Shown: piece by piece, positions 1 through 59,052 of the stretch
Layout of the letters: each line of letters opens with the position of its first letter
Numbering within the stretch: position 1 is the first letter of the stretch
Source of the DNA: Akkermansia muciniphila
GTDB taxonomy: Bacteria; Verrucomicrobiota; Verrucomicrobiia; Limisphaerales; UBA9464
DNA length: 59,052 bases
Assembly (NCBI GenBank): GCA_945898055.1
Contig: CAMDGV010000023.1
Span: 1-59,052 of the forward strand
Reading direction: 5' to 3'
The notes under the pieces: generated by a model
Database searches by the model: none
What the model was told of the DNA's origin: nothing
What the model saw: only the letters and a program-made list of their open reading frames with translations
Translations under genes and position numbers: made by a program

Positions 1-2
1 CG

Positions 3-737
3 GTGCTGAAGCAGCGCGGGAAGACCGGCCAGCCGATGTTCCCGCACATCAATCATCCGAACTTCGGCTGGGGCATCACCGCCGAGGAGCTCATGCGAGT
101 GAACGGCGAGCGTTTCTTCGAGATCTACAACGGCCATCCGTCCGTCCACAACGAGGGAGAACCCGGTCACGCCGGCACGGAACGTGTCTGGGACATTGTG
201 CTCACGTGGCGGCTGGGCGTGCTCGGACTGCCCCCGATGTTCGGGCTCGGCGTCGATGACTCGCACAACTACCACAAGTTCGGACTGAAGGAGTCCAACC
301 CCGGCCGCGGTTGGGTGGTGGTCCGGGCCGCTCGCCTGACTCCGGAGTCGCTGATCGAGGCGCTGGAACGGGGGGATTTCTACGCGAGCTCTGGCGTGAC
401 GCTGAAGGATGTGCGCCGAGAGAAGAACCGACTGACTGTGCAGATCGCCGGCGAACCAGGCGTGACATACCGCACACAGTTCATCGGTACCCGCCGCGGC
501 TTCAAGCCGGACAACGAGCCGCTTCGCAACGCCGCCGGCGGCATTCTCCGGGTCACGCACCGTTACAGCGACGATATCGGCAAAATCCTCGACCAGGTGG
601 ATGGCACCGTGGCCAGCTACGAACTCACGGGCAACGAGCTTTACGTTCGTGCCAAGGTCACCTCGTCCAAGCGGAAGGAGAATCCCTACGCCAAGGACGA
701 GACCGAGTCGGCCTGGGTTCAACCGGTGATGCCGTAA
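3..737 (+). CDS. PHP-domain-like phosphoesterase, C-terminal part (5' truncated by window edge)
   Basis: The frame is open to the left edge, so this is the C-terminal 244 or so residues of a longer protein. It contains the segment FPHINHPNFGWGIT near residue 14, a later FEIYNGHP and a GLGVDDSHNYH motif near residue 82. This spacing of His and Asp residues resembles the C-terminal half of polymerase-and-histidinol-phosphatase (PHP) metallohydrolase domains, often found as secreted proteins in Planctomycetes and Verrucomicrobia. The tail after residue 110 looks like a beta-rich accessory domain. The substrate is unknown. Base composition is clearly G+C richer than in the next 2.5 kb. The family assignment is from motif memory only. 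Confidence 0.65.
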   Translation: MLKQRGKTGQPMFPHINHPNFGWGITAEELMRVNGERFFEIYNGHPSVHNEGEPGHAGTERVWDIVLTWRLGVLGLPPMFGLGVDDSHNYHKFGLKESNPGRGWVVVRAARLTPESLIEALERGDFYASSGVTLKDVRREKNRLTVQIAGEPGVTYRTQFIGTRRGFKPDNEPLRNAAGGILRVTHRYSDDIGKILDQVDGTVASYELTGNELYVRAKVTSSKRKENPYAKDETESAWVQPVMP

Positions 738-1001
738 AGGAACAGACGCATGGCGGCAGCGGGGATCTCGGAGCCTCGCCCCAACTCAACCGATTACCCT
801 CCGCGTCAGAATACTAAATTCCTGCTATTTAAGAGCTGTGCACCGCGAAGTTATGGGTGATTGAGCAGAACTACCCTCTCCGATGAAGGCAGGAACAGGG
901 CTGGAGACTGCGGAAGTTATTCAAGACCAGAGGGTATTCAGGCGGGATGTGGTGAAGAGAAATAAATAGCCTGCCCCATAGTTTAGCCCTCTTGGCGGCA
1001 T
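738..1001. other. Intergenic stretch without a recognisable gene
   Basis: This 264-base stretch sits between the G+C-rich PHP-like gene and the beheaded serine hydrolase. All frames are broken by stops. I see no strong hairpin followed by a T-run. The composition shifts here from G+C rich to AT rich, which suggests it holds the join of an accessory patch. Confidence 0.4.
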
Positions 1002-1670
1002 TTGCTGACACAATTCAGCGATTGGTCCGGCTGCTTGTTTGATTTTTGTGATTGGGCCGATCGCCCCCCAAAGCAAGGCGGCATCGATGATTGGAAGAAC
1101 AGAAAATTAGTCGAGCCCGGGACGCAATTTGAGTACAATGATGTACGAGTAAACTTGTTAGCCTATTCGCTGTTGCAAGTTTGGCGCAAGCCATTGCCGG
1201 TTGTATTAAAGGAGAAACTCATCGATCCGATTGGCGCATCAACTACTTGGAGATGGCATGGCTATGATAACTCGTTTGTCAATGTAGATGGCCAAATGAT
1301 CCAATCGGTCAGTGGTGGAGGTCATTTCGGAGGCGGCTTGTTTATTAATACACTTGATCATGCTTGCTTTGGATTACTCTTTGCGCGTAAAGGAAAATGG
1401 AAGAATCAACAATTGATCTCAGAGCGTTGGGTGAGTGCTGTAAATCAATCATCATCTGCTAATAAATCCTATGGATTGATGTGGTGGACCAATCAAGAAA
1501 ATTATTTAGATAACATTTCAAAAGATATATACTATGCAAATGGCTTTGGCGGCAACTACATTGTAGTTGATAAGGAACACGATTTAGTGATCGTGACAAG
1601 ATGGTTGGATTCCGATAAGCTGGCCGAATTAGTAAGACTTGTCATTAGCTCAATAGAAGTCAAAAACTGA
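1002..1670 (+). pseudogene. Serine hydrolase (class C beta-lactamase-like), N-terminally truncated
   Basis: The frame opens at a TTG only 18 bases after an in-frame stop (984-986). The protein starts directly in the segment LLTQFSDWSG, which in intact beta-lactamase/penicillin-binding-protein-like esterases follows the nucleophile region by about 30 residues. The SxxK motif and the first hundred or so residues are therefore missing. The rest is well kept: GTQFEYNDVRVNLLAY contains the YxN motif near residue 45, and the late GFGGNYIVVD matches the usual GxGG(Q/N) segment near residue 183. Catalysis is not expected without the serine. Its TGA stop lies inside the left end of the adjacent repeat-bounded relic. 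The composition is AT rich. A short, freshly started gene is possible but unlikely. Confidence 0.7.
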
Positions 1671-2292
1671 TAGGAAATTGCTTTTTTGACGGGCTGGGGG
1701 AAAGAAACATCCGCTAGCATCGCTTGGCCAAAAAGCTCCCCGCCCCCGCCCCTAAAACATCCCATGCGAACCTGGCGAGATCTGATCTGATAAGCGTGGC
1801 CAAGCGATCCATCGCGATGCCCCAAGTCCAGTGCGCGATGAGGCTCATTGCACTCATTAAAGAACTCTTGGTGATCTAAAAAATCCTACGTCACCTCAAC
1901 CTCTGGGGTGGCCAAAAAAAATTCGCCGAAGCCCGATCACCTTAAGACAATCCAGTGTTCAATCCACAGTCCACCGACGACCAATTTCTGATCGAGGAAC
2001 AAATCATGCCCGACCACGAAAACGTCATCACCGACTGAGCACCTCGACCCGAGCAGCCCAATTTTCTACCCAAAAACGAAATTAAAAAGCTCTAAAATGA
2101 CAAATCCCGACTCTGCATCGTCACCCTGACGACGCACCCCAAACCCAAAAAACTCAGGCACTAGAAAGCTAGATTACAAAAAAACCGTCACCGGGGACAT
2201 TGACCGCTTCTCCTGGAGGAATATAAACTCGGAAAGTAGCCGACCAAAAACCAATTTTCCTTCCCCCCCAAGGTCAAGCAATTTCCTATCAG
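1667..2292. mobile_element. Decayed insertion element bounded by inverted repeats (copy 1)
   Basis: The left end (1667-1704) reads CTGATAGGAAATTGCTT followed by TTTTGACGGG and a G-run. The right end (2258-2292) read in reverse begins with the same 17 bases (2276-2292) and then a G-run ending GGAAGG. The interior of about 550 bases carries a broken transposase C-terminus (separate entry). The same ends flank a second relic at 43871-44146. The left end overlaps the stop codon of the preceding gene. The right end stops about 23 bases before the next start codon. No direct target repeat is obvious. The inverted repeats are seen directly. That this is an insertion element is inferred. Confidence 0.7.
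1758..2038 (+). pseudogene. Relic of an IS91/Y2-like transposase C-terminus
   Basis: Across two frames and several stops I can read HPMRTWRDLI, then SDPSRCPKSSA, then MRLIALIKELLVI, a stop, and KILRHLNLWGG. This matches the usual end of IS91-type transposases, where a W-x-x-L-L segment precedes a CPxCG zinc-binding turn, an MRxIAxI strand and an ILxHLxLW helix. One frameshift lies near 1838 and stops lie near 1790, 1877 and further on. The last readable segment (PDHENVITD) ends at 2038. It cannot encode an active enzyme. The family name is from memory of the motif. The match of the pattern itself is clear. Confidence 0.55.
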
Positions 2293-2315
2293 TAATTTCA
2301 GCCCTTGCCACAGCC

Positions 2316-3215
2316 ATGACCCAAGTCCTTCTCTACCAATGTCCGAACTGCGATGCGAGTTGCTCAGTTGATACCGATCTAGTGGGCCTCAACGTCGTCT
2401 GCCCTAACTGCACCCAAGAATTCACAGCAACGCCCCCAGACACCGCCTCCGATTTCGAACTTCCTGACGCCATTCCATTCTTTAAATCCGGAAAACTTGA
2501 GATTCTCAAAAAAGAACTCAATAAACTCACTTCCGACGGAGAACTGAGCAAATCAGAAGAAATGGCCCTTACAAGAGCTGCCCTGATGCTCGGGTTAAAA
2601 GAAAAAGATTTTGTTAAATTAACCAAATCAGAATTCCTGATTCATTTTAATCCAATTCTTGAAAGGGCTTCCAAGACTGCCCACATAACAGATGAGGATG
2701 TTGAGGAAATAAATAAATTACAGATTAAATACGGCGCAGATCTGGAATTTGATGAGTCTTTTAGCGTTTTCCGATGGATATACTTGATGGAAGTCAAGGG
2801 CCAGACGCCGCCCCCAATAGTTAATGATGAAATACACCTAGAAGATGGTGAATCTATTTATATGGCGATGAATTCCACTTGGGCGCAACCGAGATCAAAG
2901 GCAACTAGTTATTCTGGCGTTTCAATCTCAGTCCCGACGGGCATCAGAGGAGTCAGGCTTAGGTTCGGCAAGATGCAAGCCAACCGAGTCGAGGAGATCA
3001 CGGAGTTAGATTCTGGGCGGTTATATATTTCAAATAAATCAATTTACTTTCAAGGCGCAAACCGCAACACCGGGATTTCAATTTCATCTATTCTAGATAC
3101 TACCGTCCACACTGACAGCATCAGGGTTGACAAGAAACGTGGCCGGGCTGACTACTTTGGAATGAGTTTGATGAATTCTAGATATATTCAAGCATTGATT
3201 GGGGTTCTTAAGTAA
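2316..3215 (+). CDS. Zinc-ribbon protein with a C-terminal beta-rich domain, function unknown
   Basis: The ATG follows the right end of the repeat-bounded relic by 23 bases. Residues 8-35 form a zinc ribbon with CPNC, a central CSVD turn and a second CPNC, similar to MJ0042-type or finger domains. The middle part (50-170) is charged and helical. Residues from about 230 (GRLYISNKSIYFQG) look like a PH-like or beta-sandwich domain followed by a short basic strand. There is no signal peptide or membrane segment, so it is probably cytoplasmic. The gene is AT richer than the genes after 4 kb and sits between two transposase relics, which suggests acquisition. I do not recognise a specific function. 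Confidence 0.6.
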   Translation: MTQVLLYQCPNCDASCSVDTDLVGLNVVCPNCTQEFTATPPDTASDFELPDAIPFFKSGKLEILKKELNKLTSDGELSKSEEMALTRAALMLGLKEKDFVKLTKSEFLIHFNPILERASKTAHITDEDVEEINKLQIKYGADLEFDESFSVFRWIYLMEVKGQTPPPIVNDEIHLEDGESIYMAMNSTWAQPRSKATSYSGVSISVPTGIRGVRLRFGKMQANRVEEITELDSGRLYISNKSIYFQGANRNTGISISSILDTTVHTDSIRVDKKRGRADYFGMSLMNSRYIQALIGVLK

Positions 3216-3400
3216 GTGGTCCGTAAGAGATATGATGCAGCAGTATAAAATAATTTTTCAAACATGTATTTATTTTATCACGGACTAGGTCGAGGAAAAA
3301 TAGTACTACTCCAGATAAAAATTAATAAATATTTCCCTCAATAAAAAACCTATTTAATCTCTCAATTCTACTTTCCGGTTTTGTGATTTCCTCTTGGTGG

Positions 3401-3910
3401 CTACGGCGTGGTTTTCAGGAGGTCTGGGATGCGGGGTTGGTCCGGACCGGGTTGCGTCGTGATTTCGACTACCATGGCATTGAATTTAGCCTGTTCCTGT
3501 CGGATCCCTTGGAGCGTTTCCAATACGTTTTGAATCGTCGATTGCCAGTTCTTGCCTTGTCCATCGCTTTCAAATAGCGGCCTCAACCTCTGGGTGAGAT
3601 GCCATTGAAGATGATAGGCCATCATGCAGATAAATAGGTGACTGTGGATCCGATCATCGGTCTTGTGGTAGGTCGGCTGCGTTTCGAGCGATACGGTCTT
3701 CAAGTCTCGAAAGGCCTGCTCCACTAAACTCAGGCTTTTATCGGTCAGCACCAACTCCGTGGCCGTTATCAACTCCTTCGTCACGTCCGCGCGAATCACG
3801 TAGCAGCCGTCAAAAAATAGCGTTTGGGGGGATCTTCGGGATAGAGGACTTCGACGCTATTCTTATCACCCAACAGTTCGGCCGGAAGGACCTTGATTGA
3901 AGAGTTTAAA
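3401..3910 (-). pseudogene. IS1634-like (IS4 superfamily) transposase fragment, frameshifted
   Basis: The intact part (3799 down to 3401) reads VEQAFRDLKTV, then a YHKTDDRIHSHLFICMMAY segment and LQWHL. This is the C-terminal catalytic helix region typical of IS1634 transposases, where the E of the DDE triad and the R-hAHxFxCxLAY motif occur. Upstream the reading continues in another frame (LLGDKNSVEVLYPEDPPKRYF) and joins FFDGCYVIRADV across a T-run near 3806-3812. A one-base slip has therefore broken the gene. The N-terminal two thirds are missing beyond about 3910. No active product is expected. Confidence 0.75.
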
Positions 3911-4023
3911 ATATGGCGAATAAAAATTGCTTAGTTGGGGGATCCTTCTAAACATTTTCTACAGTTTTTGAGGCAACGGACCCTGTTGCTAGGCCCCCTC
4001 CAAAAGCCCTCCGTTCACACTTT

Positions 4024-7000
4024 ATGAAGACTTTATTACTTTGGCTCTGGCTGATACCCCTTGTATTGCTGGAAGTACGGGGCCAATCGATTTCCAAATC
4101 AGCTTACATCTCCAGCATTCGCACTTTCGGAACCAACGTCGTGGTTCAGGTTCAACTACCGACTGGGGCAAAACGGGTGACCCTGGAATCCCGATCCCGC
4201 TTTATCGGCGGCACTTGGACTCCTCGGAGGGTGCTGATGCCCAAAGCAGGCGAAACCCAATTATCGTTCTCTATCCCGATCTCCGAGGCCACCGAAGCAC
4301 TACGCGCGATCGTGGATGATGAATCTTCTCTGCCTCTTCCCTCGGCTTTCTATTCTCTCCAGCAGGTTTTTGGCGAACAACTCAGTGGTTCACCACCTGT
4401 CACCACAATCACTCCAGGCACTAAAGGTCCGATCGCTCTCGTTTCTGACAGTTCATCTCGGACAGAATCGACGTCCCGCACAGTTTCTGAATCTGACATT
4501 TGGAAGTTCTCCGGATCCCACCTTTACTTCTTTAACCAGTACCGAGGCTTACACGTTTTTGACGTTTCAAATCCAGCGAAGCCAGTGTTGGAGGGTCGCC
4601 TTCCACTGACCAGTTATGGTGAACAATTACATGTTCTGCCCGCGCCGCTTTTAACAGGTAACTGGTTGGCTTTAATCACTCAGCAAGATTGCCAATGGGA
4701 CGCTTCCGAAGTCCTTTTGGTACGATCGGAAAATGGAAAACCTACCCTTAGCAATCGCCTACCCGTCCCAGGTCGGGTGCTCGAGACACGCTTAATTGGC
4801 GATATCCTTCTGATGGCTACTCAAACGTGGAGTAATCGCACTGAAATGACGGCGATCCCCATTACCGTCGTTACTTCCATCGACCTTGCTAATCCCGAGA
4901 GTCCCGTCGTTCGTTACACCGGCATTTTCCCATTTATACCCACCGCCATCCATGCCACCGATCAACTCCTTTTTGTCGCGACCCAACCCGGTTGGAGTTG
5001 GTGGCTTCCTTCGGAAGGAGACTCACCAAAGACTCACACTGTGTTGGTCTTCGATGTCAGCGATCCTCTTGGGAACATCAACTATACAGGATCCTTTCCA
5101 ACAAGCGGCCGAGTCGACGACAAGTTTAAGTTCGGACTCGATCGCGATGTCCTCACGGTGGTGTCTCAGGTGGACAGTCGATGGTCACCAATGGGAACAC
5201 CTTTGGCACCCTCCCGTGTCGTGCTGGAGACGTTCTCTGTCGAAAACCGAGCTAAACCCTACCGCTTGGCCACTCTTAATTTAGTCACCAATGAATCCGT
5301 GTTCGCCACCCGCTTCGATGCCGGTCGTGCATACGTCGTTACCTTCCGTCGAGTCGATCCTCTCTGGATTGTTGATCTGTCCGATCCGAAGAGCCCAACG
5401 GTGCGGGGCGAACTTTCTGTACCTGGATGGTCGACTTACATTGAACCATTGGGCGATCGCTTACTCGCTATGGGCGTTGAATCAGGCCGAGCCGCTATCT
5501 CTCTCTTTGATGTCGCTGATCCGGCTGCGCCCGCACTCCTCTCCAAAGTTTTCCTCGGTGAAGGTTGGTCGTGGAGCGAGGCGAATGTGGATGAAAAAGC
5601 ATTTCGCGTCTTTCCAGAATCCAACCTCGCTTTGCTCCCTTGGTTCGGCCGACTCGGAACCAATGACTGGTTTCAAGGAATTCAGTTACTCGACTTCACT
5701 CGCGATTCACTCCGACTGCGCGGAACTATCAACCATGCCGCATCTGCTCGCCGCGCCACTCTGGTTAACCAGCACGTCCTTAGTATTTCTGGTGCAGAAA
5801 TTCTTTCGGCCGATATTTCCAACCGAGATAAACCTACTGTCCAAGCCGCGATTGATCTTGGTCGCCCTGTCGACCACGTTTTGGTAGCCGGCGACCGCCT
5901 CATACAATTGACCGGTGGACGTTGGGAAACCGCCTCGGGCCAACTCTCCCCACTGACTGTCGCTCTTTCCATCGAAACAGATCCAGAAAGCACTATCGCC
6001 AAACTTCAACTCTCTAATGCTCCGTTGATTGGCGCCGACTATCGTAATAATCAACTCTACCTTCTGCAAAAGTTCGATGACACCTACCGAACTGAACAAG
6101 AAATAAGTAAAAAAGATGTCGCAAGCTGGGTCAGATTGCCGGCGATCCTTCGTAACTTCACGAATAGTGTGGTTACGGCTAACCCGCCCTTGTTCCTCCC
6201 TGAAACAAATCTCGTGGTGATTGTCTATGAGGATTGGCCCGCTCCTATGCTGGTAACCAATACGGTCAGTTATACCAACTTCATCGGGGTTAACATCACT
6301 GGGTTAACCACACTGACAGTTGTCACAGTGGGCACCAACTTGGTTGTCACCGGTTCCACCAGTGTCTCCAATTCCCTCGGGGGTTGGTACGGTTCTTGGA
6401 ACATCGCTCTTTGGCCGTCCGAGAGCACCCTGCTTTTCACGGGAACTCAGGGCGGTGGGGTGATGCTTGATTTTATCCGGCCTAGAGGTGGGTTTGTGGG
6501 TAACGGTCGACCTTGGTATGGTGGCGACTCGGGGAGACTCTTAGCTTTCGATGTCTCGAAGGCTTCAACTCCCAAATTGGCTTCAGATCTAACCCTTGAT
6601 ACGGGTAGCTCCCGAACCCTGTTTTTGAGTGGCACAAAGTTGTTTTTGGGAGGAGTTAAATCACACTACTCACCCCCAGTAATCAAGCCAGGTTCCACCA
6701 ATGGAACAGAACTCCCTTGGTGGGAACAGTATGGCTCGTGGTCCTCTAGTTACCCTCTTCGAGTCGTCGACTACGCCGATCCCACAGAACCTTTGGTCCG
6801 TCCCGAATTACTTCTCCCCGGTGAACTCTCTGGTATTTCTCACCGCGGAAATCTCCTCTACTCACGCACCAATCAATGGACGTCGAAGGCATCCCTCTCC
6901 ACCTTGACTGCCCTCGCCTACGATGGGGTCAACGTCAGCTTTGTAGACTCTCGAACGATCCCCAAGGGTAGCGCCACTCCTTTACTGGTACTTCCTGACG

Positions 7001-7320
7001 GGCGCATCCTTGTTGGCGACGACAACACCCTCGAAACTTGGTCTCTAAATCGGGACGGAAAACTACTGACGAGCGGATCAATCAAGGTGCCGAACCCGAT
7101 CAGTGGATTCCAAACAATTGGTTCAACAATCCTTGCAGAAACCGGAGATATCCTCCTCAGGATCAAAACGGATCAGGATCCAATTACCCTCAGTGGACAA
7201 AGCGTTCGCCCTTGCAGTCTGTGGTTCGATGCCGCGACCGCCACCGCATCTCCCTCCGGTGGACTCTGGATTGCACGGAGCGACTATGGCCTCTGGTATC
7301 TGGCCTTTCACTCATTGTGA
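4024..7320 (+). CDS. Large secreted beta-propeller (LVIVD-like) protein
   Basis: The first 20 or so residues (MKTLLLWLWLIPLVLLEVRG) are a signal peptide. From about residue 155 the protein carries recurring blade-like units. Examples are LYFFNQYRGLHVFDVSNPAKPVLEG and several later xVFDVSDP, WIVDLSDPKSP, LFDVADPAAP and LLAFDVSKAS segments. The DVSDPxxP motif marks LVIVD/Beta_propel-type repeats. The C-terminal part includes a TN-rich stretch (about 740-800) and further blades to residue 1090. It is probably an extracellular or outer-surface binding or scaffold protein. The gene overlaps the next gene by four bases (GTGA), so the two are translationally coupled. No catalytic motif is evident. 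Confidence 0.75.
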   Translation: MKTLLLWLWLIPLVLLEVRGQSISKSAYISSIRTFGTNVVVQVQLPTGAKRVTLESRSRFIGGTWTPRRVLMPKAGETQLSFSIPISEATEALRAIVDDESSLPLPSAFYSLQQVFGEQLSGSPPVTTITPGTKGPIALVSDSSSRTESTSRTVSESDIWKFSGSHLYFFNQYRGLHVFDVSNPAKPVLEGRLPLTSYGEQLHVLPAPLLTGNWLALITQQDCQWDASEVLLVRSENGKPTLSNRLPVPGRVLETRLIGDILLMATQTWSNRTEMTAIPITVVTSIDLANPESPVVRYTGIFPFIPTAIHATDQLLFVATQPGWSWWLPSEGDSPKTHTVLVFDVSDPLGNINYTGSFPTSGRVDDKFKFGLDRDVLTVVSQVDSRWSPMGTPLAPSRVVLETFSVENRAKPYRLATLNLVTNESVFATRFDAGRAYVVTFRRVDPLWIVDLSDPKSPTVRGELSVPGWSTYIEPLGDRLLAMGVESGRAAISLFDVADPAAPALLSKVFLGEGWSWSEANVDEKAFRVFPESNLALLPWFGRLGTNDWFQGIQLLDFTRDSLRLRGTINHAASARRATLVNQHVLSISGAEILSADISNRDKPTVQAAIDLGRPVDHVLVAGDRLIQLTGGRWETASGQLSPLTVALSIETDPESTIAKLQLSNAPLIGADYRNNQLYLLQKFDDTYRTEQEISKKDVASWVRLPAILRNFTNSVVTANPPLFLPETNLVVIVYEDWPAPMLVTNTVSYTNFIGVNITGLTTLTVVTVGTNLVVTGSTSVSNSLGGWYGSWNIALWPSESTLLFTGTQGGGVMLDFIRPRGGFVGNGRPWYGGDSGRLLAFDVSKASTPKLASDLTLDTGSSRTLFLSGTKLFLGGVKSHYSPPVIKPGSTNGTELPWWEQYGSWSSSYPLRVVDYADPTEPLVRPELLLPGELSGISHRGNLLYSRTNQWTSKASLSTLTALAYDGVNVSFVDSRTIPKGSATPLLVLPDGRILVGDDNTLETWSLNRDGKLLTSGSIKVPNPISGFQTIGSTILAETGDILLRIKTDQDPITLSGQSVRPCSLWFDAATATASPSGGLWIARSDYGLWYLAFHSL

Positions 7321-8084
7321 CCTGCGACTCTCCTAGTTTCTGTTTCCGTCGAGACCGCGGTTTTTCGGTGATCGAACTTCTGACGGTGCTGGCCATCATC
7401 GGCATTGTGGCTACTCTGACACTCTCGGGAAGCGCTCGCGCGACCCACCGTGCTCGAGAGACTTTGTGCATCGAGAATTTAAGACAAATAGCGTTCGCAA
7501 CCGATCTCTATCAAAAGGACACAGGTTCAAGGCCTCGAAGTCTCTCACGTGTCGCTTTACAGTCAGCCCAACTCGGCCAGGGACAACGGATTCTCTGTCC
7601 CTTAGAACCAAAGATTCGTTCAGGAGAAGGCCTGCCCCAAGGCACCCTTAACCTGAACGCTTGGGGCAACCGTGCCAATGCCAGCCAACAACCTCTTCGA
7701 TTTCAGCAATTACGTGACCCCGATGGGTTGACCTTTGATCAAGAATTACGAGAGACAACGGAAACTCGCCCTTTCTCTTACCTTCACACTTTGGGCTGGA
7801 AACGGGCGGCTTGGGATAAACTCACGACGGATAATCGCCCCACCGGTCTCGTTGTCTGCCAGTTGCACGGCATCTCTCGGCTCAACGATTCGACAGTCAC
7901 GGCTTCTCATCAAAATTACGAAGGCAAAACCCTGCGCAGCCAACGCGATGGGTCGGTCGTCACTCGCCGAATCTTCCGCTTGGAAACTAACTCGGACCCC
8001 AGCACAACGGCACTGCCCCTAGAAGATTATCCTTGGGATCTTTACCTAGATTCTCAACTAACTTCCTCCAACCTTGCGCCGTGA
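7317..8084 (+). CDS. Orphan type II/IV pseudopilin-like protein
   Basis: I chose the GTG at 7317, which overlaps the previous stop as GTGA. It puts a short basic leader (CFRRDRG) before the prepilin peptidase motif G/FSVIEL at residues 15-21, with the conserved Glu at mature position +5. A hydrophobic helix follows to about residue 37. The rest is a soluble domain with an RETLCIENLRQIAFATDLY segment of the kind seen in verrucomicrobial pseudopilins. The product should be an inner-membrane-anchored periplasmic subunit processed by a prepilin peptidase. It is translationally coupled at both ends. The longer upstream open frame (from 7038) only reads through the propeller gene in another frame. 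Confidence 0.75.
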   Translation: MTCDSPSFCFRRDRGFSVIELLTVLAIIGIVATLTLSGSARATHRARETLCIENLRQIAFATDLYQKDTGSRPRSLSRVALQSAQLGQGQRILCPLEPKIRSGEGLPQGTLNLNAWGNRANASQQPLRFQQLRDPDGLTFDQELRETTETRPFSYLHTLGWKRAAWDKLTTDNRPTGLVVCQLHGISRLNDSTVTASHQNYEGKTLRSQRDGSVVTRRIFRLETNSDPSTTALPLEDYPWDLYLDSQLTSSNLAP

Positions 8085-8911
8085 ATGCCGACAGATCTCT
8101 GCGGCCAAACTCGTGGCCTAACTTTGCCCTCTACCACCGCTGGCTCCGACTCCTCTGGAGCGAGTGGTTTGCCCATTCTCATCTCATCCTCTTCACCCTC
8201 TCTGGATGGCTCGCTGTCGTATGGGCAGTTCCCTTTTTCGCTCACCCACTCTGGGTCCTAACGCCCAGCCTCCTTATTTCCGTTATTGCCGGCCCTTCCT
8301 TCGGAGGTGCTGATGTTATACACGGCGTCGAAGAATTCGCCTTCTCATTCCCTATCACTCGCTCGGAACGTTTTCTTTCCCGCAGTTTTTTAGGTGCTTT
8401 TCTTACCTTATTTATTTCGGCCGCTGGAGTCTTCTTGCTGGAGGATAGCCTCGCCGACGTCCTCGTTCGCACCTTTCTCAGTACCGGCCTCACCCAAGGG
8501 GAATTGAACCCTTCGATTTTCCTTTATAGTCTCCTCATCGGCTTCCCTTTCACCGTCTTTGCTCTGGGCTTTTCTATGGCCTCGCTCGCCACGGGGCGCA
8601 CTCTCGCTTTTACCTCTTGGCTTTGGGGATTGCTGGGCGCGCTCTCCATCCTTCGCCTAGCCTCACGATTGGAAGAACAACGCTTCGATAGACTCACTGG
8701 ATTCTTCGCCGTCCCCCTGCTCGCTGGTATCGGAACCTTAACCTTGCTCGTCGCTTGGCACTTATATTGTCGCAAAGAATCCGGCACCGGAACGGCTCCC
8801 CTCAGACTGCCGCGCAGTTGGTGGGGTTGGATGCTAGCCACTCTCGCCGCAACTGCCTGTATCGCATTGCTGCTCTATTGGTTAATTATTCATGTCGCTC
8901 GCGCTTTTTGA
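8081..8911 (+). CDS. ABC-2-like integral membrane protein
   Basis: The GTG at 8081 overlaps the pseudopilin stop as GTGA. The 276-residue product has about six hydrophobic segments. Near residues 90-110 it has FAFSFPITRSERFLSRSFLGA, a Pro-bearing loop resembling the (A/S)LPxSRxExLxxRxL motif of ABC-2 type permeases. No ATPase gene is adjacent. A 40-base gap separates it from the next small gene. It may be the channel or anchor of a small export or surface-attachment module with the two preceding genes, but that is inference. A non-ABC membrane protein is an alternative. Confidence 0.65.
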   Translation: MNADRSLRPNSWPNFALYHRWLRLLWSEWFAHSHLILFTLSGWLAVVWAVPFFAHPLWVLTPSLLISVIAGPSFGGADVIHGVEEFAFSFPITRSERFLSRSFLGAFLTLFISAAGVFLLEDSLADVLVRTFLSTGLTQGELNPSIFLYSLLIGFPFTVFALGFSMASLATGRTLAFTSWLWGLLGALSILRLASRLEEQRFDRLTGFFAVPLLAGIGTLTLLVAWHLYCRKESGTGTAPLRLPRSWWGWMLATLAATACIALLLYWLIIHVARAF

Positions 8912-8952
8912 TCCCTCCCCCTCTTTGAGTGTAGCCTACGCGGATAAACACA

Positions 8953-9264
8953 ATGGTACCGTCTCGGAAACGTCATGGTCTTGCTGAAATCCAACGACGG
9001 ATCGCTGAATTTAAAAGCTCGGGACTCACGAAGACTGAGTTTGCTACGAGATTGGGGGTTCATCCTCACCTTTATGCTCTCGTTACCGAGAGACGACTCG
9101 ATACCGCCGGGGTCTGGCATCCCGCACCCCAGATTCCCAGTCGGATCTTAGAACAACTTTTCAGTGCCAGACTCCTTTCGGAACTGACCCGACTCGGCTT
9201 CATCAGTCCTGAGCTCATTGCCCGAATGCAGACTTGGAAACAGACCGTTTGTAATGTCGATTGA
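8953..9264 (+). CDS. Small helix-turn-helix-like protein
   Basis: The 103-residue product starts at an ATG 41 bases after the membrane protein. Residues 10-48 (AEIQRRIAEFKSSGLTKTEFATRLGVHPHLY) form a helix-turn-helix reminiscent of IS66 accessory TnpA proteins, in which a GLSxTEFAxRxGV segment is typical. The C-terminal half is helical and has no known motif. It may be a regulator of the preceding module or a domesticated transposon accessory gene. No IS66 ends or tnpB/tnpC genes are present. Confidence 0.5.
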   Translation: MVPSRKRHGLAEIQRRIAEFKSSGLTKTEFATRLGVHPHLYALVTERRLDTAGVWHPAPQIPSRILEQLFSARLLSELTRLGFISPELIARMQTWKQTVCNVD

Positions 9265-9454
9265 GGACGAAGCACCCCCCGGAAAACCGTGCTGAACGCG
9301 AGAGCCTCTCCCAATCTATTCTGCGTAATCCATTTTCCGAACCAAACGAAAACCGAACCTTGACCGCCAGACTTGTAGTGTAATTAAGCGCCATCTGAAG
9401 TCATTGATTAAAAAATGCGCTGTTTCCGTTTTTTAAAAAAAAGCGAGGTGTTCA

Positions 9455-9583
9455 ATGAATTTTTGGAGTACGTTTCACCAATCGACTCTTCTAAAAACCA
9501 AACAAAAAACCCTCGCTGCCTTTTGCTTTGAAACACGCCGTTTTATTTTTGGTCTTGTGCGCCTTTGTTTTAGCTTGGCCTGA
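9455..9583 (+). CDS. Possible 42-residue upstream ORF overlapping the DUF1080 gene start
   Basis: An ATG at 9455 lies eight bases behind a GAGG ribosome-binding site (9444-9447). It opens a 42-codon frame that ends at 9583, inside the next gene in a different frame. The next gene itself has only a TTG start with no visible ribosome site. The small frame could act as a leader for translational coupling, or the pair could reflect a frameshift. The peptide is basic and hydrophobic with no known motif. Confidence 0.25.
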   Translation: MNFWSTFHQSTLLKTKQKTLAAFCFETRRFIFGLVRLCFSLA

Positions 9584-10283
9584 CGCTTCCTGGGTCACTG
9601 CTCAGACCCAACCCACCGACCCCGTTGCTGCCGAACTTGGAGTGAAGAAAGTCCAAGATTCAGCCCTCGCTCTAGTTCGGTCGCGCAGTATCGGTACCGA
9701 TCCGCTTCTTTCGGATGAGTCGGGATTTATTTCACTTTTTAACGGACGAGATCTGACTGGCTGGCAAGGATCCGGTTGGACTGTGAAGGACGGTCTTCTG
9801 ATCTGCCACGGCGGCTTCCTAGCCTGTTCAAACCGACAATTTACCAACTTTATTATCCGATTCGAAGTGAAGCTTTCCGCGGGTGCTAACAACGGCCTCA
9901 ATTTCAGATCAAAGAACTCCCTGTGGAACGAGATCCAAATTATCGACGAAACCCATCCAGCGTATGCAACGATCCATGACTATCAGGCGCATGGATCGCT
10001 TTACGGGGTGGCGGCGGCTCGACGCGGCTTCTGCAAACCTGTCGGGGAATGGAATACCCACGAACTAATCGCCAACGGTTCACACATCCAAGTCACCCTG
10101 AATGGAACGAAAATCGTGGATGTGGATATCAGCAAACTCGACCTAAACAACTGCAAGGATGGGACCGCTCATCCGGGGTTACGCAACCGCTCCGGCGATC
10201 TAGGTTGGCTGGGTCACCCCAATGCTGAGGAAAAGAACAGTCCTGTGTATTTCAGAAATATCCGTCTTAAACAACTCCCCTAA
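9528..10283 (+). CDS. Secreted DUF1080 (3-keto-disaccharide hydrolase-like) protein
   Basis: A hydrophobic signal peptide (residues 1-25, ending before TQPTDP) precedes a concanavalin-like domain. It starts with the family hallmark FISLFNGRDLTGWQG near residue 64 and a WTVKDGLLICHGG strand. The late segments GEWNTHELIANGSHIQVTLNG and YFRNIRLKQL also fit DUF1080. Family members act on 3-keto-glycosides or other sugars outside the cytoplasm and are abundant in Verrucomicrobia and Planctomycetes. The start is a TTG, because a stop codon upstream closes the frame and no ATG is available. The length of 251 residues is normal. The specific substrate is not known. Confidence 0.8.
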   Translation: MKHAVLFLVLCAFVLAWPDASWVTAQTQPTDPVAAELGVKKVQDSALALVRSRSIGTDPLLSDESGFISLFNGRDLTGWQGSGWTVKDGLLICHGGFLACSNRQFTNFIIRFEVKLSAGANNGLNFRSKNSLWNEIQIIDETHPAYATIHDYQAHGSLYGVAAARRGFCKPVGEWNTHELIANGSHIQVTLNGTKIVDVDISKLDLNNCKDGTAHPGLRNRSGDLGWLGHPNAEEKNSPVYFRNIRLKQLP

Positions 10284-10394
10284 GCAGAGTTATTTATCCA
10301 GAACTCACTCTTCTACTCGGCCTCTAGAAAGTGTCTAAATCGACTGAGCGCACCTCACCGCCCATTAACTTATTCCGTCTTGATATTCGATACC

Positions 10395-12044
10395 ATGCAT
10401 GTTGCCAAACTCCTCTGCATCCTTGTGGCGCTTGCACAGCTCCTACCTCTAGCCTTAACAGCCGCTGGGGTAGTTAAGCCAATAAAAGTCTACATTTTTG
10501 CCGGTCAATCCAACATGGAGGGAGCCGATGCACACCCTGAACTTATCGATAGCTATCCGCTTTTCAAAGGTTCGGGCACGCCGCAAACGAATGTCCTCTT
10601 CACTTCGCTTCCCAGCCAAGGTCAAGGTGCTTTCGAAGGCTGGGGTCCACTTCAACCCCGTCACTCTTTTGGATCCGAACTCACCTTTGCGCGCCTGTTA
10701 AAACAGCGAGATAAGTCTCCTCTCGCGATTATTAAGTCAGCAGTTGGCGGCACGACACTCGCCTACGACTGGAATCCTGCGGCCCCCGCTAAAGGCCAGA
10801 AACTTTATCCAAGAACTCTTCAGCTCATTCAAGAGTCACTTCACGACCTGGAAAAACGGGGACTGTCCTATCGCCTCGAGGGGGTAATGTGGCATCAAGG
10901 CGAAAACGATATGCTGGATAAGAACCTTAATACCCATTACGCGAGCGGACTCGACCAACTCATCCGACAACTTCGCAAGGATCTCCATGCGCCCGCCTTA
11001 AAATGGTTCATTGCTGAGGTCAGCGAGAAAGGGATCTGGGGTATGGATAATCGCCAAAATCTCGCCGTTCTCCGGCAGCAGCAGGATGAGGTGCTGAAAG
11101 CGGATCCCCTCCTCCACTGGGTGCCAACCTCTCACCTGGCTTTTGAAGTCATGCAGAGTGGCCAACCCCATTATCATTTCGGAACTCAAGGCCAATTACA
11201 GATGGGCGAAGCGTTTGCAAGAGCCTATCTACAGAGCCTAGGCCAGAAGCCAATTGAGACAGGAGCACCCCTCAAAAATCACCTTCTGAAGCCGAAAACC
11301 CGTGTTCGCCTCTTCGTACTCGCGGGTCAACGAACGATGGAAGGTGAAGATACCTCTGTCGCAGATATTTCCAAAAGTCCGGACTTTAATCACCTCATAT
11401 CCCCCCAGAAAAATGTTCTCTTCCGTTATTCGCTCGGAGGTCGGGTGAAGGTCTCGCAGACATGGGAACCTCTTGGGCCGGTTGATTTTCTCGGCAACTT
11501 CGGGCCTGAATTGAGCTTTGGAGCGCTTCTTAGAAAATCACTCAACGCCAAGGAGGGGCTGGCCCTCGTGAAATTTACCCACAGCGGCGCTCAAGGACCC
11601 GATTGGTTCCCGAGCGGTTCACCCGAAGCGCGTCGCGATCTTTATCCTCACTTCATCTCCTTTATCCGTGCAGCCCTCGAAGATCTAAATCGGCAAGGGT
11701 ACGAACCTTCCTTGGAAGGGATCGTCTGGCATACCGGAGAAAACGACACTTACTTCGGTCCGTACCAAAGAAAAAACGCCACTTGGATGAAGGCGCTTAT
11801 TACTCAAGTGCGACTCGATCTTCAGCAACCTCTTCTGCCTTGGTTTATTTCCGAACAACATCCCGCCGCTCTTTGGCGCAATATGGAATCCGTCAATGCC
11901 GATCTCAGGACGATGGCGCAGACTGAACAAAACATCGTCCTTATTAAAACGGATTCCCTGCCCTTTAATCGCCCGCACTTTGGGACTCAAGGAACACTTT
12001 TATTGGGTGAGGCAATGGCAAAAGCGTACCTTCAGCGCCATTAA
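10395..12044 (+). CDS. Tandem sialate O-acetylesterase-like (SASA) protein
   Basis: I prefer the ATG at 10395 to the TTG at 10380. It gives a compact signal peptide (MHVAKLLCILVALAQLLPLALTAAG). The mature protein has two copies of the SASA/DUF303 carbohydrate-esterase fold. Copy one (about 30-275) has the nucleophile motif AGQSNMEG (Ser 39), MWHQGENDM and a final YHFGTQGQLQMGEAFA. Copy two (about 305-545) has AGQRTMEG at 311-318, so the nucleophile Ser is replaced by Arg 313, while VWHTGENDT and PHFGTQGTLLLGEAMA are kept. It probably removes acetyl groups from sugars outside the cell, with the second copy binding rather than cleaving. The role of copy two is inference. Confidence 0.8.
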   Translation: MHVAKLLCILVALAQLLPLALTAAGVVKPIKVYIFAGQSNMEGADAHPELIDSYPLFKGSGTPQTNVLFTSLPSQGQGAFEGWGPLQPRHSFGSELTFARLLKQRDKSPLAIIKSAVGGTTLAYDWNPAAPAKGQKLYPRTLQLIQESLHDLEKRGLSYRLEGVMWHQGENDMLDKNLNTHYASGLDQLIRQLRKDLHAPALKWFIAEVSEKGIWGMDNRQNLAVLRQQQDEVLKADPLLHWVPTSHLAFEVMQSGQPHYHFGTQGQLQMGEAFARAYLQSLGQKPIETGAPLKNHLLKPKTRVRLFVLAGQRTMEGEDTSVADISKSPDFNHLISPQKNVLFRYSLGGRVKVSQTWEPLGPVDFLGNFGPELSFGALLRKSLNAKEGLALVKFTHSGAQGPDWFPSGSPEARRDLYPHFISFIRAALEDLNRQGYEPSLEGIVWHTGENDTYFGPYQRKNATWMKALITQVRLDLQQPLLPWFISEQHPAALWRNMESVNADLRTMAQTEQNIVLIKTDSLPFNRPHFGTQGTLLLGEAMAKAYLQRH

Positions 12045-12202
12045 TTACCCCCGCCATTCAGAGTTTTAGAGCAGTGGGTTTGAACGGCGGAGTCGCTGCT
12101 TCAAAGACTTCGAGTTCCATGAGACATCCATTGCCATCGGCGGGTTGGAGGTTCCGGAGGAGTTCCCCACCCTGAATCAGCGCAGGGAGGGCAAACCCGC
12201 TC

Positions 12203-13498
12203 TCAAGAGGCCCAAACCGATCCGTTTGGAAATTGAAATTTCTCGACACTGGCCGGCACCATCTCAGTGCTAAATCCAGGCCGTTGTGGCGCTAAATAAC
12301 GGGCTGAACGAATCTCACATGGGTCGGTGAAGTGCTCATGCAAATGATCCACAAACTCACACACTCGCCCCTCCCAAGATCCGCTGACGGAGGTAAAGTC
12401 GATCATACTAATGTGCTGAACAAATTCGCAAAGTCCCACTCCGCCGGCGTGTGGACACACTGGAACTCCAAACTTTGCAGCCATGAGAAGCACCGCTAGA
12501 TTCTCATTTAAACCGCCTAATCGACAGGAATCCACCTGGCAAAAAGAGAGAGCCCGGGCCTGGAACAATTGCTTGAACAGAATCCGATTCATTCCGTGCT
12601 CACCGGTCGCCACCCCGATACCGAACGGCTCCATCGCCCGAGCAATCGTTGCATGCCCCAAAATATCGTCGGGCGAAGTGGGTTCTTCAATCCACCACGG
12701 TTTAAATGGAGCTAAATCGGTCATCCACGCAATCGCCTCAGGCACCTCCCAAACTTGATTCGCATCCACCATTAGTTTTCGGTCCCATCCGATTTCCTCG
12801 CGAATCAGGGCAAGCCGACGAATATCATCCGCACGATCGCGACCTACCTTCACCTTAATATGATTCCAACCCTCAGAGATCGCTGCACGGCATAATCGGC
12901 GAATCTTATCATCCGAATACCCCAACCAACCAGCGCTGGTGGTGTAGGCTGGATACCCTTTCTCTTCGAGTTCTTTGATTCGTGCAGCCTTGGCCGGTTC
13001 CGCCGCTCGGAGTAAGGCCAAGGCTTCCTCGGGAGTAATCGCATCGGTGATGTAACGAAAATCGACACACGCCACCAATGCTTCGGGGGTCATACAACTC
13101 ACCAACCTCCAGACCGGGACCCCCTCGAATCGCGCATACAAATCCCAAAGTGCATTAACAATCGCCGCCATAGCAAGGTGGACGGCACCCTTGTCGGGCC
13201 CGATCCATCGCAGTTGAGAATCCCCATTTAATCGCCGCCAAACCTGTCCCGGCGAGGCCATAAACTCTGCCAGGGTCAGTCCCACTACTAAATGCTCGTG
13301 AGCCATGACTGCGGCACAAACAACATTGTTTCCCCGCCCAATGGTGAAGGTGGAACCATAGCCTTTTAAGGCCCCATCAGTGTGCAAAATCACGTAAGCC
13401 GATGAGTAGTCTGGGTCCGGATTCATCGCGTCAGAACCGTCCAAATCTCGAGAGGTGGGAAACCGGACGTCACAAACTTCAAGTCGTACAATGCGCAT
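12203..13498 (-). CDS. fucD: L-fuconate dehydratase (enolase superfamily)
   Basis: The product converts L-fuconate to 2-keto-3-deoxy-L-fuconate in oxidative L-fucose breakdown. The N-terminal [22 protein letters not shown], the [14 protein letters not shown] segment near 92 and the [13 protein letters not shown] segment near 274 agree closely with Xanthomonas-type FucD as I recall it. Enolase-superfamily residues are visible: KVK at 215-217, Asp 245 in VDANQVW, Glu 271/272 in WIEEP, Glu 300 in TGEH and general base His 350 in PHAGG. The length of 431 residues is normal. It is divergent from rhaA, with 171 bases between the start codons. No fucose lactonase or dehydrogenase is beside it. Confidence 0.9.
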
Positions 13499-13669
13499 AG
13501 GCTGACTTCGATATTACCAGCAAGGCCGGCGCCGAGTCGAATGCCAAGCTCTCCGATTCTTTGGTGTCGCAAAATGAAACGGGCCGAAGACTCTTTACCC
13601 TTCTTTGCCCCAGACCTCATTTTGGAGCTTTTACACTTCAATGAAATTTCTTACCAAAGCTCTCAACCC

Positions 13670-14956
13670 ATGGCTCGTAAAACGATGTTGATGAAGAAAA
13701 GCCGACGAATCCAAGCCACCTTTGAGTTCGCTCGAGACGCTTATGCCGAACTGGGCGTCGACGTCGCACAGACCCTAACCCGACTTCGGACGCTGCCCGT
13801 CTCCCTCCACTGTTGGCAGGGTGACGACGTCGGCGGATTCGAAGGAACGAATAATTCGCTGAGCGGAGGGATCGCCGTCACCGGTAATTATTTTGGCAAG
13901 GCAAGAACAGTTGAGGAATTACGCTCGGATTTAGAACAGGCTTTCGCACTGATCCCCGGTAAACAGCGTCTGAATCTTCATGCCTGTTACGGGGAGTTCG
14001 ACGGTAAAAAAGTAGACCGTAATGAGATCACGGCTGAACATTTTACCGGATGGATCGAGTGGGCTAAGGTTCAAAATCTCGGCCTCGACTTTAATCCTAC
14101 TTGCTTTGCACACCCCAAGTCTATCGACGGTTTTACCCTTTCGCATCAGGACCAAGGCATTCGTGAATTCTGGATCGAGCACTGTCGTAGGTCGCGGGAA
14201 ATTGGAGCGGCGATGGGTAAATCTCTTGGGACACCCTGCATCACCAATGTGTGGGTCCCTGATGGCTTCAAGGAGACACCCGCCGATCGTTTAGCTCCTC
14301 GCCAACGACTGGCAGAATCCCTTGATGCGGTTTTTAAAAAGAAGCTTCCTGCAACTGATAACCTTGATGCGGTTGAACCAAAGCTCTTCGGAATCGGCGC
14401 AGAAAGTTGCACCATCGGTTCCCACGAATTTTACCTCGGATACGCTATCACTCGCGGCAAATTGCTCTGCCTTGATGCTGGGCATTTTCATCCCACAGAA
14501 AGCGTGGCCGACAAAATTTCTAGCCTGCTCCTTTATTTACCAAAAATTCTGCTGCACGTCAGTCGCGGAGTTCGCTGGGACAGCGATCATGTGGTCACGT
14601 TCACCGACGAGCTTCAATCCATGGCGCGCGAAATAATCGTCCACGACCCCGCCAACCGTATCCACCTTGGGCTCGACTATTTTGACGCCAGTATCAATCG
14701 AATCGCCGCTTGGGTTATCGGCACGCGTAACTTACTGCGGGCACTGTTGGTTGCTTTGCTCGAACCACCAGCAATTCGGGCCGCCGAGTTGAGGGGTGAC
14801 ACTACCGCCCGGCTGGCTCTCCAAGAAGAAGCTCGTACCCTCCCCTTCGGTGCGGTTTGGGATTACTACTGCGAGACCCAAGGCGTGCCTGTCGGCCCTG
14901 CATGGCTCGAGGAAGTGAAGTCTTATGAGAGGCGTGTTTTAACCCAACGGATTTAG
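13670..14956 (+). CDS. rhaA: L-rhamnose isomerase
   Basis: It interconverts L-rhamnose and L-rhamnulose in the cytoplasm. The ATG at 13670 was chosen because the family length is about 420 residues and similarity begins shortly after it. Segments [13 protein letters not shown] (42-54), [11 protein letters not shown] (139-149), [11 protein letters not shown] (241-251), [10 protein letters not shown] (268-277), RWDSDHVV (302-309) and [11 protein letters not shown] (334-344) match E. coli RhaA nearly residue by residue and hold the metal ligands. It lies 193 bases upstream of the rhamnose importer genes and is divergent from fucD. Kinase and aldolase genes are not in the window. Confidence 0.95.
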
Positions 14957-15118
14957 GTGCTACTTTATTTAACTCACTTCAAAATGCCCCTCAGATTCTT
15001 GTCTTCGATCATCGATGGCTTGGTGCTCATTTATGAGGAACCCACTGAACTTAAGTCTCGATTGAACCCGGCTGAGAGCCCCTACTTTGCTGCGACAAGT
15101 CCTAGTTCAAACGTTCTT

Positions 15119-15136
15119 TAGAATGCGATCGTTCTA
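15119..15136. promoter_or_regulatory. Imperfect palindrome upstream of the rhamnose ABC genes
   Basis: TAGAA at 15119-15123 and TTCTA at 15132-15136 form a dyad with eight bases between the arms, twelve bases before the GTG of the ATPase gene. Its position would suit a repressor or activator site for the importer, but only ten of the 18 bases are symmetric and no second copy was found. Confidence 0.25.
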
Positions 15137-15148
15137 GGAATTATCAGA

Positions 15149-16681
15149 GTGAATCTTTCTCAATCAATCCCAGGTCAGATCCCGCTTTTGCAGCTTTCGG
15201 CAGTCACTAAATCTTTCGGCTCGGTCAGCGCACTGAAGGGCGTCTCGTTTGACCTGCAACCCGGCGAAATCCATGCATTAATCGGTGGAAATGGAGCAGG
15301 AAAATCGACGCTAATTAAGATCGTCGCCGGCGCACATTCACCAGATAGCGGCTCGATCAAGATCCATGGCCATCGTGTCACTCAGCTAACCCCTTCCGCC
15401 GCCCGCAATCTCGGCATCGCCTGCATCTACCAGCAACCTTCCCTCTTCCCTGACCTCACGGTCGCCGAAAACATCGCCCTACGATTGGAAAAAATCCGTT
15501 TGTTCGCACGGGTCCATTGGACAAACCGCCGCTTAAAGGCCGTACAATTACTCAAACTTATTGGAGCAGATATTTCACCCGACACCGAGGTGCGCGACCT
15601 CTCAATGCCTCAGCAACAACTTGTCGAGATCGCCTGCGCTCTTGGCTCTAAGGCACGAATCATCCTTATGGACGAACCGACGGCGTCGCTCACCCATAAG
15701 GAACAAGAGCGCCTCTTCGCCCTTGTACGAACCCTGCGCAACGACGGTGTCGGCATCATTTATATTTCCCATCGCTTGGAGGAAATCTTCGCCATCGCCG
15801 ATCGAGTGACGGTGCTGCGCGATGGTGAAAGTACCGGAACAACCCCAGTCACTGAAACCAACCCTAGCGCACTGATTAAGCGAATGGTGGGTCGCGAAGT
15901 TTCCACTCTTTTTCCACCCGCCGAAAGCCAACTGGGACCAATGGTTCTCTCGCTGAGGGGCCTCGGATGTACCGCCGGTGGGGTGAAAAATATTACCCTC
16001 GATTTGCGCGCCGGAGAAATAGTCGGTCTCACTGGACTGGTAGGAGCCGGTCGCACCGAACTCGCCCGAGTGCTTTTTGGTATTACACCTGCCGATACTG
16101 GAGAAATTAGTCTCAACGGACAATGGGTGGTCATCACCTCCCCTCAAGACGCAATTGCTCTCGGGATTGCCTATCTGCCCGAGGATCGCCGCCGTCAGGG
16201 TGTGATTCTCGAAATGCCTCTATCCCACAACATAACTCTGGCCAGCCATCAACGGCTTTTTCCAAGGAATTGGCTCCGGCACACTACTGAACAGACTCTC
16301 GCCGAGAAATTTATCGAGGATCTCGCCGTTAAAACCTCCGGCGCAGTAGCCCTTGGCAACTCACTTTCTGGGGGGAATCAGCAGAAAGTTTCCCTCGCCC
16401 GTTGGCTAGCTACTAAACCTAAACTCTTGATTCTCGACGAACCCACTCAAGGTATCGACATCGGAGCAAAGAATGAGATCCACAAAATAATCCGTCGTCT
16501 CGCCAAGGAAGGTCTTGCCGTTCTGATGATCTCTAGCGACCTACCCGAAGTACTGGGTATGAGCGACCGAATCGCAGTTCTGCGTGGAGGTACTTTAGCC
16601 GCCATCTTGCCAAGGCAGTGCACGGCACACCAAGTGATGTCGGCATCATTGGGACTCAAGGAAGAAGGAGTGGGCGCTTGA
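15149..16681 (+). CDS. rhaT: Rhamnose-type sugar ABC transporter, double ATPase subunit
   Basis: The product powers sugar import. It has two ABC domains. The first has Walker A GGNGAGKST (46-54), an LSMPQQQ signature and Walker B ILMDEPT. The second has the degenerate GLVGAGRTE P-loop common in RbsA-like proteins, a full LSGGNQQK signature near 409 and Walker B LLILDEPTQGID. The 510-residue length fits RbsA/RhaT. It starts at a GTG. The last codons overlap the next gene (TTGA), and an AAGGAG ribosome site lies inside its 3' end. With two permeases, a lipoprotein binding protein, mutarotase and RhaA around it, L-rhamnose is the most likely substrate. Confidence 0.88.
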   Translation: MNLSQSIPGQIPLLQLSAVTKSFGSVSALKGVSFDLQPGEIHALIGGNGAGKSTLIKIVAGAHSPDSGSIKIHGHRVTQLTPSAARNLGIACIYQQPSLFPDLTVAENIALRLEKIRLFARVHWTNRRLKAVQLLKLIGADISPDTEVRDLSMPQQQLVEIACALGSKARIILMDEPTASLTHKEQERLFALVRTLRNDGVGIIYISHRLEEIFAIADRVTVLRDGESTGTTPVTETNPSALIKRMVGREVSTLFPPAESQLGPMVLSLRGLGCTAGGVKNITLDLRAGEIVGLTGLVGAGRTELARVLFGITPADTGEISLNGQWVVITSPQDAIALGIAYLPEDRRRQGVILEMPLSHNITLASHQRLFPRNWLRHTTEQTLAEKFIEDLAVKTSGAVALGNSLSGGNQQKVSLARWLATKPKLLILDEPTQGIDIGAKNEIHKIIRRLAKEGLAVLMISSDLPEVLGMSDRIAVLRGGTLAAILPRQCTAHQVMSASLGLKEEGVGA

Positions 16682-17604
16682 AGCCTAATGTCCGTGAACG
16701 ATCTGTAGTCCTCGCACTTGGCCTTCTGCTTTTAATGCTCGCGGTGTTCGCTCCGAACTTTTTTGAACCCCAACCGCTTCTCTCCCGATTAGCTTCTGCG
16801 GCGCCCAAGCTCGTCCTTGCCTGCGGCGTGGCTTTGGTGATTATCATTCGGCAAATCGATATTTCAATCGGCTCACTTTTCGCCGTGTGTGGAACCACCG
16901 CAGGACTTGCGGCCGCCGCTGATTGGCCCTGGCCCCTGGCGCTGCTCATTTCCGTCGGGGTCGGAATTCTCGGCGGTGCGATCAACGGTTTGCTGGTGGC
17001 TCAATTACGACTTCCGAGCATCGTAATCACCCTCGCTACAATGGTCATTCTCCGCGAAGGTGTGAGACTCAAACAGCAGGGCGTTTTCATCAATCTGCCA
17101 GAGGGAAGTCAGTGGTTCGGGTTGCCAATGGTCCTTGGCCAATTGACCCTGTGCACCCTCGCCGTCGGACTCCTGCTGATTATGACGCTGCTGCTCAAGC
17201 ATTTTTCTGCGGGCCGATTTATCTATGCTGTCGGCTCCGATGAAGAGGCGGCTCGCCTCGCGGGCATTCGGCCGCGGTTGGTGACCTTTCTGGTCTTTAT
17301 TACCATGGGCGCTCTCACTGGAATAGCCGCTCTCCTGAATCTAGTTCAATCGCCTCAAGTGGACCCAAACAGCGGACGAGGTCTCGAACTGGAGGCGATT
17401 GCTGCCGTCGTGGTCGGTGGGGTTGCCGTCAGTGGAGGAAGGGGCCGTCTCTGGGGTGTCTTTCTTGGTTTTTTACTTCTGATATGCACCAGTCCGGCCC
17501 TGACCTACCTCGGGGTAAAACCGTATTGGGAGAAGGTCATTCAAGGCGCAGTAATTCTACTCGCTGTGGTGGCGGATGGACTGAGAACCAAGAAGGCAAA
17601 ATAA
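16678..17604 (+). CDS. rhaP: Rhamnose-type ABC transporter permease 1
   Basis: I chose the TTG at 16678, which overlaps the ATPase stop by four bases and has AAGGAG eight bases upstream. The 308-residue product has eight to ten hydrophobic segments. It carries the BPD_transp_2 family marks ISIGSLFAVCGT near residue 62 and LEAIAAVVVGGVAVSGGRG near 238, as in RbsC/RhaP permeases. It should form the inner-membrane channel with the second permease. The rhaP/rhaQ names are by position and cannot be separated by sequence alone here. Confidence 0.85.
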   Translation: MKPNVRERSVVLALGLLLLMLAVFAPNFFEPQPLLSRLASAAPKLVLACGVALVIIIRQIDISIGSLFAVCGTTAGLAAAADWPWPLALLISVGVGILGGAINGLLVAQLRLPSIVITLATMVILREGVRLKQQGVFINLPEGSQWFGLPMVLGQLTLCTLAVGLLLIMTLLLKHFSAGRFIYAVGSDEEAARLAGIRPRLVTFLVFITMGALTGIAALLNLVQSPQVDPNSGRGLELEAIAAVVVGGVAVSGGRGRLWGVFLGFLLLICTSPALTYLGVKPYWEKVIQGAVILLAVVADGLRTKKAK

Positions 17605-17631
17605 ATCGATCGACCTAGCCGCTCTGCTAAA

Positions 17632-18609
17632 ATGAAACCGCAACAACTGACTCGAATCTGGCCCCAACACGAAACTGTCCTTTTGTTGTTTATTATCGCT
17701 GAGGTGACTTACTTCAGCCTATTCGGCCGGCGCTTTTGTACGGTCGATAACTTCACAAATATCGTGCGACACTCCCTCGAAATCGGACTGCTCGCCTTGG
17801 TGATGACCCCTATTATTCTCACCGCTGGCATTGATTTATCCGTCGGTTCTACCCTCGGCTTGTGTGCGGTCCTCTTTGGAAAATTATGGCGTGATGCGGG
17901 TCTAGACCCTTGGCTCGCTCAAATTTGTACCATCGGCATCGGAGGCCTCTGCGGTGCGTGTAATGCATTGCTGATTGCTCAGATGAAACTACCCCCACTC
18001 ATCGTGACTCTAGCCACTTTTTCGCTCTTCCGCGGTCTCGCTGAAGCCATCACTCAAGGCGTCGATGCATTTACTGATTTTCCTGAATCCTTCCTTTTCC
18101 TAGGCTCCGGGCAGTTGGGGCAATTACCCATCCAAGCTTGGATCCTAAGCGCGGCAGCAATCGGAGTTTGGTTACTTGTGCATCGAACAACCTTCGGCCG
18201 TTGCTTCCGGGCCATTGGCTTTTCACCTGAGGGAGCCCTTTACGCGGGCCTTCCGGTGCGTCGCCAATTAGCGTTGGTGTACGTGTTGGCAGGCTTGGTC
18301 GCCGGCCTTGCCTCCCTCACTTACACGGCTCGCTTCGGCACGGCAAAGGCCGACGCCGGCACCGGCTACGAACTGTTTGCCATCACCGCCGTTGTTCTCG
18401 GAGGCACCCGGATTTTTGGCGGCGTTGGTTCGGTTCATGGGACATTGCTCGGCGTGGCGACGTTAGCTATCTTGAACAATGGACTTTCCCGCCTGCCCAA
18501 CCTCATGAATATCGCTAGCGAACTTTCTGGCATCGTCACGGGTGTATTGTTGTTACTGGCGCTCACGGCTTCCGCACTACCTCACTGGCTGAAGGCGAAC
18601 CAAAAATAG
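17632..18609 (+). CDS. rhaQ: Rhamnose-type ABC transporter permease 2
   Basis: The ATG lies 27 bases after the first permease. The product has 325 residues, is highly hydrophobic and shows the same family marks: IDLSVGSTLGLCAV near residue 63 and LFAITAVVLGGTRIFGGVGS near 248. Two non-identical permeases with one double ATPase is the arrangement of the Rhizobium RhaSTPQ importer. The binding protein starts about 50 bases downstream. Confidence 0.85.
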   Translation: MKPQQLTRIWPQHETVLLLFIIAEVTYFSLFGRRFCTVDNFTNIVRHSLEIGLLALVMTPIILTAGIDLSVGSTLGLCAVLFGKLWRDAGLDPWLAQICTIGIGGLCGACNALLIAQMKLPPLIVTLATFSLFRGLAEAITQGVDAFTDFPESFLFLGSGQLGQLPIQAWILSAAAIGVWLLVHRTTFGRCFRAIGFSPEGALYAGLPVRRQLALVYVLAGLVAGLASLTYTARFGTAKADAGTGYELFAITAVVLGGTRIFGGVGSVHGTLLGVATLAILNNGLSRLPNLMNIASELSGIVTGVLLLLALTASALPHWLKANQK

Positions 18610-18661
18610 GCGATCCTTGTCAAGCCACACCTCAATCAGGTTGAATCACAGCATTCATCCT

Positions 18662-19675
18662 ATGCGATCCCTTTTTTCCTTCCTTTTAGTTCTCAGCCTT
18701 GCGGCTCTCTCTGGCTGCAAACCGTCTGAGGTCGCCTTAACGGCTGCGGTCGATACCGCAACCAATAAAAAAATCACGCTGGCGTTCATGCCCAAGTCCA
18801 AAGGTAACGCTTATTTTGTCTCGTGTCGCCAAGGGGCGGATGCCGCAGCCAAGGAATTAGGCATCGAACTCATCTTTGATGGACCGACCCAACCTGATCC
18901 AGCGAAACAGAATGAAATCATCGAGAACTGGATCACTCTCGGTGTCGACGTGATTGCCGTTGCTTGCGAAAGTAAAGACGGTATTTCCACCGCCTTAAGA
19001 AAAGCTCGAAGCAAAGGAGTCAAAATCGTCACCTACGATTCCGATGCCAACCCCGATGCCCGAGATTTTTTTGTCAATCAAGCAACACCCGAAGGGATCG
19101 GCTACGCACTGATGGATGAGGCGGCTCGGCTCTGCAACAACTCCGGCGAGTTTGCGATTATAACCGCTTCGTTGACTGCCCAGAACATGATCGAGTGGCA
19201 GAAGCATATCGAGGCAAGGCGTCTGGCGAAATATCCCGACATGAAAAATGTTGCACTTCGCCCCTGCGACGATTTGAAAGATAAAGCTCAAGCTGAAGCC
19301 ACCATTTTGCTGAGCGCGTATCCCAACCTAAAGTTGCTGATGAATATCTGTTCGCCCGCGGTTCCCGGCGCGGCTGAAGCAGTAAAACAAGCAGGCAAAA
19401 GCGGGAAAGTAAAAGTTATCGGACTAGGTCTTCCCAACGAAAACAAGCGCTACGTGAAGGACGGGACCACGGATACCGTGATCCTCTGGAAAACAGTGGA
19501 TCTAGGTTATCTAACTGTGCAAGCGGCGACCGCGCTGGCGAAGGGGCAACTCAAATCGGGTGCAACGCATTTTGAAGGAGGACACCTCGGTAAATTTAAA
19601 ATAGTGGGGGATAACATTCTCTTGGGTGAGCCTTTTAAGTTCACTAAGGATAATATCGATCAATTCGATTTCTGA
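18662..19675 (+). CDS. rhaS: Rhamnose-type ABC transporter substrate-binding lipoprotein
   Basis: The ATG at 18662 gives a clean lipoprotein signal (MRSLFSFLLVLSLAALSGC) with the lipobox LSGC. The earlier in-frame start at 18617 would only add a hydrophilic tail. The mature part is a type I periplasmic binding fold. IAVACESKDGISTALRKA, VKIVTYDSDANPDARDFFVNQ and a late TTDTVILWKTVDLGYLTVQAA agree with the RhaS/LsrB group that binds rhamnose or autoinducer-2. Anchoring by lipid is somewhat unusual for a Gram-negative sugar binder but common in this phylum. It is followed 32 bases later by the mutarotase. Confidence 0.85.
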   Translation: MRSLFSFLLVLSLAALSGCKPSEVALTAAVDTATNKKITLAFMPKSKGNAYFVSCRQGADAAAKELGIELIFDGPTQPDPAKQNEIIENWITLGVDVIAVACESKDGISTALRKARSKGVKIVTYDSDANPDARDFFVNQATPEGIGYALMDEAARLCNNSGEFAIITASLTAQNMIEWQKHIEARRLAKYPDMKNVALRPCDDLKDKAQAEATILLSAYPNLKLLMNICSPAVPGAAEAVKQAGKSGKVKVIGLGLPNENKRYVKDGTTDTVILWKTVDLGYLTVQAATALAKGQLKSGATHFEGGHLGKFKIVGDNILLGEPFKFTKDNIDQFDF

Positions 19676-19707
19676 GCCCTTTTCAGTCGAATTGCTCTTA
19701 ACCTTGT

Positions 19708-20028
19708 ATGATTCGAAAAGCCTTTGTTATGAGCGTCCATCCGCAGCAAGAGGCGGAATATGTACGCCGGCACCAGCCGATCTGGCCGGAGTTAGAGTCG
19801 GCCTTGCTTGATCACGGAGTGAAGACATACTCGATCTTTTTGGTCCAAGAATCTCGGCAACTTTTTGCCTACGTTGAATTCGACGACGAGGAGCAATGGA
19901 TCGCCCTAGGAAAGACCGACGTCTGCCGCCGCTGGTGGTCCCACATGAGCGAACTGATGCCAGTAAACCCTGACCAGAGTCCCCGTTCCGAAGATCTGGC
20001 TGAGGTGTTTCATTTGAGCCGAGCTTAA
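19708..20028 (+). CDS. rhaM: L-rhamnose mutarotase
   Basis: The 106-residue product interconverts the alpha and beta anomers of L-rhamnose. It has the small ferredoxin-like fold of the family. Visible marks are the early EYVRRHQPIWPEL (conserved His 22 region), the central YSIFL, FAYVEFDD and the WW pair in CRRWWSHMSELM. RhaM/RhaU genes nearly always travel with rhamnose catabolism, which supports the substrate call for the importer just upstream. It closes the cluster, with 180 non-coding bases after it. Confidence 0.92.
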   Translation: MIRKAFVMSVHPQQEAEYVRRHQPIWPELESALLDHGVKTYSIFLVQESRQLFAYVEFDDEEQWIALGKTDVCRRWWSHMSELMPVNPDQSPRSEDLAEVFHLSRA

Positions 20029-20208
20029 TTGCGAACGATCTTATTGCTCCAAACTTTGTTTTTCTCAATTCCCCCTCGCAAAAGTCCACCAAGTCCATCA
20101 GTCAGATTGCAAACCATCGTTGACGCAAGCCTGCCTGCCTAACACCGTCTTGAGGTCCGGATCAACCGGAGTCCAGTTGGGCTTCGTTCCCCCGGTCTTT
20201 CTCCATTT

Positions 20209-21438
20209 ATGAGCAAACTCGACGAAGTGTACGCAAAGCTGCAGGTCAAAAACGGGGCCAAGATGGCGCTGATTGTCCTCGATGGACTCGGTGATATAGC
20301 CACTAAATCGCAAGGATGGCTCACCCCGCTCGAAGCCGCTTGCACCCCAAACCTTGATGCCCTCAGCTGTTCAGGGTCGGCGCAAGGTCGCATGATTCCA
20401 GTAGCGCCTGGCATCACACCCGGATCCGGCCCGGGCCATCTCGCCCTTTTCGGTTATGACCCGATTGACTGGCAAGTGGGGCGCGGGGTCATTGAAACCC
20501 TTGGGTTGGGTATCGAACTCAAGAACGGTGACGTCGCCGCCCGCGCTAACTTCTGTTCGCTGAACAAAGAGGGCTTAGTTACCGACCGGCGCGCTGGGCG
20601 TATCGCCACGGAAGTTTGTGAGCGCCTGTGCACGATTCTCTCTTCCAATATTACGAAAATCGGCACCACTGAAGTCCTTATTTATCCCGGAAAAGAACAT
20701 CGGTTCGTCATCGTTTTTCGGGGCACCGGTTTGGAAGGCCCTCTGACCGATACCGATCCTAATCGTGAAGGATTGGTGATTGCCGAAGCTGTACCGACCG
20801 ATCCTTCAAACGTCGGTCAGGCCAAGGTGGCTCAGTTAATTAAAGACTTTTACAAACTCGCGCTCCCTTTGCTGGCGGCAGAAAAGACGGCTAACGGATT
20901 CCTGATGCGCGGCGTGGCGCATCAACCGAACATTCCCACTTTCCAGCAACGCTACGGCCTCAAGGCGGCGGCTATTGCTGTTTACCCCATGTACAAGGGG
21001 CTCAGTCAATTGGTCGGGATGGTCAAGATCGAAGGACCGGAAACAATCGCCCAACAGTTTGAACGGTATGTTGCCGAGTACGACAACTACGACTTCTTCT
21101 TTATCCACTACAAATACACCGATAAATCAGGTGAAGACGGGGACTTTGCCGCCAAGGTCAAAGCGATCGAAGATTTCGATGCCGCACTCCCTATTTTTTT
21201 AGCCCGCAAACCCGACGTCATTGCTATCACCGGCGACCATTCCACTCCGTGCGCGTTGAAAGGCCATTCTTGGCATCCGCAACCCGTTCTTCTCCATTCC
21301 AAAGCGAGTGGGAGCGATAAGCTGGTGCGCTTTACCGAAACGGGCGCCAACAGTGGTTCGCTCAGCGTCTTTGAGGCTAAGTATCTCATGCGCCTAATGC
21401 AGGCTAATGCCGGAATGTTCGACAAATACGGAGCCTAA
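20209..21438 (+). CDS. apgM: 2,3-bisphosphoglycerate-independent phosphoglycerate mutase, archaeal type
   Basis: It interconverts 3- and 2-phosphoglycerate in glycolysis. The product belongs to the alkaline phosphatase superfamily. It has an early metal site ALIVLDGLGD (19-28), the phosphoserine region GITPGSGPGHLALFGYDP near 67-84 and a late metal site ITGDHSTPCALKGHSWHPQP near 350. The length of 409 residues is right for ApgM and shorter than GpmI (about 510). The ATG at 20209 directly precedes the conserved start. It is not obviously co-transcribed with the sugar genes. Confidence 0.9.
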   Translation: MSKLDEVYAKLQVKNGAKMALIVLDGLGDIATKSQGWLTPLEAACTPNLDALSCSGSAQGRMIPVAPGITPGSGPGHLALFGYDPIDWQVGRGVIETLGLGIELKNGDVAARANFCSLNKEGLVTDRRAGRIATEVCERLCTILSSNITKIGTTEVLIYPGKEHRFVIVFRGTGLEGPLTDTDPNREGLVIAEAVPTDPSNVGQAKVAQLIKDFYKLALPLLAAEKTANGFLMRGVAHQPNIPTFQQRYGLKAAAIAVYPMYKGLSQLVGMVKIEGPETIAQQFERYVAEYDNYDFFFIHYKYTDKSGEDGDFAAKVKAIEDFDAALPIFLARKPDVIAITGDHSTPCALKGHSWHPQPVLLHSKASGSDKLVRFTETGANSGSLSVFEAKYLMRLMQANAGMFDKYGA

Positions 21439-21468
21439 CCAGGATAGCCTTCCGACCTCTCTGCGATC

Positions 21469-22374
21469 GTGGAGGGGTCTTTTCTCCCAAGTCGGCTCAA
21501 CCCTCGCACCCCACTTTTCTCCCAGCCTAAGTCCTTGGAATCCTCTGTCCAGTTCACCCCAATCGGGCATCTTCGCTCTGGGAAAAATGTCCTGTTTGAA
21601 GCCCGCCATCAACCGCGTGAAAGCGATTCCGAGCGGAACATTCTCGAACTTTATCCCACTCCTGGGATCCGCGAAGCTCTCCGTGATCTTGAGGGTATGG
21701 AACGACTCTGGTTGGTGTGGTGGTTCCATAAAGCAACATCGTGGCGTCCCCTAGTCCTACCCCCTCGCGGCACAGCGCGCCGCCGAGGAGTCTTCGCCAC
21801 CCGCTCCCCGCATCGCCCTAATCCCATCGGTATTTCTCCTGTCCGATTGATCGGTATCGAAGGACTCCAACTCATTCTTGGTCCCTGCGATCTCGTCGAA
21901 GGAACTCCTGTTCTCGATATTAAGCCGTATGTTCCGGCTTATGATTCGTTTCCCCAAGCGACGGCAGGATGGATCGATGAGGTCGAAGCTTCGATGGCCG
22001 TTCCGCCCGCTTATACGGTCGAATTGGACCCCTTAGCGCTCGAACAATCTCGATGGTTGCGTGAGCGTTGGAAGGTAGACTTCCTACTCCGTCTGACCGA
22101 ACTGCTGTCCCGTGATCCTTCTCCCCATCGCACTCGGCGTATTCGGGCTCGTTCATCGACTCTTTTCGAGATTGGGTGCGGTACTTGGAAGGGGCTTTTT
22201 CAAGTCGATACGAACCGCGTCCTAGTGACCGGATTCGAACCGTCTTTCCCCGTCCGTTTCCTCACCGAAGCATGGCGCACAGGTATTCCGGATCACGACG
22301 CTCAACTTGATTTTTTGCGCCGGTGGCCTTGTCCAGCTCTCGAACCTCGGATCCCCACCGCCCCAACTCCCTAA
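21469..22374 (+). CDS. trmO: tRNA (N6-threonylcarbamoyladenosine(37)-N6)-methyltransferase TrmO
   Basis: It methylates t6A at position 37 of threonine tRNAs using S-adenosylmethionine. The TrmO (formerly YaeB/VirR) barrel begins at FTPIGHLRS near residue 30. It contains FEARHQPRES near 42-51, the hallmark FATRSPHRPNPIGISPVRL near 103 and DIKPYVPAYDS near 141. A C-terminal extension of about 130 residues follows. The start is uncertain. A GTG at 21469 gives the full frame, but a TTG near 21535 just before ESSVQFTPIG would suit the family better. Confidence 0.85.
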   Translation: MEGSFLPSRLNPRTPLFSQPKSLESSVQFTPIGHLRSGKNVLFEARHQPRESDSERNILELYPTPGIREALRDLEGMERLWLVWWFHKATSWRPLVLPPRGTARRRGVFATRSPHRPNPIGISPVRLIGIEGLQLILGPCDLVEGTPVLDIKPYVPAYDSFPQATAGWIDEVEASMAVPPAYTVELDPLALEQSRWLRERWKVDFLLRLTELLSRDPSPHRTRRIRARSSTLFEIGCGTWKGLFQVDTNRVLVTGFEPSFPVRFLTEAWRTGIPDHDAQLDFLRRWPCPALEPRIPTAPTP

Positions 22375-22443
22375 GTCTCTCGGAAAACAACCGACTTGGT
22401 GGTTGCCCAAGCCTCTCTCTAAGCGTAATTCGTACGCATACGT

Positions 22444-24162
22444 ATGAAGCCACTGTCTCCCCCTCTACCCCCTTTGGACCGTACCGCTTGGTTGGTATTA
22501 CTCGTTGCCGCTATTGGGTTCCTTTTCGATACCTACGAACTGCTGCTTTTACCCTTAATCGCCGCACCCGCAATTTCTGAGATTCTCCAACTGCCGACCA
22601 GTCATCCCGATGTCACAACTTGGGTGGGGCGTCTCCTTTGGATGGCTGCTCTTTGTGGTGGTGTCTTTGGCTTAATCGGAGGTTGGCTTACCGATCGTTT
22701 CGGTCGGAAAACCGTCCTTGCCGCCAGTATCGCTCTCTATTCTCTCTCGCCGGTCGCCGCCGCTCTGAGTACCTCCCTCGCGGGCTTCATCTTCTTTCGC
22801 TGCACCACCTTTGTCGGAGTCTGTGTCGAATTCGTCGCGGCAATTACTTGGTTAGCAGAACTCTTCCCGGAAAAGGGGCGCAAAGAAAAAGTACTCGGCT
22901 GGACTCAAGCTTTCGCTTCAATCGGCGGACTCTTCGTTACTGTGGTCAATGGATGGATTCTGAATCACGCTGCCTCGTTACCAGCACTCCCGATCGGCGA
23001 ACCTTTCAATGCTCATGCCGATTGGCGCTACACTCTGATTACCGGCCTCTTGCCTGCCTTACCGATCGCTCTGCTCTTGCCTTTTGTCCCCGAATCTCGC
23101 GCTTGGCAACAACGTCGCGCCGCAGGAACACTCAAGCGGGCTCGTTTAAGTGAACTATTTTCGCCGGCTCTCCGAAGAACAACTTGGATCACTGCAGCAC
23201 TCTCCGCTTGCGCCTACGGGGTCGCTTTCGGCGCACTCCAACTGACCCCCACTCGGATCGTTCCCGGTCTTTCCACTTTGGCAAGCGCTCAACAAAGCCT
23301 CCGTCCTCTTCAGGTAGAAGCATCCGAACTTAATAAACAACTCGATGGAGTTCGACCCGCCTTCGATGACGCTACCACCGCTGTCCCCGGACTTCGCGAA
23401 CTCGCCGGTCAACGAGCTAAACTGCGGGTTGCCATGAGGACCGCCGCGAAACCTCTGTCCAATACCAACACCACCCCCGAAGTACGCGCCATTATCACGA
23501 CAAAACTTTCAGCGCTTACCAATCAATTCACGCAACTAGACACCCAACTCACCGAACTCACTGCATCCCGTCTTGAAGCTCGCTCCGCGGTGCTGGCTCG
23601 AGAAAAAATCCTCGGACAACTCGGGGCCAATCGCGCCAAACAGGAAGGCCCAGATACCCTCATCAAAACCCGTGGCAAAGATATTCAGTTCTGGCAGGAA
23701 CTAGGCGGATTAGCGGGTCGCATCGCCCTCGCTCTGCTGCTGGCCGCGGCCATCACCCGGGGTAACCTCCTGCGCCTTTTTCAAGCCCCAGGTCTACTCG
23801 TCTTACCTCTGACTTATCTTTGGCTTTTCAATGCTCAACCCGAACTCTTTCAATGGGGTATCTTCCTCGCTGGTTTCCTTACCGTCGCCCAATTTAGCTA
23901 CATGGGTGAATATCTTCCAAAAGTGTTCCCTCTCCACTTGCGGGCCACCGGCGGCAGCTTCGCGACCAATGTAGGCGGCCGTATGATTGGCACTTCGATG
24001 GCCTTCTTTACTACGAACCTCCTCGCGCCTGCTCTCGGTGGTACCGGCCCTGCCTTCATCGCTAAGTCCGCCGCTCTTGTCGGGATCACCATGTTCGCTC
24101 TGGGCTTCTTTCTGAGCTTCTTCCTTCCTGAACCAAGTTCTGAACCCAGTTCTCATTCGTAA
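22444..24162 (+). CDS. MFS transporter with a long coiled-coil insertion
   Basis: The N-terminal half is a normal sugar-porter-like MFS domain with GGWLTDRFGRKTV near residue 79 and ELFPEKGRKEK near 140. After helix seven (ITAALSACAYGVAFGALQL) about 130 residues (roughly 280-415) are inserted. They are hydrophilic and heptad-like, with QQSLRPLQVEASELNKQLDG and a central TNQFTQLDTQLTEL stretch. Helix eight follows at LAGRIALALLLAAAI. Standard topology would place the insertion in the periplasm. The remaining helices include YMGEYLPKVFPLHLRATGGS. The substrate is unknown. The ATG lies within a CATACGTATG palindrome (22437-22446). Confidence 0.75.
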   Translation: MKPLSPPLPPLDRTAWLVLLVAAIGFLFDTYELLLLPLIAAPAISEILQLPTSHPDVTTWVGRLLWMAALCGGVFGLIGGWLTDRFGRKTVLAASIALYSLSPVAAALSTSLAGFIFFRCTTFVGVCVEFVAAITWLAELFPEKGRKEKVLGWTQAFASIGGLFVTVVNGWILNHAASLPALPIGEPFNAHADWRYTLITGLLPALPIALLLPFVPESRAWQQRRAAGTLKRARLSELFSPALRRTTWITAALSACAYGVAFGALQLTPTRIVPGLSTLASAQQSLRPLQVEASELNKQLDGVRPAFDDATTAVPGLRELAGQRAKLRVAMRTAAKPLSNTNTTPEVRAIITTKLSALTNQFTQLDTQLTELTASRLEARSAVLAREKILGQLGANRAKQEGPDTLIKTRGKDIQFWQELGGLAGRIALALLLAAAITRGNLLRLFQAPGLLVLPLTYLWLFNAQPELFQWGIFLAGFLTVAQFSYMGEYLPKVFPLHLRATGGSFATNVGGRMIGTSMAFFTTNLLAPALGGTGPAFIAKSAALVGITMFALGFFLSFFLPEPSSEPSSHS

Positions 24163-24205
24163 TAAACCAATTGCTCACTTCCTCTCTTACCCTTTCAATT
24201 TACTT

Positions 24206-25228
24206 ATGCGCTCCTCCTCTCTCCTCCCCTCACTCGTTGCCCTTTTTACCGCACTCCGCCTCGCTGCTGGGCCTGTCGATGAAATGACCGGTGCCGCTCA
24301 GGCTTTCCTCGCCGCTCTTAACGACGATCAACGGTCGATCACGCGCTTCGACTTCAAAGCCGACGAACGGGAAAATTGGCACTTTATCCCCAAAGACCGC
24401 AAAGGTATCACCGTTGGCAGTCTCAAACCGGCTCAACAAAATCTAGCCTTCGCACTGCTCTCGACCGGTCTCAGTCCGCGTGGATTCAATAAGGCGGCCA
24501 CCATTATGAGCTTGGAACAAATCCTCCAAGATAGTGAAGGCCCAACTCGCCGTTTCCCTCGTGATCCGCACCTTTATTATATCAGTATCTTCGGCACTCC
24601 TGATGCCAAAGGAACTTGGGGATGGCGCTATGAAGGGCACCATATGTCCTTCAATTTCACGATCGTCGACGGTGCTTTTGCCGCCGGTACTCCAAGTATG
24701 CTGGGAACAAATCCGGCCGAAGTCCGCACTGGACCTCGCGCCGGCCTTCGCGTTCTTTCCGCCGAAGAAGATCTCGCTCGCAACCTTCTCGACTCGCTCA
24801 CCCCAGACCAACGACACACCGCGGTCATCCTCGAAACTGCCCCCGACGATATCCTAACTGTCGCCGCGCGGAAGGCAGAGATCGGTCAACCCAAAGGGCT
24901 CACCTATGCTCAGATGGACTCCGCCCAAAAGACTCTCTTAAATAGTCTCGTCGCCGAATATGTGGGCCGTCTTCGCGGTGAACTCGCTGAATCCGATCTC
25001 GCTAAAATCAAAGCCGCTGGACTCAATAAGATTCATTTTGCTTGGGCAGGTTCCCTAAAACGTGGCGAACGGCACTACTATCGGGTTCATGGCCCCACTT
25101 TCTTACTCGAATACGATAACACGCAGAACGATGCAAATCACATCCACGCCGTGTGGCGTGACTTTACTAACGATTTCGGACGCGACATTCTCGCTGAACA
25201 TCTTAAAAACGATCACAAAGCTAAATAA
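24206..25228 (+). CDS. Secreted DUF3500 family protein
   Basis: A signal peptide (residues 1-22) precedes a DUF3500 domain. Characteristic segments are AFLAALNDDQR near 32, FDFKADERENWHFIPKDRKGI near 48, LLSTGLSPRGFNKA near 89 and GTWGWRYEGHHMSFNFTIVDG near 136. The HH pair there and a late FAWAGSLKRGERHYYRVHGP are well kept. The biochemical role of the family is not known to me. Members are exported and often found next to carriers and propellers in Verrucomicrobia and Planctomycetes. It lies 43 bases after the MFS gene and 8 bases before the next gene, so it is probably in one operon with them. Confidence 0.8.
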   Translation: MRSSSLLPSLVALFTALRLAAGPVDEMTGAAQAFLAALNDDQRSITRFDFKADERENWHFIPKDRKGITVGSLKPAQQNLAFALLSTGLSPRGFNKAATIMSLEQILQDSEGPTRRFPRDPHLYYISIFGTPDAKGTWGWRYEGHHMSFNFTIVDGAFAAGTPSMLGTNPAEVRTGPRAGLRVLSAEEDLARNLLDSLTPDQRHTAVILETAPDDILTVAARKAEIGQPKGLTYAQMDSAQKTLLNSLVAEYVGRLRGELAESDLAKIKAAGLNKIHFAWAGSLKRGERHYYRVHGPTFLLEYDNTQNDANHIHAVWRDFTNDFGRDILAEHLKNDHKAK

Positions 25229-25236
25229 GCGCTCCC

Positions 25237-26544
25237 ATGACCCATTCTCCGATGAAGCTACTCTTAGCGATCCCCTGCCTCTGCTTTGCACTTCAGGCCT
25301 CTGACTGGCCCTCTTGGCGAGGTCCAAATGGAAATCAAATTTCACCGGAAACTCGCTTTCCTCTGTCTTGGAAGTGGTCCAAGGAGGGCGGGAAGAATAT
25401 CCGCTGGCGCGTCGAACTCCCTGAACCTGGAAATGCCTCCCCCATTGTCCTTGGAAAAAAAATCTACCTCACCCAAGCCCTTCAAGAAGGCCACAATCGG
25501 GCCCTCTTAGCCTTCGATCGTTCGTCGGGTAAGGAACTCTGGCGTCATGTCGTCTCCCGTGAGGCAACGGATGCTCATCACGAGACCAACCCCCACTGCT
25601 CTGCCTCTCCAGTGGCGGATGATCACGGCGTGGTGGCCAGCTTCGCTTCAGCAGGAATTGTCTCTATTTCACACGATGGCAAACAGCAATGGCAGACCGA
25701 TCTAGGCCCACAAAACCATTCTTGGGGTCAGGGTTCTTCCCCTGTTTTTCACGGAAAAACGGTCCTGGTTTATCACGGTCCAGGCGAGTTCTCTGCGCTC
25801 CACGCGCTCGACCGAATGACCGGCAAGGTTCTCTGGAAAACTTCACTGAAAGAGGTCCATCCAAAAGAACGTTTTGACGGTTTTGCAGGAAAAAACGGTG
25901 GAATGTTAGGTTCTTTTGCCACACCTCTTCTGGTTACTTCTGGGGGACGGACCGAAATCGTCCTCGCTGCAGCTAATAAGCTAAGTGCTTTTTCTCCGAC
26001 GGACGGCCATGAATTGTGGTCGATGGAGGGAATGAATCCTCTGGTTTATTCCTCTGCAAGCTTTGGCGATAATACCATCGTTGCCATGGGCGGATTCTTT
26101 GGATCCTCCATTTTTGTGCGACCCGGCGGGTCAGGAGATCGCACCGCCGAACGATTGGTCTTCGAACAACGCTCGAAAAAAGGGCGCATAGGTTCTCCGG
26201 TTATTTACAAAGGTCATGCTTATCTCGCTTCCAATGACGGTTTTGGACAATGCATCGACCTTAAAACGGGGGCACTCGTTTGGGAGGAACGTCTCCCTGC
26301 CACCGGTGCCAATGGTGAAACTTGGTCTTCAATGACACTCGCCGGAGACCGTCTCTATGTCGTAAATCGCTCCGGCGACACCTTGGTCTTACGCGCCGCA
26401 CCAAAATTTGAACTCCTCGCCACCAATCCTGTCGGAGAAATCTCTAATGCCACCTTGGCTCTCTCAAATGGTCAGATTTTTCTGCGAACTCATTCCGCTC
26501 TCTATTGCATTGCAGAAGCAAACTCCACGGCTTCAAACCACTAA
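25237..26544 (+). CDS. Secreted PQQ-like beta-propeller protein
   Basis: Either the ATG at 25237 or the one at 25252 can start it. The second gives the cleaner signal peptide (MKLLLAIPCLCFALQA). The mature part opens with DWPSWRGPNGN, the usual first blade of BamB/PQQ-like propellers. It repeats units such as LLAFDRSSGKELWRH, HALDRMTGKVLWKT, LSAFSPTDGHELWS and CIDLKTGALVWEE. No PQQ-dependent dehydrogenase Cys pair or metal site is evident, so a binding or scaffold role outside the cytoplasm is more likely than enzyme activity. It is closely spaced with the DUF3500 gene. Confidence 0.82.
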   Translation: MTHSPMKLLLAIPCLCFALQASDWPSWRGPNGNQISPETRFPLSWKWSKEGGKNIRWRVELPEPGNASPIVLGKKIYLTQALQEGHNRALLAFDRSSGKELWRHVVSREATDAHHETNPHCSASPVADDHGVVASFASAGIVSISHDGKQQWQTDLGPQNHSWGQGSSPVFHGKTVLVYHGPGEFSALHALDRMTGKVLWKTSLKEVHPKERFDGFAGKNGGMLGSFATPLLVTSGGRTEIVLAAANKLSAFSPTDGHELWSMEGMNPLVYSSASFGDNTIVAMGGFFGSSIFVRPGGSGDRTAERLVFEQRSKKGRIGSPVIYKGHAYLASNDGFGQCIDLKTGALVWEERLPATGANGETWSSMTLAGDRLYVVNRSGDTLVLRAAPKFELLATNPVGEISNATLALSNGQIFLRTHSALYCIAEANSTASNH

Positions 26545-26583
26545 AGGTCCTTTAAAAACTAACTAAATCATCCTTCGTCGACG

Positions 26584-27384
26584 ATGCCTCTTTTCGTCCA
26601 TCCAGCTCTCGCCTCCCTCATTCAAACGTTGAGTCTCCCTTCGGCGACCCTTCGTTTCGGCCCGGTTCAGCTTACCTCAATGGGGCCGACTTACCAACTT
26701 CGACATCTCCTCGACGCAACCACTCCTGTTGAGTCCCTGCGCATCGTCGAATCCGCGTCCCTGCGAGATCTAGTTAATCACGCTGAAAATAAGGCTTTCC
26801 GCCCCAATAAAGCCGCGCCGAATTTGGTCCAAGGTTGGCTTTGTCAGGTGAACACTGCCAATGAATTGAGAGATGCCCTAGAAACAATTCTACCGGGCGG
26901 ATTAGCCGATTGGTTTGCGGCAAGCCAGACCGGCTTCAAACCTCTCGATTTTCGAACTTTCGCGGGCCGTCAGTCCGGTATGTATCGCACGGTCGATTCA
27001 CTCAGCGATCCAGACGCCTGCGAGGTTACCCGCGCCTGTTGCGATTCCCGTTTCTGCTCTCGTCGCCGTCTCTGGTCGGTCGGCCAGAGTGAAACGGATT
27101 CAATGCGAGAGAAATCCGACGTTCCTTGCCTTGAACCTTGTGCTTTACTTCTCGAACTGGCCCGGCGTGCTCATCGCCTGAATCAACAGGAACGATCCAC
27201 CATCACCCTAAGCGAAGGTGATCTCGCCACCCTCGCCGCCGCTATCAATATCGCGGTTGCTCATACCGACCCCACCCTTCGTGAAGGAGACCTGAGCGAC
27301 TCGGGTCATCCTCGTCGACTGATGTTGCTTCGGGAAAAACTTCTACCGTGGCTTCCGGCAGCCACTCTCAGTATCGACGGTTAA
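26584..27384 (+). CDS. Cys-rich DR2241-like protein, possible 4Fe-4S binder
   Basis: The 266-residue product lacks a signal peptide. Residues from about 159 read ACCDSRFCSRRRLW and, about 32 residues later, VPCLEPCALLLELARRAH. The Cys pattern (CC, x5, C ... C, x3, C) with the EPC motif resembles the iron-sulfur domain described for DR2241-type proteins that accompany CbiX-like cobaltochelatases. No chelatase gene is adjacent. Its neighbours are a propeller gene upstream and pyrF 49 bases downstream. The gene may be involved in a redox or cofactor step. I hold the family call with moderate doubt. Confidence 0.5.
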   Translation: MPLFVHPALASLIQTLSLPSATLRFGPVQLTSMGPTYQLRHLLDATTPVESLRIVESASLRDLVNHAENKAFRPNKAAPNLVQGWLCQVNTANELRDALETILPGGLADWFAASQTGFKPLDFRTFAGRQSGMYRTVDSLSDPDACEVTRACCDSRFCSRRRLWSVGQSETDSMREKSDVPCLEPCALLLELARRAHRLNQQERSTITLSEGDLATLAAAINIAVAHTDPTLREGDLSDSGHPRRLMLLREKLLPWLPAATLSIDG

Positions 27385-27433
27385 TCCCGCATTTGCTTGG
27401 CCTCTCGCTCTCCGGACCGTTTCAATTCACCCC

Positions 27434-28141
27434 GTGCGTAATCCGATCATTGTTGCCCTCGACCTACCCTCCGCTCCGGTTGCTCTCGACCTCGCCCGCC
27501 GTGTCGCTCCTCACGTCGGAGCCTTTAAGGTCGGCAAAGAACTTTTCGTTGCCGAAGGCCCAGATTTGGTACGTCGCCTTCGTGACACCGGCGCCTCTGT
27601 TTTTCTCGACCTTAAATTTCACGACATCCCCAATACCGTCGCCAAAGCAGTGGCAGCTGCGGTTCGGTTAGACGTACAAATGCTCACCGTCCATTGCTCC
27701 GGTGGATCCTCAATGTTGCGGGCGGCCGAGGTCGCCGCTCAAGAAACTGCAGCAACCCTCGGCCGGCCTGCTCCGTTAGTCCTCGGTGTAACCGTGCTCA
27801 CCAGTATGGATACAGCCGCCTTGCGTGAACTCGGTGGTGAAACAAACCTGACCCTTCAAGTGGAACGGCTCGCCTGTCTCGCGGCTGATGCTGGCTTACG
27901 TGGATTGGTCTGTTCTCCCTTGGAAATCGAAGCCATCCGCAAACTTCTCCCCCACTCTCTGCAGTTGATTACTCCCGGAATCCGCACTGGAGCTGAAAAA
28001 TCTGACGATCAAAAACGCACGATGGGCCCCGCTGAAGCGATGGCTGCAGGTGCTACTTGGTTGGTGGTGGGTCGCCCAATTTATGGAGCAGCCGATCCCA
28101 TCGCCGCTGCGCGCCATCTTCTCGAATTGTTAGGAGCCTAA
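27434..28141 (+). CDS. pyrF: Orotidine 5'-phosphate decarboxylase
   Basis: It makes UMP from OMP, the last step of pyrimidine synthesis. The 235-residue TIM barrel begins with NPIIVALDLPSAPVAL. It has the catalytic LDLKFHDIPNTV motif near 57-68 (Asp-x-Lys-x2-Asp), a GLVCSPLEIEAIR strand, the LITPGIRTG phosphate loop near 178 and GATWLVVGRPIY near 207. The start is a GTG immediately before the conserved region. A stem-loop lies 12 bases after the stop. Confidence 0.95.
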   Translation: MRNPIIVALDLPSAPVALDLARRVAPHVGAFKVGKELFVAEGPDLVRRLRDTGASVFLDLKFHDIPNTVAKAVAAAVRLDVQMLTVHCSGGSSMLRAAEVAAQETAATLGRPAPLVLGVTVLTSMDTAALRELGGETNLTLQVERLACLAADAGLRGLVCSPLEIEAIRKLLPHSLQLITPGIRTGAEKSDDQKRTMGPAEAMAAGATWLVVGRPIYGAADPIAAARHLLELLGA

Positions 28142-28153
28142 ACCCTCAATTTG

Positions 28154-28169
28154 AGCTCGGTTCCGAGCT
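28154..28169. terminator. Stem-loop between convergent genes
   Basis: AGCTCGG and CCGAGCT form a perfect inverted repeat separated by two bases (effectively a six-pair stem with a four-base loop). It sits between the convergent pyrF and pseudopilin genes and is followed by TTTCCTC rather than a clean T-run. It is a reasonable terminator candidate. Confidence 0.45.
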
Positions 28170-28177
28170 TTCCTCAA

Positions 28178-28975
28178 CTAGTCTGGCATCGTCAACGAGG
28201 CCGCATGGAAACGAAGAAGATCCACATCATTGGCCCGCACACTTTGGCCCTGTAGGTAGGGCGGCATCCGCCCAATCCTTAGCGTGTCTGGTGATCGAAA
28301 TTTCCATACTTCAGCGTGCCCATCGGCAAAACTCAGTGTCGCTGATCCAAAATGGCGCACCGATGGAAAATCAACCCACGACCAGACGCCCGGTTGAGTT
28401 ACCACGAACCGTGCATTCTCAATGCTGTTCTCGTGTTCATCTAAAAAGACAAAAGCCAATGACGGCGCTGGTTTTTGTATCTGAGTGAGGGTGTGCCAGC
28501 AGGAACGGCTCTGAGGATCGGGTTGGTCATTCATCGAAGCACTCATCGAAACACTTCTCACCCGCGCTACTTTTTTGGCGTCGCGCACGGTGGATCGATC
28601 GGCCGGACACTTATAAATTCCTGTCGCACGGTTGTAGGGGAAAAGCAGCCCTCTCTCTATATTCACAGTACTCGTATCGGTGTAAGCATTTCCAGTAACC
28701 CAAGTCCGCGCGGTCGCATTGGCTCCTTCGCGACCACCGCTCAAAACGGTTTCGTTGGGCGGCAAGTTGTCTCGAAAATCATCGATGTACAGCAACCATG
28801 CGATGTTGAGTTGTCGATAATTTCCTAAGCACTGAGTGCGAACCGCCTGAGCCTTGGCCTTACCCAGCGAAGGCAAGAGCAAGCCGGCAAGAATGGCCAT
28901 GATCGCAATGACCACCAGCAACTCAATCAGCGTGAAGCCCCGTCGTAACTTCAGCATTAATGGGTCCCTCTTCAT
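28178..28975 (-). CDS. Verrucomicrobial pseudopilin with prepilin N-terminus
   Basis: The N-terminus [18 protein letters not shown] holds the prepilin peptidase motif G/FTLIEL (residues 13-18, Glu at +5) and a long hydrophobic helix. Further on lie [19 protein letters not shown] and, near the end, FADGHAEVW, a variant of the H-x9-DG tail found in planctomycete and verrucomicrobial type II pseudopilins. The product should sit in the inner membrane with its globular part in the periplasm. It is an orphan. No secretion ATPase, platform protein or peptidase gene is near. Confidence 0.85.
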
Positions 28976-29017
28976 TCACTTTCGTCCCTCAAATAAGTTC
29001 TTAAAACTATGTAAATC

Positions 29018-29435
29018 TTAGAGAAATTTCCATTCTCTTTGGAAGGCTAATGAATGCGCAAATGGCTGCCGATTCTCTTCCCGCCGCCCGCAATCCCTTT
29101 GGACCTTTAATGGGGCCGCGCTCTTTCGAGCGCCGAAGAAGGCGGGCAGTTCCTTTACCCGTTCCCCGTCATCCATGAGGCCCTGCGGGATGATCCCCCG
29201 GTCGGCTGCAGCGAGTTCAAAGCACAAAGACGACTCGTTACTGCTCTCTTTCAGGTTCATTGCCTTGGCCTAGGGGCTGAGGATTTTCCAATCCTGCAGC
29301 GGCGAGAGGGTCCGGCGCTCCCAGCGGCTGACGTTGCCCGGATCGCCTCCGGCGGCTTCGCAAAAGGCTCGCAGGGTGAATTCGATTCTCTTTCCTCAAA
29401 ATCTGAGAGAAGACGGCGAAGTGCTCGGGTGGCAT
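29018..29435 (-). pseudogene. Decayed XRE-family regulator (HTH antitoxin-like)
   Basis: The reading starts MPPEHFAVFSQILRKENRI. It shifts frame to EFTLRAFCEAAGGDPGNVSRWERR, meets a stop after WKILSP, and continues as AKAMNLKESSNESSLCFELAAADRGIIPQGLMDD and ELPAFFGARK. Put together this is the standard XRE regulator with a LTLREFCxxxGLDPGNVSRWERG helix-turn-helix and a DLAAxDxGxIPxDLxDDExxxxxLPxFF tail. One frameshift (about 29380) and one stop (about 29265) make it non-functional. It lies just downstream of dnaE2. Confidence 0.65.
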
Positions 29436-29540
29436 TTTGAGGGTGTTCTCGGGTTGGCCAGCAGGCGATGCCGTCGTCGCTGTCCTACCATCAGTCAACA
29501 CCGACATCACCGATGCCTCCTTAATTTCTCTGAGCAAGGC

Positions 29541-29559
29541 GCCTAGCCTCACGCTAGGC
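29541..29559. repeat. Short perfect hairpin
   Basis: GCCTAGC and GCTAGGC form a seven-pair stem with a five-base loop (CTCAC). It lies in the 245-base decayed stretch between the XRE pseudogene and the dnaE2 stop. It could be a terminator for nothing now present, or a REP-like or transposon end hairpin. No T-run follows on either strand. Confidence 0.4.
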
Positions 29560-29681
29560 ATTCTCGACCCAGCATTCGGCCCGAAAACGTCGGCTGAAGA
29601 CGTCGCCGAGAGCCCGCTTTAGCCAATCCCCGAAGGCGCACTAGGTGCCCGGAGAAAAATGTTTCCAGTCGGTTTTACGTG

Positions 29682-32600
29682 TTAAGCAAAGTCATGAGAA
29701 GCGGATGTTTGGAGTTCACCAGGGTCCAAACGTTCGAGAGTGCGTGCTTGGATGTGCACGGTGTTATGCCGCAACTGAATGAGGCCTTCTACGCGGAGAA
29801 AAGCTTCACTGGTGACCGTGAGTCGACGGGCTTCAAATAAGTCCGCCGTGACAATGACATTAATGATACCTGTCTCGTCTTCGAGACTGATGAAGCAAAC
29901 ACCCTTTGCGGTTCCCGGTCGTTGTCGGCAGATCACTTGACCGGCCACGATAATCCGTAAACCGTCTCGTCCGAGGACTAAATCTGCGGCCCGCCAGATC
30001 TCGGGGATGCGTTCCCGAATCAAGGCCATGGGATGAGGGCCTGTGGTCAGCCTTAATCCGGCAAAATCCGCTTGAGTCCGTTCCGTTGCGTTCATTTTTC
30101 GTAACGGCGCGGTCGGGACAGTCAGACCTTCAAATAAATCGCCGGACCGCACGGGTCGCTCTGATTCCCACAACGCTGAGCGTCGATGTTCCGAGAGAGT
30201 ATTTAGTGCACCGATTGACGCCAATTGCCGTCGTTCGTCTGCGGCAAACCCAGTACGAGTGAGAAAATCAGGCATGGAATCAAACGGCATTCGATCTCGT
30301 TCTTCAAGGAGGCGAGCCACCCGCTCTCGTCGGAGCCCTTGGACATGTGACAATCCCAAGCGAATTGAGTCATCCTCACCTAGGGTGCAGTCCCAATTGG
30401 AGCGGGCGACGCAAATAGGGCGGACTGCGATTCCGTGTCGCTTAGCGTCACCGATAAGAGTGGCTGCCGAATAAAATCCCATAGGTTGATTGTTCAAGAG
30501 TGCGGCATAAAATTCGGGGGCTCGATGCACCTTGAGCCAAGCGCTCGCGTAGGCCAGCAGAGCAAAACTAATGGCGTGCGACTCCGGAAATCCGTAGAGG
30601 GCAAAGGAACCCACTGCTTTAGCGATCTGTTCAGCGACCGCCGGCTTGACCCCTTTTCGTTGCATCGCTTCCAGTAAACCCGTTCGTGCTTGGATCATTT
30701 TTTCATCCGACCGATGAAAGCTCAGTGCTTTGCGTAAGGCTTCAGCTTCATCGCCAGAAAAATCAGCCATCACCATGGCCATTTCCAACATTTGCTCTTG
30801 GAACAAGGGGACGCCCAGTGTCCGGCGCAAGACTGGCAGCAATCGTTCATCGTAATACGTCACGGCTTCTTCACCGGTGCGACGACGCAAATAAGGATGA
30901 GCTAATTCTCCTTGGATAGGGCCAGGTCGAATAATGGCTATCTGCACCACTAAATCGTAAAAGCACTGGGGTCTTAAACGGGGGAGGGTGGCCATTTGTG
31001 CCCGACTCTCTACTTGAAAAACCCCAATTGTATCTGCAGCGCATAATGCCGCAAAGGTGGCAGGATCACTTTCCGGTAAATCCGCTAAATCGACCGGTCG
31101 CCCCCGAGTTCCGCATAAGGTGACGGTATCTTGGATTGCCGACATCATACCCAACCCGAGGAGGTCGACTTTAATAATGCCCAGTTCTGCGCAGTCGTCC
31201 TTATCCCACTGAGCTACGACGCGCCCTGGCATCGCCGCATTTTCCAATGGCACAAAACGATCCAATCCGCCGTCACTAATAATCATGCCACCAGAATGTT
31301 GCCCTAAATGACGCGGTAAATGGGCGAGCCGCACATAGAGCGAAGCAAAAGCAGCAGAGCGAGGATGGCCCGCTGGCAATCCTGCTTTTTCCATTTGAGC
31401 GGTCAGTTCCAAAGTGTGTGGAAAGTCGCCTCCTGAAAATAAGGCAGAAAATCGTTCAACCACATCACCGGGTAATTCCAGTACTTTACCGACTTCCCGA
31501 GCCGTTCCGCGTCCGCGATAGGTGTGAATTGCACCCGTCATTGCGGCGCCATAAGGTGCATAGCGCCGATAGACTTCTTGGATTACCCGCTCCCGACGAT
31601 CCCCACTGGGGAGATCGATATCGATATCAGGCCATCCTTTGCGGCCTTCGCTAAGGAAACGCTCGAAGAGCACATTAAACTTCACTGGATCTACGGCCGT
31701 CACTCCCAAACAAAAGCAGACCGCACTATTGGCGGCACTGCCTCGGCCTTGAGCAAGAATGGCGTTCTCGCGACACCAACGAACCAGATCTGCGACAATC
31801 AAAAAATAACCGGAGAACCCTAGTTTTGCGATTAAGGCGAGTTCCTTTCGTAACAAAGCGGCTACCTTCTCAGGAATCTTACCTCGATACCGTTCGCGCG
31901 CACCTCGCAACGCCCAATCGTGCAAGACGCTCTCCATGGTCTCTCCGCTCGGCACGGGGTAGCGCGGAAACTCATAGCCCAAATCGGTCAGTCGAAATGT
32001 CAGTTTTTCGGCCAAGCGCGCGGTATTTAAAAGGGCCTCTGGCAGATCAGCAAAGAGGGTTTGCATCCGGGTGGCCGGTTTGAAATGACGTTCTGCATTC
32101 ACCGAAAGTAAAGAACCTGCACTTTCTAAAGGAACGTGATTGCGCAGGCAGGTGAAGACATCAGCAATATCCCTTCCCGCAGCCTCGGCATAGTCGACTC
32201 CGTTGGTTGCCAAGAGGGGCATCCGTTCCGCTTGCGCCAAATCTATAAGAAAGCGATTCCACCGTTCCTGTTCAGGACGATGATGCCGTTGGAGTTCGAT
32301 AAAAACTCGGCCTGCGCCAAAGCAACGTCCCAATTTTTGTGCCTGTTCTAGGGTCCGGTTGCGATCACCATTGCTCTGCAACAGTGTCTTCACAAGGGGC
32401 CCCTCTTCGCCACCGGTCAAGGCGATCAGCCCTTCTGAATGTGCTTCCAATTCCTCCCAGCGTATTCGGCCTTCTCCTTTTTCTGACCGTAGATGGGTTC
32501 GGGTCAATAGGCCGCAAAGATTTCGGTAGCCCACTTGGTTTTCCACCAAGACCGGCAGGGTAGAACCCTCTTCCATGACCAGTTCGCATCCGACGATATC

Positions 32601-32846
32601 TCGGACGCCATTTTCCCGCGATGCCATCCGAAATCGGGGGGATCCGTACAATCCCATTCGATCACAAACGGCCACCGCTGAAATCTCCAATCGAGCGGCG
32701 GCTATCGCTAAACTTTCTGGTGAAGAAGCACCTCGCAAGAAGCTAAATGCACTCCGCGCATGCAATTCAATGTAGCTGGGCACCGCAGCACCCCGCTTTT
32801 TTGAGTTCACTGGCTTGAACTCATTTTGTGAAGAAAACGCGCTCAT
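29682..32846 (-). CDS. dnaE2: Error-prone DNA polymerase DnaE2
   Basis: This C-family polymerase performs translesion synthesis in the ImuA-ImuB-DnaE2 mutasome. The N-terminal PHP domain starts at YIELHARSAFSFLRGASSP, the usual DnaE2 opening. The catalytic acidic motif PDIDID lies at 406-411, followed by GDRRERVIQ. Other family segments are GRGSAANS and VFQVESRAQMATLPRLRP. A C-terminal OB-fold is visible in CFISLEDETGIINVIV. The length of 1054 residues is typical. It starts three bases after imuB ends, so it is in one operon with imuB and imuA. Confidence 0.95.
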   Translation of the reverse strand: MSAFSSQNEFKPVNSKKRGAAVPSYIELHARSAFSFLRGASSPESLAIAAARLEISAVAVCDRMGLYGSPRFRMASRENGVRDIVGCELVMEEGSTLPVLVENQVGYRNLCGLLTRTHLRSEKGEGRIRWEELEAHSEGLIALTGGEEGPLVKTLLQSNGDRNRTLEQAQKLGRCFGAGRVFIELQRHHRPEQERWNRFLIDLAQAERMPLLATNGVDYAEAAGRDIADVFTCLRNHVPLESAGSLLSVNAERHFKPATRMQTLFADLPEALLNTARLAEKLTFRLTDLGYEFPRYPVPSGETMESVLHDWALRGARERYRGKIPEKVAALLRKELALIAKLGFSGYFLIVADLVRWCRENAILAQGRGSAANSAVCFCLGVTAVDPVKFNVLFERFLSEGRKGWPDIDIDLPSGDRRERVIQEVYRRYAPYGAAMTGAIHTYRGRGTAREVGKVLELPGDVVERFSALFSGGDFPHTLELTAQMEKAGLPAGHPRSAAFASLYVRLAHLPRHLGQHSGGMIISDGGLDRFVPLENAAMPGRVVAQWDKDDCAELGIIKVDLLGLGMMSAIQDTVTLCGTRGRPVDLADLPESDPATFAALCAADTIGVFQVESRAQMATLPRLRPQCFYDLVVQIAIIRPGPIQGELAHPYLRRRTGEEAVTYYDERLLPVLRRTLGVPLFQEQMLEMAMVMADFSGDEAEALRKALSFHRSDEKMIQARTGLLEAMQRKGVKPAVAEQIAKAVGSFALYGFPESHAISFALLAYASAWLKVHRAPEFYAALLNNQPMGFYSAATLIGDAKRHGIAVRPICVARSNWDCTLGEDDSIRLGLSHVQGLRRERVARLLEERDRMPFDSMPDFLTRTGFAADERRQLASIGALNTLSEHRRSALWESERPVRSGDLFEGLTVPTAPLRKMNATERTQADFAGLRLTTGPHPMALIRERIPEIWRAADLVLGRDGLRIIVAGQVICRQRPGTAKGVCFISLEDETGIINVIVTADLFEARRLTVTSEAFLRVEGLIQLRHNTVHIQARTLERLDPGELQTSASHDFA

Positions 32847-32848
32847 GC

Positions 32849-34330
32849 TTAATCAAGCAGACCTGTGATCCGCCATCCAACTGAAGTCAGAGTGAGTCGT
32901 ACAACGACTCCCGATACAGTTTGTGCCTCCCAATCTTCGCGTGACCACGCTTCAGATTCCCACCACCGACCTGAGGCCCGCCAAGGGCCGGTGGTGATTC
33001 GGATTCGTCCGTTTACTCCTTTGCTCGAGACTGAAAGCGGAGCTCCATTTGCAGTGGATGCTTGCACCGTGGCCTCGGTCTCAGGACGCAAACAGCGCCA
33101 AGGAATTGGGCGGATCAATTCGGGTCGACTCCCGCTCCTGGGTGCCGCTGTCTCAAAATCCGGAGGCACTAAGCGAAACGAATCCCGTTGATGACCGGGC
33201 ATTCGGACAGGCGAACCGATCCGGTCGGCACCTAAGAGCACTGACAATCGTCCGAGTGTTTCCTGAAATTGATGCGGATCTCGCAAGACCGTTTCAAAAA
33301 GACTAAATTGGCGCTGAGCCGGTTGTCCAGGATCGAGGGACAGGCTCAAGGCACAAACGGCTGTTTCTGTTCGCACTGTCTCCAAGTGAGCACGAAGCAT
33401 ACGAAAGAGGATTTCGGGTTGCCGAGTGGGTTCCGGCACTCGCAGTTCTCGTTCATGCACGAAACCTGACTCCAAGCGTAATCGGAGAGTCATTGCCCGC
33501 GCCACTTGTCCGGTGGCTTCCAAGCGTAGGCCGAGTGAATTGCTAAAACGTTGCAGCAAGAATAACAACGGTTCGAGGGTTTCAACCGGCTCTTCAAAGT
33601 CGATCGCATCCTCAAACCGCTCTGCGGGACGAGCCAATCGCAGCGGCCGGACCGCCGTGGTTGAGGCCGCAGCAAACAAGCCTAACGCTTCCAAGCCCAG
33701 ACGTTCGGTGACTTCAGATGGGTTCAACGCCAATAACTCGCCCACAGTCCGAATACCCCACTGCACTAAAATTTCCGCTGCGTAGTTAGAAGGTTCTAGT
33801 GCCGCGATGGGTAAATCAGTGATGAACGACCGACTATTGGCAACCACACACACTGTTTTAGTTGATCCAGCCGCATGCCGCGCACAGTCGGGCGTGGCCG
33901 CCACCCCAACGCTCGCCTCCAAGTCGAGTAAAGCCACCACGGATCGTAGTCGCTTGGCCCACTCAGTTAGGGATGTAGGATTGGCATCGGTCAATGCAGC
34001 AATCCCTCGCAAATCCAAAGTCAACCGACCCGGTGCGGTGAGTTCGATATTCGGTGAGAAAGCAAAAGCGCACTGAAGCAGGGCCTCCATTGCTGTGGAT
34101 TCCGCGGTCAGCGAACGATGCCGAATCCGTAAACCCTCGCAACGAGCTAAGGCGTGGGTCGGGGTCATACCTTCGTTCAGCCCACGCTCTCGTGCCATCG
34201 AAGTCAGAGCGCAAACGCGTGGCGTGGTACGTTCCGGATCTACGAGTGCAACGGCTTCTGCCCGCAAGTCCGGTAAACCGCGTAAGGCCGCTTGTAAACT
34301 AAAGTCAGCAAGATCAATCACGGCGTACAT
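32849..34330 (-). CDS. imuB: ImuB, catalytically dead Y-family polymerase-like mutasome subunit
   Basis: ImuB bridges DnaE2 and the sliding clamp. The first strand reads YAVIDLADFSLQAAL, where an active Y polymerase would have DxDxFxAS, so the metal-binding Asp/aromatic pair is changed as is normal for ImuB. The palm and little-finger regions follow (ERGLNEGMTPTHALARC and later EDAIDFEEPVETLEPLLFLL). Residues 341-346 read QFSLFE, close to the consensus beta-clamp-binding motif QLxLF. It is encoded between imuA (16 bases away) and dnaE2 (2-base gap). The length of 493 residues is normal. Confidence 0.9.
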   Translation of the reverse strand: MYAVIDLADFSLQAALRGLPDLRAEAVALVDPERTTPRVCALTSMARERGLNEGMTPTHALARCEGLRIRHRSLTAESTAMEALLQCAFAFSPNIELTAPGRLTLDLRGIAALTDANPTSLTEWAKRLRSVVALLDLEASVGVAATPDCARHAAGSTKTVCVVANSRSFITDLPIAALEPSNYAAEILVQWGIRTVGELLALNPSEVTERLGLEALGLFAAASTTAVRPLRLARPAERFEDAIDFEEPVETLEPLLFLLQRFSNSLGLRLEATGQVARAMTLRLRLESGFVHERELRVPEPTRQPEILFRMLRAHLETVRTETAVCALSLSLDPGQPAQRQFSLFETVLRDPHQFQETLGRLSVLLGADRIGSPVRMPGHQRDSFRLVPPDFETAAPRSGSRPELIRPIPWRCLRPETEATVQASTANGAPLSVSSKGVNGRIRITTGPWRASGRWWESEAWSREDWEAQTVSGVVVRLTLTSVGWRITGLLD

Positions 34331-34346
34331 GAGGTCCCTTAAAAAC

Positions 34347-35027
34347 TTAGCCCGTTAGGAACAATGGCTCGCCTTGGGTTACGCTGCTTTGTCGCAGAAC
34401 CTCGAACTGAAGGGAGTCCAAGGCGGCTTGAGTCAAAGCAGATGTCGCTTGAATTCCAGGATTCCATCGACAACGCACTCGCACTGAAACACCCCCGACC
34501 AGCGCTTGGGATGTCACCACGAGTAGTGTCGTTTTATGGTGGTCGCACAAACGCCCAAATCGGTGCCAGATACTGCTGGAAATGCGCCGGAGTTGGACCA
34601 TTGGGTTGAGCTTTAGATCGAGGATCACGAGCGGGATATTGGGGTCGCGAAGGAGAATATCTGTGGCCTTCATAGCTTCATCCACGGTGCGGCAACGCGC
34701 CCAAAGTAAACGGGCTAACACCGCCGGTTCCATCGCGTCGACATCGAGACTGTCTGCTCCATCGACTAAGGCAGCAAAGCGTCCTTCAGTGGCGCTATGA
34801 GCCAAAAGCGCATGGAGTAACTGGGCCGATCCTGACCCAGCGCCTTCACCGACGACTTCAGCCGTTTCGCCGACCGGCCATCCCCCGCCCAAAAGCGCAT
34901 CGAGAGCAGGGATGCCAGTCGATAAACCCAGCTGTGCTTGCGCCCGAGCCAATCCCAAGCGCGTGGATGGCATCCGTGCGGCGAGGAGTCGACGGAGATC
35001 GATAATTTTTTCGTTGAGAGCAGGCAT
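34347..35027 (-). CDS. imuA: ImuA, RecA-like mutasome accessory protein
   Basis: The 226-residue product has the RecA-like opening STGIPALDALLGGGWPVGETAEVVG. The P-loop position reads GEGAGSGSAQLL, lacking the Lys of GKT, so nucleotide binding is probably weak or lost. Later strands (PLVILDLKL near residue 134 and LLVVTSQALVGG near 170) also fit. It is the first gene of the imuA-imuB-dnaE2 cassette, an order seen in many phyla. Expression of such cassettes is usually damage-induced through LexA. I see only a weak dyad upstream. Confidence 0.85.
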   Translation of the reverse strand: MPALNEKIIDLRRLLAARMPSTRLGLARAQAQLGLSTGIPALDALLGGGWPVGETAEVVGEGAGSGSAQLLHALLAHSATEGRFAALVDGADSLDVDAMEPAVLARLLWARCRTVDEAMKATDILLRDPNIPLVILDLKLNPMVQLRRISSSIWHRFGRLCDHHKTTLLVVTSQALVGGVSVRVRCRWNPGIQATSALTQAALDSLQFEVLRQSSVTQGEPLFLTG

Positions 35028-35058
35028 GGCGACAGACGGTCCGACCTAATGGCCAGAG

Positions 35059-35080
35059 AACGATGATAGTCAGGCTCGTT
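35059..35080. promoter_or_regulatory. Weak dyad upstream of imuA
   Basis: AACGA (35059-35063) and TCGTT (35076-35080) form an inverted repeat with a 12-base spacer, 32 bases upstream of the imuA start. It could be a damage-responsive operator, but it does not match a LexA box I know. The distance between half-sites is unusual. Confidence 0.2.
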
Positions 35081-35268
35081 AAGTCGGGAACTCCGAAGTC
35101 AGAGAATTCTCACGTCCCCTTCGGACATTGGCGGTCCATTGGTTGCTTTGGTCTTGAGTTGATTCCTTTATTTTCTTTGGGCTCATTTCACCTCCTGTCT
35201 TGTGGACAGGTCTGTTCGCCGCATAGTCTTTGCAAACATTTAATTCAGCACCCTAAACTCCCTATCCC

Positions 35269-36606
35269 ATGAATTCCGGAATCCGGTTCAAATTATTTCT
35301 CATGATGGTACTCCAATTTTTTATTTGGGGTGCTTGGCTTCCACTCATTTTTGGTTATTTGCCCAGTCTAGGGTTCACTCCGGGGCAACAATCTCTGATT
35401 CTTAATGCCTTCCCGATTGCCTCCATCGTGGGGATGTTCTTCAGCAATGAATGGGCGGATCGCAAGTTTGCCGCTGAGAAATTTCTCGCCTTCTCTCATC
35501 TCGTCGGCGGTCTGGCCATTATGGGCTGCGGTTTTACTAAAGACTTCACTTCTTTCTTCGTCCTGATGCTGGTGCACTGCCTCCTCTATGTGCCGACCAT
35601 TTCCATCACCAATTCCATCGCCTTCGCCAATATGAAGGATGCGACTAAGGAATTTGGAATTGTGCGGATGGGCGGCACGATTGGATGGATTTTAGCCGCT
35701 TGGCCTTTCACCTTTATCTTTGTGAATTGGGATGCAGTCACCGCGGCTCACCCAGTCGGACTCGCCCAATGGGTGGAGGCCGTTTTCAGCAATCCTCTCA
35801 CTGGTGATGTCGCCAAGGCAGCCACCAAGTGGACCTTCGTGGTTGCGGGAATTGCCTCGTTACTTCTCGCCGGTTTTAGCTTCCTTCTCCCACATACCCC
35901 GCCGAAGAAAGCCTCCGCCAATAGCAAAGGTGATCAAGCTTGGCTTCAAGCAATCAAGTTGCTCAAGCATCCGTTCGTGCTCGTCCTCTGGGTGGTGACC
36001 TTCGCCGATTCTTTTGTTCATAATTGTTACTTTAACTGGACCGGTATGTTTCTTGGTACCGCGAAGGCCGCCGGCGGCGTGGGTATCTCCGCTCCTTGGA
36101 TCACCCCAATTATGAGCATCGGTCAGGTCGCCGAAATCCTCACCATGTTTATCCTAGGCACCACACTTAAGAAGCTCGGCTGGCGTATGACCATGATCGT
36201 TGGTATTCTGGGTCATGCGGCTCGATTTGGGGTGTATTCCTTCGTTCCTGATAGCGCGGGGGCCATCATTCTCATCCAAGTCTTGCACGGCATCTGTTAC
36301 GCTTTCTTCTTCGCTACTGTTTATATTTTTGTCGACGCCTATTTCCCCAAGGATATCCGATCGAGCGCGCAAGGGTTGTTTAACCTACAAATTCTCGGAC
36401 TTGGTGGTCTAGCTGCCAATTCGATCTGCCCTTGGCTGATGCAATCCGTGTACACCAGTCAAGCCACCAAACTAGTCGACTTCAAAGGCCTCTTCATCGT
36501 ACCGCTCTTGGTCTCGACGGCGGCGGCAGTTGCTTTGGCTCTCTTCTTTCATCCTCCGAAGAACACTCAAACCACCGCCGCCGGTCGCTCTGCTCCGGCG
36601 CACTGA
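35269..36606 (+). CDS. NupG-like nucleoside:H+ symporter family transporter
   Basis: The 445-residue MFS protein begins IRFKLFLMMVLQFFIWGAWLP, the hallmark of the NupG/XapB family. It continues with VPTISITNSIAFANMKDATKEFGIVRMGGTIGWILAAW near 104-142. About twelve helices are apparent. Family members carry nucleosides in E. coli. The many copies in Verrucomicrobia and Planctomycetes are of unknown substrate and often sit beside sugar isomerase-like TIM barrels, as here. The neighbour starts 34 bases downstream. Confidence 0.82.
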   Translation: MNSGIRFKLFLMMVLQFFIWGAWLPLIFGYLPSLGFTPGQQSLILNAFPIASIVGMFFSNEWADRKFAAEKFLAFSHLVGGLAIMGCGFTKDFTSFFVLMLVHCLLYVPTISITNSIAFANMKDATKEFGIVRMGGTIGWILAAWPFTFIFVNWDAVTAAHPVGLAQWVEAVFSNPLTGDVAKAATKWTFVVAGIASLLLAGFSFLLPHTPPKKASANSKGDQAWLQAIKLLKHPFVLVLWVVTFADSFVHNCYFNWTGMFLGTAKAAGGVGISAPWITPIMSIGQVAEILTMFILGTTLKKLGWRMTMIVGILGHAARFGVYSFVPDSAGAIILIQVLHGICYAFFFATVYIFVDAYFPKDIRSSAQGLFNLQILGLGGLAANSICPWLMQSVYTSQATKLVDFKGLFIVPLLVSTAAAVALALFFHPPKNTQTTAAGRSAPAH

Positions 36607-36640
36607 AGAAGTGGGTGCCCCTCCAGAACCTAAAGTAAGT

Positions 36641-37561
36641 ATGAATCGGCGTCTTTTCCTTCGCACCGTTGGTTTCAGGGCTGCCGCACTGGGGGCTGCG
36701 GCTTTTGGCGTCGGATGTCATCGCTTCAGTACTCCGCCGGATCGTTCTTTTCGCATTAGCCTCGCTGAGTGGTCTTATCATAAGGCGTTGTTCGGTCAAA
36801 AAATGACCCACTTGGATTTCCCCATCGTGGCACGGCGAACTCACGATATCGAGGCCATCGAACTTGTGAATCAGTTCTTTAAAGACAAGGCCACCGATCG
36901 GACCTATCTGCGCGAATTTAAAAGTCGCGCCGACGGTGAAGGTGTCCGTTGTGTTTTGATTATGTGCGACGGCGAAGGGGCACTCGGCGATCCGGATACT
37001 GCAAAACGTAAACAAGCAGTTTTAAATCATCACAAGTGGGTTGATGCTGCTAAGTTCCTTGGGTGCCACTCGATCCGTGTGAATGCCGAGACCCACGATA
37101 TCGGTTCCTTTGACGAACAGCAAAAGCGTGCTGCCGATGGTTTAACTGCCCTTGCCGATTACTGCCGCTCTTTGGGTATGAGGTGTCTGGTCGAAAACCA
37201 CGGTCACTTGAGCTCCAATGGGAAGTGGTTGGCTGGGGTGATGAAGCGAGTGGGCAAATCCAACTGTGGCACTTTACCAGATTTCGGTAATTTTACCCTG
37301 CGCGAAGGGGAAACCTACGACCGATATTTGGGGGTCGCTGAGCTCATGCCGTTTGCTAAAGCGGTCAGTGCTAAATCCTATGATTTCGATCGAGAAGGCC
37401 TTTGTCTCGAAACGGATTATAAGCGGATGATGAAAATTGTTTTAGACGCTGGGTATCGGAGTTTTGTGGGGATTGAATATGAGGGATCAATCCTAGCAGA
37501 AAAAGAGGGCATCAATGCCACGCGTGATTTACTGATTCGACTCCGTTTAGATGGGGTTTGA
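36641..37561 (+). CDS. Exported sugar phosphate isomerase/epimerase-like TIM barrel protein
   Basis: I chose the ATG at 36641. It gives a Tat-like leader with RRLFLR followed by a hydrophobic Ala-rich stretch and VGC, which may also serve as a lipobox. The rest is an AP endonuclease 2/xylose isomerase-like barrel. SIRVNAETHDIG near 141, CLVENHGHLSSNG near 183, LPDFGNF near 212 and VGIEYEGS near 277 supply the Glu, His and Asp that usually bind metal. It probably acts on a sugar or inositol derivative outside the cytoplasm. The upstream transporter gene supports a common substrate. Confidence 0.8.
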   Translation: MNRRLFLRTVGFRAAALGAAAFGVGCHRFSTPPDRSFRISLAEWSYHKALFGQKMTHLDFPIVARRTHDIEAIELVNQFFKDKATDRTYLREFKSRADGEGVRCVLIMCDGEGALGDPDTAKRKQAVLNHHKWVDAAKFLGCHSIRVNAETHDIGSFDEQQKRAADGLTALADYCRSLGMRCLVENHGHLSSNGKWLAGVMKRVGKSNCGTLPDFGNFTLREGETYDRYLGVAELMPFAKAVSAKSYDFDREGLCLETDYKRMMKIVLDAGYRSFVGIEYEGSILAEKEGINATRDLLIRLRLDGV

Positions 37562-37603
37562 GGGGTGGAAAAGGCTTTAGATTTGGTTTGTTGGGAAAAG
37601 ACA

Positions 37604-37620
37604 ATTGCTTATTAAGCAAT
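37604..37620. promoter_or_regulatory. Palindromic operator candidate of the RND efflux operon
   Basis: ATTGCTTATTAAGCAAT is a perfect 17-bp palindrome (eight-base arms around one central base). It lies 20 bases before the first possible start of the pump gene, or 110 bases before the start I find more plausible (37731). Palindromes of this length and place are typical of TetR- or MarR-type repressors of efflux genes, but no regulator gene is adjacent. It could also fold as a terminator of the upstream gene, though no T-run follows. Confidence 0.5.
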
Positions 37621-37640
37621 AATCCAACATCTGGCTAACC

Positions 37641-40600
37641 ATGGGGAGCGGTGTTGACCTATTACTTCGCTTGTTCCTGAAGATGAATTGGGGTGTGGCG
37701 GGTGGTAAAAGCGGATTTAGCTTAATTTTAATGGCCTGTTTGAATGCATCCTTACGACGCCCCGTGACCCTTCTTGTGGGTGTTTTGGCTTTTTGTCTGG
37801 GGGGATTTATCGGTTTAAAACGGATGGCGCGTGACATCTTTCCTCCCCTCGGTATTCCGACTCTTTATGTCGCTCAACCTTACGGCGGTATGGACCCCGC
37901 CCAGATGGAAGGTTCGCTGACTTATTTCTACGAATATCACTTCCTCTACATTACCGGGATCGAACACGTCGAATCGAAGAGTATTCAAGGGGCTTCCATC
38001 CTGAAACTTCAGTTTCATCCGGGTACCGATATGTCAGCCGCACTAGCGGAAACGGTGGCTTATGTAAATCGGGCTCGGGCTTTTATGCCGCCGGGCACTC
38101 CAGGCCCCTTTGTGACTCGCTTCGACGCCGGTAGTGTGCCGGTCGGTCAGTTGGTTTTCTCTACTGAAAACACCAACCGCACGGTCGCTCAGATGCAGGA
38201 CGCAGCCCTGAATTTGGTCCGTCCCCTTTTTGCAACCCTCCCTGGGGTCTCGGCTCCACCTCCTTTTGGCGGTAGCGCTCGAACAATCACCATCAATCTT
38301 AAGCCAGACCGTCTGCGAGCCTACAACTTGTCGCCAGATGATGTAGTTCAGGCGATTTCTCAAGCCAATAGCCTGAGTCCAGCGGGTAATATGACTTTGG
38401 GCGACAAATACCCATTAGTCCCGGTGAATGCTCAGGTTCGCTCGATCAGTGATCTCGAGGAGGTTGTTTTGCGGGTAAAAGGAACTTCTGCAGTCTTTAT
38501 TCGGGATGTCGCCTCTGTGCTGGATGGCAGCGATTTAGTGACTAGTTACGCCTTGGTCAACGGTCGGCGAACCGTCTATATGCCGGTCACCAAGCGAGCG
38601 GATGCTTCGACCTTGGAAGTGGTGGATCGAGTGCGGTCGAACTTGCCTCGATTTCAAGCAGTGGTGGCAGAGGACATTCGAGTTTCCTACGAACTTGATC
38701 AGTCTCCGGTGGTTAAACGTGCCATCGGTGATCTCGCAAAAGAAGGTGCTTTAGGGGCTCTACTGACCGGCTTGATGGTACTGATCTTCCTCCGAGATTG
38801 GCGCAGTGCCGCTGTGGTTGTACTTAATATTCCCATCGCCCTGCTCGTGGCTGCTTTCGGCCTCTTGATCTGTGGGCATTCGATCAATCTGATGACTCTT
38901 GGGGGCCTTGCTTTGGCGGTTGGTATCCTCGTGGATGAAGCCACTGTTACTGTAGAAAATATTCAAGTTCACTTGAATCAAGGAGAACCTCTAGCGCGCG
39001 CCGCGTTAACTGCAACTCGGGAAACAGCGATGCCTCGATTGTTAGCCATGCTCTGCGTCGTCGCGGTTTTTTTGCCCGCTTTCTTTATGGAAAGTACGGC
39101 GCGTTCGCTCTTTCTTCCCTTGGCTCTCGCAGTGAGTTTTTCGATGGCCGCTTCTTTCGTCCTTTCCAGCACTCTCGTCCCTATTCTTTGTGTTTGGTGG
39201 CTGAAGCCAGCAGCAAGTCATATCGCGGCGCCCCCTCTCTCCTCTTTGCGGGAGCTTTATCGTAAATCCCTCCGTCCACTTGTCGGTCATCGGCTCCTTT
39301 TATTTTTAGTTTATCTCGGCCTATCTTTTGCCGCCGTGACTGTGCTTAGCGGTAAACTCGGACTGGAAATTTTCCCGTCTGTTGAAACAGATCAATTCGC
39401 TTTTCGTCTTCGCGCTCAACCAGGTACTCGGCTCGAACTTACCGAACAAATTGCCCTCAAAGCTCTCGACTTAGTAAACCGTGAAGCCGGTTCAAATAAT
39501 GTGCGACTCACCATCGGCTTGGTGGGGGTTCATGCTGCCAATTATCCAGTCAACTTGATCCATCTCTGGAATGGCGGACCGGATGAAGCCCAATTGTCTG
39601 TCCAACTCCAACCTAAATCACAACTCTCTGTTCCCGCTCTCAAGGAACGGTTGAGAACAGTCTTCGCTGCCGAATTACGCGATGTTCGAGTTTCTTTTGA
39701 ACCCAGTGATATCGTGAGTCGAGTGATGAGCTTCGGTTCAGCCACACCGGTCGAAGTAGCGGTCAGCGGCCCTAATCTGCTGGTAAACAGAGAGTTCGCT
39801 GAACGGTTAAGAACTAAACTCAATAATCTCCCTAGCCTGTGTGATGTTCAGATAGCTCAGTCTTTCGATTTTCCAAGTGTCGACGTAACCATCCATCGCG
39901 AGCGTGCGGGTCTTTTGGGCGTCAAGGTGGGCGATGTCACTCGTTCGTTGGTCGCGGCGACCACCTCAAGCCGATTCACTGTTCCTAATTATTGGGCCGA
40001 TCCGGTTTCTGGGGTCAGCTATAGTGTCCAAGTTCAAGTGCCTCAGTCGGAGATTCGTTCGGTAGAAGATATTCGCAATTTACCGGTCTCAAGCGGGTTG
40101 GATCGAAGTGTTCCACTACGTTCGGTCGCCTCCGTAATCCCCGGCTTCACCATCGCTCAGTACGAACGGTACAACATGGCTCGGGTTGTTAGTGTAACTG
40201 CCAATCTACGGAACTCGGATCTCGGCGGTGTTCTCCATTCAATTGAGTCGATTCCCGAAATCGCTGATCCTAAACTGTGGCCGCTTCGCACCCGGGTCGA
40301 TGTCCGAGGTCAAGCGGTTCCTTTGCGTCAATTGATTTCTGGCTTTCAGTCCGGACTCGGCTTTGCCGTTGCCGCTGTCTTGTTAATGCTACTCGCTCAT
40401 TTTCAAAGTCTCCGACTGGCGTTAACCGTCCTCTCTACCCTCCCCGCAGTCCTTGCCGGTAGCCTCTTCCTTCTCTGGATGACTGCGACCACTCTCAACC
40501 TTCAATCCGCCATCGGCTTGATTATGGCCGTAGGTGTCGCTGTGGCGAACGCCATACTCTTGGTCACCTTTGCTGAAAAAGAACGAAAGCAAGGTGCTCC

Positions 40601-40898
40601 TTCTTCAGAGGCAGCTCTCACCGGAGCTGTTTCACGTCTGCGCCCTATCCTTATGACCAGTGCCGCGATGATCGCTGGTATGATTCCTATGGCTCTCGGA
40701 CTGGGAGAGGGCGGCCCACAGACGGCTCCACTCGGTCGTGCGGTCACCGGGGGATTGGTCGCAGCGACAATCGCTACTCTTTGGATTCTCCCAGCTGTCT
40801 TCGCGCTTCTCGCTCCGCGTCCGATCCATTCCGCCTCTCTCGATCCGGAGGATCCACTCAGTCCTCACTTCCAAAAAGAAGGTTCCTGTGTCTCTTGA
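37641..40898 (+). CDS. RND efflux pump, inner-membrane permease
   Basis: This AcrB/MdtB-like transporter uses the proton gradient for export. The ORF begins at an ATG at 37641, but the ATG at 37731 (MACLNASLRRPVTLLV) better fits the family, whose first helix follows at once. Two repeats of helix-porter domain-helices are visible. Helix four holds GILVDEATVTVEN, where AcrB has the Asp-Asp pair, here Asp-Glu. Helix ten reads GVAVANAILLVTFAE, where AcrB has a Lys before NAIL, here Ala. The proton relay is therefore altered, as in some other RND branches. The last 11 bases overlap the adaptor gene. Confidence 0.9.
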   Translation: MGSGVDLLLRLFLKMNWGVAGGKSGFSLILMACLNASLRRPVTLLVGVLAFCLGGFIGLKRMARDIFPPLGIPTLYVAQPYGGMDPAQMEGSLTYFYEYHFLYITGIEHVESKSIQGASILKLQFHPGTDMSAALAETVAYVNRARAFMPPGTPGPFVTRFDAGSVPVGQLVFSTENTNRTVAQMQDAALNLVRPLFATLPGVSAPPPFGGSARTITINLKPDRLRAYNLSPDDVVQAISQANSLSPAGNMTLGDKYPLVPVNAQVRSISDLEEVVLRVKGTSAVFIRDVASVLDGSDLVTSYALVNGRRTVYMPVTKRADASTLEVVDRVRSNLPRFQAVVAEDIRVSYELDQSPVVKRAIGDLAKEGALGALLTGLMVLIFLRDWRSAAVVVLNIPIALLVAAFGLLICGHSINLMTLGGLALAVGILVDEATVTVENIQVHLNQGEPLARAALTATRETAMPRLLAMLCVVAVFLPAFFMESTARSLFLPLALAVSFSMAASFVLSSTLVPILCVWWLKPAASHIAAPPLSSLRELYRKSLRPLVGHRLLLFLVYLGLSFAAVTVLSGKLGLEIFPSVETDQFAFRLRAQPGTRLELTEQIALKALDLVNREAGSNNVRLTIGLVGVHAANYPVNLIHLWNGGPDEAQLSVQLQPKSQLSVPALKERLRTVFAAELRDVRVSFEPSDIVSRVMSFGSATPVEVAVSGPNLLVNREFAERLRTKLNNLPSLCDVQIAQSFDFPSVDVTIHRERAGLLGVKVGDVTRSLVAATTSSRFTVPNYWADPVSGVSYSVQVQVPQSEIRSVEDIRNLPVSSGLDRSVPLRSVASVIPGFTIAQYERYNMARVVSVTANLRNSDLGGVLHSIESIPEIADPKLWPLRTRVDVRGQAVPLRQLISGFQSGLGFAVAAVLLMLLAHFQSLRLALTVLSTLPAVLAGSLFLLWMTATTLNLQSAIGLIMAVGVAVANAILLVTFAEKERKQGAPSSEAALTGAVSRLRPILMTSAAMIAGMIPMALGLGEGGPQTAPLGRAVTGGLVAATIATLWILPAVFALLAPRPIHSASLDPEDPLSPHFQKEGSCVS

Positions 40899-41988
40899 TT
40901 CCTACTCCCCTCCCCTCAGGCTTAGAGCTCTAAGGTCGCGATATTCTGATGGGTCTCTACATTGGTCTCTACTCCTGATTGCCTGTATCGGCGTGGTCTC
41001 CGCAGCCGTTCCTTCGTTAACTGAGCCCTTAAATGTTGCTTCAACCCAAGTTGGACGTGGGAATATTACCCGCTTTATCGCACTTCCTGGGACCTTGCGG
41101 GCCAATCAACAGGTGACGCTCCAAGCTCGGGTTGCCGGTTTTGTTAAATCAATCGCTGTTGACCGCGGTGATCCAGTTCAAGCGGGCCAATTACTTGCCG
41201 AAATTGAAGTCCCAGAACGGTTGGCTGAACAAACTCAGCAAAAGGTAGTTGTGCGTGTTGCGGAAGCCGAATCTCGACGCCTCGAAGCCGCCCACCAAAA
41301 AGCACCCGACCTCGTCACGCCTCAATCGTTAGATGCGGCTCGAGGACGACTCGATATGGCTCGGGCCGAACTGGAAAAGACCGAAATGATCTTGGGTTAC
41401 GCCAATCTCACCGCCCCTTTCTCGGGTATCGTAACGGCTCGGTTCGCCGATCCAGGAGCTTTCCTGCCGGCGGGTGTCGCTGGTGGAGCCTCCGCTCTAC
41501 TTACACTTGCTGATACCCATATTCTTCGGGCTCAAGTTCCTGTTCCGGAATTAGAAGCCGTTCTGGTGCGAAACGGGCTTCCCGTTAAAATCCGACTTGA
41601 AGGAATCGCAGGCGATCCGATCAACGCTAAGATTTCACGGTCCGCAGGTGCTATTGACGAACTGACTCGAACCTTGTCGGTCGAAATCGATCTCCCGAAT
41701 CCCTCCAACTTATTGCGTCCAGGAATGTCGGCCGCAGTCCGGTTGGGACTGGAAACACATACTCGAACTCTTCAACTCCCCATCGATTCCATTGCAGTTG
41801 AGAAATCGGGTAGTTTTGTTTTTCGAATTGTGGAAGGTCTTTGTAAGAAAGTGGCTGTAAAAACGGGATTTCAAGACGCTGGATTTATCGAAATTCTTAT
41901 GGGACTTGAAGAAGGTATGCGGGTGATCTCACCGGCTAAATCCGCACCGCCTAACGGGACTCCAGTGCGAACTCAGGAATCCCAATGA
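40888..41988 (+). CDS. RND periplasmic adaptor (membrane fusion protein)
   Basis: I chose the GTG at 40888, which has an AAAGAAGG ribosome site just upstream and overlaps the pump gene by 11 bases. The 366-residue product has an N-terminal membrane anchor or uncleaved signal (LHWSLLLIACIGVVSAA). It continues with a lipoyl-like half (FIALPGTLRANQQVTLQARVAGFV), a helical hairpin (AQTQQKVV to ATLEKTEM-like region) and a beta-barrel with YANLTAPFSGIVTARFADPGAF. It connects the pump with the outer-membrane channel. The next gene starts inside its stop codon. Confidence 0.88.
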   Translation: MSLDSYSPPLRLRALRSRYSDGSLHWSLLLIACIGVVSAAVPSLTEPLNVASTQVGRGNITRFIALPGTLRANQQVTLQARVAGFVKSIAVDRGDPVQAGQLLAEIEVPERLAEQTQQKVVVRVAEAESRRLEAAHQKAPDLVTPQSLDAARGRLDMARAELEKTEMILGYANLTAPFSGIVTARFADPGAFLPAGVAGGASALLTLADTHILRAQVPVPELEAVLVRNGLPVKIRLEGIAGDPINAKISRSAGAIDELTRTLSVEIDLPNPSNLLRPGMSAAVRLGLETHTRTLQLPIDSIAVEKSGSFVFRIVEGLCKKVAVKTGFQDAGFIEILMGLEEGMRVISPAKSAPPNGTPVRTQESQ

Positions 41989-43307
41989 AGCCGTGTTGGT
42001 TAATGCTGTTTCTTGGCCTTCTAACTCGCGTCCTATTGCCTGCCGCCGAACCGAAGCTTCTCACTCTAGAGACCTCTCTACGTCTTGCAGGTGCGGCGAA
42101 TCTTTCTCTGCAAATAGCTCGGGAACGAGTCGTCGAGGCACGGAGTCTTTACGAGCAGCAGCGTCAGTCTCTCTTTCCGTGGCTAGCGCCTGGATTGGCT
42201 TATAAACGACACGCCGGAGCCCTTCAGGATATTGGAGGCTCAGTGTTTGATGCGTCGAAACAATTAGGGTCGGGCCAGTTCATTCTGCAGACTCAACTGG
42301 AGTTGGGTGAATCAATCTACCGCACTCTCGCTTCTAAACAAATTGCCGAGGCAACCGAAGCGGCTTCTCAAGCGCGACGTCGAGAAATCCTCCTCGCTGT
42401 GGCCGTGGCTTACTGGGACTTATCACGCGCCACGGTTGCAGTGGCTACGACTGAAGAATCTCGCCGACTCTCCATCCGTCTTTTAGAGCAAGTCAGCCAG
42501 GCCGTAAAGGTGGGCGTCGCTTTTGCAGGGGATATCGAACGTGTCCGTCTTCAATTGGAACGGACCGAATCCCAATGCCTTCAATCACGGATGGAAACCG
42601 GTGTCGCCACAACACGCTTGGCGCAACTTCTCCGGTTACCTTCGGAAATTCATTTAGAGCCGGATCTAACCGAGTTCATTCCAGTAATCTTAGTCGGTAC
42701 CAATCGCTCAGTCGGTTCTCTTATCGCTTCCGCTTTGGGGTTACGCCCGGAATTGCGTCAGTCGCGGGCCTTGATCGCCGCCGCTCGTGCCCAACACAAT
42801 GGCGTGACTAAAGGGCCGTGGATTCCTGGAATTGGAGCTCAAGTAGGGGTGGGTGGGCTTAGCGGAGGACGCAACGGCAATTTCGGAGGCTTGGATGATT
42901 TTCAAGACTATGGTCTCGGCGTTTCTTGGCGGATCGGACCGGGCGGAATAGGTGATCGTCAGCGGATTCGCACCGCAACCGCCCGATTGCGAATTGCAGA
43001 GTTAGACCAAGAAAAATCAGGCGACGATATTCGTGCTGAGGTAATTGAGGCACAGATCCGTGCCGCATTTGCCGGACAACAGTTGACGTCTGCGAGTCGG
43101 ATGATTTCAGCGGCGCAACGTCTGGTGGAGTTCACACGAACTCGTCAAAAGTTTGGGGTTGGTGAAGTCATGGAAGCCATCGATGCCGAAGGTGAACTCA
43201 CCCGATCCAAACTCGCCCATCTACAAGCGGTGGCTGAGTACAACCGACGTCAGTGGCAGTTATGGCAGGCGAGCGGCCTCGATATCAGCTCGGATAAAAG
43301 TCGATGA
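41985..43307 (+). CDS. TolC-like outer-membrane efflux channel
   Basis: ATGA overlap with the adaptor gene. A signal peptide (residues 1-20, ending LLPAAEP) precedes a long alpha-helical outer-membrane factor. It has the repeated LSLQIARERVVEARSLYEQQRQSLFPWL and late LVEFTRTRQKFGVGEVMEAIDAEGELTRSKLAHLQAVAEYN segments that mark TolC hairpins. The 440-residue length is typical. It completes a tripartite pump and overlaps the next gene by four bases (ATGA). Confidence 0.88.
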   Translation: MKPCWLMLFLGLLTRVLLPAAEPKLLTLETSLRLAGAANLSLQIARERVVEARSLYEQQRQSLFPWLAPGLAYKRHAGALQDIGGSVFDASKQLGSGQFILQTQLELGESIYRTLASKQIAEATEAASQARRREILLAVAVAYWDLSRATVAVATTEESRRLSIRLLEQVSQAVKVGVAFAGDIERVRLQLERTESQCLQSRMETGVATTRLAQLLRLPSEIHLEPDLTEFIPVILVGTNRSVGSLIASALGLRPELRQSRALIAAARAQHNGVTKGPWIPGIGAQVGVGGLSGGRNGNFGGLDDFQDYGLGVSWRIGPGGIGDRQRIRTATARLRIAELDQEKSGDDIRAEVIEAQIRAAFAGQQLTSASRMISAAQRLVEFTRTRQKFGVGEVMEAIDAEGELTRSKLAHLQAVAEYNRRQWQLWQASGLDISSDKSR

Positions 43308-43873
43308 AAACCTCGGATTTAAAAATAAGCGAAGCCGATTGCCGAGTCTTGGAGGTCACACGTCTCTGGTTGGAACGGGCAGTGATTGGCTTAAATCTAT
43401 GTCCCTTTGCACGGGCTGAATACGTCAATAAGCGGATTGCCTACCGAATTTCTCGAGCCACTCAAACAGGGGAATTATTGGAAGATTTGAGTCGATCTAT
43501 TGAGTTCCTCCGATCAACAAATCAAGCTGAGTGCGAAACCTTGTTGCTCATTCATCCAGACACGCTCACCGACTTCGCCGACTACAACCAGTTTCTCGAG
43601 GAAGCCGATGACTTAGTGCGACAATTGGGAATGGAGGGAATTTTCCAAATAGCCAGTTTTCATCCCAAGTACCAATTTGCTGGAACGGAGATTGATGACA
43701 TCACCAATCAGACCAATCGCTCACCCTATCCCTTGTTGCATCTCCTACGAGAGGCGTCGGTAGAACGAGCTGCGGGCCCAAAAGAAGCCGCGGAAATTGT
43801 GCACCGCAATCTGGTGACCCTCCGAAAAATGGGGCAAGCAGGTTGGGACGCACTCGCGATTCCTAAGTATTGA
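43304..43873 (+). CDS. DUF1415 family protein
   Basis: The 189-residue soluble protein has the DUF1415 hallmarks WLERAVIGLNLCPFARAEYV (near 28-47), LLLIHPDTLTDFADYNQFL near 80, IASFHPKYQFAGTEIDDITNQTNRSPYPLLHLLREASVERA near 115-155 and a final NLVTLRKMG. The function of the family is not known to me. Its four-base overlap with the TolC-like gene is unusual and suggests co-expression with the efflux pump. Its TGA stop is the first codon of the adjacent inverted-repeat element. Confidence 0.85.
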   Translation: MKTSDLKISEADCRVLEVTRLWLERAVIGLNLCPFARAEYVNKRIAYRISRATQTGELLEDLSRSIEFLRSTNQAECETLLLIHPDTLTDFADYNQFLEEADDLVRQLGMEGIFQIASFHPKYQFAGTEIDDITNQTNRSPYPLLHLLREASVERAAGPKEAAEIVHRNLVTLRKMGQAGWDALAIPKY

Positions 43874-44146
43874 TAGAAAATTGCTTTTCTGACGGGGGAG
43901 GGGAACCTGAGGTTTAGCCTCCAACCACGCGCTGCACCTTGGCCCACACCAAACCTTGGTGACGATCCATGTTCTTTTGAAATCGGGCTCTCAATGCGCC
44001 GAGCGGTTCCAAGCAGTGTTTTTGAGGACAACGCCTTTTTGGTGTTATTCAAGGTGGTCATAGATTGAACGGTGATCCGCAAAGTAAATCATCGCACGTA
44101 CAGCCTTTTCTCTTTCCCCTCCACGTCAAAAAACAATTTCCTATTA
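43871..44146. mobile_element. Decayed element bounded by inverted repeats (copy 2)
   Basis: The left end reads TGATAGAAAATTGCTTTTCT, then GACGGGGGAGGGG. The right end (44109-44146) read in reverse gives TTAATAGGAAATTGTTTTTT, GACG and GGAGGGGAAAG. Both match the ends at 1667-1704 and 2258-2292. The interior of about 200 bases differs from copy 1 and holds a DUF4256-like fragment on the minus strand. As in copy 1, the left end supplies the stop codon of the gene to its left, and the right end lies about 25 bases before the next start. Small size and lack of a transposase suggest a non-autonomous (MITE-like) or deleted copy. Confidence 0.65.
43914..44012 (-). pseudogene. Fragment of a DUF4256-like protein
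   Basis: The minus strand reads LEPLGALRARFQKNMDRHQGLVWAKVQ and then ends at a stop. This closely resembles the start of DUF4256 proteins, where a LxARFExNMxRHxGLxWAKVQAKLEA segment is typical. Only about 30 residues remain inside the repeat-bounded relic. No function is expected. Confidence 0.55.
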
Positions 44147-44171
44147 ATTATTTTCCAGTGAGGGATCTCCG

Positions 44172-47100
44172 GTGTTCAGGGCTTTACGACCTCTGGTCAC
44201 CATGCCTAGTCTTTCCATTATGATACCATCGATGCCGTGTGCTGCAGCCGCGCTGTCGTGGCTGCTTTTCGCCTTGATGATGGAGGCCCAGACCCAGCGA
44301 CTTATTCCGCGAGCAGATGTCTGGCGCTTGGCCAAGGGATCCGCCGAGGCCTCTTCTCCGGATGCGACTGAATGGCGTGTCAGCACTTTCAATGATGCCG
44401 CCTGGTCTGCGGCGACACTTCCGGTCTTCTACGGCGAACCGTTGATGGGCACCGAATTGACCGACATGCAGAACCGGTATACCTCCGTGTTTCTGCGGCG
44501 TGCGTTCACGGTGAGTTCCCCAGCGGACGTCCGTAGTCTGATCCTGCGAGTGAAGGTAGATGATGGTTTCATTGCCTGGATCAATGGTCGAGAGGTGGCA
44601 CGATTCGGAGCACCAGATGGTGACCTGACTCTCGCTTCATTGGCCTCCGTGTCGGCCGTTGAACCGGTAGATTTTGTGGAGTACGCGGTGGCCTTGCCGA
44701 AGGAAGTGCTCAAGGCGGGGAGCAACGTGTTGGCCATCCAGACCTTCAATGTGACGGTGGGCAGCAGTGATCTGGTCCTCGATGCAGAATTGGAGGGCGA
44801 TTTGGATCAGCAGGCGCCCCGCATCGCCCGGATCCTGCCTTCCGAGGGTTCTGTGGTGGCTCCCTTCACCTCGGTTGAGGTGCTCTTCGATGAACCCGTT
44901 CAGGGCGTGGATGCCAGCGATTTGAAGGTCAACGGGTTGCCGGCGCAGTCAGTGGTGGCCGTGGCCCCGGATCAATACCTCTTCAGATTTCCTCAAGTCG
45001 GATTGGGCACGGTGGGTTTCCAATTTGTTCCCAGTCACGGAATCACTGACTTGTCTTCGGCGAGGCGTCCTTTCGCTGGTGCAGCCTGGTCGTTGACTGT
45101 GGAAGGGGGGAGCGAAGCGAAGGGCGTGCTCATTAATGAGTTCCTGGCAGTCAACAGTCGGGGGGTGCGCGATGAGGATGGAGACAATTCCGATTGGATC
45201 GAACTTTTCAACAGCGGCACTTCGCTCGCCTCACTCCAAGGATGGTCGTTGGTGGCCGGGATCGATCGCTGGGTGTTTCCCTCGCTCTTGTTGTCGCCCA
45301 ACGGCCGCCTGCGGGTGTTCGCTTCGGGCAAGAACCGCACGAACGACACGGCTCGTATGCACACCTCGTTCCGACTAAGTTCCACGGGCGAACGTTTGGC
45401 TCTACTCAATGCGCAAGGCGTGGTCCAAGACGAATACTCCCCAGCCTACCCGTCTCAGCGGGCCGACGTTTCCTACGGTCACGCCGAGGGGGCCCCGAAC
45501 CGCAACGGGTACTTTGTGGTTCCCACCCCGGGCGCCCCGAATGGAGCCAAGGGAGATGGTTTCGCGCCTGAGGTCGTGTTCTCGGTTTCCAGCGGCACCT
45601 ACTCCGGCACCTTGGAACTGGGTCTGAGTCTGAGTGCGTCGACCCATGCCCCTGTACCCACCGGGACAGTGATCCGCTACACGGTCGATGGGTCTACTCC
45701 CACCGAATCCTCGGCCGTGTACTCCACTCCCTTGAGGTTCATCAACTTGGCGGTCCGAGTGCGTGCACGCGCTTTCTCCGGCGGCCTGCTGCCAGGAGAG
45801 CTCAGAGGGGAGACCTTCCTCCCACTCTCATCGGCGGTGGCCAATTTCCGTTCCGATCTTCCGGTGATGCTCATCCATGATTTTGGCCAGGGCCGACCTT
45901 CGGCCAATACCCGGGTTTTCGCTCACATGCAGCTCTTCGAGCCTGATACGAACGGCGTGACCCGGCTCACCAGTGCTCCAACCTTGGCCACACGGGCTGG
46001 CCTTTCCGTTCGCGGCTCCAGCACCGAAGGCATCGCCAAGGCCAGCTACCGAGTGGAGTTCCGCGACGAGTGGGACAATGATCGCCCGCTGTCGCCCTTG
46101 GGAATGCCCGCCGAGGGCGACTGGGTGATGTATGCCCCCAACATCTTCGAGCCGGTGCTCATTCACAATCCGTTCATGCACCAACTCAGCCGGGACATCG
46201 GACGCTACTCCCCGAATACCCGCTTTGTGGAGGTGTATTTTGTGGGTTCGGGCACCGGGGCGATCGACTCAGCCAGTTACGCGGGCATTTATGTGCTGAT
46301 GGACCGGATCGAGGTGGGCAAGGACCGGGTCGATGCCGGGTCTTTGGAACCGGAGAACCTCACGCTGCCCTCGCTGTCCGGTGGTTACCTGATGAAGATT
46401 GACCGTTTGGACCCGGGAGATTCTGGAATTTTCGCAGCCAACCAGACGGTGGCCTTGGTCGATCCAAGGGAAGACCAACTCAAGCTCCCCGCCCGCGCCG
46501 CCCAGCTAAATTACATCCGCAGTTATCTCACGTCCTTCGGGACTGCTCTTTATGACAACACCCGGTTCACCAATCCCGTCACCGGATTCCGAGCTTACAT
46601 CGATACCGATTCCTGGGTGGATCATCACCTCCTGAATGTCCTGTCTTTTAATGTGGATGCCTTGCGACTGAGCGCCTTTTTCTACAAGAAACGCGAGGGC
46701 AAGATCCATTTCGGCCCGATCTGGGATTTTGATCGGACGCTCGGCTCCACCGACGGACGGGACTCCAACCCGCGGGTTTGGCGTTCGCAGAGCGGCGACC
46801 GAGGCACCGACTTCTTCAATTATCCTTGGTGGGATCGGGTGTTCCGTGACCCGGAGTTCTTTCAGGACTACATCGACCGCTACCAAGACTTGCGGACCCG
46901 TCATTTTGCCACCACCAACCTCTGGCGTCGGATCGACGATCTGGCCCGTCAGGTGCGAACGGCCCAACTCCGCGAGCAGAATCGATGGGGAGTTGCTCCT
47001 CGAGGGGGCAGTTATCAGGCGGAGGTCAACTTGATGAAGGCGTGGATTTCGAATCGGACCGATTTCATGGATCGTCAATTCGTGTCTCCACCCCGTTTGG

Positions 47101-48110
47101 CAACTCCCTCGGGCCGAGTGGCCTCCGGATTTGGTGCGGAGATCATCGCGCCCACCGGCCTGACGACCTCCGTCTATTACACGACCGATGGGTCCGATCC
47201 TCGATGGCCTGGTGGCAAGGCCAATCCCAAGGCCCGTCGCTACACGGGCAGTCCCATCACTCTGGAGGCCAATGCCAAGCTGGTGGCCCGTTCGGTGAAC
47301 CCTGTCCACACCGCGCTGACGGGTGCGAACAACCCGCCTTTGATCTCCATCTGGTCAGGCCCAGTGTCGGCCACCTATGTGGTAAAGATCATCCCGCTCG
47401 TGGTGAGTGAAATCCACTTTCACCCCGTCGACGGTGGAGCGCCCGGAGACGCGGACAATCTGGAGTTCGTGGAACTCTGGAATCGGGGCGAAAATCCTCT
47501 GTCGTTGGCCGGAATGCGCCTCCGGGGTGGCATCGACTTTACCTGGTCGCTCACCAATGCGCCGACCCTGGCGCCCGGTGCCTATGGGGTTCTGGTTCGA
47601 AATTTGGCGCGGTTCTCCCTCGCCAACCTGACGGTGACCAACCTGATCGGTGAATACGTCTCTGATCAGTTGGCCAATGACGGAGAACGGTTGGCCCTCA
47701 GCGGTCCGCTGGACGAACCTGTGTTCGACTTCCGCTACGAGGCCTCGTGGGAACCGTTGGCAGACGGGGGAGGGTACTCGTTGGTGTTGGCCAATCCGTC
47801 TTCGCCGGGAGATCCAACGTTGGCCGCCTCTTGGAAGCGCAGTGCGCAGATGGGCGGATCGCCCGGTGTGCCAGACCCCAACCCGGCCGAGGAACCCGTG
47901 CGAGTGGTGGCCGAGCGAGATGCGTCCAGTATTCGTCTCCGTTTCGAGGCGGTGGCGGGCGCTTCTCACCGGTTAGAGGAACGTCTATCTCTCACAGAGG
48001 GCGATTGGTCTCCGCTGAACCTCTGGCCCAAAGCTACGGTCACCCGGAGCGAAGAACTTTCTATTGAGACAGCAGACAGGACCCGATTCTTCCGGGTGCG
48101 CCGACTCTAG
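44172..48110 (+). CDS. Giant secreted CotH-kinase/lamin-tail protein
   Basis: The frame opens at a GTG (44172). The ATG at 44202 gives a plausible signal peptide ending near EAQTQ. Domains in order: a galactose-binding-like N-terminus (about 40-215), an Ig-like domain (to 315), lamin-tail domain (INEFLAVNSRG, about 320-430), a chitobiase-like YTVDGSTPTESSAVYSTPL (about 515), a CotH kinase-like core (about 590-960) with YAGIYVLMDRIEVG and GKIHFGPIWDFDRTLGS, a second YYTTDGSDPR unit, a second lamin-tail and a C-terminal module ending FFRVRRL. CotH proteins phosphorylate surface proteins in Bacillus. Here the target is unknown. The gene is G+C richer than its neighbours and starts beside a decayed element. 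Confidence 0.82.
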   Translation: MFRALRPLVTMPSLSIMIPSMPCAAAALSWLLFALMMEAQTQRLIPRADVWRLAKGSAEASSPDATEWRVSTFNDAAWSAATLPVFYGEPLMGTELTDMQNRYTSVFLRRAFTVSSPADVRSLILRVKVDDGFIAWINGREVARFGAPDGDLTLASLASVSAVEPVDFVEYAVALPKEVLKAGSNVLAIQTFNVTVGSSDLVLDAELEGDLDQQAPRIARILPSEGSVVAPFTSVEVLFDEPVQGVDASDLKVNGLPAQSVVAVAPDQYLFRFPQVGLGTVGFQFVPSHGITDLSSARRPFAGAAWSLTVEGGSEAKGVLINEFLAVNSRGVRDEDGDNSDWIELFNSGTSLASLQGWSLVAGIDRWVFPSLLLSPNGRLRVFASGKNRTNDTARMHTSFRLSSTGERLALLNAQGVVQDEYSPAYPSQRADVSYGHAEGAPNRNGYFVVPTPGAPNGAKGDGFAPEVVFSVSSGTYSGTLELGLSLSASTHAPVPTGTVIRYTVDGSTPTESSAVYSTPLRFINLAVRVRARAFSGGLLPGELRGETFLPLSSAVANFRSDLPVMLIHDFGQGRPSANTRVFAHMQLFEPDTNGVTRLTSAPTLATRAGLSVRGSSTEGIAKASYRVEFRDEWDNDRPLSPLGMPAEGDWVMYAPNIFEPVLIHNPFMHQLSRDIGRYSPNTRFVEVYFVGSGTGAIDSASYAGIYVLMDRIEVGKDRVDAGSLEPENLTLPSLSGGYLMKIDRLDPGDSGIFAANQTVALVDPREDQLKLPARAAQLNYIRSYLTSFGTALYDNTRFTNPVTGFRAYIDTDSWVDHHLLNVLSFNVDALRLSAFFYKKREGKIHFGPIWDFDRTLGSTDGRDSNPRVWRSQSGDRGTDFFNYPWWDRVFRDPEFFQDYIDRYQDLRTRHFATTNLWRRIDDLARQVRTAQLREQNRWGVAPRGGSYQAEVNLMKAWISNRTDFMDRQFVSPPRLATPSGRVASGFGAEIIAPTGLTTSVYYTTDGSDPRWPGGKANPKARRYTGSPITLEANAKLVARSVNPVHTALTGANNPPLISIWSGPVSATYVVKIIPLVVSEIHFHPVDGGAPGDADNLEFVELWNRGENPLSLAGMRLRGGIDFTWSLTNAPTLAPGAYGVLVRNLARFSLANLTVTNLIGEYVSDQLANDGERLALSGPLDEPVFDFRYEASWEPLADGGGYSLVLANPSSPGDPTLAASWKRSAQMGGSPGVPDPNPAEEPVRVVAERDASSIRLRFEAVAGASHRLEERLSLTEGDWSPLNLWPKATVTRSEELSIETADRTRFFRVRRL

Positions 48111-48114
48111 TCGG
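48101..48114 (+). terminator. Weak stem-loop overlapping the CotH gene stop
   Basis: CCGAC and GTCGG pair around a four-base loop that includes part of the TAG stop, followed by ATTTAA. It may be a weak terminator. The stem is short. Confidence 0.25.
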
Positions 48115-48743
48115 ATTTAATACGAGCCCTATTCAGATGCCTAGGGGGCCTTCATAGATCGTCAAGAATCCGGTTTCTTTCTGGCGGGTCCGGGTTTGCA
48201 AACGGTGGACATGACCCGGGTGCTGGTGTTTTTCGATTCGTTGTCAGGCAACACCGCCAAGATGACGACCAATTTATGCCAATGCCGGGACCGAGTCGCC
48301 CCATTCCGAGTCTCCCTGACGGAATCCGTCTCCGAATTCGAAGCAGATCAGTCGAGACTTCCATCGGGAATCCGTCAAATCGAGGTCGTCCACGATCGGA
48401 AAGTCGCAAATTGCTCTGGAGTTCACCTCAAGGACATCCGGAGCGGCTTGGGACGGTCTGTGCGAGCCTTCCAAACCCCAAATCCAATCCCTAACCGCAG
48501 CCAATTTTGACAAACGGAGAAAGTAGCAGAGACTTCCAACCGCTGGTCTAAAAAGAGGCTGTCACCCCTAGAAATCAGAGGCTAATGGCCACTGCTATTA
48601 GGAAGTTCCGCAGGGGTATGGAGAGGCTTTACTTCCAGAAATTGACTGATTCCACAAAGATAGACCTAGCTTTTTCTCAGTGTCAGAAATCAAATTGAAT
48701 AAGGTTTTTGAAGGTAAACACTCAGTCTCGGACGAATCAATCT
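48115..48743. other. Gene-free stretch before the BspA-like gene
   Basis: About 630 bases hold only short overlapping frames on both strands (for example 48196-48510 plus and 48274-48513 minus) with no recognisable domain and no consistent codon use. The middle part has a protein-coding look in composition and may be a decayed gene. The last 100 bases are AT rich and probably carry the promoter of the LRR gene. Confidence 0.35.
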
Positions 48744-51491
48744 ATGCGAAATGAGACCGTCGGTTTTTTGAAGGCTCGGAAGACTCTCTGCGGCCTTGGA
48801 TTGTTGTTACTCCAAGTATTAATTTTTCCCGCAGTCGCACAAACCCAGGGATACGCTTACAAAATCCTGAACGACACCGTTACCATTACCGGCTACAGCG
48901 GTCCCGGCGGAACGCTGACCATCCCCAGCGAAATGAATAGCCTGCCGGTAACCGCCATCGGTGACCGGGCGTTCTCTGGCAACCTCAACCTCACCAGTGT
49001 CGCAATCCCCAGTGGGGTCATTATCCTCCAAGACGGTGCCTTTTCTGACTGTCTCAATCTAACCGATGTGATAATCCCCAGCAGCGTCATCACCATTGGA
49101 TACTCGGCGTTCTCGGGTTGCTCCAGCCTGACTAATATGGTGATCCCCAGCGGGGTCACCAGTATTGAAGAAAGGTCTTTCTCTGGTTGCACCGGACTCA
49201 TCCGTGTCACGATTACCGGTAACGTCACCACCCTCGGATGGGCGACGTTTTCGGGTTGTACCAACCTGACCAGCATTAGCATGGCCAACGGGGTGACCAG
49301 TATCGAGAACTCGGTATTTTCCGGTTGCACCAAACTGACCGAAATCACGCTCCCCGACAGCGTCACCAGCATTGGAGATAGAGCGTTCTTTGGTTGCAAC
49401 AGTCTGACTAATATCGCGCTCCCCAACACCGTTAACAGCATTGGAGATTTTGCCTTCTACGGTTGTACAAGTCTGCCCCAGCTCACGCTTCCTAGTAGCG
49501 TCAATAGCCTTGGAGATTCTGCCTTCTACGGTTGCACAAGTCTGGCCTATGTCCCACTGCCCAGCGGTCTCACGAGCATCGGGGACTCTGCCTTCTATGG
49601 GTGCACTAGCCTCACCAACGTCACTCTCCCCGCCGGCGTCAATAACATCGGGTACTCTGCCTATGCCGGCTGCACTCAACTGGTCAGTGTCATAATTCCA
49701 GATAATGTGACCAGCATCGGGAAGTCAACCTTCTCGGGTTGTACTCGTCTATTTCGTGTTACCCTTCCCGACAGTGTCACGACTATTGAGAACTCCGCGT
49801 TCTACGAGTGCTTCAGCCTTACCGAGATCACCCTTCCGAGCAATCTTAACGTCCTTGGGTGGTCTGCCTTTTCTGGTTGCGTAAGTCTAACCAGTGTCTC
49901 CATTCCAATCGGAGTTTCTATCATCGAGACATCGACATTCTACGGCTGTACCAGCCTGACTAATGTCGCGATTCCTAAGAGCGTCATCAGCATCGAAAAC
50001 ACTGCTTTCTACAGCTGCCTCCGCCTTGGAAGTGTCCTAATACCGAGCAGCGTGACAAGCATCGGAGACTCTGCCTTCTCGGGTTGCACTCAACTAGCCC
50101 ACTTGACGATTCCCAACAGCGTTACGAGTATTGGGTACTACGGCTTCTATGGATGCGCCAGCCTCACCCAAGTTACCCTGCCGAACAGCATCACCAGCAT
50201 CGCTCCATTTACCTTCTCTGCTTGCACACAACTGGCCCGTGTCACCTTCCCGAACAGCATCATTAGCATTGGGCAGTCTGCCTTTTCTGCTTGCACACAA
50301 CTGGATGCCGTCACCCTCCCGAGCAGTGTCATCAGTATCGGTGAATCTGCCTTCTCGGGTTGCACTCAACTCAACAGCATCCTTCTTCCCGTCAATGTTA
50401 CTCAAGTCGAAAGCTCGACCTTCTCGGGTTGCTCCAGCCTGACTCAGGTCACCTTTCCTAGCGGTCTCCTCTCCATCGGCGAGTCTGCGTTCCTTGATTG
50501 CAAAGCACTCAGTAGTCTCAAACTCCCAACGACCGTCATCACCCTCGGAAGCAGGTCCTTCTCGGGTTGCTCCAGTCTGACTCAGGTCACCTTTCCTAGC
50601 GGTCTCCTTACCATTGGCGAGTCGGCATTCCTTGATTGCAAAGCACTCAGCAGTCTCAACCTCCCGACGACCGTCATCACCCTCGGAAGCAGGTCATTCT
50701 CGGGTTGCTCAAGCCTGACCGGGGTCACAATCCCGAGTGGCGTTACTACGATAGGATTCTATGCCTTCTCTAATTGTGCCCGCCTGACCGCGATCAATGT
50801 GGACCCGGCCAATTCCCAATATAGCAGCATGGACGGAGTCTTACTCGATAAGACCCGAGTGAGTCTGATCCAATGTCCTGCGGGCAAAATCGGTACCTAC
50901 ACTCTTCCCAGCAGCATCATCAACGTCGGATCCTATTCTTTCTTTGACTGCACCAATCTAACCACGGTTATCCTGCCCGACGGTGTCGTCCGCATTATGG
51001 ATGGAGCTTTCTCCGGTTGTAACAACCTGACCACTCTCACCATTCCCAGTAGCGTCGTCAGCATCGGAGACTGGGCGTTCTACGACTGTTCCCTTCTAGC
51101 TAACATTTATTTTCAAGGGAATGCTCCGCGAGATCCTTACACCGGGTTGATGAAAATCGGTGGGACGATGTTTGCCAAGTCCAACAGTGCAATCCTCTAT
51201 TATCTGCCCGGCACAATCGGTTGGGAATCGACCTATGAGCTTCGTCCCACAGTGCTGTCGCTACCTGAGATCCAAAATACCGATACCCGTTTCGGGGTCC
51301 GATCCAATCAATTTGGATTCAATATTAATTGGGCTATGGGGCGCGTTGTCGTCGTGGAAGCTTCCGAACACTTAGGGGACGCTACTTGGTCTCCGGTGGG
51401 AACGAACATCCTAAAAAACGGCACAACCTTCTTCAGTGATCCTCAAATAACAAACTTCACTTCCCGACTCTATCGCCTCCGAGTGCCGTGA
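48744..51491 (+). CDS. Secreted BspA-type leucine-rich-repeat protein
   Basis: I chose the ATG at 48744 over the TTG at 48708. It leads to a signal peptide (GLGLLLLQVLIFPAVAQTQ). From about residue 45 to 790 the protein is built of about 30 repeats of 23 residues with the pattern FxGCxxLTxVxIPSSVTSIGxxA (LRR_5/BspA type). One unit near 690 carries a longer insertion. The last 100 residues form a separate beta domain with VVVEASEHL, WSPVGTN and a final RLYRLRVP. BspA-like proteins bind host matrix, other bacteria or polymers at the cell surface. The ligand here is unknown. There is no transmembrane anchor, so the C-terminal module may mediate export or attachment. Confidence 0.85.
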   Translation: MRNETVGFLKARKTLCGLGLLLLQVLIFPAVAQTQGYAYKILNDTVTITGYSGPGGTLTIPSEMNSLPVTAIGDRAFSGNLNLTSVAIPSGVIILQDGAFSDCLNLTDVIIPSSVITIGYSAFSGCSSLTNMVIPSGVTSIEERSFSGCTGLIRVTITGNVTTLGWATFSGCTNLTSISMANGVTSIENSVFSGCTKLTEITLPDSVTSIGDRAFFGCNSLTNIALPNTVNSIGDFAFYGCTSLPQLTLPSSVNSLGDSAFYGCTSLAYVPLPSGLTSIGDSAFYGCTSLTNVTLPAGVNNIGYSAYAGCTQLVSVIIPDNVTSIGKSTFSGCTRLFRVTLPDSVTTIENSAFYECFSLTEITLPSNLNVLGWSAFSGCVSLTSVSIPIGVSIIETSTFYGCTSLTNVAIPKSVISIENTAFYSCLRLGSVLIPSSVTSIGDSAFSGCTQLAHLTIPNSVTSIGYYGFYGCASLTQVTLPNSITSIAPFTFSACTQLARVTFPNSIISIGQSAFSACTQLDAVTLPSSVISIGESAFSGCTQLNSILLPVNVTQVESSTFSGCSSLTQVTFPSGLLSIGESAFLDCKALSSLKLPTTVITLGSRSFSGCSSLTQVTFPSGLLTIGESAFLDCKALSSLNLPTTVITLGSRSFSGCSSLTGVTIPSGVTTIGFYAFSNCARLTAINVDPANSQYSSMDGVLLDKTRVSLIQCPAGKIGTYTLPSSIINVGSYSFFDCTNLTTVILPDGVVRIMDGAFSGCNNLTTLTIPSSVVSIGDWAFYDCSLLANIYFQGNAPRDPYTGLMKIGGTMFAKSNSAILYYLPGTIGWESTYELRPTVLSLPEIQNTDTRFGVRSNQFGFNINWAMGRVVVVEASEHLGDATWSPVGTNILKNGTTFFSDPQITNFTSRLYRLRVP
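50427..50702 (+). repeat. Two near-identical 138-base tandem repeats in the LRR gene
   Basis: 50427-50564 and 50565-50702 encode two 46-residue blocks (two LRR units each) that differ at only a few positions, for example LLSIGES versus LLTIGES and LKLP versus LNLP. The rest of the repeat array is far more diverged, so this is a recent in-frame duplication. Confidence 0.8.
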
Positions 51492-51569
51492 ATTAAACGA
51501 GGGATCATCCAGTTGAAATCGAGAGCGAACACCCGTTCATTCGACAACATTTGTCTCTAGAAAATAGCT

Positions 51570-53480
51570 TCACCGAGCCCTCAACCGATAGAGTCGAAGC
51601 CCATTGCCCAGTGGCAGGTCGATTTGAATCGACACTAAGCCCAAGTCCCCCAAAACGGCGGGCGGGGTTGCCCAAATACCGCTGGCGACTATCGCTTGTG
51701 AAAGCACCGTTCCTCCACCGGCGATTTCGACAGATTCAAGCTCATAATGGCTACTTGGACGTCCGGTCAGATTTAATCGAAGCAACCCTCCTGAGGCCGA
51801 AAGGACTTTGAGTTGAGCAACGAATTGAGGCGCTTTAACGAGGGCAGCCCCCCAGTTAGCTGCATCATAACCGGCAGCGTCCCCTACCCGGCGCTGAATC
51901 AATTGAGAAGCACTCAATTCCAAAAGAGGCCACGGAGCGAGGGCCGAATAACTGATTTTTTCGACGACATAATAAGGTACAAATCCGGCATCAGAACGAG
52001 GGGGTTGTTGAGGCGGATCGGGGCGGACCAACCTCAACTCTTCTCCCTCTGCGGATAACTGTCCACTGTAAGGACCGACGACCGGAACCGAAGCGGGCAG
52101 TGCTAGCAAAGCACGGACGGCAGCAAAATCGGATGTTCCAGCCACGACAATTCGTCCACCCGGAGGTAAACTCTCGGGTTCAGGAAATTGAAAAGTGATT
52201 CCACCTTCGATTGCCCAAGTATGGGCGGGATAAAACGGATCAAAAAGAGGCACCTCAGAACCGCTGATATTCAGAAGTTCGACAAACTCAATTTCACCCG
52301 CCGCTGCCGAATACCGAATCCGATTAAAAACCACCGGACCAATTCGGTGCGGAGCATTGGAGGATCCTCGCCCTTGACGGAAAAGCGTTATCCACTCTGG
52401 CGGATCCAAATTCACCACTTCTGTCCCCAAGGTCATTCGTGACATTAGTAGGAACGGTCCTATTCCATCGGGATAGCGACCAAAGGAAACCCCATTCGGG
52501 CTCGCCGGAAAGGACTGCACATCCTCAAATCTTAATAATCGACCGGCCCCATCGGCCGAGGTCAAGACAACGGCGTCGCCACGGGCTGCGCCAAAAGTAA
52601 AAGGGACTCGGTCACCCTCGGGTGTCGCTGGGTAGAACTGGGACTCATACAGCACTAGAAATCCGCGCGGTGGAAGGGTCGTGCCGCTGGGAATCCGAAA
52701 CCGAGTGGGTTCATCCAGTGAATTAGATAAATACCATCCTCCAACCGACAGCGTCGTATCCGTTCGATTATACAGCTCGACGGCATCTTCTAAGGGAGGA
52801 TCTGTGTGAGCCAATAGTTCATTGATCACCACCCGATTGAGTGGACCTGTCCCGGCGGTCCCAGGAGAACCGTGATACTCGGTCGATGCTCTCCAGTTGG
52901 TGGGAAGGTTCTGCGGACCAGCTGGATCCACCAGTTCCAACGAACTGCCTTGTCCCGCAGCTCTCGATGGCCATTCGCCCGTGACCCCGTAACGAACTTC
53001 GGTCAGCACCGCTCCAGAGGCCGAGGTCAACAGCAGAGTTTCCCCCGAATTATTTAATGCTCCGGTGTAATTCCCAGGCATCAATTGGGCAACAGAACCG
53101 TAACGAGCGACGAATTGCGGTGAATTGCGGCACAGCACAATTCTCTGGCCCGCTGCGAGGCGATAGCCGGCGGGAAAGGTGAAAGCAATGCCTCCCTTAA
53201 ACACGGCTCCACCCAAATCAGCCGATTGGTTCCCCGAATTCAAAAGCTCGATAAACTCCGCCTCGGCAAAAGCAGTACCGCCAGCGGGTTGATAGTGAAT
53301 TTCACTGATCACCACCTGCTGTGCCTCGATCAACGGGGCCGCAGGCCAAGTCCCCATCAGAAGGACTAAACAAAAAAAACGGAACACAGGTGAGGCTACA
53401 GATGAAACTGCAGGTCGGCAAAGTAGCTTTTGCTTTTTTCTGACACCAGATCGCGGTTGAATCAACCCGATGCAACTCAC
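51570..53480 (-). CDS. Secreted multi-lamin-tail-domain protein
   Basis: The 636-residue product has a signal segment (FRFFCLVLLMGTWPAAPLIEAQQ). An alternative GTG at 53387 would start just before it and avoid the 11-base head-to-head overlap with the next gene. Three lamin-tail domains are visible: VVISEIHYQPAGGTAFAEAEFIELLNSG (about 60-165), VVINELLAHTDPPLEDAVELYN (about 218-330) and VVFNRIRYSAAAGEIEFVELLNISG (about 400-500). The C-terminal part ends RLYRLRAR. It is probably a surface or extracellular adhesion-type protein. It shares domain types with the CotH protein upstream. Confidence 0.8.
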   Translation of the reverse strand: MSCIGLIQPRSGVRKKQKLLCRPAVSSVASPVFRFFCLVLLMGTWPAAPLIEAQQVVISEIHYQPAGGTAFAEAEFIELLNSGNQSADLGGAVFKGGIAFTFPAGYRLAAGQRIVLCRNSPQFVARYGSVAQLMPGNYTGALNNSGETLLLTSASGAVLTEVRYGVTGEWPSRAAGQGSSLELVDPAGPQNLPTNWRASTEYHGSPGTAGTGPLNRVVINELLAHTDPPLEDAVELYNRTDTTLSVGGWYLSNSLDEPTRFRIPSGTTLPPRGFLVLYESQFYPATPEGDRVPFTFGAARGDAVVLTSADGAGRLLRFEDVQSFPASPNGVSFGRYPDGIGPFLLMSRMTLGTEVVNLDPPEWITLFRQGRGSSNAPHRIGPVVFNRIRYSAAAGEIEFVELLNISGSEVPLFDPFYPAHTWAIEGGITFQFPEPESLPPGGRIVVAGTSDFAAVRALLALPASVPVVGPYSGQLSAEGEELRLVRPDPPQQPPRSDAGFVPYYVVEKISYSALAPWPLLELSASQLIQRRVGDAAGYDAANWGAALVKAPQFVAQLKVLSASGGLLRLNLTGRPSSHYELESVEIAGGGTVLSQAIVASGIWATPPAVLGDLGLVSIQIDLPLGNGLRLYRLRAR

Positions 53481-54675
53481 CCATGGAATCCATCTGGCTT
53501 ACTGCACCAATATCCATCGCGGAGAGACTTGGGCCGAGACTCTCAATGGACTAGAACAGCACACGCTCGCAGTTCAACGCCGGGTCTCCGGAGGACGCCC
53601 CTATGCTATCGGGCTTCGATTAAGCGATGCTGCGTCTCGAGATCTGGTCGAACCCAAACAACTGGCCGCCTTCAAAGCTTGGCTGCAGCGTCATAATGCT
53701 TATGTGTTTACCATCAATGGATTTCCTTATGGCCAATTTCACGGTCAAAGGGTCAAGGAACAAGTTTATGCACCCGATTGGACGCATCCCGACCGACTCG
53801 CATATACCGAGCGCCTCTTCCAAATTCTCGCCGCTTTACTCCCCAACGGGGTCTCCGGTTCAGTAAGTACCGTGCCCGTCTCTTTTAAAGGATTTCATCG
53901 TACTCCTCGAGAACTCAAGACCGCTCGTGATCAACTGTGGAAATGCGTCGACTTCCTCGAGTGTTTAACTCGGGAAACCGGCCATGATCTTCATCTGGGT
54001 CTTGAACCTGAACCGCTTTGCCACTTGGAAACCACCTCAGAATGCGTGACTTGGTTTGAAGAACTGCGTGCCGACCGCCCCGGCGATCTTCGCCTCGATA
54101 CTCATCTCGGTATTAACTACGATACCTGCCATCTCGCTATCCAATACGAGCGCCCTCAGGAAGCTCTGGCTCGCCTCCAAAAAGCGGGTATTCGAGTCAG
54201 CAAAATTCACCTAAGTAACGCACTTTCCGTCCATCCCACACTCGAGGTTCGTAACGCCCTTCGCAGTTTTGCTGATGACATTTATTTCCATCAGGTCATC
54301 GAACGTCGGCCCAGTGGCGAATTCATTCGATACGGCGACCTAGACCAAGCTCTGGCTGCCGACCTCTCTGACGCGCCTGAACTGGATCGTGAATGGAGGA
54401 TTCATTTTCACATCCCTCTTCATGCCTCGCCCACCAACGTCTTTTCCACAACCGCCGATCATCTGACCGGGGTACTTGATGCGGTCAAGGGTGCACCCGC
54501 ACTTTGTCAGCATTTTGAAATGGAAACCTACACCTGGGAGGTGATGCCTTCCGGAATGAAAAATCAGAATGTGGTCGACCAACTGGCCGGTGAATATGAC
54601 TGGACTCTCAGCCGCTTTCGCGAACGAGGCTTTGTACCTATTTCAGCGATAGGTTCCCTACCCTCACCCCCATGA
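53470..54675 (+). CDS. EboE-like TIM-barrel protein (metabolite traffic family)
   Basis: The 401-residue product opens HLAYCTNIHRGETWAETLNGL and has GIGLRLSDAASRDL near 47, INGFPYGQFHGQRVKEQVYAPDWTHPDRLAYT near 78-109, GLEPEPLCHLETTSECV near 178 and NYDTCHLAIQYE near 215. These agree with EboE of the ebo operon, a xylose-isomerase-like barrel implicated in precursor transport to the periplasm in cyanobacteria. The other ebo genes are absent, so the local role may differ. The ATGA overlap couples it to a formylglycine-generating enzyme gene. Confidence 0.75.
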   Translation: MQLTHGIHLAYCTNIHRGETWAETLNGLEQHTLAVQRRVSGGRPYAIGLRLSDAASRDLVEPKQLAAFKAWLQRHNAYVFTINGFPYGQFHGQRVKEQVYAPDWTHPDRLAYTERLFQILAALLPNGVSGSVSTVPVSFKGFHRTPRELKTARDQLWKCVDFLECLTRETGHDLHLGLEPEPLCHLETTSECVTWFEELRADRPGDLRLDTHLGINYDTCHLAIQYERPQEALARLQKAGIRVSKIHLSNALSVHPTLEVRNALRSFADDIYFHQVIERRPSGEFIRYGDLDQALAADLSDAPELDREWRIHFHIPLHASPTNVFSTTADHLTGVLDAVKGAPALCQHFEMETYTWEVMPSGMKNQNVVDQLAGEYDWTLSRFRERGFVPISAIGSLPSPP

Positions 54676-55799
54676 GTGCCTCGACCCGATACAGTTATTG
54701 GGCGGCTCAATCCCTCGTCCTTATGATAGCGAGCGGATGCGGACCAAGCACCTCGATTGACCCAGCTAAATCAAGCGCCCAGACCTCTTCTGCTGCTCCA
54801 GTTTCCAACCCACCCACCCAAGGTAATACCGAAAGAATGGTTCGGATTCCCGGGGGTGAATTCTGGATGGGCGGACCTCCCCAGACTTCAATGACCGCCA
54901 TTCAGGAGTCGCTAACTCCGGGTGAACCTGTCTGTTCGGGCCTTCTGCAGGGATTCCCTGACGCGGCCCCAACTCACCGCGTGCGGGTGGACCCTTTCTG
55001 GATGGACACCCACGAAGTGAGCAATCGGGACTACGCTCGCTTTGTCGAAGCAACCGGTTATATCACCGTGGCTGAGCGGGCCTTGAACCCTGCTGATTTT
55101 CCCGGTGCCGATCCCGCTTTGCTTGTTCCAGGGTCGGTTGTCTTCGTCGCACCTTCCGAACCGGTCGCCCTCAATAATCCTTTTCAATGGTGGCGCTACC
55201 TTCCCGGTGCTAACTGGCGCCATCCCGAAGGCCCCCAGAGCTCTCTCACTAACCGCTTCGATTACCCCGTTGTTCATCTGGCTTACGCCGATGCAGAAGC
55301 TTATGCCCGTTGGTCAGGGAAACGCCTGCCAACCGAGGCGGAATGGGAATTTGCGGCCCGAGGCGGTCTTGACCAAAAAGGCTATCCTTGGGGTGATGAC
55401 CTGATGCCAAAGGGACACTGGCAGGCCAATGTCTTTCAAGGACGATTTCCAGACTCAGACACGGCGGCGGACGGCTTTAAGGGCTGCGCTCCAACCGGTC
55501 AATTTGCTCCCAACGGCTACGAACTATACGACATGGCTGGTAACGTCTGGGAATGGTGTAGCGACTGGTACAGGCCCGATACGTACCACCAAGCCTCTCT
55601 TCCTTTGACTCTGAATCCAAGTGGACCACCCGACAGTTTTGATCCAGATGAACCGGGGATTCCCAAACGCGTCCATCGCGGCGGTTCATTTCTCTGTTCC
55701 GTGCAGTATTGCTCGAGGTTTCTTATCGGCTCGCGTGGCAAGGGTGCTATCGACACCGGCAGCCTCCACGTCGGGTTCCGCTGTGTCCGAAGCCCTTAG
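54672..55799 (+). CDS. Formylglycine-generating enzyme (FGE) family lipoprotein, both catalytic Cys present
   Basis: FGE oxidises a Cys of sulfatases to formylglycine. The product has a lipoprotein signal with IASGC near residue 23. The domain starts MVRIPGGEFWMGG and includes FWMDTHEVSNRDYARFVEATGY, LPTEAEWEFAARGG and MAGNVWEWCSDWY. The active-site segment is RGGSFLCSVQYCSRF, with Cys 342 and Cys 347 spaced as in authentic FGE/SUMF1. Most bacterial SUMF1-like proteins lack this pair. The length of 375 residues fits an exported enzyme. No sulfatase gene is in the window. It overlaps the EboE-like gene by four bases. Confidence 0.85.
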   Translation: MSASTRYSYWAAQSLVLMIASGCGPSTSIDPAKSSAQTSSAAPVSNPPTQGNTERMVRIPGGEFWMGGPPQTSMTAIQESLTPGEPVCSGLLQGFPDAAPTHRVRVDPFWMDTHEVSNRDYARFVEATGYITVAERALNPADFPGADPALLVPGSVVFVAPSEPVALNNPFQWWRYLPGANWRHPEGPQSSLTNRFDYPVVHLAYADAEAYARWSGKRLPTEAEWEFAARGGLDQKGYPWGDDLMPKGHWQANVFQGRFPDSDTAADGFKGCAPTGQFAPNGYELYDMAGNVWEWCSDWYRPDTYHQASLPLTLNPSGPPDSFDPDEPGIPKRVHRGGSFLCSVQYCSRFLIGSRGKGAIDTGSLHVGFRCVRSP

Positions 55800-55855
55800 T
55801 TAGCGTGGCCCATTGATTTTTTAACGGGCGTGGATGTCTTAGCGCACAAACGTAA

Positions 55856-55881
55856 GATGGGGTCGCCGTCGCAACCCCATC
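55856..55881. terminator. Bidirectional terminator-like hairpin
   Basis: GATGGGGT and ACCCCATC form a perfect eight-pair stem. Two further inner pairs follow one mismatch, around a four-base loop. It lies between the convergent FGE and cytochrome-like genes, 57 bases after one stop and 19 bases after the other. No long T-run follows. Confidence 0.5.
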
Positions 55882-55899
55882 CTAAAGACCGACGCTTCG

Positions 55900-57924
55900 T
55901 CAGAATCGGGCCCAATCGGACTCCGGCCACAAATACTCTCCGAGATTTCGCATCGTCTCCACGATGTCGGATGCCACCCCTTTCTCCTTAAGAAAAACGA
56001 GCATTGCTGAGTGCGAACTCACCCACGGGCGTCCTCTCGGCGGGCCCGGATTATTTTCCGTCTCTCCGCCCAAGATCTCCCCGGTCACAGTGATAAAATG
56101 ATCCCGAGTCACTAATCGTGCCATCCGATCGAATTCAGCCAAATGCGCTCGAATCACACTGTCGCGAAAGGCTGGAGAGTACCCATCCCACATCTGCGGT
56201 TCTTCGCGGGTCCAAAGAAACTCGAGAGCCGGACCGGCCATTCCATTGAAACCATCCCATTGATCGGTCGGTGCATGGGTGGTCGCCTCTCCCGCTTTCA
56301 TTAAGGCCGCAGTCAATTGGGCGGCACTTCCTATGCCGTATTTTTCTTGCCCATGAGTAAAGGCCACCAGATAGGACCAATCGATTGGGAAGGTCCCTTG
56401 CCGACGATGATTAGAATCGTTCAAAACCATCTGAAGCCAGTACCATTGATGGGTCCCAATCTCCCAGACCTGCTGACTCCCATTACGAAGGAAATGCCCC
56501 GTTTGAGGCAGGTTCAACATATGCGGCGCGGCCAAAAAGGCGGTATGAGTCGGCCACGACCGTGCATTGACCGGCCAACTAAAGAACTCTTGACCCGATG
56601 CCTCCCAATTCTTGGCTTTCATGACGTCCCAGCTCTTCACTGCTCTCCACCGCCCCAGCGACCACCAAGCTTGATTAGCGCGGGTCGAATTATCCCGATA
56701 ACCTGCCAGAGCAGCCTCTGTCTGAAGTGGCCCTAAATACCAATCAACTAGGGCCATATGCCATTCATTGAAGCGATAAAGTCCTGAGGCGGCGGAAGGT
56801 TCTTGACGAATCAGCTGGAGCCGATCGTAGACCGGTTGAAAACTGGCTCCATAGGAATCCTTGGGATGAATACGAGGCAGCCAACTATTCCAATCCGGTA
56901 GCGGCATAGAAATCGGCAATTCGCGAATATTCAGAGTATTGGTGTAAGACAATGACACTGCTTCATTCGTTCCGTTGGGAAACAAATACCCCCAACTATC
57001 GCTGTCCTTGGGCAGTACCCACTTCAGGCCTGAACCGGCAGCAAATAGACTCGCGCTCTTGGCATCGACGCCGGGCCCCGGTTGGTAGGGGGGATCCCAA
57101 GGGTAACCGCTTCGTTCCTCTGGGAGTGAGTGGATATAGGCAGCGATTTTGTTACCCTGCGATTGAGTCAACCCGTGAAATTGACTCCGTTCGGAAATGG
57201 ATCGTTTCGAGTAGCTAAAGTACCTTAAATCTGACCCCGTGTCCGTATGGCAATCCCAGCACTTGGCATTTATCCTAGGACCAGACCAACTCTCCCGAAG
57301 CTGGGCATTGAACCAAAGATTAGAGCCGTTCAAAATATCGGTTCGGTTGGTCGACACAGAAAAAGCTGCCTCAGGTAAGCGCTTGGTCGAAGGTCCCATG
57401 ACCGGTTTCCCCTTCGGATCGAGCGCATTCATGTCTAGAACGCGAAACCCGATCGAATTGCCATCTGACTGATTAAATTTAAGAGTTATTTTTTGCCTGC
57501 CGGGTTGAACCGTCACGGTTGGGACATGGAAGGTAAGCGTATCTAAAGGACCACCCATACCGCCCAACTTGGCACCCAGTCCCTCAAAGACACAGTTGGT
57601 ATTATTTAAAGACACAAACAATTGAGATTCTCCATCCCCCACCTTGATACTCATCATGTTCTCGTAGTGCAGACCATGAACCTCCAACCAGAGCGGGTAC
57701 TGGCCGGCAGGTAATTTTTTAGACAGTGAAAAATCGAACGAATTTGTAGAGCTTGCATAACCTGGGCGACCGATAACCTCGGAGACAACGAAACGATTGG
57801 TCGTCGCCGGAGGGGTCCACGGTGTTGCATAGATCGACTGGACCCTGTTTGCGGAGCAGAAGAGAACAAGACCGGTAATGATCCGAACGAGGTAAGTGAA
57901 GTGTGTGAACTGGGTTTTGAACAT
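55900..57924 (-). CDS. Secreted single-heme (CxxCH) protein with N-terminal carbohydrate-binding-like domain
   Basis: A signal segment (residues 12-30) precedes a beta-sandwich region (about 45-165) resembling carbohydrate-binding domains. A heme motif CWDCH follows at 222-226 with the context WSGPRINAKCWDCHTDTGSDLRYFSYSKRSI and a nearby GNKIAAYIHSLP helix, as in cytochrome c. A distal Met ligand is not obvious. The 400-residue C-terminal part (WNSWLPRIHPKDS, WQWYWLQMVLND) is of unknown fold. Planctomycetes and Verrucomicrobia have many cytochrome-c-domain sugar-related proteins of unknown role. The product is probably periplasmic or secreted. Confidence 0.7.
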   Translation of the reverse strand: MFKTQFTHFTYLVRIITGLVLFCSANRVQSIYATPWTPPATTNRFVVSEVIGRPGYASSTNSFDFSLSKKLPAGQYPLWLEVHGLHYENMMSIKVGDGESQLFVSLNNTNCVFEGLGAKLGGMGGPLDTLTFHVPTVTVQPGRQKITLKFNQSDGNSIGFRVLDMNALDPKGKPVMGPSTKRLPEAAFSVSTNRTDILNGSNLWFNAQLRESWSGPRINAKCWDCHTDTGSDLRYFSYSKRSISERSQFHGLTQSQGNKIAAYIHSLPEERSGYPWDPPYQPGPGVDAKSASLFAAGSGLKWVLPKDSDSWGYLFPNGTNEAVSLSYTNTLNIRELPISMPLPDWNSWLPRIHPKDSYGASFQPVYDRLQLIRQEPSAASGLYRFNEWHMALVDWYLGPLQTEAALAGYRDNSTRANQAWWSLGRWRAVKSWDVMKAKNWEASGQEFFSWPVNARSWPTHTAFLAAPHMLNLPQTGHFLRNGSQQVWEIGTHQWYWLQMVLNDSNHRRQGTFPIDWSYLVAFTHGQEKYGIGSAAQLTAALMKAGEATTHAPTDQWDGFNGMAGPALEFLWTREEPQMWDGYSPAFRDSVIRAHLAEFDRMARLVTRDHFITVTGEILGGETENNPGPPRGRPWVSSHSAMLVFLKEKGVASDIVETMRNLGEYLWPESDWARF

Positions 57925-58028
57925 AAGTGCCTTTTTAGTAGTTAACGCCTGCCCTAATTTCTCGGGTTACAAACATTCGTATCTTTCAAACACTCTCCCC
58001 CAATTTCGCGTCTGTTAAAGGTTTGCTA

Positions 58029-58074
58029 TACCCTAGGGTACTTTCTGAAACCGCTCACACTTTTAATCCTAGGG
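58029..58074. promoter_or_regulatory. Two CCTAGGG palindromes in a divergent promoter region
   Basis: TACCCTAGGGTA (58029-58040) is a perfect 12-bp palindrome. A second core, CCTAGGG at 58068-58074, lies about 36 bases away, centre to centre. Both are in the 199-base space between the divergent heme-protein gene and the membrane-protein gene. They may be binding sites of one regulator. Confidence 0.3.
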
Positions 58075-58123
58075 TTGGCAGATTCATCCCATCTCGCTTG
58101 AGTTCTCGTCCCACGCTCGAGGA

Positions 58124-59052
58124 ATGGACGGTCCGATAGTACGGGCGATAAATTTTTGTCGACCTTTCGATCGAGAAACTTGGTGTCTGCGTGAGGTAAA
58201 GGGTGGCTACCGCAAGATCGGTGAGGCGCTAAACTTAATTGGCTCGGGGCTGCTCCTCGCCAACATTGCTCTTTATGGCCAGATTTATCATCTGATCTCG
58301 CGCCCGCCCAATCCGCTGCTGCTTTGGTTGGCAGGCATTGCAGCGTTGCCGTGGCTTCTGAACTCCAAGGCTCAACATGTTTTGGTGCTGATCGGTTTTG
58401 GTGTTTGGTTCGCAATGGAGATCAACGAGCGCGACAGTCTCGCCTACTTCGGGGGCATTGAGAATCAAATCATCCTGTATAGCCTGTTAGGATTGAGTTA
58501 TTTGAGCCTCGGTTACGTGCTGCGCCGGACGCGATTTGAGGACTTCGCCAAAGTCACCGAACGACTCGGCCTAATTGCGATGCTGACGTTCGCGTATCCA
58601 CTCACCTGGGGCATCGGTCATGGCCATTGGCTGCCCGAAGTGCAGGGTTGGGTGTTCACAGTGATGTGCGCTGTGGCACTCACTCTGGTGGTGGCGGGCG
58701 CTTCTTCCCTAAAACATCTGGATCAACAGTGGCGTTGGACCTGGGGGTTGGCCTTGGCAGCAGTGGTCGCGTTGTTGGCTGGCCAATTTTATTTTGATGC
58801 GCAGAGCGAAGGGATCCGCATGATGGAGTCGGGTTATTCCGGGATCGCGGCAGTGGTCTTGTTCGTGTCCTGTCTGCTGCAGATTCAGGTCGGCCTACGG
58901 GAACGTTCGCAGTTTATGATCAACCTCGGCACTGCCTTTATCGCACTGGATATTTTCACCACCTACATCCGACTTATCGACTCGATGTCGCGCACTGGGA
59001 CGATGTTTCTCGCCTCTGGGGCTTTCCTCATTGCGTTTGGCGGCTATCTCGA
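58124..59052 (+). CDS. DUF2157-like integral membrane protein (3' truncated by window edge)
   Basis: The frame is open from the ATG at 58124 to the edge (about 309 codons, no stop). After a short polar start it holds the segment KIGEALNLIGSGLLLANIALYGQIYHL near 30-56. This segment, with an IAQIYxL motif, is typical of the second part of DUF2157 proteins, followed by PPNPLLLWLAGIAALPWLL. At least eight hydrophobic helices follow. The soluble N-terminal part and first helix seen in the family are absent, so the gene may be a short form or truncated. The function is unknown. Confidence 0.6.
   Translation, partial: MDGPIVRAINFCRPFDRETWCLREVKGGYRKIGEALNLIGSGLLLANIALYGQIYHLISRPPNPLLLWLAGIAALPWLLNSKAQHVLVLIGFGVWFAMEINERDSLAYFGGIENQIILYSLLGLSYLSLGYVLRRTRFEDFAKVTERLGLIAMLTFAYPLTWGIGHGHWLPEVQGWVFTVMCAVALTLVVAGASSLKHLDQQWRWTWGLALAAVVALLAGQFYFDAQSEGIRMMESGYSGIAAVVLFVSCLLQIQVGLRERSQFMINLGTAFIALDIFTTYIRLIDSMSRTGTMFLASGAFLIAFGGYL

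Follow-up and report, generated by a model that had tools for sequence, protein, structure and literature searches.

What does it mean that the gene for an EboE-like barrel protein runs straight into one for a formylglycine-generating enzyme (FGE)? The arrangement lies in the window, the whole 59,052-nucleotide stretch of a verrucomicrobial draft genome that was analysed. Here eboE, encoding a xylose-isomerase-like TIM-barrel protein of 401 residues, occupies positions 53470-54675 of the plus strand, and the FGE gene, whose 375-residue product has an export-like and lipoprotein-like N-terminus, follows at 54672-55799 on the same strand. A first-pass annotation had given both genes exactly these coordinates and frames, and the bases read directly at 54672-54675 (plus strand) are the ATGA it had claimed, in which the eboE stop and the FGE start overlap. 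A scan of 53200-56000 found no sigma-70-like promoter or terminator. The two genes probably form a two-gene transcription unit and would then be transcribed together. Outside the pair, a divergent gene for a lamin-tail-domain protein (PF00932) lies at 51570-53480 on the minus strand. The FGE gene has eboE upstream and no sulfatase adjoining it; beyond it stands the gene for a 674-residue protein (55900-57924, minus strand), which matches no Pfam or NCBIfam model over cut-off and contains CWDCH, presumably a haem-binding-like motif. Elsewhere the window encodes a BspA-type leucine-rich-repeat protein of 927 residues (48708-51491, plus strand), as well as three consecutive genes (29682-35027, minus strand) resembling what we take to be an ImuA-ImuB-DnaE2 mutagenesis cassette.

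The product of 54672-55799 is very probably an authentic FGE with both catalytic cysteines, as the first-pass annotation had it, if its sequence is any guide. It matches the full FGE-sulfatase domain (PF03781, 242.5 bits, profile positions 2-255 of 255), and FGEs rank first among the solved chains, with E values of 7.8e-77 (6s07), 1e-76 (5nxl) and 1.9e-73 (human SUMF1, 2aii). In the alignment to PDB FGEs the segment RGGSFLCSVQYC (55677-55712, plus strand) carries both cysteines and falls on the C-x4-C active-site pair of the human and bacterial enzymes. With human SUMF1 (2aii, 1y1e) and the other solved FGEs (6s07/5nxl, 2q17, 6muj) the window protein shares the catalytic domain, the two active-site cysteines and the RGGS...GFRC ending; to these it adds an export-like N-terminal signal, probably that of a lipoprotein. 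A single-sequence AlphaFold2 model of the FGE had a mean pLDDT of 31.8 and was left out of the analysis.

The upstream partner also falls in a known family. EboE scores 458.2 bits against NF035939 (TIM_EboE; equivalog cut-off 250) over profile positions 1-378 of 379, and 25.7 bits against the general barrel model PF01261, whose cut-off is 31.1. Its AlphaFold2 model, built with 20 sequences (mean pLDDT 87.3, pTM 0.89), is a xylose-isomerase-like barrel. The earlier designation as an EboE-like barrel is upheld. The best Foldseek match in the PDB is L-xylulose-5-phosphate 3-epimerase UlaE (E 7.2e-9), accompanied by ribulose/allulose 3-epimerases, a likeness at the level of the fold only (TM-score by query length ~0.5). 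By sequence no solved relative of EboE was found, the best E value being 0.15.

Where, then, is the rest of the ebo pathway? The other ebo genes had been noted as missing, which is correct for the window and incorrect for the genome, where four further contigs carry them: EboB is encoded on contig C113 (65% identity), EboD on C8 (552.1 bits, cut-off 333), EboF on C54 (587.4 bits) and an EboC-like protein on C33 (96.4 bits, cut-off 250; 290 bits against one eboE-linked EboC). With eboE itself on C23, the ebo genes form no single operon here. The genome thus shares with the described ebo clusters (PMC5133447, PMC6282210) an equivalog-level EboE together with EboB, EboD, EboF and an EboC-like protein, and differs in that its genes are scattered rather than joined in one operon; scattered ebo genes are also described, in passages of PMC5133447, for Planctomycetes. 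The main text of that paper contains no mention of 'Verrucomicrobi' and none of 'sulfatase'. We compared 17 chosen genomes, namely that of the window, the two relatives that share the pair (see below), eight from the same family and six further ones known to carry eboE. All 17 have EboB, EboD and EboF, EboD always above its cut-off, and an EboC match is found in all 17, always below cut-off. The EboC model also matches 9 of 14 control genomes, through UbiA relatives, so the EboC-like assignment rests mainly on the score against that one eboE-linked EboC, which is 285-290 bits for the proteins of the window genome and the two paired relatives. The EboA model has no match in the window genome and likewise none in any control genome. 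A conserved protein of ~90-120 residues lies beside EboB in several genomes (L324:7378-7650, L325:5732-6019), and an EboG-like small protein adjoins EboB in G467 and G485; this small neighbour of EboB is possibly EboG, a name taken from PMC5133447.

A similar correction applies to the sulfatases. The statement that any sulfatase is missing holds for the window; a search of the whole genome, a draft of 4.63 Mb in 136 contigs estimated at 95% completeness, returned 19 sulfatase-domain matches, 15 of which reach the active-site region. Thirteen of these 15 are of the Cys type (12 CxPxR, one CxAxR), none is of the Ser type and two have no recognisable motif; a hydrophobic N-terminal stretch precedes the domain in 14 of the 15. 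The same genome has 15 FGE-fold matches to PF03781. In thirteen the active site can be read, and among these the window FGE is the only one with both cysteines; the remaining two are fragments that end short of it. The anaerobic maturase model TIGR03942 has no match in the window genome or the two paired relatives (G482, G483), and among nine genomes searched it gave weak matches, far under cut-off, in G405, G382 and G424; in the control set it matches 12 of 14 genomes, two of them above cut-off. Because it is the sole readable FGE-fold stretch with both cysteines and no anaerobic maturase was found, the window FGE is probably, as far as draft genomes can tell, the chief sulfatase-maturing enzyme of its genome or even the only one. 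With draft assemblies and two fragments short of the active site, finding one FGE and no maturase does not prove this. In G442, which has 28 FGE-fold matches, both cysteines are present in only one of the five fetched loci (L272, in the printed segment). Counts of FGE-fold genes thus overstate the number of sulfatase-maturing enzymes, the window genome having 15 Pfam matches and one with the catalytic cysteines among 13 readable. This bears on the many FGE-domain genes that passages of PMC6388578 give for anaerobic PVC bacteria.

How widespread is the pairing itself? eboE was detected in 115 of 288 genomes of the phylum and in 144 of 195 genomes of the order, the window genome being included in both counts. 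We fetched 120 eboE loci (80 + 20 + 20, several records occurring in more than one set), 108 of them with at least 1.2 kb of downstream sequence. An FGE gene directly follows eboE in two (2/80, 0/20 and 0/20), L137 and L138, and the remaining 118 showed no such pair. The first-pass annotation would have given up its reading had the pair been confined to one genome; two other MAGs carry it, and uniqueness to the window genome is ruled out. Their eboE products are 77% and 76% identical to that of the window and their FGEs 63% and 64%, and in both the genes are separated by a 14-base gap, compared with the ATGA overlap in the window. Over 9 kb the two loci share 92.7% identity, which leaves, with the window, two lines of descent in all. 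The MAG of L138 is labelled Akkermansia muciniphila and yet shows this identity to a pond Verrucomicrobiales MAG, so its label looks doubtful. The divergent lamin-tail gene stands beside the pair in all three genomes (tblastn, 58% identity; truncated in L138, where the contig stops), so the pair may be no more than gene order passed down by descent. Among window ORFs of at least 100 residues, no match to L137 or L138 was found beyond these three genes and their shadows, bar a lamin-tail cross-match.

Beyond these loci the two genes are seldom close. Among the matches listed for the order (195 genomes), they adjoin each other in the window genome alone, and in G436 they share a contig at a distance of ~86 kb. 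A further three of the 120 eboE loci, L192, L211 and L090, have weak FGE-fold matches (~29-34% identity) away from eboE. The more usual neighbours of eboE are other ebo genes: eboC directly follows it in 35 of the 120 loci (22/80, 8/20, 5/20) and eboB directly precedes it in 26 (20/80, 4/20, 2/20). No further ebo gene was detected around eboE in eight loci of the same family (L077-L084). A plasmid search returned 53 records, of which not one reaches 80% query coverage, and the 20 matches listed touch the FGE part only. In the open-licence literature no paper was found that treats eboE together with formylglycine.

The company kept by the FGE is of a different kind. FGE relatives at E 1e-30 or better occur in 91 of the 195 genomes of the order, that of the window included; at this threshold none was found in three members of the same family, G382, G424 and G467. 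Among 20 fetched relatives (the best 19 other than the window, plus G293), a sulfatase lies within 200 bp of the FGE in seven and within 6 kb in nine, where a rough estimate from the sulfatase density of the window genome puts the chance of one within 6 kb at ~4%; none was detected within this distance in the other 11, some of those loci spanning less than 6 kb. Each of the two paired relatives has two sulfatase genes in opposite orientation directly past the FGE, one with CTPSR and the other with CSASR (L137:9529-12247, L138:3386-6104). The sulfatases of these and other relatives are those of the fetched loci only. The window FGE belongs to the same group as the sulfatase-associated FGEs of its order and shares their hydrophobic N-terminus, and differs from them in having eboE and the gene for the 674-residue protein as neighbours and no sulfatase. 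In an FGE tree of 23 rows (quick method, midpoint root) the window enzyme, those of L137 and L138 and the sulfatase-adjacent FGE of G320 share one unresolved fork with support 85, a topology that gives no clade made up of the three paired FGEs.

Before the pair can be interpreted, one has to ask whether each gene is what it appears to be. The FGE might be a non-catalytic or repurposed protein of the same fold, akin to GldK/PorK or EgtB, as the 12 of 13 readable FGE-fold stretches without the cysteine pair would allow; the GldK and EgtB models do match it, at scores well under their cut-offs (134 against 350 and 84 against 360 bits). We regard this as highly improbable, since FGE chains head the list at E ~1e-76 where PorK/GldK-type chains reach only ~1e-22, the catalytic cysteines are both kept, and sulfatases adjoin the FGE in both paired MAGs as well as in 7 of the 20 relatives fetched. 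A parallel doubt concerns the barrel, which could have been recruited away from its ebo role since the operon broke up. The eight same-family loci in which no further ebo gene was detected around eboE are in keeping with such a shift, as is the nucleotidyltransferase-like gene that follows eboE in four of five loci of genus g153 (GalU model, 108 bits, under cut-off). Recruitment nevertheless strikes us as quite unlikely for an EboE that scores far over the equivalog cut-off, when all 17 chosen genomes have kept EboB, EboD and EboF, along with a below-cut-off EboC-like match.

If both genes are taken at face value, could they serve one function? The FGE might mature an exported enzyme, be it a sulfatase or a different one, whose substrate is a metabolite that the ebo pathway makes or exports. 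The tight spacing would suit such coupling, with an overlap in the window and a short gap in both relatives, and so would the single neighbourhood that eboE, the FGE gene and two sulfatase genes make up in the latter. Passages of PMC6282210 link the ebo genes of Nostoc to export of a scytonemin precursor, and in the window genome a Cys-type sulfatase gene is found 160 bases downstream of eboF, both on one strand (contig C54, L306:6804-10065). The two paired relatives, however, showed no sulfatase next to eboF, which disqualifies this adjacency as a recurrent feature, and one ebo-sulfatase adjacency would arise by chance with a probability of roughly 4% (five ebo genes, two sides and 15 sulfatases in an assumed 4,000 genes). 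The pairing is confined to two mutually related loci of 80 and to none in either set of 20, the window genome is the only one with adjacency among the matches listed for the order, and the sulfatases beside the FGE are accounted for by the FGE alone. We therefore consider functional coupling unlikely. The first-pass annotation had proposed that the pair modifies or delivers an exported compound or a sulfatase. The sulfatase half of that proposal has good support in the sulfatases found elsewhere in the genome and past the FGE in both paired relatives; nothing ties EboE to it. The FGE is tied to sulfatases and not visibly to EboE, and a link between the ebo pathway and the FGE is possible but unsupported.

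The explanation that we favour, and hold to be quite likely, is that two separately useful genes came to be joined, as a probable transcription unit, in one small lineage of this verrucomicrobial order. The FGE would be exported, probably as a lipoprotein, and would convert the active-site cysteine of exported sulfatases to formylglycine once these have passed the inner membrane, in the manner of human FGE in the endoplasmic reticulum. EboE would carry out an isomerase- or epimerase-like step of the ebo pathway, the EboB, EboD, EboF and EboC-like genes of which lie on other contigs. Within this explanation we infer co-transcription, the location and activity of the enzyme, and the absence of a functional link. 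On our best reading the pair is small, real, operon-like and restricted to its lineage, and each gene is sufficiently explained alone. That the pair was kept while the FGEs came to differ at ~36% of positions leaves room for selection on the pairing.

Where would such an FGE act? Characterised bacterial FGEs are, as far as is known, cytosolic. The window FGE looks exported by its N-terminal sequence: residues 1-23 (54672-54740, plus strand) are a hydrophobic stretch that ends in a lipobox-like ASGC, and the protein is probably a lipoprotein. The corresponding residues in the two paired relatives are LTGC and LAGC, compared with which the window lipobox, as read from the translation, is the weaker for its alanine at position -3. 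A hydrophobic N-terminal stretch precedes the FGE domain in all 20 fetched relatives. The FGE and the sulfatases are both export-like, which fits maturation outside the cytoplasm. Among titles and abstract openings in the open-licence literature we recognised no description of an exported or lipoprotein FGE.

What the finding means differs for its two parts. The pairing as such matters little, as either gene can be explained without the other, and the notion that in the window lineage formylglycine formation is tied to the ebo pathway, so that an exported, ebo-dependent compound becomes the target of a formylglycine enzyme, appears very improbable to us. The stronger claim concerns the site of formylglycine formation. 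We see an even prospect that in this verrucomicrobial order formylglycine is formed outside the cytoplasm, by membrane- or lipid-anchored FGEs working on sulfatases that have already been exported; this would be a bacterial counterpart of maturation in the endoplasmic reticulum. Since all fetched FGE relatives of the order look exported, formylglycine formation beyond the cytoplasm is a directly testable idea.
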